Shown here piece after piece: positions 1 to 45,186 of a stretch of 45,186 nt of DNA (its first letter is position 1; every line of letters begins with the position of its first letter). The stretch is from assembly GCA_030017895.1 (NCBI GenBank), contig JASEGV010000018.1:1-45186 (forward strand), read 5' to 3'. A program made the translations under genes and the position numbers. The notes under the pieces are model-generated. The model was not told where the DNA came from and did no database searches. It was given only the letters and a program-made list of their open reading frames with translations. The DNA comes from Bacteroidota bacterium. Lineage in GTDB: Bacteria > Bacteroidota > Ignavibacteria > UBA10030 > BY39.

Positions 1-48
1 GTTTTTTTATGGCAAAGATAATAAATATTTACGTCATTTCATACTTAA

Positions 49-798
49 CTTAACAGTAGTTCCATTTGTGGTATGAAGTTCGGTGACTTGAACGGGAACG
101 GCGTGAAAGATACAAACGAGAACGGACTTTTTGGCTGGGAGATACAATTGAATGACGGCGCCTATACAACAACGACTGATCCAAGCGGTAATTATTGCTT
201 CACCGGACTTGGACCTGGAACTTACACTGTAACTGAAGTTCTGCAACCCGGATGGACTCAAACAACACCGCCACATCCACCAATTACATTAGCATGTTGT
301 CAAACCGTTACGGGTATTGACTTTGGGAACCAATATACCATATCAATTCCAGTTTCTATCGGTTGGAACATAGTTTCTGTTCCTTTGACAGTTGACGATT
401 ATAGAAAAATAATACTATTTCCTACTGCAGTTTCAAATGCTTTTGCCTATGTTGGGAATTATGTAGTTAAAGATACTCTTGAGAATGGTTTTGGATACTG
501 GCTAAAGTTTGGGAATGCTCAAAACATTCAACTTACTGGCTTACCTTTGATAACAGATACAATTGATGTAACAACAGGTTGGAACCTAATTGGCTCAATT
601 TCGCAGACGATTTCTGCCGCATCAATACAGCCAATAGGAACGACAATTATTTCACCATTATTTGGTTACAATAATGGATATTTTATTACAGATAGTATTG
701 AACCAGGCAAAGGATATTGGGTAAAAGTAAGTTCAGCAGGGAAACTCGTACTTTCGTCAACATTATTGGTTTCGGGAAAGGAGTCGATGTCAAAGTAA
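49..798 (+). pseudogene. Surface-protein fragment: SdrB/Cna_B-like domain plus 'GWNIVSVPL' module
   Basis: The reading frame is open from just after a TAA at 46-48, and family-like residues (SSSICGMKFGDLNGNG) begin before the first ATG at 73, which has no ribosome binding site. The N-terminus of a larger protein is therefore probably missing. Roughly residues 1-90 form an SdrD B-like/Cna-B fold (DLNGNGVKDTNENG, then GNYCFTGLGPGTYTVTE). The rest is the GWNIVSVPL...GYWLKF...GWNLIGS...GKGYWVKV module often seen near the C-terminus of secreted Ignavibacteria proteins. The usual type IX sorting tail (QNYPNPFNP-like) is absent; the frame stops about 10 bp before an IS remnant. I infer a fragment of a cell-surface protein cut at both ends. 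A short intact protein from the ATG at 73 cannot be excluded. Confidence 0.6.
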
Positions 799-809
799 GT
801 AGTTGACAC

Positions 810-1170
810 TTAAAAAGTCGTTTTTAGCGCTGGATAAGACTTTGATGGTACAAAAAGCACTCTTAAGACGTAATAGAAAATTGACAAAAAATATTTAAAC
901 ATCTCTTTCCACTTCCTCTTCATCCGTTTGAAATTGTATGCTGCAGATACAAGCAATACGTTGGTCTCATCACCAGCAATGTGACGGTAAAAGTTTCTAC
1001 CAAGACGGTGATTATTTTTCAAATGACTAATACCAGCTTCAATCGATGATCGTCTGCGATGAGCTGCTCAAAGTTTTACTTTGCCGTAATACGTTGTTGC
1101 TTTTTTCTTCGGTGTGATTACTTCCGTTTCTCCAATTTTATCAACACCCCAGTATCCTAAATCTGTCCGT
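810..1170 (-). pseudogene. IS5-type DDE transposase remnant (C-terminal part, in-frame stop)
   Basis: Read on the minus strand, one frame gives DLGYWGVDKIGETEVITPKK, then a TGA at 1068-1070, then HRRRSSIEAGISHLKNNHRL followed by GRNFYRHIAGDETNVLL and AYNFKRM. The RRRSSIE...HLK.NHRLGRNF stretch is the conserved block around the catalytic Glu of IS5-group transposases (known family feature). The internal stop, the missing N-terminal half, and the abrupt change to unrelated sequence near 1170-1185 show it is dead. Its 3' end lies next to the broken surface-protein fragment, so an old IS insertion may have truncated that gene. No complete terminal inverted repeats could be identified. Confidence 0.75.
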
Positions 1171-1186
1171 CTTAAGCGGACCTTGC

Positions 1187-1399
1187 GTGGTTCGTTTGTT
1201 GAAAAGTGCGAAAGCTCAAGGTGGTCTGTTGAGTGGAGCAGATTTGAGTGTGTTGATGAGTCGCAGCCTTAGTTCGATTCGGAAATATTTAGATGCGTAT
1301 CAGCATAAGACCGGAGAGATACTTCCGTTGAAAGGTTATGTATTAGATCAAGGAAGTGTGCCGACACAGCAATTGGTTTTGATCGAGCGGCAGATATAG
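1187..1399 (+). pseudogene. DUF1670-like protein fragment
   Basis: The translation VRLLKSAKAQGGLLSGADLS...LSSIRKYLDAY...LPLKGYVLDQG resembles the helix-turn-helix-like middle of DUF1670 proteins (pattern: QGG-LL-DLA-LL-S--T-R-D...P--G---D-G), which are associated with mobile DNA. Only about 70 codons remain. The upstream side joins the transposase remnant and the downstream side hits TAG at 1397-1399, followed by TAG at 1403-1405 and TonB-receptor sequence. The GTG at 1187 is the first possible start and has no convincing ribosome binding site. I regard it as a remnant. The family assignment rests on remembered pattern only and is moderate. Confidence 0.45.
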
Positions 1400-1405
1400 A
1401 GATAG

Positions 1406-1655
1406 GTCGCTGGACTGGAAACTCAATGGGTTGGTAGTGCTGCAATTAAAAGTGGAAGTGATCCTCTTGGTGCAAATCAGGTACCTTCTGGTGATCCCAG
1501 AGCAAGGAAAGCAGATGAAAGTGATTTTGCTCAAACAAAAACCGAAAGCCAGATTAGTCCTCGTTTAGGGATAGCGTTTCCTATAACCGACAAAACTGTA
1601 TTCCATATTAATTACGGAAAATTTTTCCAACAATCCAATCTTACAGATTTATATT
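1406..1655 (+). pseudogene. TonB-dependent receptor fragment
   Basis: After the stop at 1403-1405 the frame encodes GANQVPSGDPRARKADESDF, then QTKTESQISPRLGIAFPITD and TVFHINYGKFFQQSNLTDLYY. The SPRLG-F-ITD-T--H-NYG-F-Q pattern is the hallmark of outer-membrane beta-strands in SusC/TonB-dependent receptors. About 80 codons remain of a protein normally of 800-1100 residues. There is no start or signal peptide. Receptor similarity ends at about 1650, where the sequence becomes the antisense of the truncated Crp/Fnr gene, so one breakpoint disrupted both genes. Non-functional. Confidence 0.7.
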
Positions 1656-1992
1656 ATGGAACAAAATTCATAGAATTTAAAGCTCTAAATGGTTCTCCGG
1701 CAATTTCTTTACGCCCCTCATCGTCAATGAGCGAAAGCTCGCCGAATATTTCCCCGGGACCTAAGACATCGAGTATTATTTCACGTCCGTCTTCATGAAG
1801 TCTTGAGATTTTTACATGTCCTTCTTTTAAAAAAAATATATTTGTAGATGGTTGTTCAGGGAAGTATATCGGATGGCTTTTCTTGAAATTATTCATTGCG
1901 ACCATTTTCTCGATCTTTTGCATTTCTTCGTCAGATAACCTTTCACAGAGATTGAAATTCTTTAGGTACCAAAATTTAGTCTTTTCTGACAT
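1654..1992 (-). pseudogene. Crp/Fnr-family regulator, C-terminally truncated
   Basis: Residues 1-100 form the cyclic-nucleotide-binding beta-roll of Crp/Fnr regulators: FFLKEGHVKISR at about 53-64 and the phosphate-cassette-like GPGEIFGELSLIDDEG at about 78-93. Full proteins of this family have about 220-235 residues; here family-like sequence ends at about residue 104, and the last eight codons are read through a junction with TonB-receptor DNA. The dimerisation helix and winged HTH are therefore missing, so it cannot bind DNA in the usual way. Its ATG follows the pepA stop by 1 bp, so it was the last gene of the korA-to-pepA operon. Gene decay or an assembly chimera are both possible. Confidence 0.75.
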
Positions 1993-1993
1993 A

Positions 1994-3514
1994 TTAGGTC
2001 TTCCAATTTCTGAAGAACTCAGTTAGAAGTCTTACTCCAACACCCGAACCACATTTTGGAATGTAGTGACTTCCTTCGTCCATAATTGCGGTGCCGGCAA
2101 TATCAAGATGCGCCCATCTATATTCTTTTTTGTTTTTAGTGGAAATGAATTTCTTGAGAAACATTGCTGCAGTTATTGTTCCTGCACCCCGGTTGCCGAT
2201 ATTTTTTACATCTGCGACATCACTCTTAATTTGTTTTTCGTACTCTTCAAACAATGGAAGCTGCCAAACTCGTTCGTATGTCTTTTCACCAGCGACTTTC
2301 AGTTTGGAGATTAATGCGTCATCATTACCGAGAACGGCAGTGGCATGATGCCCAAGTGCAACAACCACAGCTCCTGTTAGTGTTGCAAGGTCAATTACAC
2401 ATTTCGGTTTAAATGAATGAGCATAAGCGAGTGCATCAGCTAATATCAATCTTCCTTCAGCGTCGGTGTTATCGACTTCCGATGTTTTGCCGCCGTAGTG
2501 TGAAATGATGTCGCCCGGTTTCATTGCCGAACCGCTCGGCATATTCTCAGTTGCGGGTATCAAGCCAACAAGATGGATTGGGAGTTTTAATCGTGATGCT
2601 GTCTCTATTGTCCCAATAACTGCCGCAGCGCCGCTCATATCCATTTTCATCTCGGACATATTAGCCGAAGGTTTTATAGAAATTCCCCCCGAGTCGAATG
2701 TGATTCCTTTGCCTACCAAAACAACTGTATCGAGTTCCTTGTTGTTAGAATTATAATCCAAAATAATAAAGCGGGGAGGACGAGTGCTGCCGGAACTTAC
2801 ACCCATCAGACCTCCAAATCCTTCTTGTTTAATTTTTTTTTCGTTCCAAATCGAACATTTAAAGCCATATTTTTCTGATGATTCTTTTGCGGCTTGAGCG
2901 AGTGTTTCGGGGTAAATTTCAGAAGCTGGTGCATTAACAAGGTTACGAGCGAGTATTACTCCATCACATACTATTCTTGCTAATTTGGCGCCTTTAGAAA
3001 TTAATTTCGATTTCGCTTCATCGTCGGCAAATATCGTTATCTCAGAAATATTATTGTGTTCTTCCTTTTTAAATGTAATGTATTTATCGAACTTGTATTG
3101 AGAAAGAATTGATCCTTCAACAATAGACTGAACAGTATCTTCAACAGTTCCGCTGAACCCACTAGGAAGATGGGGAAACATAATGGCAATGTGTTTGGCT
3201 TTCATCGATTTTGCTTTATTAGCTGCGGCTGCGGATGCTCTGCGAAATGTTTCAAGTGTTGTCTTACCTTGTTTTCCAACACCGACTAATATCAAACGTG
3301 GTGAAGCGATTATATTATCGGTGTAAGCAAAAGCAGTTGTTTCTTGTTTACTCTTGAAATTTTCAAGGTTTATGATTCTATCAATTTCTTTTGGGAGAAT
3401 TTTTTTCAGATTTGATATTTGTTCACCGAAAATATTTTTATCCTGATAAATAAATACAGCAACAGCGTCAGCTTTTATTGTTTTTAAGTTTGATTTTAAT
3501 GTTGAAGTTTTCAT
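1994..3514 (-). CDS. pepA: Leucyl aminopeptidase (M17 family)
   Basis: A cytosolic M17 metallo-aminopeptidase that removes N-terminal residues from peptides, at 506 residues a normal length. The C-terminal catalytic domain shows VGKGITFDSGG (Lys269, Asp274), MKMDMSGAA (Asp292) and NTDAEGRL at 349-356 (Asp351, Glu353). These match the two-metal ligands of E. coli PepA one residue later; Lys281 and Arg355 fit the catalytic pair. The N-terminal macro-like domain is divergent, as usual. It lies 46 bp after nrnA and 1 bp before the truncated Crp gene, in the run headed by korA. E. coli PepA also binds DNA; nothing here indicates that role. Confidence 0.96.
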   Translation of the reverse strand: MKTSTLKSNLKTIKADAVAVFIYQDKNIFGEQISNLKKILPKEIDRIINLENFKSKQETTAFAYTDNIIASPRLILVGVGKQGKTTLETFRRASAAAANKAKSMKAKHIAIMFPHLPSGFSGTVEDTVQSIVEGSILSQYKFDKYITFKKEEHNNISEITIFADDEAKSKLISKGAKLARIVCDGVILARNLVNAPASEIYPETLAQAAKESSEKYGFKCSIWNEKKIKQEGFGGLMGVSSGSTRPPRFIILDYNSNNKELDTVVLVGKGITFDSGGISIKPSANMSEMKMDMSGAAAVIGTIETASRLKLPIHLVGLIPATENMPSGSAMKPGDIISHYGGKTSEVDNTDAEGRLILADALAYAHSFKPKCVIDLATLTGAVVVALGHHATAVLGNDDALISKLKVAGEKTYERVWQLPLFEEYEKQIKSDVADVKNIGNRGAGTITAAMFLKKFISTKNKKEYRWAHLDIAGTAIMDEGSHYIPKCGSGVGVRLLTEFFRNWKT

Positions 3515-3560
3515 ATTGTAACCCTGTGTTTAAAAAATTGTAAAAATAGAACACGGATAT

Positions 3561-4547
3561 TCAGTGGTCAATATAATTTTTGGATTTCTCAATAACTTCT
3601 TTAACCATATCGTTAAGCTTCACACCAAACAATCTCGCTCCAGCCGCATTCTTGTGTCCACCGCCCCCGAATTCTTTGGCTAATTCGTTTACGGGAATAT
3701 CTCCCTTTGAGCGGAAACTGATTTTTATACCATCATCCAACTCGTTAAATAATAAACCAATTTGTACTCCTTCGATGCTCATCGGATAGTTTGTAAAATT
3801 ATCTGTTTCAACTTCGGTTGTTCCGGTTGCATCAAACATTTTTTGTGTGCATACGATGTAAGCAAGTTTGCCGTCGTATTCAGTTTTAGCGGTGTCGAGA
3901 ACTTCACCTAATAATCGCATCCTCCCGAGTGTCCAACTTTCGTAAACTTTCGAATATACTTCAGTCGGGTCAACGCCGAAATGTAAAAGATGTGCTATGA
4001 TTTGGTGGGTTTCGATATCTGTTCTCGGAAAGCGAAACGAACCGGTGTCAGTCATAATCGCTGTGTATAACGGATGGGCGATTTCGTAATCTATTATGTC
4101 GCTATCCATCGAAAGTAAAAATTTGTATAGAATTTCAGCGGTGGAAGTGGCTTCTGCATCTATCAGATAATAATCCGCAAAATCGCCGGCTTCAAGATGG
4201 TGGTCGATTATAACTTTGATTGCTTTGCTTTGCAGAACATATTGTTCCAGACTTCGAAGTCGGTCGGATTGATTAGTATCAACTACGAATATTACATCTG
4301 TATTGAGTATGATATCTTTGTGTAGATTGGAATTAAATTTTAGAATTTCATTTTTTCTATCTAAGAATTCATAAAATTTTGGAGTTTCATTATGATTAAG
4401 TATCGTGGCTGATTTACCGATCTTTCGGAGGAAGTGAGCGAGAGCGAGTTCGCAGCCGAGACTATCGCCATCGGGATTTACGTGTGAAGTGATTACGAAG
4501 TGATGATACAGCTTGATTATATCTGCTATTTTTTGAATCTCGTGCAT
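3561..4547 (-). CDS. nrnA: DHH/DHHA1 phosphoesterase, NrnA-like nanoRNase/pAp phosphatase
   Basis: Of 328 residues, the DHH domain carries NPDGDSLG (Asp26, Asp28), VVDTNQSDR, DHH at 115-117 and TDTGSF (Asp167), all manganese ligands in this family. The DHHA1 domain ends with GGGGHKNAAGA at about 294-304, which binds the substrate phosphate. By family knowledge it degrades 2-5 nt RNAs and dephosphorylates 3'-phosphoadenosine 5'-phosphate in the cytosol; which activity dominates cannot be told from sequence. It sits between korB (25 bp upstream) and pepA on the same strand. Confidence 0.9.
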   Translation of the reverse strand: MHEIQKIADIIKLYHHFVITSHVNPDGDSLGCELALAHFLRKIGKSATILNHNETPKFYEFLDRKNEILKFNSNLHKDIILNTDVIFVVDTNQSDRLRSLEQYVLQSKAIKVIIDHHLEAGDFADYYLIDAEATSTAEILYKFLLSMDSDIIDYEIAHPLYTAIMTDTGSFRFPRTDIETHQIIAHLLHFGVDPTEVYSKVYESWTLGRMRLLGEVLDTAKTEYDGKLAYIVCTQKMFDATGTTEVETDNFTNYPMSIEGVQIGLLFNELDDGIKISFRSKGDIPVNELAKEFGGGGHKNAAGARLFGVKLNDMVKEVIEKSKNYIDH

Positions 4548-4572
4548 AAAAGTTGGATTAGTATTTTATAGA

Positions 4573-5586
4573 TTACTTAACTTCCCAGGTTTCGCCGCGG
4601 TTGAAAAGTTTTTCCAAATCACCGATACCTTTTTTTGTTGTAATATCATCAATCTGATTTTGCATCAATTGTTCATAAGTCGATTTTTCAACTGCATATA
4701 CAACTCCGACCGGTCGTGGTAAATTCTGTATCCCCGACATCCCGGCAAGTATGAATGCTAACATCGGATCTTTTTCGTCGTGAAGAATCAAATCACTGGT
4801 GGTATATTTACCATCTATAAGGGATACGACTTCAGGTGTAAAACCATTTAAGCGGATTCCTTTATCTTTATTCTTTCCGAAAATTAGTGGCTTCCCGTTT
4901 TCGAGAACAACAACATTATCATCTTTTGAATCTTTTTCAGTCCACAACTCAAAAGCACCGTCGTTGAACACATTACAGTTCTGATAAATCTCAACGAAAG
5001 CCGTTCCGTTATGTGCAGCGGCTCGCTTGATTACGGTTTGCATGTGTTTGGGATCGCGATCGAGAGTACGTGAGACAAAGGTTGCCTGAGCACCCAGTGC
5101 CAACGATAACGGATTAAACGGGTGGTCGATATTTCCAAATGGAGTCGATTTTGTAACTTGCCCTTGCAGCGAGGTAGGTGAGAATTGCCCTTTCGTTAAT
5201 CCATAAATTTGATTGTTGAAGAGAAGAATTTTTAAACCGGTATTCCTACGGCAAGCATGTATGAAATGATTCCCGCCGATGCTCATACCATCGCCGTCGC
5301 CGGTTGCTACCCAAACCGATAAATCGGGATGTGCTATTTTTAATCCCGATGCAATCGCAGCAGCTCTGCCGTGTATTCCGTGAAATCCGTAGGTGATCAT
5401 ATAGTAGGGAAAACGACTCGAGCATCCGATACCAGAAACAAAAACAGTTTTCTCTTTAGGAATTCCTAAATCAGGAAATACCCGCTGCGTTTGCGCCAGA
5501 ATCGAATAATCGCCGCAGCCCGGGCACCATCGAACATCCTGATCCGATTGAAAATCTTTTGTTGTATATATTGGTATTGTATTCAT
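4573..5586 (-). CDS. korB: 2-oxoacid:ferredoxin oxidoreductase, beta subunit
   Basis: The 337-residue thiamine-diphosphate subunit. Iron-sulfur cysteines appear as CPGCGDY (Cys21, Cys24), GIGCSSR (Cys55) and a later QNC; the ThDP/Mg motif is GDGDGMSIGGNH starting at about 96 with NN near 124 (NNQIYGLTKGQFSPTS). Together with KorA it decarboxylates a 2-oxoacid, probably 2-oxoglutarate, to the acyl-CoA while reducing ferredoxin; the reaction is reversible and serves the reductive TCA cycle in some Chlorobi relatives. Its ATG lies 1 bp after the korA stop, with an AGAGG motif within the end of korA. Substrate (2-oxoglutarate versus pyruvate or branched-chain acids) is inferred from subunit architecture, not proven. 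Confidence 0.92.
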   Translation of the reverse strand: MNTIPIYTTKDFQSDQDVRWCPGCGDYSILAQTQRVFPDLGIPKEKTVFVSGIGCSSRFPYYMITYGFHGIHGRAAAIASGLKIAHPDLSVWVATGDGDGMSIGGNHFIHACRRNTGLKILLFNNQIYGLTKGQFSPTSLQGQVTKSTPFGNIDHPFNPLSLALGAQATFVSRTLDRDPKHMQTVIKRAAAHNGTAFVEIYQNCNVFNDGAFELWTEKDSKDDNVVVLENGKPLIFGKNKDKGIRLNGFTPEVVSLIDGKYTTSDLILHDEKDPMLAFILAGMSGIQNLPRPVGVVYAVEKSTYEQLMQNQIDDITTKKGIGDLEKLFNRGETWEVK

Positions 5587-5587
5587 A

Positions 5588-7423
5588 TTATCCTCTTTTA
5601 ATCATTTCATCAATTTTATTTTCAATCTCGACAGCACTGAATGGTAAGCCGCGTACTAAATTAAAACCGACAGCATCCACTAAATATTTATCGCGTAGAA
5701 TTTTTATCAACTGACCGAGATTAATTTCAGGGACAAGTATTTGTTTGAAGTTTTTCAAAATCTCCCCGATGTTTTTTTGCAAAGGATTTATATATTTCAA
5801 ATGCAGGTGCGAAACTGATAATCCTTCGTTACGTTTGGTTTCTACTGCATTGTGAACAGCACCGTAAGTACTGCCCCAACTTACAACTAATAAGTCGCCG
5901 GATTCATCGCCCACAAGTTTAGCGGGTGGGATATCGTTTGTAATGTTGTTAATTTTTTCTGCACGAGTTGTTATCATCAAATGATGATTGTCGGGGTCAT
6001 AACTAATATTACCGGTGATGTTTTCTTTCTCAAGTCCGCCGATACGATGTTCGAGTCCGGGTGTGCCTGGAATCGCCCACATCCGCGCTAATGTTTGAGG
6101 ATCGCGTTTGTAAGGTGCGAATCCTTCAAGGTTTGTTACAAAGGTGGGAGATAGATCGGGAAGTTCAGAAATTCTTGGAATCAACCATGGCTCGGCACCG
6201 TTTGCGATATAACCATCCGTGAGAACAATTACAGGAGTCATATACTTTAATGCGATTCGTGCAGCCTCGAAGGTTGTGTCGAAACAATCGGTCGGTGAAC
6301 AGGCAGCGAATACAGGAATGGGTGCTTCACCGTTTCTACCGTAAACTGCTTGGAGTAGGTCGGCTTGTTCGGTTTTGGTTGGAAGTCCGGTACTCGGCCC
6401 GCCTCGCTGCACATCAATAATTATTAAAGGCAACTCTAACATCACAGCTAAACCCATTGCTTCAGTTTTAAGAGCCAAACCAGGTCCACTGGTATTTGTA
6501 GCACCGAGCGCCCCACCGTATGAAGCGCCGATAGCGCTTGTTATTCCGGCAATTTCGTCTTCAGCTTGAAAAGTTTTAACACCGTAATTTTTGTACTTTG
6601 ATAATTCTTGTAATATCTCACTTGCGGGTGTAATTGGATATGAGCCGAGAAATAATTCGAGGTTTGCGCGTTTAGCCGCTGCCATCAAACCCCAGGCAGT
6701 AGCCTCGTTGCCTGTTATACTCCGGTAACGACCCGGAGGGAGTTGTGCAGGTGCAACTTCAAAACGGACTGTAAATATTTCTGTCGTCTCGCCGTAAGCG
6801 TGCCCGGCTTTGAGAACGCGAGTATTAGCCTCGATGATATCTTCTTTGCCTGCAAATTTTTCTTTTATCCATTTCAAAGTTGGTTCCATTGGACGATTGT
6901 ACATCCAATATGTAAGCCCAAGAGCGAAAAAGTTTTTCGTCCGGTCCACAATTTTGGGCGATAAGTTCAAATCCTTGAGTGCATTTTGAGTTAGCTTTGA
7001 AATCTCAACGGAATAAACTTGATACCTACCTAATGAATCGTTTTGGAGTGGATTTGATTCGTAAGCGGCAAGACGTAAATTTTTTTCGTTAAAATTATCG
7101 GCGTTAGCAATAATGCTGCCCCCTTCTCGAAGTTTTTTCAGATAAACTTTTAGAGCTGCAGGATTCATAACTACTAAGCAATCCGATTGGTCGCCGGGAG
7201 TTCTGATTTCGGTAGCCCCGAAATTAATTTGGAAGCTGCTAACACCGGCAAGCGAGCCGGCGGGGGCACGGATTTCGGCGGGATAATCGGGCATTGTAGC
7301 TAAATCGTTCCCGACAAAAGCTGTTGCTGTTGTAAATTGTCCGCCCGTTAGCTGCATACCATCTCCCGAATCGCCGGCAAAGCGTATTGTTACTTCATCT
7401 ATGTTTTTTGTTATTTTTGCCAT
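5588..7423 (-). CDS. korA: 2-oxoacid:ferredoxin oxidoreductase, fused gamma-alpha subunit
   Basis: 611 residues in two parts. Residues 10-190 are the gamma domain (FAGDSGDGMQLTGGQF at 15-30, then EIRAPAGS). From about 235 comes the alpha subunit (GNEATAWG, SYPITPASEI at 261-270, TSGPG, LPTKTEQADL). The gamma-alpha fusion is the common arrangement in KorAB of aerobic and Bacteroidota-type bacteria and works with KorB without a separate ferredoxin-like delta subunit; none is encoded here. It heads the operon korA-korB-nrnA-pepA-crp', with a promoter-like pair at 7452-7480. Confidence 0.93.
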   Translation of the reverse strand: MAKITKNIDEVTIRFAGDSGDGMQLTGGQFTTATAFVGNDLATMPDYPAEIRAPAGSLAGVSSFQINFGATEIRTPGDQSDCLVVMNPAALKVYLKKLREGGSIIANADNFNEKNLRLAAYESNPLQNDSLGRYQVYSVEISKLTQNALKDLNLSPKIVDRTKNFFALGLTYWMYNRPMEPTLKWIKEKFAGKEDIIEANTRVLKAGHAYGETTEIFTVRFEVAPAQLPPGRYRSITGNEATAWGLMAAAKRANLELFLGSYPITPASEILQELSKYKNYGVKTFQAEDEIAGITSAIGASYGGALGATNTSGPGLALKTEAMGLAVMLELPLIIIDVQRGGPSTGLPTKTEQADLLQAVYGRNGEAPIPVFAACSPTDCFDTTFEAARIALKYMTPVIVLTDGYIANGAEPWLIPRISELPDLSPTFVTNLEGFAPYKRDPQTLARMWAIPGTPGLEHRIGGLEKENITGNISYDPDNHHLMITTRAEKINNITNDIPPAKLVGDESGDLLVVSWGSTYGAVHNAVETKRNEGLSVSHLHLKYINPLQKNIGEILKNFKQILVPEINLGQLIKILRDKYLVDAVGFNLVRGLPFSAVEIENKIDEMIKRG

Positions 7424-7451
7424 TTTATTTTCCTATTCAATTTTTAGTAAA

Positions 7452-7480
7452 AATATAAGAAGATGCTGCTACTAATACAA
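7452..7480 (-). promoter_or_regulatory. Sigma70-like promoter for korA operon
   Basis: On the minus strand TTGTAT (7475-7480) is followed after exactly 17 bp by TATATT (7452-7457). The korA ATG lies about 30 bp further on. It is divergent from typA. Predicted by eye only. Confidence 0.45.
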
Positions 7481-7526
7481 CTACTTTTTATTCTCGACAA
7501 ATTTTCGTATCTTAAATCGCATTTAA

Positions 7527-7604
7527 ATGAATAACTTGCCTCAGGTTTTATGCTTGAGGCATTTTTATTCTAAATTTGACACAAAGAAGCCAATTAATTT
7601 ATGA
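7527..7604 (+). other. Possible 25-codon leader ORF of typA
   Basis: ATG at 7527 opens 25 codons that end at a TGA (7602-7604) overlapping the typA ATG (7601-7603) in the TTATGA arrangement. The ORF runs straight through the terminator-like hairpin at 7537-7567, so ribosomes on it could influence hairpin folding and re-initiate at typA. No ribosome binding site is evident and the peptide (MNNLPQVLCLRHFYSKFDTK...) matches nothing I recognise. The overlap may be chance. Confidence 0.25.
7537..7567 (+). terminator. Terminator-like hairpin in the typA leader
   Basis: TGCCTCA (7537-7543) and TGAGGCA (7555-7561) form a 7-bp stem with an 11-nt loop, followed by TTTTTATT. It points towards typA, and no plus-strand gene precedes it within the window, so termination here would act on the typA leader itself. 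An attenuator is one reading; a fossil terminator is another. Confidence 0.5.
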
Positions 7605-9457
7605 ATAAAACTGAAAACATACGCAACATAGCCATTATTGCCCACGTTGACCATGGCAAGACAACTCTTGTCGATCACATGCTCAGGCAAACCGGGATTT
7701 TTCGCGAGAACCAGGAAGTTGTGAAGCGGGTAATGGACTCGAACGAGCTTGAGCGTGAAAAAGGAATCACAATACTTGCAAAAAATACTGCTGTAAAATA
7801 CAAACATCTCGATGCAAACGGAAATCCGAAGGTAGTGAAAATAAACATCATCGACACACCGGGGCATTCCGATTTTGCGGGTGAGGTTGAACGAACTTTG
7901 AAAATGGTGAATGGTGTGTTGCTGCTTGTTGATGCTGCTGAAGGTCCGTTACCGGGAACTAAGTTTGTTTTAAAAAAATCTCTTGAGCTTAATTTGCAAC
8001 CGATTGTTGTGATTAATAAGATTGATAGAAAAGATGCACGGGCACATCAAGTGCTTGATGAAATTTTCGACCTATTTCTATCGCTCGGGGCGCACGATCA
8101 CCAACTGGATTTTCCAACAATTTATTGCATCGCTAAATTGGGAATTGCTAAGAGTGAGTTAGAAGAAAAAAGCACTGACTTAGTTCCATTGTTCGAAGCG
8201 ATAGTTAATAAAATTCCACCTCCGCCTTCAGATGATGTGTCGCCGTTTCAGATGTTAGTTACAACAATTGATTATAGCGATTACCTTGGTCGATTAGGAA
8301 TCGGACGGGTTGACAGGGGAACAATTAAACTTGGTTCGCCTATGAAAATAATTCATCGCGATGGGGGAATTGAAGATGCGCGCGTAACAAAAATTTATAC
8401 CTTCGAGGGGTTGAAACGCATCGAAGTTCAAGAAGCATCGGCAGGCGACATTATTGCCCTTGCCGGAATGGAAGATGTTGATATAGGCGAAACAATCGCC
8501 GATGCTGCCGACCCTACTCCGTTGCAGTTTGTCAGTATCGAAGAGCCAACCCTTTCGATGAACATTGTTGTGAACAATTCGCCATTTGCCGGGCTCGAAG
8601 GTAAGTTTGTTACAACTCGACACATTAACGAAAGGTTAATTCGTGAATTGAGGTCAAATGTTAGTATGCGAGTCGAGCTAACCGAACAACCCGATACATT
8701 TAAAATAAGCGGTCGAGGTGAGTTGCATCTTGCTATACTAATCGAAACTATGAGGCGCGAAGGATATGAGTTTCAAGTATCGGCTCCTGAAGTTATTTAT
8801 AAACGTATTGATGATGTGCTTTGTGAACCGATGGAACATGTAATTGTGGACGTTCCTGATGAGTTCGTAGGAAAGGTAATTGAGAATCTTGGTTCGAGGC
8901 GTGGAACTATGAAAAATATGATTCAAGTACAGGGAAACACACGGCTCGAGTTCGTGGTACCAGCACGCGGGTTGCTTGGTTTCCGAACAGAATTTATGAC
9001 TGAAACGAAAGGTACAGGAATTCTGCATCATAATTTTCACGGATACGAACCGCACAAAGGTAATGTAACTACACGACATAAAGGTGCGGTAGTTCAGCTC
9101 GAAGATGGACTTGCTACCGGATACGCAATGTTTAAATTACAGGAACGTATCACTTTTTTTATTGAACCGGGAACTAGAGTGTATAAAGGTATGGTTGTGG
9201 GCGAGAATTCCCGCGAAGAAGATTTGATTGTAAATATCTGTAAGATGAAGCAACTAACGAATATGCGTGCCAGTGGAGCTGATGATGCAATCCGGTTAGA
9301 ACCTCCGCGGATTCATTCGCTTGAGCAAGCGATTGAATGGATAGGGAACGATGAATACATAGAGGTTACACCGAAATCACTGCGTATGCGAAAAAAATAT
9401 CTCGACCACAACGAACGTTCGAGGATGGAGAAGAAAGCTATAGTAGTAGTTGAATAA
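7601..9457 (+). CDS. typA: Ribosome-associated GTPase TypA/BipA
   Basis: A 618-residue translational GTPase with G1 AHVDHGKT (14-21), the switch-I motif EREKGITI (51-58), G3 DTPGH (85-89) and G4 NKID (139-142). Domains II, III and V follow, then the BipA-specific C-terminal domain (RGLLGFRTEFMTETKGTG, GYEPHKGN, NMRASGADDA). Length and motif order are those of BipA, which binds the 70S ribosome and supports 50S assembly and growth under stress. It is monocistronic: divergent from korA and closed by the hairpin at 9459-9491. The ATG at 7601 overlaps the end of a possible leader ORF. Confidence 0.97.
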   Translation: MNKTENIRNIAIIAHVDHGKTTLVDHMLRQTGIFRENQEVVKRVMDSNELEREKGITILAKNTAVKYKHLDANGNPKVVKINIIDTPGHSDFAGEVERTLKMVNGVLLLVDAAEGPLPGTKFVLKKSLELNLQPIVVINKIDRKDARAHQVLDEIFDLFLSLGAHDHQLDFPTIYCIAKLGIAKSELEEKSTDLVPLFEAIVNKIPPPPSDDVSPFQMLVTTIDYSDYLGRLGIGRVDRGTIKLGSPMKIIHRDGGIEDARVTKIYTFEGLKRIEVQEASAGDIIALAGMEDVDIGETIADAADPTPLQFVSIEEPTLSMNIVVNNSPFAGLEGKFVTTRHINERLIRELRSNVSMRVELTEQPDTFKISGRGELHLAILIETMRREGYEFQVSAPEVIYKRIDDVLCEPMEHVIVDVPDEFVGKVIENLGSRRGTMKNMIQVQGNTRLEFVVPARGLLGFRTEFMTETKGTGILHHNFHGYEPHKGNVTTRHKGAVVQLEDGLATGYAMFKLQERITFFIEPGTRVYKGMVVGENSREEDLIVNICKMKQLTNMRASGADDAIRLEPPRIHSLEQAIEWIGNDEYIEVTPKSLRMRKKYLDHNERSRMEKKAIVVVE

Positions 9458-9458
9458 T

Positions 9459-9491
9459 AAAAAACCCCGTTTCTAACACGGGGTTTTTTAT
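9459..9491. terminator. Rho-independent terminator between convergent typA and rplI
   Basis: AACCCCGT and ACGGGGTT form a perfect GC-rich stem with a 7-nt loop, flanked by an A run on the left and TTTTTTATT on the right. The A/T flanks make it usable from both strands, serving typA and, in reverse, the rpsF-ssb-rpsR-rplI operon. Confidence 0.85.
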
Positions 9492-9523
9492 TACATATTG
9501 ACGGAAAGGGAATTTGAACTTAA

Positions 9524-9967
9524 TTATTCCCTAACTACCCAAACTTTTAATTTCGCTGTAACTTTTGTGTGAAGTTTTACAGGGACTGTATAAATACCAA
9601 GAGCTTTAATAGGTTCTTCAAGTTCAATAATGCGTTTATCTATGATTAGTCCTTGTTCCTGCAACGCATCGCTAATCGATTGTGATGTAACCGAACCGAA
9701 AAGTTTTTCATCTTCACCCACATTTGCCTTGATCGTTACCGAAATATTTTCAATTTTCGAACCAAGTTTTTGTGCGTTGAGTTCTTCCTTCTGTTCTCTG
9801 TATGCGTGTTGTTTTTTCTCTTCTTCAAGAGCTTTCATATTTCCTTTTGTAGCTGCATAGGCAATACCGTGAGGAATCAAATAGTTACGGGCAAATCCAC
9901 CTTTTACATCAACTGCATCACCGATGTTACCTAAGTTTTCGAAGTTACGTCTCAATATTATTTTCAT
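9524..9967 (-). CDS. rplI: 50S ribosomal protein L9
   Basis: 147 residues, the standard length. The N-terminal domain begins MKIILRRNFENLGNIGDAV and continues GGFARNYLIPHGIAYAAT, the L9 signature around residues 13-40. A long charged connecting helix follows (about 42-75) and then the C-terminal RNA-binding domain (LFGSVTSQSISDAL). It is the last gene of the rpsF-ssb-rpsR-rplI operon, 17 bp after rpsR, and shares the terminator at 9459-9491. Confidence 0.97.
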   Translation of the reverse strand: MKIILRRNFENLGNIGDAVDVKGGFARNYLIPHGIAYAATKGNMKALEEEKKQHAYREQKEELNAQKLGSKIENISVTIKANVGEDEKLFGSVTSQSISDALQEQGLIIDKRIIELEEPIKALGIYTVPVKLHTKVTAKLKVWVVRE

Positions 9968-9984
9968 TTTTATTTTCCTTCTCT

Positions 9985-10242
9985 TTATCGAATTGTATCG
10001 CCAACAAATGGCAGTAGTGCCAAGTGTCGTGCTCTTTTAATTGCAACCACCAATTGTCTCTGGTGTTTTGAACAGGTTCCTGTAATCCGTTTAGGAATAA
10101 TTTTACCCTGTTCGTTTAAAAACCTCTGAATCTTTTTCTCATCTTTATAGTCGATGTAAATTTCTTTAATATCACAAAATTTACAAGTCCTTTTTTTACG
10201 TAATTGATTTGTCTCTAATTTTTTAAGTTCTACTCGTCTCAT
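9985..10242 (-). CDS. rpsR: 30S ribosomal protein S18
   Basis: 85 residues with the S18 core ([19 protein letters not shown], then [13 protein letters not shown] and [13 protein letters not shown]). It pairs with S6 on the 30S platform. It keeps CKFC near residue 20 and Cys/His in TGTCSKH, so it looks like the zinc-ligand-containing (C+) form of S18. It lies 1 bp after ssb and is preceded on its own strand by AAAGGAAC. Confidence 0.97.
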
Positions 10243-10243
10243 T

Positions 10244-10720
10244 TTATTGTTCCTTTAATAGTTTTGATTCTTCATTCGTTAGAAATTTATCGAAAGAATC
10301 ATCTTCAAAAATATCCAGGCATTCATTGTTTTCTGAAGTGCTTCCGTTAAGTGTTTCGGCTTCAAAATTTTTCCCGAATTTATTTAGAAATTGAATTCTT
10401 CGTGCTTTAATCTCAATGATTGGTCGTACGGTCGATTCGTCGATTTTTACATTTCGGCTTTGAAGTTCACCATCGACAAACACTGCGTTTCCTTTTTTTA
10501 GTCGGTTGATACAGCTTTCAGCAAGCTTGTTCCATGCTACAATTCCTACGAAACAAACTTCCTCTTGCCAATTACTTTCGCTGTCGCGGTAACGCCGATT
10601 GGCAGCTATCGCAAAATTAACAACCGGAGTATTGTTCGATGTTTTTCTGAATACCGGGTCTCTTGTTAAATTGCCCACTATCATCACATTGTTGAGTTCA
10701 GGTAGTTTTATATCTGCCAA
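10244..10720 (-). CDS. ssb: Single-stranded DNA-binding protein
   Basis: 158 residues. Residues 8-115 form the OB fold ([58 protein letters not shown]). The start is TTG at 10718-10720, chosen because GGAGGGG lies 7 bp upstream (10728-10734 on the minus strand). The tail is short and acidic ([13 protein letters not shown]) but ends in KLLKEQ, so the canonical terminal DDxPF tip that recruits repair and replication proteins is absent. It sits between rpsF and rpsR, the usual place. A second SSB elsewhere may carry the interaction tail. Confidence 0.93.
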
Positions 10721-10768
10721 GGCAAAACCCCTCCGTACTAATCATTTAATAAGTTATACATATTTATA

Positions 10769-11185
10769 TCAACTGATTTTTTCTTCATCGTCAAAGAGTG
10801 GTTCTTTGTCGGGTAGTACAATTGTATCGAGTATGTCCTCGATGTCGGGTACAGGGATTGGAAGTTGTCGTTGAGCTTTCAATGCCCTTTTATCAAGTTG
10901 AATGGTTAAATAACGAATTATATTTTCATCGAGTTTGTAGAATTTTTCTATTTGTTGAATAGCAGTTCCAGGTGCTATAAATTCGATGAAGGCATAGTAG
11001 CCATTGTTTTTTTTCTTAATAGGATAAACGAGTCGTTTCCGACCCCATTTATTTATGGCAGTAATTTCGCCGCCGTAGCGATTAATTTGTTCCTGCACCT
11101 TTTCGATGATTCCATCAATTACCGGATCGTCTAAAGATGCATTCACGATGAATGTTGTTTCGTAATTGCGTTTTGTTTTTTCCAT
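10769..11185 (-). CDS. rpsF: 30S ribosomal protein S6
   Basis: 138 residues. The S6 ferredoxin-like fold is recognisable from NYETTFIVNAS, INKWGRKRLVYPIKKKNNGYY and FIEFIAP...FYKLDENIIRYLTI. A roughly 35-residue acidic tail (DIEDILDTIVLPDKEPLFDDEE) extends beyond the core; acidic S6 tails, modified by RimK in some bacteria, are known. It is the first gene of the operon, 48 bp before ssb, with the hairpin at 11226-11252 in its upstream region. Confidence 0.96.
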   Translation of the reverse strand: MEKTKRNYETTFIVNASLDDPVIDGIIEKVQEQINRYGGEITAINKWGRKRLVYPIKKKNNGYYAFIEFIAPGTAIQQIEKFYKLDENIIRYLTIQLDKRALKAQRQLPIPVPDIEDILDTIVLPDKEPLFDDEEKIS

Positions 11186-11225
11186 TTTTTGCCCTTTGGA
11201 CAGTTATTGTTATTTGTTAAATCTG

Positions 11226-11252
11226 GCTCGTCCCATAAATTTTGGGACGAGC
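11226..11252. other. Perfect inverted repeat between hppA and rpsF
   Basis: GCTCGTCCCA and TGGGACGAGC form a perfect 10-bp stem with a 7-nt loop (TAAATTT). There is no T tract after it on the minus strand, so it is a weak intrinsic terminator at best. It could mark the hppA mRNA 3' end, fold in the rpsF leader, or bind a protein. The known S6:S18 leader motif has a bulged CCG that I do not see here. Confidence 0.6.
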
Positions 11253-11268
11253 AGGGTTGAGTTAAATT

Positions 11269-13401
11269 TTATCTAAGAAGCAGTGGTGCGATAACCAGTG
11301 AAACCACCGACATCAATTTTATTAAAATATTCATTGAAGGTCCGGATGTATCTTTGAAAGGATCTCCTACAGTATCGCCAACAATAGTGGCTTTGTGAGC
11401 TTCTGAGCCTTTCTTTTCTCCCGGAATTTCACCTTTTTCGATTGCTTTCTTTGCATTGTCCCAAGCTCCACCTGCATTTGCCATCATTAATGCGAGTAAA
11501 ACACCCGTTACTGTAGCACCTGCGAGCATTCCACCTAAAGCAGCAGGTCCGATTAGAAAACCGACTAACACTGGAGCTACGACTGCGGTAACACCCGGTA
11601 AAATCATTTCACGAAGAGCGGCTGAAGTTGAAATATCAACGCAGCGTGCGGTATCTGGTTTAGCATTTGGATCGCCAGCTAATAATCCTGGAATTTCACG
11701 GAACTGTCTGCGGATTTCGTCCACCATTTTTCCGGCAGCTTTTCCGACGGAAGTCATTGTTAATGCCGCTATAAAGAAGGGGAGTACACCACCTATGAAA
11801 AGTCCGATTACAACAGTTGGCTCAGTAATCATAATTTGCAACGGGTTTTCGTTGTGTGATATTAAAAAATCATACATTTTCCATTGCCCAATTAATTCTT
11901 CCCCAGCTCCTTTCATTTCTACAAGTTTAGTAACAATAGTTGCATTCACGGCTTGAGAGAAAGCAGCAAATAAAGCAAGGGCTGTTAGTGCTGCGGAGCC
12001 AATAGCAAATCCTTTTCCGATAGCAGCAGTAGTGTTGCCGAGGGCGTCAAGTCCGTCGGTAATTTTCCGAACATCAGGTCCTAATCCCGACATTTCCGAT
12101 ATACCGCCCGCGTTGTCGGCGATTGGTCCGTAAGCATCAACCGACATTGTAATACCAACAGTTGCTAACATTCCGACAGCAGCAATTCCGATTCCGTAAA
12201 GTCCGGCAACTTCGTTTGAAACAAATATCGCGACACAAATTGCGAGAACCGGTAAGGCTACCGATTCCAAACCGACTGCTAATCCGTGAATGATGTTTGT
12301 TGCCGCACCGGTTTTACTTGCTTCGCCTATTCGTTTGACAGGTGTTGATGATGTGTAATATTCGGTTATAAGTCCGATAAAAATTCCGCCAACCGTTCCG
12401 AAGAATATCGCCCAGAAGACATTGTTGTTCACATGAAATACTTGTGTAATGTATAAACTACCGAGTAAAAATATGCCGGCAGCAATGAATGTAGAATATC
12501 GCAAAGCAGCAGCAGGTGAGAATTGTTTTAGAATGCGCATCGAACCGATACCTATAAATGATGCAAGTAAACCTATGGCAGCAAGAACTATCGGAAGAGC
12601 CATTAAAATACCTTTGATGTCGAAATCGGTTACCGTGGGAACAGCTTTTAATAAATTTAAACCTTCAGGAAGCAAAGTAGCGGCGATAGCAATAGTTGCA
12701 ACAATAGAACCGACATAAGATTCGAAAATGTCAGCTCCCATACCTGCTACGTCGCCAACGTTATCGCCAACGAGGTCTGCAATAACACCGGGGTTGCGAG
12801 GGTCATCTTCAGGAATACCGGCTTCTACTTTACCGACTAAATCAGAGCCTACATCAGCAGCTTTTGTGTAAATACCGCCACCTACGCGTGCAAAAAGAGC
12901 AATCGAACTTGCTCCCATAGCAAAACCATTTATAACATTTGCAGTTTCAGGGCTTCCAAAGAAGTAGAAGGAGATTCCAACGCCGATTAAACCGAGACTT
13001 GCAACACTAACACCCATAACAGCACCACCGTTGAAGGCGACTAATAAGGCAGAACCTTGCCCCTTTTCTTTCGCCGCTTGTGCAGTTCTTACGTTTGCTT
13101 TTGTTGCAGCGGTCATACCGAAGAAACCCGCGAGTATCGAACAAGTTGCACCGCTAATAAAAGCAGTAGCTGTTTGCCAACTTAAAAAGATACCCAATAA
13201 AAGAAATACAATTAGTACAAAGAAGAGTAATACATAGTATTCTCGTTTTAAAAAAGCCATTGCACCGATTTGAATTTGGGAAGCGATGCTTCTCATTTTT
13301 TCATTTCCGGCTGGTTGGCGTTTGATCGATAGGTAAATTACTAATGCTACAATTAAACCTAAAAATCCAAGAACGATAGATAAATTTGATAGTAAAGCCA
13401 T
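11269..13401 (-). CDS. hppA: Membrane-bound ion-pumping pyrophosphatase
   Basis: 710 residues with about 16 membrane segments; it hydrolyses PPi and pumps H+ and/or Na+. The PPi/Mg sites are present: [20 protein letters not shown] at about 174-193, [20 protein letters not shown] at about 199-218, and [10 protein letters not shown] near 429-438. The C-terminal catalytic [12 protein letters not shown] motif is seen as [11 protein letters not shown], with [15 protein letters not shown] further on. The motif [10 protein letters not shown] (455-464) has Ala where K+-independent enzymes have Lys, so K+ dependence is predicted. The ESYVG motif is compatible with Na+ or H+ pumping. It lies 10 bp after pth in the prs operon, whose products generate or consume PPi. 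Confidence 0.96.
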
Positions 13402-13411
13402 AAGAATAATT

Positions 13412-13993
13412 TTACTCCGTTTTTTTTGTGTTATATTTGTTCATAGCAGAAGCGATGCCATCGCTCAAAAATGTGAGCGACGCATTCCGTGCCTTCGTAA
13501 TCATTTCGTCAACAATCGGTTTTTCATTTTCTTCGAAAGTGGAAAGCACATATTGCGCTTTTTCTGTTTTTACACGAGGCATAGTAACTCCAGCGATTCC
13601 ACATCGTAAACGTGGAAAGTTTTGCTTTTGGATATGATGAATTATTGAAAACAACCCATTGTGTCCACCGTCGTTTCCCCTTTGTCTCAAACGGAGTGTT
13701 CCGAGTGGAATTTCAAAGTCATCGCACACTACCAAAATATTTTCAGGAACTGCTTTGAATCGTTCAATTAAATCAACGATTGCCAAACCGCTGTTGTTCA
13801 TGTAAGTAATCGGTTTTACTAATCCTACTTTTTTTCCTTGATAGGTAGTAAAACTGATGAAATACTCACCACGTCCTGCGAATAGTTTTGTGTTCAACCT
13901 CTCGCATAAAGTATCAATAACGCGGAAACCAACATTATGTCGAGTACCTTCGTATTCTGGGCCAGGATTTCCTAATCCTATAATGAAATACAC
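13412..13993 (-). CDS. pth: Peptidyl-tRNA hydrolase
   Basis: 193 residues. The signatures [20 protein letters not shown] (4-23) with the catalytic His19, the substrate-contact PITYMNNSG and the GNDGGHNGL segment are all present. It releases tRNA from peptidyl-tRNA that drops off ribosomes. It is located between rplY (41 bp upstream) and hppA; prs-ctc-pth is a widely conserved order. Confidence 0.96.
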
Positions 13994-14034
13994 TTAATTT
14001 AAATCTATAAATTAGTTAATGAAAAATAAATTAT

Positions 14035-14685
14035 TTAATCAGCAGCTTCTTCTTCACCCTCGGCTGCTTTTTTACCTTTGCCAACTACTTCTGGTTCTGC
14101 AGCTGCTTCTACTGCGACCTCGGCAACTACTTTTTCAACAAGTGGTGGAAGGATGGCAATGATGGTGTTATTTTCATTATCAAGAACCACAAAATTTTCC
14201 ACTTTCAGATCTTTTATGTGAACCGACTGATTGATCAGAAGTTCTTCAGCGTTTATTGCGATGTGTTGAGGAATGTGTTCTGGTAAACAAGAAATTTTTA
14301 CTTTATGTATAATATGTTGTAAAATTCCACCTTCGCGAACACCTTTGGGGATTCCTCCGATAATGACGACCGGAATATCCAATGTTAATTTTTCATCAGC
14401 TCTAACTCCCTGCAAATCCACGTGGAGTGGTTTTTCGGTTACAGGGTCAAGCTGTACATCTTTAAGGATGCATCGCTTTTCAGTGCCATCACTTAATTTA
14501 AGATTGATTAGGTTTGTCTCTGATGAATGTATAAGTTTCAAAAGACTTTTTTCCGGTAGGGCAACTGTTAAATTATTCTCGCCGTGTATGTAATAAATTC
14601 CTGGAATTTTTCCTTCACGTCGTAGTGCACCGGGTTTTTTTCCCTTTAATTCCCTTAATTCAGCATGTAAAATTACTTCTGCCAT
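14035..14685 (-). CDS. rplY: 50S ribosomal protein L25, general stress (CTC/TL5) form
   Basis: 216 residues: an N-terminal 5S-rRNA-binding L25 domain (about 1-95; LRELKGKKPGALRREGKIPG, CILKDVQLDPVTEKPLHVDL) followed by the beta-rich TL5 C-terminal domain (about 98-185; IPVVIIGGIPKGVREGGIL, ISCLPEHIPQHIAINAEEL). An alanine/glutamate-rich tail ends the protein. The two-domain CTC form is longer than the roughly 94-residue E. coli L25. It lies 23 bp after prs. Confidence 0.95.
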   Translation of the reverse strand: MAEVILHAELRELKGKKPGALRREGKIPGIYYIHGENNLTVALPEKSLLKLIHSSETNLINLKLSDGTEKRCILKDVQLDPVTEKPLHVDLQGVRADEKLTLDIPVVIIGGIPKGVREGGILQHIIHKVKISCLPEHIPQHIAINAEELLINQSVHIKDLKVENFVVLDNENNTIIAILPPLVEKVVAEVAVEAAAEPEVVGKGKKAAEGEEEAAD

Positions 14686-14708
14686 TCTTTTTTTCCTTTA
14701 ATGATTAA

Positions 14709-15656
14709 TTATCCTTTGTAAATATCAAATAACGAGCTTATCGACTGATTTTTATAACATCGTTTTATTGCTTCTGCAAATAAACGATCAGCAGATAAGC
14801 ATTGAATTTTATCCAATTTCGTGGAATTTTGTGTAAAAGCGACTGAATTTGTAATATATAATCTTTTAATTTCCGATTCTTGAATTTTCTTTGCTGCATC
14901 ACCCGATAATATCGGATGAGTGCAAGCGCCATAAATATCTTTTGCACCAGCTTCTTTTAATGCTCGTACTGCATTAATAAACGTTCCACCGGTATCTATT
15001 AGATCATCTACAATCAGAATATTTCGATTTACAGCAGTCCCGATAATATTCATGACTTCAACTTGATTCGCTTTAGGCCTACGTTTGTCAATCAGTATGA
15101 GTTCAGCGTCTAAACGTTTGGCATACGAACGGGCTAATTTTATACTTCCAACATCGGGCGAAACTACCGCCAAGTTTGGAATTTTATGTTGCTTAAAGTA
15201 CGGTGCAAATATTGCCGATGAATACAAGTGATCAACGGGGATATCAAAAAAACCTTGTATTTGAGCAGCATGTAAATCCATAGTGATTACACGATCGGCG
15301 CCTGCTGTAGTTAGTAAATTTGCTACGAGCTTTGCTGTGATAGATACTCGAGGTTGATCTTTCCTGTCCTGTCGAGCATACCCAAAATAAGGAATAACTA
15401 CTGTAACTCTTTTTGCAGAAGCTCTCTTTGCGGCATCTAACATTATCAACAATTCCATCAAATTGTCTGATGGTGGATTTGTCGATTGAATAATAAAAAC
15501 ATCTGACCCACGTATATTTTCAGTATATTTGACCCAAATTTCGCCATCACTGAAATTTACAATCTGACATTTCCCTAAAGGAATGCCGAGCCTCTTGCTG
15601 ATTGCCCGAGCTAACTGCGGATTCGATCTACCTGAAAATAATTGAAGATCCGGCAT
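14709..15656 (-). CDS. prs: Ribose-phosphate pyrophosphokinase (PRPP synthetase)
   Basis: 315 residues, the class I length. Motifs are SDGEIWVKYTENIRGSDVFI near the N-terminus, the ATP-binding PYFGYARQDRKDQPR, the Mg site DLHAAQIQGFFDIPVDHL and the PRPP loop ILIVDDLIDTGGTF. It transfers pyrophosphate from ATP to ribose 5-phosphate, feeding nucleotide, His, Trp and NAD synthesis. It is the first gene of prs-rplY-pth-hppA, preceded by a promoter-like pair at 15732-15760. Confidence 0.97.
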   Translation of the reverse strand: MPDLQLFSGRSNPQLARAISKRLGIPLGKCQIVNFSDGEIWVKYTENIRGSDVFIIQSTNPPSDNLMELLIMLDAAKRASAKRVTVVIPYFGYARQDRKDQPRVSITAKLVANLLTTAGADRVITMDLHAAQIQGFFDIPVDHLYSSAIFAPYFKQHKIPNLAVVSPDVGSIKLARSYAKRLDAELILIDKRRPKANQVEVMNIIGTAVNRNILIVDDLIDTGGTFINAVRALKEAGAKDIYGACTHPILSGDAAKKIQESEIKRLYITNSVAFTQNSTKLDKIQCLSADRLFAEAIKRCYKNQSISSLFDIYKG

Positions 15657-15731
15657 AAAATTATATTCGTTTTGTTAATTATTTGGGTAAAGTTACTGAA
15701 ACCCGTATAAATTTTGATAAATTTGAGTTTT

Positions 15732-15760
15732 AATATACATAAATCTTTAGAATTTAGCAA
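15732..15760 (-). promoter_or_regulatory. Sigma70-like promoter for the prs operon
   Basis: On the minus strand TTGCTA (15755-15760) is spaced exactly 17 bp from TATATT (15732-15737). Transcription would start near 15725, giving a leader of about 70 nt before the prs ATG at 15656. The spacing and -10 hexamer are the same as those proposed for korA. Confidence 0.45.
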
Positions 15761-15814
15761 GGCTATTTTTTTTACTCCTAAAAGTTGAAGTTTTAATAAA
15801 TCGTATGAGTTTAG

Positions 15815-15840
15815 CTACACATTACTGCTAATCTGTGTAG
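15815..15840. other. Inverted repeat in the prs / membrane-protein intergenic region
   Basis: CTACACA (15815-15821) and TGTGTAG (15834-15840) make a 7-bp palindrome with a 12-nt loop, in the divergent gap between prs and the membrane-protein gene. It lies just upstream of a TTGACA at 15850-15855. It could be an operator or a weak hairpin; there is no T tract. Confidence 0.25.
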
Positions 15841-15903
15841 TTTCTAAAATTGACAAATTTTATTATATTGGTTTTATTTTTATTCAGAGAAAGGGCTTTT
15901 GAA

Positions 15904-16563
15904 GTGAAAATTATTACACAATCCAAAGAGCAAAGGCGCAATATTTTATTTGTGGTTCTGTTAACATGGTTACCGGTAGTTGTATTCCTTGGCTTAATCA
16001 TTGCAATAAGTCTAAAATTAGAGAGACCCATAACTTTCTTTTTTCAGGATTTTTTCGTCATTACTAATAGTCCAATCTATACAGGTTTTGTCTCGAACAT
16101 CGGAATAATTTTCTGGTCAGTAACGGCGGGTATTTTATTTTTTATCTCTGTAGTTTGTTATCAATTCCGCGCCAGCAGGCAAGTGCAATGGTTTTACACT
16201 CTTGCCGGTGTTATAACTGTTATTATGCTTTTCGATGATTTTTTCTTATTCCATGAAATTATATACCCTCGTTTCTTTAATATACATTCGGGTACAGTAT
16301 ATATCATTTATGGAGTTCTAGGTATTATTTATCTTATTGTTTTCCGGAAAAACATTTTAGCGAGCAATTTCCTGGTTTTGTTTTTTGCTTTTCTGTTTTT
16401 CTTCATTTCGATCGTATTTGACGAATTACGAGAGCGGTGGCTCTTTGATCCTTATTGGATTGTATGCGAAGATGGGTTTAAGTTGCTGGGAATCGTCAAT
16501 TGGCTAACGTATTATTTCATAACATCATTTCAGTCGATCAAGGAGTTAGTCCAAACGAAGTGA
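15904..16563 (+). CDS. Conserved-looking hypothetical membrane protein, about six TM segments
   Basis: I do not recognise the family. From the GTG at 15904 it has 219 residues with hydrophobic segments near 14-35, 58-84, 97-112, 127-145, 150-170 and 186-205. Acidic and histidine residues sit at membrane edges: LFDDFFLFHE, IVFDELRERW and CEDGFKLLGIVNW. Such buried charged motifs are typical of membrane enzymes or transport proteins, but no function can be named. GTG 15904 is preferred over TTG 15850 because AAGGG ends 8 bp before it and because 15850-15855 reads TTGACA, a -35 box. It is followed at 48 bp by the hydrolase gene. Confidence 0.7.
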   Translation: MKIITQSKEQRRNILFVVLLTWLPVVVFLGLIIAISLKLERPITFFFQDFFVITNSPIYTGFVSNIGIIFWSVTAGILFFISVVCYQFRASRQVQWFYTLAGVITVIMLFDDFFLFHEIIYPRFFNIHSGTVYIIYGVLGIIYLIVFRKNILASNFLVLFFAFLFFFISIVFDELRERWLFDPYWIVCEDGFKLLGIVNWLTYYFITSFQSIKELVQTK

Positions 16564-16611
16564 TTTGAATTATTAGATTATTTCCTTATATTTTCACAAA
16601 ATTATTGAGCG

Positions 16612-17496
16612 TTGAATAACATCTCAAAAATTATTACAAAAGAAATTGAATTTCGAAATAGTTCAAACGATATTTTTAAATGTGATTTTCGTGTTTCCGA
16701 TAATTATTTCAGAAATAATAAAAAGTTCTTTCAAAATATTCCTTGTGTTATCGTCTGTCCCGGTTTTATGGCTTTTAAAGATTGGGGATATTTTCCTTAC
16801 ATCGGCGAAAAATTGGCGCAGGCAAATTATTGTTCGATTGTTCTGAATTATTCCCATAATGGTGTTGAAGAACGACGGAATCGTATAACGAACCTCGAAA
16901 TGTTTGCTGCCAACACTGTTTCGCTGGAGCTAGTCGACATTCGGAATGTGATAGATTCAATTACTGATGGCAATTTGGAAGAGTTTTGTATCGACACGGA
17001 GAATATTTTTTTATTAGGTCATTCACGTGGTGGCGCTAATGCCTTGTTAATAGCTTCATCGGATAATAGAATTAAAAAGTTGGTAACTTGGGCAAGTATA
17101 GCTTATTACGATCGTTGGACAGCGCATCAAAAGAACAATTGGCGACAGTCAGGATTTTTATCGCTCTCGAAAGAAACTGAATCGCATCCGATTCGAATGA
17201 AAATCGATTATCTTGAAGACCTCGAAAAAAATAAAGACAAATTTGATTTGTATAAAGCAGCAAGTCGAATAAATATTCCTTGGCTAATCGTCCATGGCAC
17301 AGAAGATCTGATCGCCAAAATTTCGGAAGCCGAAAAGTTATTTGATTTATCAGCAGACGCACAAACACAACTTGTTAAAATTCCAAAAGTAGGACACCTT
17401 TTTGGCACCGAGGTACCTACTAATGAAAATAATAATTCACTAAATAATATTTTACAATTGACTATTAACTGGTTACATAATATATCAAGGAGATAA
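16612..17496 (+). CDS. Alpha/beta-hydrolase (dienelactone hydrolase/peptidase-like)
   Basis: 294 residues from TTG 16612. The oxyanion strand is IVCPGFMAFKDWGYFP at about 47-62, the nucleophile elbow is GHSRGG with Ser138, the acid is HGTEDLI with Asp232 and the catalytic His is GHLFG with His262; all triad residues are in the right order. A short cap (about 165-215) lies between strands 6 and 7. No signal peptide is seen, so it is probably cytosolic. Substrate is unknown; related proteins are annotated as S9-like peptidases or esterases. The bioY ATG starts 1 bp after its stop codon, so the two are co-transcribed. BioH-like roles are possible but unsupported. Confidence 0.85.
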   Translation: MNNISKIITKEIEFRNSSNDIFKCDFRVSDNYFRNNKKFFQNIPCVIVCPGFMAFKDWGYFPYIGEKLAQANYCSIVLNYSHNGVEERRNRITNLEMFAANTVSLELVDIRNVIDSITDGNLEEFCIDTENIFLLGHSRGGANALLIASSDNRIKKLVTWASIAYYDRWTAHQKNNWRQSGFLSLSKETESHPIRMKIDYLEDLEKNKDKFDLYKAASRINIPWLIVHGTEDLIAKISEAEKLFDLSADAQTQLVKIPKVGHLFGTEVPTNENNNSLNNILQLTINWLHNISRR

Positions 17497-17497
17497 A

Positions 17498-18052
17498 ATG
17501 CAAATTTCAAAATCATTAACTATTCAACCTCATTTCATTTTACGATACGGTTTAACCGTTCAAGCCATGTTGGTTTTCGCATTCGTGGCGCTAACTGCAG
17601 TTGGAGCGTGGGTCGAAATTCCCACTCAACCTGTTCCATTTACACTTCAAACATTTTTTGTTCTGCTTTCGGGTGTTGTACTTGGCGCTCGGAACGCATT
17701 TTTCAGTCAGCTAATTTATTTATCTCTCGGTGTAATGGGATTGCCTTTGTTTGCCGGTTTTAGTTTTGGTTTTGCTAAATTAATCGGACCTACCGGTGGA
17801 TATCTGTTGAGTTTTCCGATCGCAGCTTTTGTTACAGGATATTTAGTTACACTAAATGGCAAGTATGTGTGGACAATTATTTCCGTTACAGTAGGTATGT
17901 TATTAATTTTCAGTTTCGGAACTGTTTACTTAAACTTTGTATTTTTAAACGATATTGCTAAATCGTTGATGAGTGGTTTCTTAATTTTTTCATTGTGGGA
18001 TGCCATTAAAATTTTTGCTGTCGCTTCAATATATCATCAATTAAGGAAATAA
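17498..18052 (+). CDS. bioY: BioY, biotin-specific S component of an ECF transporter
   Basis: 184 residues with six membrane segments. The BioY signatures are ALTAVGAWVEIPTQPVPFTL, LLSGVVLGARNAFFSQLIYL (about 55-74) and FGFAKLIGPTGGYLLSFPIA (about 90-109). It binds and imports biotin, alone or with the shared EcfA/EcfT energising module; no ATPase or EcfT gene is in the window. AAGGAG at 17487-17492 is a clear ribosome binding site. No BirA operator is visible. It directly follows the hydrolase gene. Confidence 0.93.
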   Translation: MQISKSLTIQPHFILRYGLTVQAMLVFAFVALTAVGAWVEIPTQPVPFTLQTFFVLLSGVVLGARNAFFSQLIYLSLGVMGLPLFAGFSFGFAKLIGPTGGYLLSFPIAAFVTGYLVTLNGKYVWTIISVTVGMLLIFSFGTVYLNFVFLNDIAKSLMSGFLIFSLWDAIKIFAVASIYHQLRK

Positions 18053-18095
18053 TACTTTTGCTTAAGAACAGAAAATTAAGTATATTTTTCAAAAA

Positions 18096-18779
18096 TTGAA
18101 GCGAATAGTAATAGCAATAGACGGACCCGCTGCCTCCGGGAAATCAACAACAGCTAAATTTACTGCCGAAAGGCTAAATTACATTCATGTTGATACCGGG
18201 GCAATGTATCGGGCAGTTACACTGAAAATTATAAAAGATAATATCGATCCGGAAGATGAAGCATCGGTTTATAATGCAATTAGCGATTGTAAAATTGAGT
18301 TTGAACGAAAAAACGAAGTAACGAAAGTTTTATTAAACGGAAAAGATGTAACTGAAACTATACGGAACAAAGAAGTAACCTCTGCTGTTAGTGCAATTAG
18401 CAGTTATAAGCGCGTAAGAGATTTAATGGTAACGCAACAACGGAGAATGTGCACAGACGGTGGAGTTGTTCTTGAAGGTCGCGATATTGGTACCGTTGTA
18501 GTTCCGAATGCCGATTTAAAAATATTTATGATTGCCTGTATTGAAGAAAGAGCAAGACGTCGGCAAAAAGAGTTGGCTGAAAAAGGAACTACTGCTGATT
18601 TTGAAGTTTTGATTAAAGATATCAATGAGCGCGACGCGAAAGATTCAAATCGCACCGAAAGCCCGTTAAAAAAAGCTGACGATGGAATAATATTGGATAC
18701 TTCGAACTTAACGATAAATCAGCAAGTGGATTTTATCGTGAATAAAGCTTTAGAAATAATTAAGAAAATTGATAGTTAG
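18096..18779 (+). CDS. cmk: (d)CMP kinase
   Basis: 227 residues from TTG 18096. The P-loop is GPAASGKST (10-18), the CMP-binding HVDTGAMYRAVTL follows, and GRDIGTVVVPNADLKIFMIA and the lid region RARRRQKEL are present. It phosphorylates CMP and dCMP with ATP. Its 3' end overlaps ispH by 11 bp. cmk followed by ispH and rpsA is a recurring bacterial arrangement (in many genomes ispH and rpsA are even fused). Confidence 0.95.
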   Translation: MKRIVIAIDGPAASGKSTTAKFTAERLNYIHVDTGAMYRAVTLKIIKDNIDPEDEASVYNAISDCKIEFERKNEVTKVLLNGKDVTETIRNKEVTSAVSAISSYKRVRDLMVTQQRRMCTDGGVVLEGRDIGTVVVPNADLKIFMIACIEERARRRQKELAEKGTTADFEVLIKDINERDAKDSNRTESPLKKADDGIILDTSNLTINQQVDFIVNKALEIIKKIDS

Positions 18780-19668
18780 TATAGATAAAAATTCAGGATT
18801 TTGCTGGGGCGTTGTTCGTACAATAAACATAGCTGAAGACGAATTAAATAAATCGAACAAGTTGTACTGTTTAGGTGAGATAATTCACAATCCCTCTGAA
18901 ATTTCCCGCTTAAGCAAATTAGGATTGGTAACTATTACTCGTGATGATTTTCACAAAATCGAAAATTCTACAGTTTTAATACGTGCACATGGTGAACCAC
19001 CCGAAACTTACGAGTTAGCCAAGAAATTCAACATAACACTGATAGATGCAACTTGTCCGGTAGTTACAAAGGTACAAGAACGGATCCGAAATTATGATGC
19101 ATTGGGTTACCAATTAATTATTTTTGGAAAAAAGAACCACGCCGAAGTAATCGGATTGTTAGGGCAAATAAATGGTAAAGGTATTGTAATTGGATCGCTC
19201 GTTGAAATCGATTCAGTAGATTGTAATAAGAATACAGTTCTGTTTTCGCAGACAACGATGGATAAGACTACGTTCTATAAGATTCGCGATGAGTTAAAAA
19301 AGCGGATTAATGAATTGGTAGTAGATTCCATTGAAGACGAGGCTGTTCAATTTGTTGCGAAAGATACTATTTGCGGACAAGTATCCGGGCGTGAAAATAA
19401 ACTTCGGGAATTTGCTAAACAAAACGATGTTGTTATTTTCGTAGCCGGCAAATCGAGTTCAAACGGTAAAGTGCTTTACACGATTTGTAAAAACGCAAAC
19501 GAACATTCGTACTTTGTAGAAGATGAAAACGAAATCAATCTCGACTGGTTCGTGGATGCAAAAACAGTTGGTGTCAGCGGTGCTACATCGACACCGCAAT
19601 GGTTGATGCAGCGAATTAAGAACTATATTGAAAACTTAAAAAATAAAAATTTATCAAGCCATCATTAA
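18769..19668 (+). CDS. ispH: 4-hydroxy-3-methylbut-2-enyl diphosphate reductase
   Basis: 299 residues; the last enzyme of the MEP pathway, a [4Fe-4S] enzyme making IPP and DMAPP. The cluster cysteines are at Cys12 (SGFCWGV), Cys96 (DATCPVV) and Cys202 (DTICGQV). IIHNP (His40), RAHGEPP (His74) and KNHAE (His124, Glu126) supply the substrate pocket. The ICGQVSGRE variant is of the Bacteroidota kind. The TTG start lies inside cmk (11-bp overlap), suggesting translational coupling. A 132-bp leader separates it from rpsA. Confidence 0.95.
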   Translation: MIVSIDKNSGFCWGVVRTINIAEDELNKSNKLYCLGEIIHNPSEISRLSKLGLVTITRDDFHKIENSTVLIRAHGEPPETYELAKKFNITLIDATCPVVTKVQERIRNYDALGYQLIIFGKKNHAEVIGLLGQINGKGIVIGSLVEIDSVDCNKNTVLFSQTTMDKTTFYKIRDELKKRINELVVDSIEDEAVQFVAKDTICGQVSGRENKLREFAKQNDVVIFVAGKSSSNGKVLYTICKNANEHSYFVEDENEINLDWFVDAKTVGVSGATSTPQWLMQRIKNYIENLKNKNLSSHH

Positions 19669-19800
19669 ATAAACAAAAATAATAACTAAAAATAATTTTT
19701 CTTGATGCGTGTGCTCACTTTTTCCTGATGGCGGATAAAGATCACAGGCATATAAGAACGTCTGTTTAAAAAAAAAACAGAAAAAACCTTAGGAGGTTTA

Positions 19801-21648
19801 ATGTTAGAAGAAACAACTGTACCATCTGCAACTGATTCAGCAGCGTCGATTCAGGATGCAGAGAAAAAAACAATTCCGAGAATAAGTCATGACCATGCTT
19901 ATTTATTAAATAAAATTATGGAGGCAGAATACGGCGAAGAGGAGACCAGCCAACTTACGAGTTTGTATGAAGCAACTTTTGGTAAAGTTTCTGCAAATCA
20001 ACTTGTTAAAGGTAAAATTGTTGCAATCGGCGAAAATGAAGTATCGATAGATATTGGATTCAAATCGGAAGGCAGCGTCCCAATCGGAGAATTTTCAAAT
20101 ATCGACGAACTCAAAGTTGGCGATGAGATCGAAGTATTCCTTGAAAGCGTAGAAAATAAAGATGGTCAGCTTGTTTTGTCACGTAAGCGTGCCGACTTTA
20201 TGCGAGTTTGGGAAAAGGTTACTACAGTACACGAAACCGGCGAAATTATCCAAGGCAAAATTTTGCGACGCATAAAAGGTGGGCTCGTTGTTGATGTTTG
20301 GGGAATCGAAGCCTTCCTTCCCGGATCTCAAATTGATGTAAAACCGATCCGCGACTTCGATCAATTTATTGATAAAACAATGGATTTAAAAATTGTTAAA
20401 GTAAATAACACAGCAGAAAACATTGTAGTAAGCCACAAGGTTCTCGTTGAAGAAGAAATGGCAGATCAGAGAAATGCTATACTTGGTTCAATTGAAAAGG
20501 GACAAATACTTGAAGGTACAGTAAAAGCAATTGCTGATTTTGGTGTGTTCGTTGATCTGGGCGGCGTGGATGGTTTAATTCACATCACTGATTTATCGTG
20601 GGGCAGAATAAATCACCCGACTGAAGTTGTAAAGCTCGATCAACTAATCAACGTCGTTGTAACTGAATATGATCCTGATAAGAAACGGATCTCGCTCGGT
20701 CTTAAACAACTTGCCGCTCATCCTTGGGAAAATATCGAAGAGAAATATCCTGTAGGAATGAAAATTAACGGTAAAATTGTTTCCCTCACCGATTATGGAG
20801 CGTTTGTGGAAATTGAGAAGGGAATAGAAGGACTAATTCATATTTCAGAAATGAGTTGGACTCAACACATCAAACATCCTTCTCAAGTTGTATCTATGGG
20901 GCAAATGGTAGATGCAATTATTTTGAGTCTTGATAAAGAAAATAAAAAGATTTCACTTGGAATTAAACAATTAGAACCGGATCCTTGGTATAATCTACTT
21001 CAAAAATATCCTGTAGGTTCAAAGCACCGGGGTGTTGTTCGTAACCTAACCAACTTCGGTGTCTTCGTTGAACTCGAACAAGGTGTCGATGGTTTAATTC
21101 ACATTTCCGATTTGTCGTGGACAAAGAAAATTCGTCATCCAGGCGAAGTTGTAAAGAAAAACCAATCTATCGATGTTGTAATTCTCGGTGTTGATGTTGA
21201 ACAACGAAGGATATCATTAGGACATAAACAAATCATGGATAACCCGTGGGACGCTTTCGAAACAGCTTATAAAGTTGGTGTCGAAATTGATGGAACACTT
21301 ACACGAATTATCGAAAAAGGTGTTATCGTTGAATTACCTCTCGGTGTCGAGGGATTTGTTCCAGCATCTCAACTCGCAACTATACAAGTGAAAAATATTG
21401 CTGATACTTTTAAAGTTGGCGATGTATTGAACTTGAAAGTAATTGAGTTCGATAAAGACGCAAAGAAAATTGTGCTTTCCGTAATCGAATTTTTACGCGG
21501 CAAAGAACAAAAAGTAGTCGACGAGTACGTTGGTGAACACAAATTACCTCCTATGACGATAAAAGATTTCGTGAAAGCTCCACAGCCTTCCGAAATTGCT
21601 TCATTCGAGGAATTAGGTAACGCTCCGGCACCTGATGAAATTCAGTAG
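19801..21648 (+). CDS. rpsA: 30S ribosomal protein S1
   Basis: 615 residues with six S1 (OB-fold) repeats, at about 60-130, 148-212, 228-301, 315-387, 401-474 and 488-560. The well-conserved repeats 3-5 read FGVFVDLGGVDGLIHITDLS, YGAFVEIEKGIEGLIHISEM and FGVFVELEQGVDGLIHISDL. It brings mRNA to the 30S subunit. The start has the strongest ribosome binding site in the window, AGGAGG at 19791-19796, and an A-rich leader. The leader of 19669-19800 probably carries a promoter or autoregulatory fold, but I see no clear motif. A terminator follows at 21669-21705. Confidence 0.97.
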   Translation: MLEETTVPSATDSAASIQDAEKKTIPRISHDHAYLLNKIMEAEYGEEETSQLTSLYEATFGKVSANQLVKGKIVAIGENEVSIDIGFKSEGSVPIGEFSNIDELKVGDEIEVFLESVENKDGQLVLSRKRADFMRVWEKVTTVHETGEIIQGKILRRIKGGLVVDVWGIEAFLPGSQIDVKPIRDFDQFIDKTMDLKIVKVNNTAENIVVSHKVLVEEEMADQRNAILGSIEKGQILEGTVKAIADFGVFVDLGGVDGLIHITDLSWGRINHPTEVVKLDQLINVVVTEYDPDKKRISLGLKQLAAHPWENIEEKYPVGMKINGKIVSLTDYGAFVEIEKGIEGLIHISEMSWTQHIKHPSQVVSMGQMVDAIILSLDKENKKISLGIKQLEPDPWYNLLQKYPVGSKHRGVVRNLTNFGVFVELEQGVDGLIHISDLSWTKKIRHPGEVVKKNQSIDVVILGVDVEQRRISLGHKQIMDNPWDAFETAYKVGVEIDGTLTRIIEKGVIVELPLGVEGFVPASQLATIQVKNIADTFKVGDVLNLKVIEFDKDAKKIVLSVIEFLRGKEQKVVDEYVGEHKLPPMTIKDFVKAPQPSEIASFEELGNAPAPDEIQ

Positions 21649-21668
21649 TCATTTATTTTCATTAATGT

Positions 21669-21705
21669 TAAAAGAGTTGGCTCGTAAGGGGTCAACTCTT
21701 TTTTG
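21669..21705 (+). terminator. Rho-independent terminator after rpsA
   Basis: AAAAGAGTTG (21670-21679) pairs with CAACTCTTTT (21693-21702), a 10-bp stem with a 13-nt loop, ending in a run of six T. It closes the bioY-cmk-ispH-rpsA run 20 bp after the rpsA stop. Confidence 0.85.
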
Positions 21706-21725
21706 TATTTAACAAAACGTAATTT

Positions 21726-23021
21726 ATGAAGCTTGTAGCATTCCATACTTTAGGTTGCAAACTAAATTTTGCTGAAACTTCAACCATTGGCAGACAGTTT
21801 ATTGAGAACGGATTTACTGTATCTCAATTTGCAGACAAAGTCGATGTTTATGTAATCAATACGTGCAGCGTATCTCAAAGGGCAGATAGAGAATGCAAAA
21901 AAATTATTAGAAGTGCAGTTAGAAGATCTCCGGATGCCTTCATAATAGTAACGGGTTGCTATGCTCAATTGCGTCCAGAAGAGGTGGCATCAATTGCAGG
22001 AGTCGATTTGGTTTTAGGTACACAGGAAAAATTTAATCTGTTCACTCACTGCAATTCTTTTAAAAAGAATAACCCGGCTCAAGTGTTTGTTTCCGAAATT
22101 AAAAATGCAAACGACTTTGGCCTTGCTTATTCGGGTGAAGCTGATGAAAGGACACGTGCATTTTTAAAAGTACAGGACGGGTGCGATTTCCAATGTTCAT
22201 ATTGCACAATTCCCCTCGCACGTGGGTCTAGCCGAAGCCAGGCAATTGAAACTTTTGTATCACAAGCCCGGTGGTTAGCCGAAAAAGGATATAAAGAAAT
22301 TGTTCTATCAGGAGTTAATGTCGGTGATTTTGGTAAAGCAAGTGGAACAAATTTATTGCAGTTACTCAAAGAGCTTGTAGGGGTTGATGGAATCGAGCGA
22401 ATCAGAGTCAGTTCAATCGAACCAAATTTATTGACTGAGGAATTAGTCAATTTTATTTTAGAGTCGGATAAGTTGTGTAATCATCTTCACATTCCCTTGC
22501 AAAGCGGTTCGAACGAAGTTTTACGTTTAATGAGGCGCCGGCACACGAGAGAAGATTTTAAAAAACTAATTACATATATCAAATCGATAGATAATACGGC
22601 AGGCGTCGGTTCGGATATAATAGTTGGTTTCCCGGGCGAAACGGATGAACTTTTCGACGAAACATATAATTTTCTGCTTGATTTACCCCTTTCGTATATG
22701 CATGTGTTCACATATTCTGAACGCCCTAATACTCCGGCTGCTTCTTATCCAAATTCCATTCAACCAAAGTCGCGCTTTTACAGAAACGAAAAACTTCGTA
22801 TCTTAAGTACGAAAAAGCGTTTCGAATTTTACTCACAATTTGTAGGTAAAAGATTAGGGGTATTATACGAAACCAACATTAAAAACGGTTTTCTATCCGG
22901 TTTCTCAACAAATTATATTCGGGTAAAAACTACAGCGACTGAAAATCTTTTTAATAGGATTGTACCGACGCTAATTAAAAATGTAAATAAAGATTATTGT
23001 GAAGGAGATGTAATCGTATGA
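21726..23021 (+). CDS. mtaB: tRNA t6A37 methylthiotransferase MtaB
   Basis: 431 residues, a radical-SAM methylthiotransferase. The N-terminal UPF0004 domain has Cys11 (LGCKLN), Cys47 (NTCSVS) and Cys78 (TGCYAQ) for the auxiliary cluster. The radical SAM motif is CDFQCSYC with Cys153, Cys157 and Cys160. The LGCKLNFAE start and NTCSVS distinguish MtaB from MiaB and RimO. It converts t6A37 to ms2t6A in tRNAs reading ANN codons. Its TGA overlaps the next ATG by 4 bp. Confidence 0.94.
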   Translation: MKLVAFHTLGCKLNFAETSTIGRQFIENGFTVSQFADKVDVYVINTCSVSQRADRECKKIIRSAVRRSPDAFIIVTGCYAQLRPEEVASIAGVDLVLGTQEKFNLFTHCNSFKKNNPAQVFVSEIKNANDFGLAYSGEADERTRAFLKVQDGCDFQCSYCTIPLARGSSRSQAIETFVSQARWLAEKGYKEIVLSGVNVGDFGKASGTNLLQLLKELVGVDGIERIRVSSIEPNLLTEELVNFILESDKLCNHLHIPLQSGSNEVLRLMRRRHTREDFKKLITYIKSIDNTAGVGSDIIVGFPGETDELFDETYNFLLDLPLSYMHVFTYSERPNTPAASYPNSIQPKSRFYRNEKLRILSTKKRFEFYSQFVGKRLGVLYETNIKNGFLSGFSTNYIRVKTTATENLFNRIVPTLIKNVNKDYCEGDVIV

Positions 23022-23770
23022 AAAAAATAATTTGTGTCTTCATGTTCTTCTTCGGTGTGCAGGCGGTTATCACACAGCCATTATCTAATTCAGATAACGG
23101 TCATAAAAATATTGTAGACTTTTTCAATCAGTCAATCGAACTTGAATCCCGAAACGCTTCAGTATTTTCTGCTTATAGCGCTTCTCAAAAAAAATCTGTA
23201 CCACTTGCTGTTGCTCTCTCGCTGGTACTTCCCGGAATGGGCGAGCTATATACCGGTGATTACAGCAGAGGGAAATATCTGACATCTGCCGAAGGATTTC
23301 TTTGGTTGACATTTACTTCCGTGCAATTATATGGGACATGGTTGAAAAACGATGCACGACTTTTTGCAGTTACTAATGCCGGTGTAAATTTAGATGGAAA
23401 GGACGATAAATTTTTTGTAAATATCGGGAATTATTCTGATATATATTGGTACAACGAAAGAAAATTGCAGGACAGAGAAGAAGATCAATTATACGATCCT
23501 AATTCAAATTATTATTGGCAATGGAATAACGAAGCGAGCAGACAAAAATATCGCTATATTCGAATCAAAAGTGATGAAGTATTTAACAGTCGGCAGTTTA
23601 TTGTGGGTGCAATTTTAGCAAATCATATCGTCAGCGCAATAAACGCCGGGATGTTAGCCAGTAAATATAACAAGCAGTCCGGCGTTACAAATAATTTCCA
23701 GATTAACAGCAAATTACGTGTTAATGCTAATCATCCGGAATTTGTGTTTACGATTTCAAAATTGTTTTGA
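23018..23770 (+). CDS. DUF5683-like secreted/envelope protein
   Basis: 250 residues. A signal peptide (MKKIICVFMFFFGVQAVITQ) is followed by a short spacer and then SVPLAVALSLVLPGMGELYTG at about 66-86, the hydrophobic hairpin with LPGxGxxYxG typical of DUF5683 and related 'pore-like' envelope proteins. A second hydrophobic helix (IVGAILANHIVSAINAG) lies near 205-222. Function unknown; family members are envelope proteins of Bacteroidota and relatives. It overlaps mtaB by 4 bp and abuts truA, so it is co-transcribed. Confidence 0.75.
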   Translation: MKKIICVFMFFFGVQAVITQPLSNSDNGHKNIVDFFNQSIELESRNASVFSAYSASQKKSVPLAVALSLVLPGMGELYTGDYSRGKYLTSAEGFLWLTFTSVQLYGTWLKNDARLFAVTNAGVNLDGKDDKFFVNIGNYSDIYWYNERKLQDREEDQLYDPNSNYYWQWNNEASRQKYRYIRIKSDEVFNSRQFIVGAILANHIVSAINAGMLASKYNKQSGVTNNFQINSKLRVNANHPEFVFTISKLF

Positions 23771-24505
23771 TTGAACGTGCGAAATATTAAACTACTTATT
23801 GAATACGACGGAACCGATTTTGTGGGGTGGCAACGACAACCGAACGGAAGAAGTGTTCAAGAAGTTATCGAAAAAGTGCTCGCAAATCTTTTACAAGAGG
23901 AAGTAAATGTGGTCGGTTCAGGAAGAACCGACAGTGGTGTGCATGCGCGTGGTCAGGTTGCTAACTTTCGCTGTAACTCAAAAATGAATGTCGGTCAATT
24001 ACAAAAAAGTCTTTCGGCACTGTTACCTGAAGATGTTTGCATAGATGCGGCAGCAGATGTGGATTTCGATTTCCATGCTCGCTATGCAGCCAAGTCGCGT
24101 GAATATTCCTATTTGATAACAACAAAATCTTCTGCATTACGAAGAAGATATTCGTGGTTTGTAAAGTACAAAATTGACAACACAATTTTGAATGAATGCG
24201 CAAATTTGATTTTGGGAATTCATGACTTTGAAGGTTTTTGTAAATTAGATGCGGGTAATGAACATTATTTGAGTAATGTGTTTCGTTCGGAATGGAAAAG
24301 TGAAAGTACCAATTTGATTTATGAGATCGAAGCAAACAGATTTTTATATGGAATGGTGCGTGGTTTAGTTGGAACGATGGTGGACGTAGCACGTGGCTAT
24401 CGCGATTTAGACGATTTTAGAAGAGTATTAAATGAAAAAGCAAGAGCGAAAGCGGGCACATTGGCACCGCCTCATGGCTTAACACTCGTGAATGTAAGAT
24501 ATTAA
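23771..24505 (+). CDS. truA: tRNA pseudouridine(38-40) synthase
   Basis: 244 residues. LIEYDGTDFVGWQRQPNGRS begins the first domain; the catalytic Asp54 is in GSGRTDSGVHARGQVANF; RSFLYGM-type sequence appears as ANRFLYGMVRGLVGTM. It isomerises uridines 38-40 in the tRNA anticodon arm. TTG at 23771 directly follows the previous TGA; GTG at 23777 is an alternative start two codons on. Confidence 0.95.
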   Translation: MNVRNIKLLIEYDGTDFVGWQRQPNGRSVQEVIEKVLANLLQEEVNVVGSGRTDSGVHARGQVANFRCNSKMNVGQLQKSLSALLPEDVCIDAAADVDFDFHARYAAKSREYSYLITTKSSALRRRYSWFVKYKIDNTILNECANLILGIHDFEGFCKLDAGNEHYLSNVFRSEWKSESTNLIYEIEANRFLYGMVRGLVGTMVDVARGYRDLDDFRRVLNEKARAKAGTLAPPHGLTLVNVRY

Positions 24506-24525
24506 AATTAAATTAGGAGAAACCA

Positions 24526-25341
24526 ATGAAAAAATATTTTGTTTATTCTATACTTACAATTTGGTTAGCCAGCTTCAGTTTTATGTGTGCAAGTTTGGCT
24601 TTCAATATATTTTCGGATCAGGACGATGTTAAATTAGGGCAACAGCTTGATGGGGAAATTAAAAGCAAACCTCAGGAATATCCCTTACTTCAAAACCGAA
24701 ATGATGTTAAGAGTTACGTTGAACAGGTAGGACAAAAAATTTTAAATTCACCGCATGTTAAAAAACGTGGATTGTATGCTTATAGTTTCGAAATTGTACA
24801 TGACGATAATACAATTAATGCTTTTGCAACACCGGGGGGATATATTTATGTTTATACAGGGCTGTTAAAATTTTTAGATAACGAAGCAACGCTTGCCGGT
24901 ATAATTGGACACGAAATTGCCCATGCTGAACGACGTCATGCTACTCAACGATTAACTAAGTATTATGGTGCAAGTATGTTGGTTTCAGTCATTTTAGGTG
25001 AATCGCCTTCACAATTAGCTGAAATTGCAGCAAACATGTTTACGGGTCTGGCATTTTTAGCAAACAGCCGTTCGGATGAAACTGAATCGGATGATTATTC
25101 GATCAGGTATTTAAAAGACACCGAGTATTATCCGGGTGCGATAAAATATTTCTTCGACAAAATTCAGGCAACAAAAGGAGAACGTGGCGGAAGTATCGAG
25201 AGGTTGTTATCGACACACCCACTGCCTCAGGATCGAGTCGATTTTGTTAACAAAGAGATGAATAAAATAGGCGATCCACAGCCAACTGAAAGTAATATTT
25301 TTGCGGATCGTTATCAGGCATTCAAAGCTACTTTACCTTAA
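24526..25341 (+). CDS. M48-family zinc metalloprotease, exported
   Basis: 271 residues. An N-terminal hydrophobic segment (about 4-27) is either a signal peptide or an anchor; Cys21 lies in SFMC, an imperfect lipobox, so lipoprotein status is uncertain. The zinc site is HEIAH (129-133), with the third ligand expected in SDETESDDY. TINAFATPGGYIYVYTGLL is the strand and loop ahead of the active-site helix in M48/BepA-Loip-like proteases. It probably acts in periplasmic or outer-membrane protein quality control. AGGAGA at 24515-24520 is a good ribosome binding site. Confidence 0.9.
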   Translation: MKKYFVYSILTIWLASFSFMCASLAFNIFSDQDDVKLGQQLDGEIKSKPQEYPLLQNRNDVKSYVEQVGQKILNSPHVKKRGLYAYSFEIVHDDNTINAFATPGGYIYVYTGLLKFLDNEATLAGIIGHEIAHAERRHATQRLTKYYGASMLVSVILGESPSQLAEIAANMFTGLAFLANSRSDETESDDYSIRYLKDTEYYPGAIKYFFDKIQATKGERGGSIERLLSTHPLPQDRVDFVNKEMNKIGDPQPTESNIFADRYQAFKATLP

Positions 25342-25344
25342 CGT

Positions 25345-25373
25345 TTGATTATATATTTTCTTTCTCGTAAATT
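25345..25373 (+). promoter_or_regulatory. Promoter-like element before the CorC/CNNM gene
   Basis: TTGATT (25345-25350) and TAAATT (25368-25373) are separated by 17 bp, about 40 bp before the TTG start at 25412. Eye prediction in AT-rich DNA; chance occurrence is possible. Confidence 0.3.
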
Positions 25374-25411
25374 ATGTTTGAAAAATAAGTAGAACAACTC
25401 GAAAGATTTAA

Positions 25412-26704
25412 TTGAATTATTTGTTACCAATTTCGTTTTTTATTATGATTTCAGGGATAATGGCTGCTTGCGAAACAGCTTTCCTTAATTCCCCTAAAAG
25501 TGTTATCAAAGATTTAGTAGATAACGGGAGTAAAGCGGCAAAAATAATTCAAAATTTCCAAAAAAATCCTGAAAGTATAATCGCAACGGCGAATGTTACT
25601 TTCATAGTAAGTTTAAGCATCGCAGCGTTTTTAGCAGGACTGTTTGCTTTAGATGAAATTGCTCCCTACTTAAAATCGCTGGAAGTTTATTTTCTGAGTG
25701 AACATAGCGGCGCTTTCTCCCTTTTAATTATAATACCGTTGTTTGCATTTGTAGCAATTCTTGCGGGTGAATTAATTCCCAAATCCATAGCTTTAAAATT
25801 TCCGGCACAGTTAGCGTTGTTCTTTGCATTTCCATTTTTTTGGATTTCAATTGCCAGCAAACCGATGATTGTTCTTTTACAAACCATCAGTAATTTAATT
25901 TTGAAACCTTTTAAAGATCAAACCAATTTTTCTGAATCGAGGGTATCTGAAGAAGAGGTAAAAATTTTATTGGAAGAAGGAAGAAAAACCGGAGCAATTG
26001 ATAAAACAGAGCAGGAACTGATAACAAGTATCTTCGAGTTCACAGATACTACTGCGAAAGAAGTTATGGTACCGAGGACAGATATAATAGCAGTCGAAAT
26101 AAATACACCGCGCGAAAAACTTGTAAATATTGTACTCGAGGAGGGTTACTCGCGTATTCCGATATATTCCGGGTCCATTGATAATATAATCGGCATTGTA
26201 TATACAAAAGATCTAATAAGCCTTTTAGAGCATCGGGATATAATTGTATTGCACGATATCATTCGTACTGCTTATTTTGTACCAGAAACTAAAAAAATAA
26301 GTGTGTTGCTGCGTGAATTACAAAAACAAAAAATTCACATGGCAATTGTCATAGATGAATACGGTGGAACAGAGGGCATCATTACGTTGGAGGATATTCT
26401 GGAAGAAATAGTTGGCGAAATACACGACGAATACGATGAAGAATTAAAAGAAGTTGAAATATCAACCGATGGTTCGTCATTAGTGAATGCCCGAATTAAT
26501 ATACAAGATTTCAATGAAAAATTCGGGACAGAAATTTCTGAAGATGTTGAGTATGATACTTTGAGCGGATTTTTATATAAGATCACCGGTAGAATTCCAG
26601 AAATGAATGACGAGGTTCAATATCAGAATTTGAATTTCAAGATAATTAAGAAAAGTCAACGACGCATAAGGCAAGTTAAGGTTACGAAAACAAAATATGA
26701 GTAA
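25412..26704 (+). CDS. CNNM/CorC (HlyC/CorC) family transporter-like protein
   Basis: 430 residues: a CNNM/DUF21 transmembrane domain (about 1-190, four hydrophobic stretches and GELIPKSIALKFP), a CBS pair (about 205-330; REVMVPRTDI-like KEVMVPRTDIIAVE, MAIVIDEYGGTEGIITLEDI) and a C-terminal CorC_HlyC domain (about 345-428). Members are linked to Mg2+/Co2+ efflux or, in Bacteroidota, to gliding-associated GldE. The start is TTG 25412. It overlaps the first glycosyltransferase gene by 8 bp. Confidence 0.92.
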   Translation: MNYLLPISFFIMISGIMAACETAFLNSPKSVIKDLVDNGSKAAKIIQNFQKNPESIIATANVTFIVSLSIAAFLAGLFALDEIAPYLKSLEVYFLSEHSGAFSLLIIIPLFAFVAILAGELIPKSIALKFPAQLALFFAFPFFWISIASKPMIVLLQTISNLILKPFKDQTNFSESRVSEEEVKILLEEGRKTGAIDKTEQELITSIFEFTDTTAKEVMVPRTDIIAVEINTPREKLVNIVLEEGYSRIPIYSGSIDNIIGIVYTKDLISLLEHRDIIVLHDIIRTAYFVPETKKISVLLRELQKQKIHMAIVIDEYGGTEGIITLEDILEEIVGEIHDEYDEELKEVEISTDGSSLVNARINIQDFNEKFGTEISEDVEYDTLSGFLYKITGRIPEMNDEVQYQNLNFKIIKKSQRRIRQVKVTKTKYE

Positions 26705-27704
26705 TCCTTATGAATATGTTCTTTCTGTGGTCATTGTAAATTGGAATACGTGTGAAGATCTCGAAACGTGCTTAACTTCGTTAACAGATAGGTCGGGTTT
26801 TTTAAATTTAGAAATAATTGTTGTTGATAATGCTTCCGAAGATGACAGTGTTCAAATGGTGCGTTCAAAATTCCCGAACGCAATACTAATCGCGAATCAG
26901 GTAAATTTAGGATTTGCCGCAGCAGTAAATCAAGGGATTAATAATGCTCGCGGGAAATATTTATTGATTTTAAATGCCGACATAGTATCGAACTTTGAAT
27001 CAATCCAAGTTCTGATTAACACGCTTGAGTTTCGGAAAGATGTCGGTGCTGTTGCGCCGCGGCTCATAAATTTAGACGGATCTTTACAACGGGGATATTA
27101 CAGAAAATTACCGACACTTATGCAAATTTTGTTATTTTATACATCCTTATCTAAATTTACATTTAAACATCCGTACCTTGTAAAAAAATATTTGGAAGTA
27201 TATTTTGAAGAAAATGCCACTCAGTTTGAAGTTGAACAAAGTCCGGGTGGATGTATAATGATTCGTAGAGAAGTATTAGAGACGGTTGGCTTAATGGATG
27301 AAAGTTTCTTTCTTTTTTTCGAAGATGTTGATTGGTGCTACCGGATTCGCAAAGGTGGTTGGCGGTTACTTTGTTATAATGCTGTTTCGATGATTCATAA
27401 AGGGGGAAGCAGCTTTATGAGACTCGATAATTCAGTTTTTTATGGGAGATTTTTACTCAGTCTTAATCAATTTGTGGATAAACACTATACACTTTGGACT
27501 CGACTTATAACCAAGTTAATTACAATTTGTGATAGCTTTATTATTTTAATTATCAGAAAATTTCAAATAATAATAAAACCTAAAATTATTTACGGTAATC
27601 CTGGAAAAAGTTATCAAAAGCATAAATATTATATTAATATATTTATTGACTATTACTTTCCTCCAGTATTATCGAAGTTTGTTAAATTTATTCTTCCCAG
27701 ATAA
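26697..27704 (+). CDS. GT2 family glycosyltransferase (rhamnosyltransferase-like)
   Basis: 335 residues. The GT-A fold opens with VVIVNWNTCEDLETCL and VVDNASEDDSVQMV; the metal/nucleotide motif is LILNADIVS; ESFFLFFEDVDWCYRIRKGG is the acceptor-side signature of WbbL/RfbN-type transferases. A hydrophobic and basic C-terminal tail (about 255-335) suggests membrane association. It overlaps both the CorC gene (8 bp) and the flippase gene (1 bp, TAATG), opening the surface-glycan cluster. Donor and acceptor sugars cannot be named. Confidence 0.92.
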   Translation: MSNPYEYVLSVVIVNWNTCEDLETCLTSLTDRSGFLNLEIIVVDNASEDDSVQMVRSKFPNAILIANQVNLGFAAAVNQGINNARGKYLLILNADIVSNFESIQVLINTLEFRKDVGAVAPRLINLDGSLQRGYYRKLPTLMQILLFYTSLSKFTFKHPYLVKKYLEVYFEENATQFEVEQSPGGCIMIRREVLETVGLMDESFFLFFEDVDWCYRIRKGGWRLLCYNAVSMIHKGGSSFMRLDNSVFYGRFLLSLNQFVDKHYTLWTRLITKLITICDSFIILIIRKFQIIIKPKIIYGNPGKSYQKHKYYINIFIDYYFPPVLSKFVKFILPR

Positions 27705-29290
27705 TGTCAGATATTCAAATATCAAGTATTGTCCATCCGTTATCGAAGCGGATCATAAAAAATACGATATATAATTCTGTGGGAAATTGGATTGTTCTCC
27801 TTTTAAATTTTATTATTATTCCGTTTGTAATTTCTAAACTGGGGCTTGAAATATACGGTAGTGCTTGGGTGATTGGAATAATAATTATTTCGTCAGCAGG
27901 ACTTGTTGATTTCGGAATAGGGAGTTCAAGTGTAAAATATATCGCTGAATATAATGCTAAAAAACAGTTTGGTGAAATTAATTCACTTATAATTACAAGT
28001 ATTGCTTTTTACGCAGTTTTCGGATTAGTACTTTTAATTGTAATTATTTTATTTGGTAATAATATTTTAATGTTGATTGGTGTACCTCATCATTTAATTA
28101 GTGAGGCATATTACGTCTTTGTTATTGCTACCTCAATTTTGGTAATTCTTAATACTTTTTCACCTCTGACTTCAGTCTTGTCTGGCTTACAACGTATGGA
28201 TATTACTAATCTAATCATTGTAGCAACAGGTATTTTAAATATTACTCAAACAGTAATAGTTTTAAGTTTGGATTTTGGTGTGCGAGGATTAATTATCGGG
28301 AGTCTTTTTATTAATTTGATTTCCATTTCTTTGTTATCGTATTGGTCTTTTCGAATTTTGCCACAACTCAAACTCAGCATTTCAAATATTGAATGGGAAA
28401 AATTTAAACAAACTTGGCGTTTTGGAATAAATTTACAAATTAGCAGGATATCGCAAGTTGTAGTATTTCAGGTTGATAAGATTTTTGCACTAAGTTTTTT
28501 TGGTCCAGCTAATGCAGCATTTTATGAAATAGGGGTCAAAGTAACTTCATTAGCGAGAAGTATACCGCTTATGCTCACTTCTGCTTTGCTTCCTGTTGCG
28601 TCAGAAATAGATGCTAAAAAGGAGGATATAAAAATAAATTTATTATTCGAAAGGGGATCGAAATATCTCATCATTGTCGGTATGTTTTTTCTCGGTTTTA
28701 TTTTTTTAGAATCGAAACTTATCGTACAAACATGGATGGGAAAATCTTTAGATGAAACCGGTATTATGACAGCATCTATTATTATCAAAATTTTAGTCTT
28801 CGGTTATTTTATGAATACGCTAACTGCAATTGCGAGTACAATCGGTGCTGGTATTACCCGAACAGATCTCGAAGGCAATGTCGGTATATTAGCCCTTATA
28901 GTAAGCCCAATTTTAACATTCACATTTATTTATACTATCGGATATAATGGGATTGCACTATCAACAATGCTTATGCTTACAATCGGGGCATTTTACTATA
29001 TGAAACAGTTTTTCTCCGTAATTAAAAAAGATTTTCTTGCTTATATTAAAATGTTACTTAAACCTTTAATTAGTCTCCTGATTGCATCAAGCATTATTGT
29101 AATTGTACAATTATTTATCGTGCAACCAGAGGTTCAAACAAGGTTTGAAGGTTTGTTATATATTATTTTATATTTTCTTATTTTTCTGTTGTCATATATT
29201 ATAACTATTATATTCTTAGGTACTTTAGATGAATATGACAAATCAATTATTAGAGCGATTATAAACAAAGTAAAAAGTAAAAGAATATAG
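27704..29290 (+). CDS. Polysaccharide flippase (Wzx/MATE-like, MOP superfamily)
   Basis: 528 residues with about 14 predicted membrane segments. SKRIIKNTIYNSVGNWIVLL and PFVISKLGLEIYGSAWVIG are typical of the first two helices of O-antigen/teichoic acid-type flippases, and FGPANAAFYEIGVKVTSLA lies at the start of the second half. It would move lipid-linked sugar units across the inner membrane, consistent with the flanking glycosyltransferases. No Wzy polymerase or Wzz is visible nearby. Confidence 0.9.
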   Translation: MSDIQISSIVHPLSKRIIKNTIYNSVGNWIVLLLNFIIIPFVISKLGLEIYGSAWVIGIIIISSAGLVDFGIGSSSVKYIAEYNAKKQFGEINSLIITSIAFYAVFGLVLLIVIILFGNNILMLIGVPHHLISEAYYVFVIATSILVILNTFSPLTSVLSGLQRMDITNLIIVATGILNITQTVIVLSLDFGVRGLIIGSLFINLISISLLSYWSFRILPQLKLSISNIEWEKFKQTWRFGINLQISRISQVVVFQVDKIFALSFFGPANAAFYEIGVKVTSLARSIPLMLTSALLPVASEIDAKKEDIKINLLFERGSKYLIIVGMFFLGFIFLESKLIVQTWMGKSLDETGIMTASIIIKILVFGYFMNTLTAIASTIGAGITRTDLEGNVGILALIVSPILTFTFIYTIGYNGIALSTMLMLTIGAFYYMKQFFSVIKKDFLAYIKMLLKPLISLLIASSIIVIVQLFIVQPEVQTRFEGLLYIILYFLIFLLSYIITIIFLGTLDEYDKSIIRAIINKVKSKRI

Positions 29291-29298
29291 CCCTTATT

Positions 29299-29976
29299 AT
29301 GATCGGTGAAGAGATTAAACAAAAACTATTTCGCAATACCCCGGATTACTATCTTAATGCATCGGAGGATTATTATTACCAAAAATTCATCGATTTATGT
29401 AAACAGTATTGTGGTAAGCGTGTTCTGGATTTTGGCTGCGCAACCGGTAATTATATGACTGCATTGCAAAAACTTGGTTATGATTGTGTGGGTGTTGATG
29501 CGAATCCTGCTTACATAGAAATTGCAGCAAAGAAAAACTTTGATGTATATCTTATCGACGACAAGTTACCTTTTCCTGATAAACATTTTGATTCAGCCAT
29601 TATGTTTGAAGTTCTTGAACATCTCCAAAATCCATTAGATGTTCTTAAAGAAATTAAACGTGTTGCACGAAAAAATATCATCCTCACTGTTCCCAATTGT
29701 GAAGGTTTTAATGAACTCAAAAACGGTGGCTTGGCTTTCGAACATTTTTTCGATCTTGACCATAAAAATTATTTTACCCCTGATTCATTACGCAACCTTC
29801 TGGATAATTTATTTAAACAATATGAAATTAAGATAATAGATCCTATTGTTCCTTATACACTTATGAAAAAATCTATATTACGATTTATCGTGCATGTATT
29901 ATATAAAATCAAATTAATTAAACCGAAATTTTATTTCAGAATTGTTGTAGTAATCGATTTGAAAAATCAAATATGA
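29299..29976 (+). CDS. Class I SAM-dependent methyltransferase
   Basis: 225 residues. The SAM motif I is RVLDFGCATGNY at 41-52, followed by CVGVDANPAYIEIA (motif II) and LPFPDKHFDSAIMFEVLEHL, the UbiE/Methyltransf_11 pattern. RVARKNIILTVPNCEGF fits sugar- or lipid-modifying methyltransferases found in glycan clusters. The target is unknown; O-methylation of a surface glycan is plausible from context. It lies 8 bp after the flippase gene and overlaps the next glycosyltransferase by 4 bp. Confidence 0.9.
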   Translation: MIGEEIKQKLFRNTPDYYLNASEDYYYQKFIDLCKQYCGKRVLDFGCATGNYMTALQKLGYDCVGVDANPAYIEIAAKKNFDVYLIDDKLPFPDKHFDSAIMFEVLEHLQNPLDVLKEIKRVARKNIILTVPNCEGFNELKNGGLAFEHFFDLDHKNYFTPDSLRNLLDNLFKQYEIKIIDPIVPYTLMKKSILRFIVHVLYKIKLIKPKFYFRIVVVIDLKNQI

Positions 29977-30947
29977 ACTCGGTGAATAATAGAATCAACA
30001 AATCAGCAATTGATGTTTCAATCATCGTAATAAATTATAACACATGCGATTTACTTCGAGATTGCCTCCAATCCGTCGTTCGGGTTTCAACTCCTAAAGA
30101 AATTATCGTGATAGATAATGCTTCAACTGATGGAAGCGTTCAAATGGTTAAAATCGAATTTCCCGAAGTTTTGCTTCATGTAAACAATAAGAATGAACGT
30201 TTTGCCAAACCGAATAATACGGCGATGAAAATTGCCAAGGGTCGATATTACTTTTTATTGAATAGCGACGCAACAATTTTCCCTGATACATTGGATGTAT
30301 TATTAAACTATATGGAAACTCACCCTGATGTAGGTATATGTGCACCGCAGCTCATTTATCCTGATGGGTCGATTCAACCCTCGTGTCGTGGCTTCATTAC
30401 TTTGTGGACTCACTTCTGCGATATGTTAGTTTTGGATCGCATTTTCCCGAAATCGAAAATATTTGCCAAAAGTGAGATGACATACTTCGACCATCGTTCG
30501 GATAAAGAAGTAGATCATGTTATGGCTGCGGCTATTCTTATCAAAAGGGAAGCAGTTGTGGGTGCGGGCATGTTTGATGAAAATTTATCGATTAATTATA
30601 ACGATTTAGATTTGTCGTATAGAATTAAGCAGAAGGGATGGAAAATAGTATTTTTTCCAGAAGCACAAGTAATTCATCACCATAGCAAAACAACGAAAAT
30701 GATGAACACGCAATTTGAATTATTTTTGGAATTATATTCTAATGTGTTTTATTATTTTAAAAAACATTATGGAAAATATTCTGTCGTATTATACAAACTG
30801 TTTATGATTATCGGGTTCTCATTAAGAACTGTTTTCTGGTTTTTCCGATCTATCGTCGATTCTTCTGAGAATACAAAATACCTGCTCAGATTTTCATGGA
30901 AATCGTTAGTTATTGCTTTTCCGATTTGGAGAATCGAAACTCTATGA
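29973..30947 (+). CDS. GT2 family glycosyltransferase
   Basis: 324 residues. DVSIIVINYNTCDLLRDCL, VIDNASTDGSVQMV and FLLNSDATIFPD mark the GT-A domain; GMFDENLSINYNDLDLSYRI is the acceptor-side motif, with YNDLDL in place of the common FEDxDL. The C-terminal segment (about 245-300) is hydrophobic. It starts at ATG 29973, overlapping the methyltransferase stop (ATGA), and overlaps the next glycosyltransferase by 4 bp. Confidence 0.92.
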   Translation: MNSVNNRINKSAIDVSIIVINYNTCDLLRDCLQSVVRVSTPKEIIVIDNASTDGSVQMVKIEFPEVLLHVNNKNERFAKPNNTAMKIAKGRYYFLLNSDATIFPDTLDVLLNYMETHPDVGICAPQLIYPDGSIQPSCRGFITLWTHFCDMLVLDRIFPKSKIFAKSEMTYFDHRSDKEVDHVMAAAILIKREAVVGAGMFDENLSINYNDLDLSYRIKQKGWKIVFFPEAQVIHHHSKTTKMMNTQFELFLELYSNVFYYFKKHYGKYSVVLYKLFMIIGFSLRTVFWFFRSIVDSSENTKYLLRFSWKSLVIAFPIWRIETL

Positions 30948-31771
30948 AAGTATCTATCATCATTGTAAATTACAATCGGCTCGATTTAACAAGGCAAGCA
31001 ATCGAATCTGTGCTGATGTACGCACCCGATTCTGAAATTATTTTAGTAGATAATAATTCGACTGAAACCGGGACAAAAGAATTGTCGGAAGATTTTCCAC
31101 AAATCAAGATGCTCAAACTTACACGAAATTATGGATTCGGTTTTGCCAATAATCGTGGAACCGAAATAGCAACAGGCGAGTATCTATTTTTTTTGAATAA
31201 CGATGCTTCTTTTATCGAAAATACACCTAAGATTCTTTCTATATTTTTAAATGATAACAAAAATGTCGGAGCAGTTGGTCCAAAACTTATATATCCGGAT
31301 AATAGATTTCAACTATCATTCGGTTGGGCACCATCCATCATCAACGAATGGCGGACTCGCAGATTGCAAAAGGGACTATCACATTCATACGAAAAGTATT
31401 CACGCATTATTAAAGCTAGGTATAATAAAATAGCAGAAGTTGATTGGGTGTCCGGTGCTGCATTAATGGTACGAAGAAGCATATTTGAAGAAGTAAAAGG
31501 TTTCGACGAAAAATATTTTATGTACTTTGAAGATTCCGATATATGTAAACGAATTAAAAATTTAGGATATAAAATTTGTTATTTTCCCGGGACCACAGTT
31601 GTTCATCAAGCAAATGCTACGGTTAAAGCAATTGAAACAATAAATTTTGAATATCGAAAAAGTCAATTATATTATTACAAAAAACATCTGTCGCTTATTT
31701 CCCGGATGTTATTACAACTTTATTTATTTATAAAAACCGGAAATATTATGTTTGAAGTAAATGAAAAATAA
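30944..31771 (+). CDS. GT2 family glycosyltransferase
   Basis: 275 residues from ATG 30944, chosen because it overlaps the upstream stop as ATGA and because family sequence begins at once (MKVSIIIVNYNRLDLTRQAI). An ATG 48 bp upstream would add 16 unrelated residues read inside the preceding gene. DNNSTETGTKEL, LFFLNNDASFIE and KYFMYFEDSDICKRIKNLGY are the GT-A and acceptor motifs. Its 3' end overlaps the heptosyltransferase gene by 11 bp. Confidence 0.92.
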   Translation: MKVSIIIVNYNRLDLTRQAIESVLMYAPDSEIILVDNNSTETGTKELSEDFPQIKMLKLTRNYGFGFANNRGTEIATGEYLFFLNNDASFIENTPKILSIFLNDNKNVGAVGPKLIYPDNRFQLSFGWAPSIINEWRTRRLQKGLSHSYEKYSRIIKARYNKIAEVDWVSGAALMVRRSIFEEVKGFDEKYFMYFEDSDICKRIKNLGYKICYFPGTTVVHQANATVKAIETINFEYRKSQLYYYKKHLSLISRMLLQLYLFIKTGNIMFEVNEK

Positions 31772-32873
31772 TGACCCCAAAAAAATATTAGTAATCAAAC
31801 TTTGTTGTATTGGCGACTTAGTATTTCTGCTTCCCGCTTTGCGAGATATCAAAAATACTTACCCCCAAGCAAAGCTAACATACTTATGTTCATCTTGGAT
31901 AAAAGAGTTAGTCGAGCAAGTAAGTTATGTCGACGACGTTATAGTTTACGATGCTCCATTCTTAAAGAAATCATTCATTAAAAAAATACAATCAACAATA
32001 AAACTCTTCTTTGAAATTCGATCAAAAAAAATCGACGTTGTATTTATATTTCACAGGAATGCTTTATTTTCTCTATTCTGTTGGCTAGCCGGTATCAAAC
32101 AACGATTAGGTTTCGAAAACAAATTATCGTTTTTATTAACTGATGAAGTAAATTTCGATTCAACTAAGTTTGAAGCAGAACGTTACCTCGATGTAATTGC
32201 AAAGTTTGGCATTAAATCGGCAGATGAGCCTGGTGAGTTCGAGCCTTCAGAATTAAATATAAAGTTGGTTAATGAAAAATTATTTAAATATTCATTAAAG
32301 GAGAACGATTCCTTGATTGGAATTATTCCAGGCGGAGGTGAAAATCCCGGAACATCTATGTCTATAAAGAGATGGTATCCTGAAAATTATTCTGATTTGT
32401 GTGGACAGATATTGGCAAATGGCGATTATAAAATTATACTCGTAGGCAGCACCAGCGATAAAGACTTGTGCGAAGGTATCAGAGGAAATGCAAAGTTTTA
32501 TAAAGATAGAATAATCAATTTAGCAGGTGAATTTTCATTAGGTGAATTACCCGCATTATTGAAAAGATGCAATTTAGTAATCGGGGTTGATACAGGACCT
32601 GCCCATATTGCCAATGCGGTAGGTGTGAAGACTTTATTTTTGTTTGGACCATCAGATCCTCGTTTGGTAGCACCGAAAAACAGTAAATCACTTTATATTT
32701 GGAAGCAGGTCGAATGCTGCCCTTGTTATACTCCGGATACGGTTATTCAAAAGAAAAACTTTGTTGGCAATATTTTCGTTTGTCGAACCGGTACACACGA
32801 ATGCATGAAAAACATCTTGGTTGATGAAGTGTATCTAAGTTTTAGATATCTTCAAGATAAAAATAATAACTGA
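31761..32873 (+). CDS. GT9 family (heptosyltransferase-type) glycosyltransferase
   Basis: 370 residues, GT-B fold. The N-terminal KILVIKLCCIGDLVFLLPAL and the C-terminal donor site VIGVDTGPAHIANAVGVKT, then LFLFGPSDPRLVAP, match the ADP-heptose transferases of LPS core synthesis. It adds a sugar to the lipid A core or a related glycolipid; the exact linkage is unknown. The TGA stop at 32871-32873 is supplied by the terminal repeat of the MITE-like element that follows; the pre-insertion sequence would have ended in TAA with the same protein. Confidence 0.9.
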   Translation: MKNNDPKKILVIKLCCIGDLVFLLPALRDIKNTYPQAKLTYLCSSWIKELVEQVSYVDDVIVYDAPFLKKSFIKKIQSTIKLFFEIRSKKIDVVFIFHRNALFSLFCWLAGIKQRLGFENKLSFLLTDEVNFDSTKFEAERYLDVIAKFGIKSADEPGEFEPSELNIKLVNEKLFKYSLKENDSLIGIIPGGGENPGTSMSIKRWYPENYSDLCGQILANGDYKIILVGSTSDKDLCEGIRGNAKFYKDRIINLAGEFSLGELPALLKRCNLVIGVDTGPAHIANAVGVKTLFLFGPSDPRLVAPKNSKSLYIWKQVECCPCYTPDTVIQKKNFVGNIFVCRTGTHECMKNILVDEVYLSFRYLQDKNNN

Positions 32874-32990
32874 AGTTACGCAGAATTGACTTTTTGTCAT
32901 GTTGAGCGAAGCGAAACATCTAAAAATAGCCTGAATTTGAGGTTTCAGATTCTTCACTTCGTTCAGAATGACTCTTTTGCGTAACTTCAG
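32870..32990. mobile_element. 121-bp MITE-like palindromic element
   Basis: Perfect 12-bp terminal inverted repeats, CTGAAGTTACGC (32870-32881) and GCGTAACTTCAG (32979-32990), enclose two imperfect 26-bp inverted arms at 32896-32921 and 32947-32972 (GTCATGTTGAGCGAAGCGAA... against ...TTCGTTCAGAATGAC). A 7-bp direct repeat ATAATAA lies immediately outside each end (32863-32869 and 32991-32997), fitting a target-site duplication. No coding capacity. The GTCATxxTGAGCGAAGCGAA core is a repeat type I recall as common in Bacteroidota-like genomes. The AT-rich duplication could be partly chance. Confidence 0.75.
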
Positions 32991-33027
32991 ATAATAATTA
33001 AAATTCTTTGTATATTTCGGCATTAAT

Positions 33028-33768
33028 ATGCGTAATTCGAAAGCCATAATATTATTCACACAAAATGTAAGGTTATCCCGCGGCAATCCAAAAGTACCTT
33101 ACACTGCGATCTCCTGGGAAGACATCGATTTGCTTTTTTCAGCAATGCTCGGCGATCTTTTGGAAATACTGACCCAATTGCCCCTAGTGAATGTATTTCT
33201 TGTTACTAGTAAAACTGAACTTCAAGACGATTTTCTTTTTGCCTTTCATAACAGGGTAAACTTGCTCTATACAACCGAGAAAAATTATAATCGGCGTGTG
33301 GCTTTCGCAATCGCAACTGTTTTTAATGAAGGATACAACAAAGTAATCGCTTATTTCGACAATTATCCTTTGTTCAAAGACAATTTCGTCAATCGGGTAT
33401 TCTCTCAGCTAAATTACGAAGACGATTGCATAGTATGTTCAGCGACTGATAAAGGAAATTGCAACTTGATAGCTATGAAGAATAATTATTCTAGTTGGTT
33501 CGATGGCGTAACTGATGAACAATTTATTAACATGGATCATCTGATTAAAAAAGCATGCGAAAATAAACTTGTTATCTTCAATACTCATAATCTTCCGACT
33601 ATCGTCAATGGTTATGATTTACAAAATTTAAAAAATGATATACAAGCACAGATGACTTTCGGAATAGACTACCCCAAAAAAACACATCAAATGTTTAACT
33701 ATCTTGATAAAAAATTAAAAAATCGGAAACCTAAAGATGAAGCTTGGGATCTTCGGCGGTACATTTAA
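33028..33768 (+). CDS. DUF2064/CofC-like nucleotidyl- or glycosyltransferase (divergent)
   Basis: 246 residues. The order of elements resembles TIGR04282/DUF2064 GT-A-like proteins: an N-terminal IILFTQNVRLSRGNPKV, a central KVIAYFDNYPLF where the family has a G(S/T)DCP motif, DDCIVCSATDKGNCNLIAMK where it has a DGGYxLIG motif, and LPTIVNGYDLQNLKND resembling the end xxDVDTxxDL. The key DCP is replaced by DNYP, so activity is uncertain. It overlaps nadD by 32 bp, more than neighbours do. Function not assigned. Confidence 0.6.
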   Translation: MRNSKAIILFTQNVRLSRGNPKVPYTAISWEDIDLLFSAMLGDLLEILTQLPLVNVFLVTSKTELQDDFLFAFHNRVNLLYTTEKNYNRRVAFAIATVFNEGYNKVIAYFDNYPLFKDNFVNRVFSQLNYEDDCIVCSATDKGNCNLIAMKNNYSSWFDGVTDEQFINMDHLIKKACENKLVIFNTHNLPTIVNGYDLQNLKNDIQAQMTFGIDYPKKTHQMFNYLDKKLKNRKPKDEAWDLRRYI

Positions 33769-34315
33769 TCCGCCGCATTTAGGACATTTAATCGTTGCTG
33801 AAAGTGTACGAGAACAGTTAAAATTAGACCGGCTGTTTTTTGTACCATCATATTCGCCACCTCACAAATTTAATTTACAAATTGCCCTGCCAAGGCAACG
33901 GTTCGAGATGGTTGAACTTTCTCTAAATAATAATAAATATTTTTCAGTCTCCGATATTGAAATAAAACGAGAAGGGAAATCATATTCCATTGATACTATT
34001 CATTCAATGAGCTTATCCTTTCCACGATCACAAATATATTTTATAATCGGGATGGATAATTTAATTGATTTTCCACAGTGGAAATTACCCAACGAAATTA
34101 TCTCGAAAGTAGAACTAATAGTGATGAATAGGCCCGGCTACGATCGTGAAGTTAAAAACGAATTTAGCCGTTATGCTAATTTTATTAAAGTTCCGAATTT
34201 AGATATATCATCAAGCGATATTCGCCGGCGTGTTAAAATGGAACGTTCGATTCGATATCTCGTCAACGAAGAAGTCGAAAAATATATTATCAGGAAAGGC
34301 TTGTACAAGCTATAG
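33737..34315 (+). CDS. nadD: Nicotinate-nucleotide adenylyltransferase
   Basis: 192 residues. MKLGIFGGTFNPPHLGHLIV (1-20) holds the HxGH motif, FVPSYSPPHK contacts the mononucleotide, and the ISSSDIRRRV motif lies near the C-terminus. It makes deamido-NAD from nicotinate mononucleotide and ATP. The start at 33737 is fixed by the family N-terminus, giving a 32-bp overlap with the upstream gene. The receiver gene begins 2 bp after its stop. Confidence 0.95.
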   Translation: MKLGIFGGTFNPPHLGHLIVAESVREQLKLDRLFFVPSYSPPHKFNLQIALPRQRFEMVELSLNNNKYFSVSDIEIKREGKSYSIDTIHSMSLSFPRSQIYFIIGMDNLIDFPQWKLPNEIISKVELIVMNRPGYDREVKNEFSRYANFIKVPNLDISSSDIRRRVKMERSIRYLVNEEVEKYIIRKGLYKL

Positions 34316-34317
34316 TT

Positions 34318-34701
34318 ATGGAAACAGGAAAAAATGAATGGATTTTAATCGTTGAGGATGACCAGGAAATTTCCTCGCTCCTCGAAGCAATTCTATGCGG
34401 TGTTGGATACAAGATCGTCGTTGCAAACGATGGTGAGGAAGCCGAAAATCTATATAGATCGCACCAACCACCGTTTAATCTTGTGCTAAGCGATTTAGGA
34501 CTTCCGAAGCTTGGGGGAGTTGAGTTGTTTGAAAAACTAATTGTTTACGATCCGAAAATTAAATTTATTGCTTCAAGCGGATATAGTGATTCAGTTTTTG
34601 CCGGCGAATTGAAATCTAAAGGCGTTAAAGAGTTTATTGCAAAACCGTATCTGCCTGAAAATCTTTTCCATACAATCCGCAGAATCTTAGATACCGATTA
34701 A
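34318..34701 (+). CDS. Stand-alone response regulator receiver (CheY-like)
   Basis: 127 residues, a single receiver domain with no output domain. The acidic pair is Asp14-Asp15 (IVEDDQEIS), the phospho-acceptor Asp59 (LVLSDLGLPKLGG), the switch Ser86 (FIASSGYSD) and Lys109 (FIAKPY). The LPKLGG and YLPENL pattern resembles receivers attached to hybrid sensor kinases. No kinase is nearby, so partners are unknown. It sits between nadD (2 bp) and the GH57 gene (5 bp). Confidence 0.9.
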   Translation: METGKNEWILIVEDDQEISSLLEAILCGVGYKIVVANDGEEAENLYRSHQPPFNLVLSDLGLPKLGGVELFEKLIVYDPKIKFIASSGYSDSVFAGELKSKGVKEFIAKPYLPENLFHTIRRILDTD

Positions 34702-34706
34702 AATAA

Positions 34707-36872
34707 ATGAGCGACATTTATCAACATCGCGGCGAAACTATTTATCTGGTTCTAATCTATCATCAGCATCAACCGATATATATTGATTACGAAAAAGATC
34801 ATCTGGTCGCTCCGTGGGTTCGAACCCATTCAACAAAAGATTATTATCGTATGCCTGCGATGGTGCAAAAATATCCTAATGTTCATTGCACGATGAATCT
34901 CACACCCTCACTCTTAAAGCAAATTGAAGAATATTATCTTCGTCGGCTAAAACCAAATATCAATCGTAAGACCGATGTTCTTTTCGATTTATTGATTAAA
35001 CCGGCAGAGAAATTTACTCGGAAGGATATCCACAACTTATATAAAACTGCGTGGAGTGCATTAAGCGTTAACGAAGTTGTAAGAAAGAGATTCCCTGAAT
35101 TCGATTTACTCCATTCCGAATTTACACAAGCGCTGAAAAATAACTTCGAGCTTAACAATCGCAAAAAGCTTCGGGAACTCAAATTCTGGTTCCCACTTGC
35201 AAACTTTGATCTTGATTTTCTTGAAGCACCTATGAAGTTAACAGATGGAACGATAATAGATATCAGTGATATAGTTGAACGTAAAGCTGACCATAAATAC
35301 TACTTACGCAAACCAGTAACCGAAGCCGATTGCCAGCGATTAGCAGTAGTAACTTACAAATTGATGTCGAATATAATTCCAATCCATAAAAAATTAGCGT
35401 ACGACTCAAAAACTAATACCGGGCAAATCGAACTAATTACTACACCGTTCAATCACCCGATTATTCCTTTGATCTGCAATTCGGATGTCGGTAAAGTATG
35501 TATGCCTCATCATCAATTTCCCAAAAAATTTTCGTATCCTGATGATGCAAAAGAACAGGTGAAACAGGCGATCAAGTTTTATAAAGAAAAATTTGGAACA
35601 CTACCTATAGGACTTTGGCCCTCGGAAGGTTCAGTGAGCGAAGAAGCTCTCGAAATATTTTTAAGTTGCGGCATTAAGTGGGTTGCGACTGATATGCAAA
35701 TTTTACGGAAATCTTCGAATGATCACTCATCACATCTTACACCGTATAAATATAAAGATTCTGACGGAGCGATATTTTTCCGTGATACCGAATTATCGGA
35801 CAGGGTAAGTTTTAAATATCAGTATTTAGAGGGCGAAGAAGCGGCTGATGATTTTATAAAATATGTGCTTACACAGGGACATCGCGAAAAAAAACGTGAA
35901 CGAATTTTAACTGTGATTATGGACGGGGAGAATGCTTGGGAATGGTTCCACCGCGATTATGAGGGAAAAGAATTTTTGAATGCCCTTTATCGTAAGTTAG
36001 AAAAATTATTCCATACACGACAGATAGTTACAGTAACACCTGCTGAATTAATTTACGGTAATCCAAAGCGAAATATTCCTCCCCATCCTATCGAAGGTTT
36101 ACCAAAGTTGCCGCATCTTGCGCCGGGTTCCTGGATTCAGGGCGATTTCAGTAAATGGGTAGGGAGTAAAGAAAAAAATCAAGAATGGGAACTGCTGCTG
36201 CAAGTCCGCTCGGATTTAGAGAAACATAAAGTGCCTCACTGTGATTCTAAGAAATTAAAACTTAAATCGAAATTATGGTATGCTAATCAAGCGTGGCACG
36301 AAATGTACGCCGCCGAAGGTTCAGATTGGTTCTGGTGGGCAGGTGAGAATCAGGAATCGCCATCGAATAAAAAACCTTTTGATGAATTATTTTTGCAACG
36401 GATCGAAAGAGTTTATACAAATGCGAATAAAGCCGGATATAAATTACAGTTACCCAATTTTCCTAAGACTCAAGCAACGACAACTATCATAAAGCGTCCT
36501 GTTACAAAAATAAAAACAATGCAAACAGGTAGGAAGATGGTACGGGTTATTTTTTTGTGCGACGCACGCAAAGTTAGTGTTAAAGAATCGATTTATATTG
36601 CAGGGAACGTGGAGGAATTAGGCGAATGGAATCCCAACTCAGTGAAAATGTACGACGACGCTACACACGGCGACATAAAAGCAAAAGACGGTATTTGGGC
36701 ATTGGAAGTTCAACTACCTGAAGGGAAAGAAATTTCTTATAAATATACAAACAGCGGCAAACCGGGTGTGTGGAGCAGCTCTGAAGAATTTCCCGCACAC
36801 AATCGCACCGCTATTATTAATGCAGACAATGAAAACAAACATATTGTTAAAGATTTATTTGGTAAATTATAA
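34707..36872 (+). CDS. GH57 family alpha-amylase-type enzyme with C-terminal carbohydrate-binding-like domain
   Basis: 721 residues. The GH57 barrel begins with YLVLIYHQHQPIY (HQHQP 19-23). The predicted nucleophile is Glu307 in GLWPSEGSVSEEAL and the acid/base Asp406 in IMDGENAWEWF; GSDWFWWAGEN comes later. These match the COG1449 alpha-amylase/alpha-mannosidase branch. Residues from about 612 (VRVIFLCDARKVSVKESIYI, GNVEELGEWN, KYTNSGKPGVWSS) look like a CBM20/48 starch-binding-type beta-sandwich. No signal peptide is seen, so an intracellular glycogen-processing role is likely. It lies 5 bp after the receiver gene. Confidence 0.9.
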   Translation: MSDIYQHRGETIYLVLIYHQHQPIYIDYEKDHLVAPWVRTHSTKDYYRMPAMVQKYPNVHCTMNLTPSLLKQIEEYYLRRLKPNINRKTDVLFDLLIKPAEKFTRKDIHNLYKTAWSALSVNEVVRKRFPEFDLLHSEFTQALKNNFELNNRKKLRELKFWFPLANFDLDFLEAPMKLTDGTIIDISDIVERKADHKYYLRKPVTEADCQRLAVVTYKLMSNIIPIHKKLAYDSKTNTGQIELITTPFNHPIIPLICNSDVGKVCMPHHQFPKKFSYPDDAKEQVKQAIKFYKEKFGTLPIGLWPSEGSVSEEALEIFLSCGIKWVATDMQILRKSSNDHSSHLTPYKYKDSDGAIFFRDTELSDRVSFKYQYLEGEEAADDFIKYVLTQGHREKKRERILTVIMDGENAWEWFHRDYEGKEFLNALYRKLEKLFHTRQIVTVTPAELIYGNPKRNIPPHPIEGLPKLPHLAPGSWIQGDFSKWVGSKEKNQEWELLLQVRSDLEKHKVPHCDSKKLKLKSKLWYANQAWHEMYAAEGSDWFWWAGENQESPSNKKPFDELFLQRIERVYTNANKAGYKLQLPNFPKTQATTTIIKRPVTKIKTMQTGRKMVRVIFLCDARKVSVKESIYIAGNVEELGEWNPNSVKMYDDATHGDIKAKDGIWALEVQLPEGKEISYKYTNSGKPGVWSSSEEFPAHNRTAIINADNENKHIVKDLFGKL

Positions 36873-36885
36873 AGGAAATGATTAG

Positions 36886-37299
36886 ATGAAATTTCACACC
36901 GAATACCTTTGGATGAACACAAAAAAACAGAGAGATTATATCAACATAACAAACGATGTTGAAGAAATTTTACAACGCAGCGGAATTAAAGAAGGAATGA
37001 TATTAGTATCGGCGATGCACATTACGGCTGGTGTGTATATCAACGACGCAGAGTCGGGTTTGATTCAAGATATCGATGAGTGGCTTGAAAAATTGGCGCC
37101 GTTCAATCGCGAATACAGGCACCATCGGACGGGCGAAACTAACGGCGATGCACATCTGAAAAGTTTGCTGATTCATCACGAGGTCATCGTTCCTGTTACA
37201 AATGGTCGTTTCGATTTTGGACCCTGGCAGCAGATATATTATGCCGAATTCGATGGACTACGTCGAAAAAGGGTAATCGTCAAAGCGATGGGCGAATAG
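36886..37299 (+). CDS. YjbQ-family protein (UPF0047)
   Basis: 137 residues, the standard length. [20 protein letters not shown] and [15 protein letters not shown], then [13 protein letters not shown], are the conserved YjbQ blocks; His and Asp/Glu in these form the metal and active site. Members show weak thiamine-phosphate synthase activity in vitro; the physiological role is unclear. It follows the GH57 gene by 13 bp with AAAGGAAA as a ribosome binding site. Confidence 0.92.
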
Positions 37300-37302
37300 T
37301 GT

Positions 37303-37331
37303 TTGCAAAAGTTTTCTGATTAGTTTATATT
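37303..37331 (+). promoter_or_regulatory. Sigma70-like promoter for the GWxTD gene
   Basis: TTGCAA (37303-37308) and TATATT (37326-37331) are exactly 17 bp apart, starting 3 bp after the yjbQ stop and about 27 bp before the GWxTD ATG. It uses the same -10 hexamer as the korA and prs candidates. Confidence 0.45.
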
Positions 37332-37357
37332 AATTTAGAAAAAATGAAAGAAAAAAA

Positions 37358-38749
37358 ATGAAATTTAAACTCATATTTATCATATCCCTATCCTTCCTGA
37401 TATATATAAATTTATACGGTCAAATAATATCACCAAAACATAATTTACAATTGAATGTGGATTTAACACGTTTTTTTGGCGACGAATCGAATGTACTTTT
37501 TGAAACTTATTATAGCTTCCGTACCGATGAGCTGTCATATAAATCCAACGACGGGGTGTTTAGCGGTGGTATAAATATATCCGTGGGAATAAAGCAAGGC
37601 GAAAGTGTTGTTGAAACAGACCACTGGACTGTCCCAAGTAATGCGACCGATTCATCTATATTAACGATTGGTAAAACCCTCGTTGGTGTAAGGAAATATT
37701 TTTTGAAACCGGGCGAATATGATTTTAAAATTATTGCAATCGATCTCAATGATAAATCGCGGGTTGACAGTTTACAGTTCCCGATAAATATTTCTCTTTT
37801 CCCCACTGATAGGGAAGCAATCAGCGATATCCAAATCTGTTCGTCAATTAAACAAATACCGAAAGATGAGAACAACATATTTTATAAAAATACTTTAGAG
37901 GTAATTCCGAATGCGAGTCTCCTTTTCGGTCCCGGTTTACCAATTCTATATTATTATCTTGAAGGTTACAATCTCCTTCAGAAAGATTCATCCGAAGAAT
38001 ACATGCTGAAAACATCAGTATTAGATGCCACGGGCAAGGAAATAATTACGCACGAGAAAAACAAGAAGCGTGTTAACAATTCCAGTGTCGAGGTTGGCAC
38101 AATAAATACTACATCACTTAAAGGCGGAACTTACAATCTTAAAATTTCGATAAGCGATACGGTTAAACGAACAGCAGCAGTTTCTATGAAGCGATTTTTT
38201 ATTTATAAACCCGGTCAGATCGATTCGCTGGGTACATTATCTTCCGGTGGGATGGTCAGCAGCGAATATGCTTTGATGGCCGATAATGATGTCCAAGAAG
38301 AATACGAATTGCTTTCATATATTATTACCGATGCCGAAAAAAAACAATTTGGAAAATTGACCGAATTAGATGCAAAGAGAAAGTTCTTGTATGATTTTTG
38401 GAAGCGTCGCGATATCAATCCTTCTACTACGATAAATGAATTCAAGGAGGAATATATGAAGCGTGTGGCATTTGTTAAGCAAACTTATTCAGCTTCATTC
38501 AAGAAAGGTTGGAAAACAGATCGTGGCAGAGTTTATATTGTTTATGGACCGCCAGATGATGTAGAACGTTATCCGAGTTCTTATGACGCTGAACCTTATG
38601 AGATATGGAATTACAATTCAATTCAAAATGGTGTAATTTTTATTTTTGTCGATCGCGCTGGACAGGGAGATTACCGCCTTGCTCACTCGAACCATCGGAA
38701 CGAATTGCAAGACGAAAATTGGTACAATCAAATTAAGAAAGCAAGATAG
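37358..38749 (+). CDS. GWxTD-domain secreted protein
   Basis: 463 residues. A signal peptide (about 1-21, LIFIISLSFLIYINLYG) precedes a beta-rich region. The C-terminal GWxTD domain begins at GWKTDRGRVYIVYGPPDDV (384-402), continues YEIWNYNS and ends DRAGQGDYRLAHS. GWxTD proteins occur in Ignavibacteria, Acidobacteria and related groups; the function is unknown, with periplasmic or surface location inferred from the signal peptide. It has its own promoter and is followed 8 bp later by the acyltransferase gene. Confidence 0.88.
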   Translation: MKFKLIFIISLSFLIYINLYGQIISPKHNLQLNVDLTRFFGDESNVLFETYYSFRTDELSYKSNDGVFSGGINISVGIKQGESVVETDHWTVPSNATDSSILTIGKTLVGVRKYFLKPGEYDFKIIAIDLNDKSRVDSLQFPINISLFPTDREAISDIQICSSIKQIPKDENNIFYKNTLEVIPNASLLFGPGLPILYYYLEGYNLLQKDSSEEYMLKTSVLDATGKEIITHEKNKKRVNNSSVEVGTINTTSLKGGTYNLKISISDTVKRTAAVSMKRFFIYKPGQIDSLGTLSSGGMVSSEYALMADNDVQEEYELLSYIITDAEKKQFGKLTELDAKRKFLYDFWKRRDINPSTTINEFKEEYMKRVAFVKQTYSASFKKGWKTDRGRVYIVYGPPDDVERYPSSYDAEPYEIWNYNSIQNGVIFIFVDRAGQGDYRLAHSNHRNELQDENWYNQIKKAR

Positions 38750-38757
38750 TTGAATGA

Positions 38758-39633
38758 ATGAAAAATCAGATAGAATATCTTTTATTTAGATTCTTTCGTT
38801 TCATTATTCTAAATCTTTCTTTAAAGAATGCACAACAGTTAGGTTTAAAATTAGCTAATATTTTTTTTATAATTTTAACACGCCGCAAACAAATTGCTGC
38901 CGATAATTTAAGGCAGGCTTTTCCTGAAAAATCCGATAAGGAAATTTTAAGAATCGCAAAAAACGCATTCCAAAATTTTGGAATTACAATAGTTGAATTA
39001 TTATGGTTCCCCCGCCTTACTCCTGAAATCCTCGATAATCTTATAAAGTATAAGAACTTAGAATTAATGATGAACCGTTATAAGGAAGGGAAGGGAGTGA
39101 TAATGCTTTCGGGACACTTCGGAAATTGGGAACTGCTGGCTTTTGCTACCGGTTTTATATCCAAAATTTCTATGATTATGATTGCCAAAACCCAAACTAA
39201 TTTGTTGGTGGATAAGATAATTAATGAGCACCGGACATTGTTTGGAAACAAAGTAGTTCCAATGGAAGTAGCAGTGCGCGAAGTCTTGAGCTCTTTAAAT
39301 AAAGGTGGTATTGTGGCGATGATTGCAGATCAAAGCGCCCCCAAAGAGAGTCTCTTTGTGAATTTTTTCGGAAAAAAGGTTGCTACATTTCAAGGACCTG
39401 CGGTGTTCGGTTTACGCACCGGCGCTGCAATGCAAATGGGAATAATTATACGTAAACCGGATTTTACTTATGAAGTTATAATCGAAGAAATTCAAACTTC
39501 CGACCTGACCGAATACAACGAAGCCAATGTGTACGAACTGACCCAAAGGCATACCGCAGTTCTGGAAAAATATATCCGCTTATATCCCGAACAATGGATG
39601 TGGACACATAGGCGTTGGAAAAATATTAAATGA
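38758..39633 (+). CDS. Lipid A-type lysophospholipid acyltransferase (LpxL/HtrB family)
   Basis: 291 residues. An N-terminal hydrophobic region (about 8-40), the ADNLRQAFPEKSDKEI segment, and the acyltransferase motif SGHFGNWELL with His120 and Glu125 (HxxxxE), followed by ADQSAPKESLFVNFFGKKV, are those of LpxL/LpxM-type enzymes. It would add a secondary acyl chain to a lipid A precursor at the inner-membrane cytosolic face. It overlaps the next heptosyltransferase by 4 bp, in line with LPS core assembly. Confidence 0.92.
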   Translation: MKNQIEYLLFRFFRFIILNLSLKNAQQLGLKLANIFFIILTRRKQIAADNLRQAFPEKSDKEILRIAKNAFQNFGITIVELLWFPRLTPEILDNLIKYKNLELMMNRYKEGKGVIMLSGHFGNWELLAFATGFISKISMIMIAKTQTNLLVDKIINEHRTLFGNKVVPMEVAVREVLSSLNKGGIVAMIADQSAPKESLFVNFFGKKVATFQGPAVFGLRTGAAMQMGIIIRKPDFTYEVIIEEIQTSDLTEYNEANVYELTQRHTAVLEKYIRLYPEQWMWTHRRWKNIK

Positions 39634-40679
39634 ATATCAGCGGGAAGATACTGATTTTTCAAACTGCATTTATCGGTGATGTGATTTTAACCTTATCGAT
39701 GGTTCAGCTTCTTAAAAAAAGATATCCGATAGTCGAAATCGATTTTGTTGCAACCAAGCGAGCATCCGATGTTTTGCAAAATCATCCGGATATTAATGAA
39801 ATTATAATTTATGATAAATATGGAGATGATAAAGGTCGTAAAGGTTTCAAAAGGTTAACAAATTTATTGAAATCGAAAAAATATGATGCTGCTATTGTTC
39901 CGCATCGATCGATACGAAGTGCCCTCCTGATTTATTTATCTAAAATAAAAACGAGAATAGGATTTAATAGGAGTGCGGGCAGGATATTATTTACTCATAT
40001 CGTAAAGTATCGTTACGATTTACATGAGGCAGAACGGAACATCTCACTTCTAAAACCATTATTAATTGAAACCCAGAAAAAGGAATTGCCGCGACTTTAT
40101 CCGAGTATAGCTGATAAAAAAGTCGTAGATAAAATCTTATTTGAAGAAGAAATCTTGGATACGAACCGTCTAATCGGTATTGCACCCGGTTCGGTTTGGA
40201 ATACAAAGCGTTGGACGAAAGAAGGTTATCTTCAGTTAGTGCGGAAATTACTTTCAGAAAAATATGTCGTTTGCTTGCTCGGTGGGAAAGAAGATGTAAA
40301 ACTTTGCAACGAAATTATTAATAACACGTCTATCGGAGGTGTAATCAACTTAGCGGGTAAACTTACTCTGCTTCAATCTGCTGAATTAATTCGCCGCTGT
40401 CGTGTGTTAATTACTAACGACAGTTCACCTGTTCATCTTGCGGCGGCAGTTGATATTCCGGTTGTTGCGATATTCGGTGCAACGGTACCCGCTTTCGGTT
40501 TCGGACCGTTCAGCGAGGGGAGCATTGTAGTTGAAATTAATGATTTAAAATGCCGCCCCTGCGCCATACACGGCGGCAATATATGCCCGATTGGGACTTT
40601 CGATTGTATGAAAAGAATAACACACGAGATGGTTTTTGAGAAGGTTATGAGTGCGTTTAATAGGAAGTTGGGAAGATGA
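39630..40679 (+). CDS. GT9 heptosyltransferase-type glycosyltransferase
   Basis: 349 residues, GT-B fold. KILIFQTAFIGDVILTLSMV at the start and ITNDSSPVHLAAAVDIPVVA followed by IFGATVPAFGFGP near 265-300 are the ADP-heptose:LPS heptosyltransferase II signatures. It acts on lipid A-core in the cytosol before export. It overlaps the acyltransferase gene (ATGA). The cysteine-bearing end CRPCAIHGGNICPIGTFDC is common in this family. It is a second, divergent copy relative to the gene at 31761-32873. Confidence 0.93.
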   Translation: MNISGKILIFQTAFIGDVILTLSMVQLLKKRYPIVEIDFVATKRASDVLQNHPDINEIIIYDKYGDDKGRKGFKRLTNLLKSKKYDAAIVPHRSIRSALLIYLSKIKTRIGFNRSAGRILFTHIVKYRYDLHEAERNISLLKPLLIETQKKELPRLYPSIADKKVVDKILFEEEILDTNRLIGIAPGSVWNTKRWTKEGYLQLVRKLLSEKYVVCLLGGKEDVKLCNEIINNTSIGGVINLAGKLTLLQSAELIRRCRVLITNDSSPVHLAAAVDIPVVAIFGATVPAFGFGPFSEGSIVVEINDLKCRPCAIHGGNICPIGTFDCMKRITHEMVFEKVMSAFNRKLGR

Positions 40680-40701
40680 TCAGGTAAAAGGTTGATTATT
40701 C

Positions 40702-40731
40702 TTGAATGTTGATTTTATTTTGTTATATTTG
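40702..40731 (+). promoter_or_regulatory. Bacteroidota-type promoter of the restriction/KAP locus
   Basis: TTG (40702-40704), then 19 bp, then TATATTTG (40724-40731), matching the Bacteroidota -33/-7 pattern (TTTG, about 19 bp, TAnnTTTG). TATATT could also serve as a sigma70 -10. The GTG start of the HsdR remnant is 34 bp further on. No stem-loop is seen in 40680-40764. Confidence 0.45.
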
Positions 40732-40764
40732 AACATTGTAATCATATAAAGAGAACGCGAATTA

Positions 40765-41166
40765 GTGTCCTACAGAATTAGTGAACAAAAAACTCGTTAC
40801 AGCTTAATCGATCCCCAGCTTAAAAAAGCCGGATGCCTGTCCGCCGAAGTGTTATTCACGATGGTGGAGAATCTTTCTGACCGAACACAGGTGAGTTTTG
40901 AAATCTCTGTGACAGGATATGACACCACGTATGAGACTGTTGCATGCAAAGCGTTCGATGAGTTTATACTTGAGCATAACTATGACGCCGACCAATCCAG
41001 ATTTTTACGTGCTGTGCAGACTGTTTTCCTACAGCGAAGAAAATTAGAGCTTGCCGATTTGTATGAGGAACCATTTACTAATTTTGGCGTGAATGCAATT
41101 GAAAAACTATTTGGGGAGAGCGAGATTGCAGATTTACTTGAATTGACTAAGGGGTTTATGATATAA
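40765..41166 (+). pseudogene. HsdR (type I restriction R subunit) collapsed to N- and C-terminal ends
   Basis: 133 residues from GTG 40765. Residues 1-24 (SYRISEQKTRYSLIDPQLKK) are the HsdR N-terminal start (SExxTRxxLIDPxLxxAGW). Residues from about 65 (AFDEFILEHNYDADQSRFLR, RRKLELADLYEEPFTNFG, LFGESEIADLL) are the extreme C-terminal helical domain. The nuclease and the DEAD helicase motor, about 700 or more residues in normal HsdR, are missing, yet the frame is intact. It cannot cleave or translocate DNA. A retained adaptor role (MTase docking) is conceivable but unproven. It precedes the KAP gene by 20 bp. Confidence 0.8.
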
Positions 41167-41186
41167 ACAAAAGAAAGAATATTTAT

Positions 41187-44100
41187 ATGCAGAAATTGAA
41201 AATTATAACAGATGATCCATCGTTTACCAGTGGTATTTATAAAAAAGAAGAAGATGCTTTTAACCATGAGGCTTTCGCACAGACAGTTTTCAGGGTAGTA
41301 CAGGATAACGACCCACCTCTCACTGTAGGCTTATTTGGTGGTTGGGGTGTTGGTAAAACATCGATAGTAAATTTACTAAAATCAAAGTGCAAGGGTAATG
41401 GCCATAGCTTCATATATTTCAATGCTTGGCAATACTCTGGAGATTCATTTCGCAGACAGTTTCTTCTTACTGTTGCTGGTTCAGAAGATATCATTACAGA
41501 AGAATCTGAAAGACAAACTGCCGGCGAAAGGTTACAAAAATTGAGCTACAAAGATATTAAGGCTAAAAAGAAAGAAACCTTTCACTGGTCAAAAGCTGGA
41601 TTCAAAAATCTAGGGATCTTCCTGTTGACAGTAGCGATTGGCATATTGTTTATTATTTGGGGTGGTTGGACAACGCATATTGCTTCACTTGGTGCAGGAA
41701 TCTTCATATTAGTAGCCAGCATCATTGCAATAATTTACCAACGCCTTGAACAAATCATTCGCGTTGATGTAGAAACTATTGTTGATCCACAGTTAATCTT
41801 TCCAGAACAGTTCACTGAAGAATTTCATGGAATGATTACTAAGGCAATGAAGAAAAATGGTAGCAAGAAAATCATAATTGTTATTGATGATCTCGATCGA
41901 TGCGATATCGACACAATAAAAGATGTTTTAGTATCATTGAAAAATTTCCTTGGCAATAACCAGTGCTTTTTTATCATTCCAATGGATGATTCTTCTGTGG
42001 TTCAGATGTTCAAGGGCAAGAATACTAATTTTGGTTATGAGCAGCTTAGAAAGTATTTCACCGTTTCGCTGCGTATTCCTGCCTTTCATCAAGAGGACTT
42101 GCTTCATTTTGCACGGGAAGTGTCCGCAAAATACGAGATCCCCACGAGCATTGTATATATTGCAGCTGTAGGTTATTGCCGTGATGCAAGGAAGATCAAA
42201 CATTTCCTGAATATGTTTCAGCTCAAATATGCTCTCGCAGAGGAACGTGCAAAAGCTGGATACTTAGGTGATTTAAGTCTTGAAGGTGTTATCGACCAAT
42301 TAGCGAAACTTGTAGTTTTGGAATATCAATTCCCAGAATTCTTCCAGTTCATTTCGTTAAATCCTGAAACTATTGATACATTCGATCAGGCCGCGAGAGA
42401 CTTAGAGCCAGTTGAGCTTGCGAAAATGACGTGGAAAGAATTCGGTGAAGGTTACACGGGAATTGATGATCTCTGGCGCAACCAACCAGGGCTTCGCCAG
42501 TTTCTCCGTGCTACAGACAACGTTCAGCTGAACAATTTTGAGTTATTATCAAAACTCAAAACATCAAATCAAGAATTTACGCTTGGTGAATTTGGTATTC
42601 GGTTGCGTAAATGGATTGAACAAGGAATCGATTTTGAGTATGACATACATTTAACTGCTGAGTACCTTAGCTCTAATGGTAGATCAATAGTTGACGCACT
42701 TTCCACATGGTTAAATCCTGATGTGCCACCTGTGGCCAAGCGTGCTTATATAAGTGCGAAACGTATACTCGGTATGAAGATGCTTCAAAAGGAAATTCAA
42801 GCTGATCTTGCTAGAAGTACTATATCCATCGTTTTACACCCGAAAATTGCGATGACTATATCTGTACAAGATGCAGTTATCTTACTAGACAATCTTGATT
42901 TAACCGGACAGTTTCAACAAAGTACTTTCGTTAAGAAGATGATTCAGGAAATTTTTGTCATAGATAGATATGAACCAGAGTATTGGCGACTGATAGGTCA
43001 TAAGGCAATTAAGAAAATACTTAGTATGCATAGGGAAGCTGTACAAAACATAGACCTTGTTGTACAGAAGTGGTTATCAACCTTGAAGACTGTACCAGAA
43101 AAGGAATTATTTGTCTACGGTATAAGTCAAGTTCAGTTGTCAAAGGATGAGAGAACAGGATTGGGATTGATCTTCCCTTCAAATGATTTACTTACTTCTC
43201 TTGCAGCATCAATTTCCACAGAAAGTGTTGAGTTGAACAAAGCGATCTTTGCACTGTTAACTGACGAGAAGAATCCAGAAAGTTTTTCAGAAAAACAAAT
43301 AGGTTTGGGCAAAAAGCTCTCTGTGGTATTTAGTGAGAGCATAGTAGATGATAAGATGTCTTCGACCTTACTTTTCACTTGTGAGGCAATACGTGAAATG
43401 CCTGATTGGCTTGACGCTGAAAGTGCAAATACTGTCAGTTCATTAATTATTAATCAATATAAAAAATACACTGCAAACAGTGAGCTTGAACAAGCACTAT
43501 TAGAAACTTTGCTTCTTTGCTATCCTTCACTTAAGGATGTTGCTCAGACGAAGAAAGTCAAAGACAGTTACGATTCCTTTGCCGATCTATTGCCACCCGA
43601 TAGATTTGAAACCCATATCGAAAGAATATTACTTGGACCGTTCGACGAGACAAGTATTTTGGAGGTGCTAATACCTGAAAGTTTGAATCGAAGAATATCG
43701 TCAATTGAAAGGGAAATTGAATCTCCCGATGACACAATTATAGGCAACGCTAGATTATGCCGCAAGTACAAACAATATATTGGCGAAGAAAAGTATAACG
43801 AACTGCTCTCAAAACTCTTCAATCTAAAAGATGCTAATGCGATAGAGGGTTGGAGTCCATTCATGGTAGAGGAAATTACACAATCAAACGATGAGCGGGT
43901 AAATTCGTTACTTGACAGTACTGTGTCATCTTTAAAGAATTCGTCTCTGCCAAAAGCAGCACGCGAGCATTATGGCAAACTTCTGATAAAAATTCTTTAT
44001 GATGAAATAACAGTGAGCAGAGGTAAATCCTATTATGAAATGCTGTTCGTATTATTAGGGGATGACGACCTTGTAAATGTAGGTTTTGTTGTGGATAGCT

Positions 44101-44552
44101 TCGATTCACTTCATAGCAGATTCGGGGATGAAGTACCTGAACAAAACATTGATGATGAGGTTAGAAAACTTTTAGCAAAACAGAATCTTGGTTCATATTC
44201 AGGCACAGTAAACATTTATCTTGGCTATCAATCATCAATTACACTAGATTCGTGTCATGAGATAGTTAGTAAAACCATTGCTGAGCTTCCAAATGATTTA
44301 CTTAATGTAGACCATAGGTATCAACTCCTTCATCTGTTAGGAGGGATAAGTAACGCTGGAGAACGTGCGAGAGATATTTCAGAGGTGTTGTTTAAGTATA
44401 AGGAAACCGGAAGCGTTAATGAACTCAAGACTAAGGCATATGAGATATATGAGCACCTTACTCGTAACGACATAGTTGCTGTGTATCTACCTCCAGCCAA
44501 GTCCGAACCTGCAGAATCAACAGCAATCAAAGAAGAGAAAAATGTTAACTGA
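41187..44552 (+). CDS. KAP-family P-loop NTPase, membrane-anchored, putative defence protein
   Basis: 1121 residues. The KAP NTPase domain has Walker A GGWGVGKTS (51-59) and Walker B IIIVIDDLDRC (229-239), with two membrane helices (about 141-159 and 165-184) inserted between them, the defining KAP architecture. PAFHQEDLLHFAREVSAKY and CRDARKIKHFLNMF follow as the lid. The remaining roughly 780 residues are mostly helical, without a motif I recognise; they may be a sensor or scaffold. F-plasmid PifA, a KAP protein, blocks phage T7. It lies between hsdR and hsdM remnants; its stop overlaps the hsdM ATG by 11 bp. The frame is intact. Confidence 0.88.
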   Translation: MQKLKIITDDPSFTSGIYKKEEDAFNHEAFAQTVFRVVQDNDPPLTVGLFGGWGVGKTSIVNLLKSKCKGNGHSFIYFNAWQYSGDSFRRQFLLTVAGSEDIITEESERQTAGERLQKLSYKDIKAKKKETFHWSKAGFKNLGIFLLTVAIGILFIIWGGWTTHIASLGAGIFILVASIIAIIYQRLEQIIRVDVETIVDPQLIFPEQFTEEFHGMITKAMKKNGSKKIIIVIDDLDRCDIDTIKDVLVSLKNFLGNNQCFFIIPMDDSSVVQMFKGKNTNFGYEQLRKYFTVSLRIPAFHQEDLLHFAREVSAKYEIPTSIVYIAAVGYCRDARKIKHFLNMFQLKYALAEERAKAGYLGDLSLEGVIDQLAKLVVLEYQFPEFFQFISLNPETIDTFDQAARDLEPVELAKMTWKEFGEGYTGIDDLWRNQPGLRQFLRATDNVQLNNFELLSKLKTSNQEFTLGEFGIRLRKWIEQGIDFEYDIHLTAEYLSSNGRSIVDALSTWLNPDVPPVAKRAYISAKRILGMKMLQKEIQADLARSTISIVLHPKIAMTISVQDAVILLDNLDLTGQFQQSTFVKKMIQEIFVIDRYEPEYWRLIGHKAIKKILSMHREAVQNIDLVVQKWLSTLKTVPEKELFVYGISQVQLSKDERTGLGLIFPSNDLLTSLAASISTESVELNKAIFALLTDEKNPESFSEKQIGLGKKLSVVFSESIVDDKMSSTLLFTCEAIREMPDWLDAESANTVSSLIINQYKKYTANSELEQALLETLLLCYPSLKDVAQTKKVKDSYDSFADLLPPDRFETHIERILLGPFDETSILEVLIPESLNRRISSIEREIESPDDTIIGNARLCRKYKQYIGEEKYNELLSKLFNLKDANAIEGWSPFMVEEITQSNDERVNSLLDSTVSSLKNSSLPKAAREHYGKLLIKILYDEITVSRGKSYYEMLFVLLGDDDLVNVGFVVDSFDSLHSRFGDEVPEQNIDDEVRKLLAKQNLGSYSGTVNIYLGYQSSITLDSCHEIVSKTIAELPNDLLNVDHRYQLLHLLGGISNAGERARDISEVLFKYKETGSVNELKTKAYEIYEHLTRNDIVAVYLPPAKSEPAESTAIKEEKNVN

Positions 44553-45186
44553 TCCACAACTCAAATCTAAAGTCGACGCTCTCTGGGACAAATTCTGGTC
44601 CGGGGGCAAATTGTGTGCGGGGTTGTCGACCCCTCCCGCCACAATGCGGCGGGATTTCGCAAAAAGCGCTCAACTATCGTCCCACTTCGCATGGGGGATG
44701 GTTGTCCGCACCTGTCCAAGCTCTAACTTTTCCCCTTGTGAAGTGGAACATCCCGTTGAAAGCGGGAGTGGAAAACACAAAAGGGGTCGAAGTGATTTTA
44801 TGACTGAGATATTTAATAAAAAAGAGATGAAGGAGAGAAGACAATCTCTTCGTAATCAAGCTACTTTAACTGAAGTACGTTTATGGGATCGCTTACGGAA
44901 AAAGCAAATTTTAGGTGTTCGCTTTCGAAGGCAATTCAGCATAGGAAACTATATCGTGGATTTCTATTCACCTCAGATTAAACTTGCTATCGAGATAAAC
45001 GGCAAAAGCCATGACACTGAAACAAAACGTGAATACGATTTAAATAGAGATGAAAATATCAAGCAACTTGGAATTAATATAATCAGATTTCGAAACCACG
45101 AAGTGCTGGACGAAATTGATAATGTTGTACGAAAAATTGAAGATGCCATAAAAACATTCCCCCTTAAAAAGGGGGAAACGAAGGGG
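44542..45186 (+). CDS. HsdM N-terminal stub read in frame into a DUF559 endonuclease-like domain (partial at window end)
   Basis: ATG 44542 starts MLTDPQLKSKVDALWDKFWS, the exact N-terminus of type I methyltransferase subunit HsdM. After GG (codons 21-22) the family sequence (ISNPL...) is lost, and about 60 codons of low-complexity, repeat-like sequence follow with no stop. At codon 87 (ATG 44800) a DUF559 PD-(D/E)xK-like domain begins: ATLTEVRLWDRLRKKQ, GVRFRRQFSIGNYIVDFYSP, LAIEINGKSH, IIRFRNHEVL. The frame is open to the window edge, so the 3' end is unknown. DUF559 may be translated from its own ATG at 44800. Confidence 0.75.
   Translation, partial: MLTDPQLKSKVDALWDKFWSGGKLCAGLSTPPATMRRDFAKSAQLSSHFAWGMVVRTCPSSNFSPCEVEHPVESGSGKHKRGRSDFMTEIFNKKEMKERRQSLRNQATLTEVRLWDRLRKKQILGVRFRRQFSIGNYIVDFYSPQIKLAIEINGKSHDTETKREYDLNRDENIKQLGINIIRFRNHEVLDEIDNVVRKIEDAIKTFPLKKGETKG
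44635..44653. repeat. Short GC-rich hairpin at the hsdM/DUF559 junction
   Basis: CCCGCC (44635-44640) and GGCGGG (44648-44653) form a 6-bp stem with a 7-nt loop, about 30 bp after HsdM similarity ends. It stands out in an AT-rich window and lies near the left edge of the inserted segment. Confidence 0.45.
44732..44786. repeat. Imperfect palindrome before the DUF559 start
   Basis: CCCCTTGTG (44732-44740) is answered by CACAAAAGGGG (44776-44786); an inner CCCG/CGGG pair sits at 44752-44766. It is a stem-rich segment just upstream of the DUF559 ATG at 44800, of the CCCCTT...AAGGGG type that also appears at 45157-45177. Confidence 0.4.
45157..45177. repeat. Perfect palindrome near the window end
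   Basis: TTCCCCCTT (45157-45165) and AAGGGGGAA (45169-45177) with a 3-nt loop. It lies within the reading frame at the C-terminal end of the DUF559 domain and shares its CCCCTT/AAGGGG arms with the palindrome upstream of the domain, as if both ends of a cassette carry the same kind of repeat. Confidence 0.5.

Follow-up and report, generated by a model that had tools for sequence, protein, structure and literature searches.

An intact KAP-family NTPase gene between the remains of hsdR and hsdM in a Bacteroidota type I restriction operon

Results

An open KAP gene lies between broken restriction genes

The window analysed here, 45,186 nt in length, is the whole of contig C18, one of the 176 contigs of a draft genome of 3.2 Mb. 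Its right-hand end carries part of a type I restriction operon on the plus strand. A predicted promoter of the Bacteroidota type (TTG-N19-TAnnTTTG; plus strand) lies at 40702-40731, upstream of the hsdR remnant; this pattern matches twice on the plus strand of the 45-kb window, and 40702-40731 is one of the two. The hsdR remnant (40765-41166, plus strand; 133 aa) had been described in a first-pass annotation of this DNA as a reduced hsdR, and a match to Pfam EcoEI_R_C (E=2.9e-10) bears this out. Comparison with the intact hsdR of relatives refined the picture, in that the remnant is not a mere tail: its residues 1-55 match residues 1-44 of the relatives' proteins (match figure 49-64%) and its residues 55-133 match residues 849-927 (63-85%). 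About 800 codons, comprising the nuclease and helicase core (approximately residues 45-848), have thus been deleted in frame. A search of the rest of the source genome, a draft assembly, turned up no close hsdR.

The next gene begins after a 20-bp gap and encodes a KAP-family P-loop NTPase (41187-44552, plus strand; Pfam PF07693, E=1.8e-25), the frame of which contains no stops over 1121 codons. The hsdM ATG, at 44542, overlaps the KAP gene by 11 bp. The intact KAP frame, the shared strand and the spacing are all as first reported, and KAP thus has the layout of an embedded defence gene, tightly spaced between hsd genes on the same strand. We infer that it is transcribed together with the hsdR remnant and hsdM.

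All that remains of hsdM on C18 is a 5' relic of 22 codons (44542-44607, plus strand), which ends at TCCGGGGG and is 85% identical to the start of the hsdM on contig C69. The hsdM stub of the first-pass annotation is thereby corrected: it breaks off at codon 22, and a different gene comes next. After a spacer (44608-44799, plus strand), part of which (44693-44792) resembles the spacer preceding the C69 hsdM (68% match to C69:14084-14158), comes a gene for a DUF559 protein (PD-(D/E)XK-like; Pfam DUF559, E=6.4e-31), which runs off the contig end (44800-45186, plus strand). No second DUF559 match was found in the source genome.

The operon continues on another contig with an intact hsdS

The final 55 bp of C18 are also found at the ends of two other contigs, C69 and C86. 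The heptosyltransferase gene that lies to the left of the KAP locus has a counterpart in a same-genus genome (88% identical), where it is followed by one other gene and then by the genes found downstream of hsdS on C69. Since this gene order places C69 next, C69 is the true right-hand neighbour of C18, and the same synteny led us to reject a join to C86. C86 (locus L031) bears a further type I locus, comprising hsdM (844 aa), hsdS, Fic and hsdR (1011 aa), which comes immediately after the broken head of an hsdM (94 aa).

The rightward extension proposed in the first pass leads, by synteny, to a second hsdM and to hsdS. On C69, hsdM starts anew and is then split into frames of 197 and 367 aa by a palindromic insert. 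Several such inserts interrupt this coding sequence (locus L032, 12402-14058); some preserve the frame, one shifts it, and they resemble in-gene palindromic elements of other bacteria. The hsdS gene is an open frame of 396 aa that matches Methylase_S in two stretches (E=9.6e-24). A functional type I enzyme would have an HsdR with nuclease and helicase core and an intact HsdM, and this operon has neither. Judged from the sequence, R is dead, M survives as the relic plus a full copy carrying a frameshift, and S is intact. The first-pass observation is thus confirmed in part.

Restriction genes are absent from the corresponding site in two same-family genomes, and KAP is absent from the same-genus genome. 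The type I operon was presumably gained by horizontal transfer.

Features of the KAP protein

The PF07693 match covers residues 29-305 and scores 90.3 bits, against a gathering cut-off of 20. A motif scan placed Walker A at residue 51 and Walker B (IIVIDD) at residue 230, and a hydropathy scan found two hydrophobic segments between them, at approximately 137-165 and 162-191. Membrane segments in this position, inside the NTPase domain, are the hallmark of the KAP family. Structure prediction, also suggested in the first pass, gave an all-helical C-terminal part in an AlphaFold model of low confidence (pLDDT 54.8), and the fold matches were to generic HEAT/ARM repeats (Z 10-12, large rmsd). This part is probably a helical solenoid of a HEAT/ARM-like kind, as far as the model can be trusted. 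The NTPase region of the model matched the RdrA ring (Z 11.1, rmsd 3.8, 149 aligned). No KAP relative was found by sequence in the PDB, and matches in PADLOC and NCBIfam were confined to the NTPase domain, below family level.

With KAP as a single-sequence query, neither genome contigs nor viral contigs yielded a relative; an alignment query returned three genome loci and distant viral loci. Of the full-length relatives, the best two, at 40% and 33% identity, are solitary, without restriction genes. The nearest N-terminus, 63% identical over 123 residues, is that of UBA9647, from the same order. Here, KAP lies 58 bp downstream of hsdS in an operon, hsdR-hsdM-rhuM-hsdS, whose hsdM belongs to a different group; the gene stops at the contig end, with 311 aa readable. 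The first-pass annotation had staked its proposal on KAP being associated with type I genes in other genomes as well, and UBA9647 is such a genome. More distant long KAPs adjoin type IIG genes in three genomes (L072, L111 and L074) or an MmeI-type gene. This range of settings, after hsdS, beside other restriction types or solitary, suggests that KAP is mobile and independent. The pairing of long KAP with type IIG in L072, L111 and L074, accompanied in the first two by a PLD-helicase, is possibly a separate recurrent system. Most of the shorter KAP matches (approximately 600-660 aa) were set aside as QatA, given their qatB-like and TatD-like neighbours.

The hsdR-hsdM gap holds unrelated genes in related loci

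We compared 20 regions around relatives of the source genome's hsdM. In the close group, in which hsdM pairs are 63-88% identical, nine loci have hsdR and hsdM on one contig, and in all nine the gap between them is filled by same-strand genes (1.0-6.9 kb). The median pairwise identity in this group is 69% for hsdR and 73% for hsdM, and the gap cargos are unrelated, save for one SIR2-kinase pair and one small-gene pair. The gap of locus L116 holds Vsr, Dcm, a MORC-like HATPase, Z1 and DUF4420, and that of locus L120 is filled by a 1057-aa PRTase-ATPase (3910-7083; ATPase_2 and PRTase-CE domains). SIR2-kinase fusions occupy the gap in two loci. The remaining five carry, one each, a nucleotidyltransferase-like protein with a DNA methylase, a split SIR2 protein, NA37 with RelA/SpoT, PIN, and a D12 methylase with a Ham1-AAA fusion. 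In close loci whose contig ends before hsdR, the genes upstream of hsdM include NACHT, another ATPase and a Zeta toxin. On contig C79 of the source genome itself (locus L033, 1-1678), a 416-aa AAA_15/AAA_21 ATPase immediately precedes a further broken hsdM head, and so forms a second remnant of a cargo.

Gap cargo was found in only 2/6 loci of a more distant hsdM group, compared with 9/9 in the close group (Fisher p 0.011). In a wider Bacteroidota sample, the gap holds one gene of approximately 470-600 aa in many loci and nothing in others, or else the order is M-S-R. Full occupancy is thus a property of the close hsdM subfamily in our sample and not of type I loci at large. Plasmid relatives of hsdM (at most 49% identity) have accessory genes at other positions.

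Among the loci compared, the order hsdR-KAP-hsdM was seen at the C18 locus only. The gap in the nine related loci always holds other genes, which argues that KAP is one interchangeable cargo and that there is no fixed hsdR-KAP-hsdM system.

Possible insertions at gene starts

The DUF559 gene of C18 lies behind the hsdM relic (44542-45186, continuing on C69), and locus L122 (5661-6843) likewise has DUF559 behind a 22-codon hsdM relic. In loci L184 (1267-1881) and L197 (1321-1881), DUF559 follows a relic of the first 118 bp or so of a 133-aa gene. In all four, a second copy of the gene start follows DUF559, and the relic terminates in TC(C/G)GG(A/C/G)GG (TCSGGVGG), a motif that occurs three times over both strands of the window. 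From these few cases, the placement of DUF559 looks like a homing-like, site-specific insertion in which the start of the gene is duplicated. L126 and L127 each have a RAYT-like gene, flanked by palindromes, between the cargo and hsdM; in both it follows an hsdM relic of 28 codons, broken at the same codon, and the upstream cargos of the two loci differ. The term RAYT-like reflects our reading of the sequence by eye, and the L126 gene had no match in Pfam.

Taken together, these observations would fit a picture of the hsdR-hsdM gap of these Bacteroidota type I operons as an exchange slot, in which unrelated defence genes are swapped within a conserved hsdR/hsdM frame, small genes of nuclease or transposase-like type (DUF559, RAYT-like) insert at a fixed site at the hsdM start, leaving a 5' relic with the start repeated behind it, and a cargo such as KAP can outlive the restriction enzyme. 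We put this forward tentatively, as possible rather than likely.

Discussion

It is established that type I operons can contain embedded defence genes. TgvAB is embedded in a type I locus and protects without its host operon, although less than the full operon does (PMC11411939). DarTG2 (PMC12255303) and RloF, one of several R-linked ORFs of type I loci (PMC4619093), lie between hsdS and hsdR, and PrrC, inside a type IC locus, guards EcoprrI (PMC12707154). The KAP gene of C18 resembles all of these in being an extra gene inside an hsd operon, insofar as its presumed role in defence is accepted. It differs from DarTG2 and RloF in position, being a KAP NTPase in the hsdR-hsdM gap. The MORC-like HATPase and Z1 of L116, with Dcm and Vsr, share that gap and are unrelated to KAP as proteins, which illustrates how interchangeable the cargos are. 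KAP as an embedded type I cargo was not found in the literature searched, a search that did not extend to the main preprint on embedded defences.

Among KAP proteins themselves, Tmn is a single-gene defence, a transmembrane NTPase of the KAP family with two transmembrane segments, the mechanism of which is unexplored (PMC11846954). The C18 protein is likewise a KAP NTPase with two membrane segments, compared here with Tmn by description only, but it sits inside a type I operon. Kinship with PifA, the phage exclusion protein of plasmid F, had been raised in the first-pass annotation. The N-terminal NTPase regions are indeed related (PADLOC, E=4.8e-12), but the best-scoring stretch is limited to some 100 residues (17-117), the C-terminal part of KAP has no match, and the protein exceeds the PifA profile of 720 positions by about 400 residues. 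With QatA it has the KAP NTPase domain in common (NCBIfam, E=3.5e-30). However, the score of 105.2 bits falls far below the equivalog cut-off of 600, and its neighbours are hsd genes and DUF559, with no qatB, qatC or qatD nearby. By analogy with Tmn and PifA, the C18 KAP is probably an anti-phage protein.

The explanation towards which we lean is that KAP is an accessory defence cargo, lodged between hsdR and hsdM in a type I operon that was acquired horizontally, and that it shares the operon's promoter, acts alone and has outlasted the restriction enzyme. Embedded in the operon, KAP would be expressed from the operon promoter. By analogy with Tmn and PifA, the membrane-anchored protein would most likely work on its own. 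Its helical C-terminal part would sense a phage component; NTP binding or hydrolysis would then change its assembly, and activation would lead to membrane damage or aborted infection. The restriction enzyme would have been lost later, through the in-frame deletion in hsdR and the frameshift in hsdM, with both hsdS and KAP remaining open. In this scheme the role in defence, the sensing, the action on the membrane, the autonomy and the retention by selection are all inferred. Autonomy has a precedent in TgvAB, although the weaker protection by TgvAB alone suggests that KAP may depend to some extent on its host operon.

KAP could instead be held inactive by the type I complex, or sense its inhibition, and trigger abortive infection when a phage blocks restriction. 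PrrC works in this way inside its type IC locus (PMC12707154), and the common operon and tight spacing would suit such a guard. However, KAP is open beside an hsdR without its catalytic core and an hsdM with a frameshift, which favours independent action, and relatives of KAP occur without restriction genes or beside unrelated restriction types; we consider a guard role unlikely. Far less probable still is the composite system envisaged in the first-pass annotation, in which KAP would be a working part of the restriction complex. Its place inside the operon, and the second KAP directly after hsdS in UBA9647, speak for it, but the hsdR-KAP-hsdM order did not recur, the gap holds unrelated genes in nine relatives, and the closest full-length relatives of KAP are solitary. 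The first-pass interpretation is thus supported in part: KAP does lie inside a type I operon, but a dedicated composite system is not supported.

The whole locus might also simply be decaying, with KAP not yet hit and without a current role. Two of the operon's genes, hsdR and hsdM, are indeed broken, palindromic inserts abound and KAP is missing from the same-genus genome; moreover, since no closely related KAP is long enough for an estimate of selection, its intactness may mean only that the decay of its neighbours is recent. Nevertheless, KAP has an open frame of 1121 codons and hsdS one of 396 aa, the promoter match survives and the deletion in hsdR preserves the reading frame, so that we regard decay of the whole as a rather improbable account, and prefer to see KAP as a cargo that has outlasted its enzyme.

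If so, C18 would be a natural case of a cargo outliving its host enzyme, one that bears on whether embedded defences act alone or as guards. The mechanisms of KAP NTPases such as Tmn and PifA are poorly understood, and long KAPs beside different restriction enzymes could help to separate their common from their specific features. More generally, the hsdR-hsdM gap of this close type I family, filled in every one of the nine loci and often with unstudied proteins, is a place to look for new defence genes.
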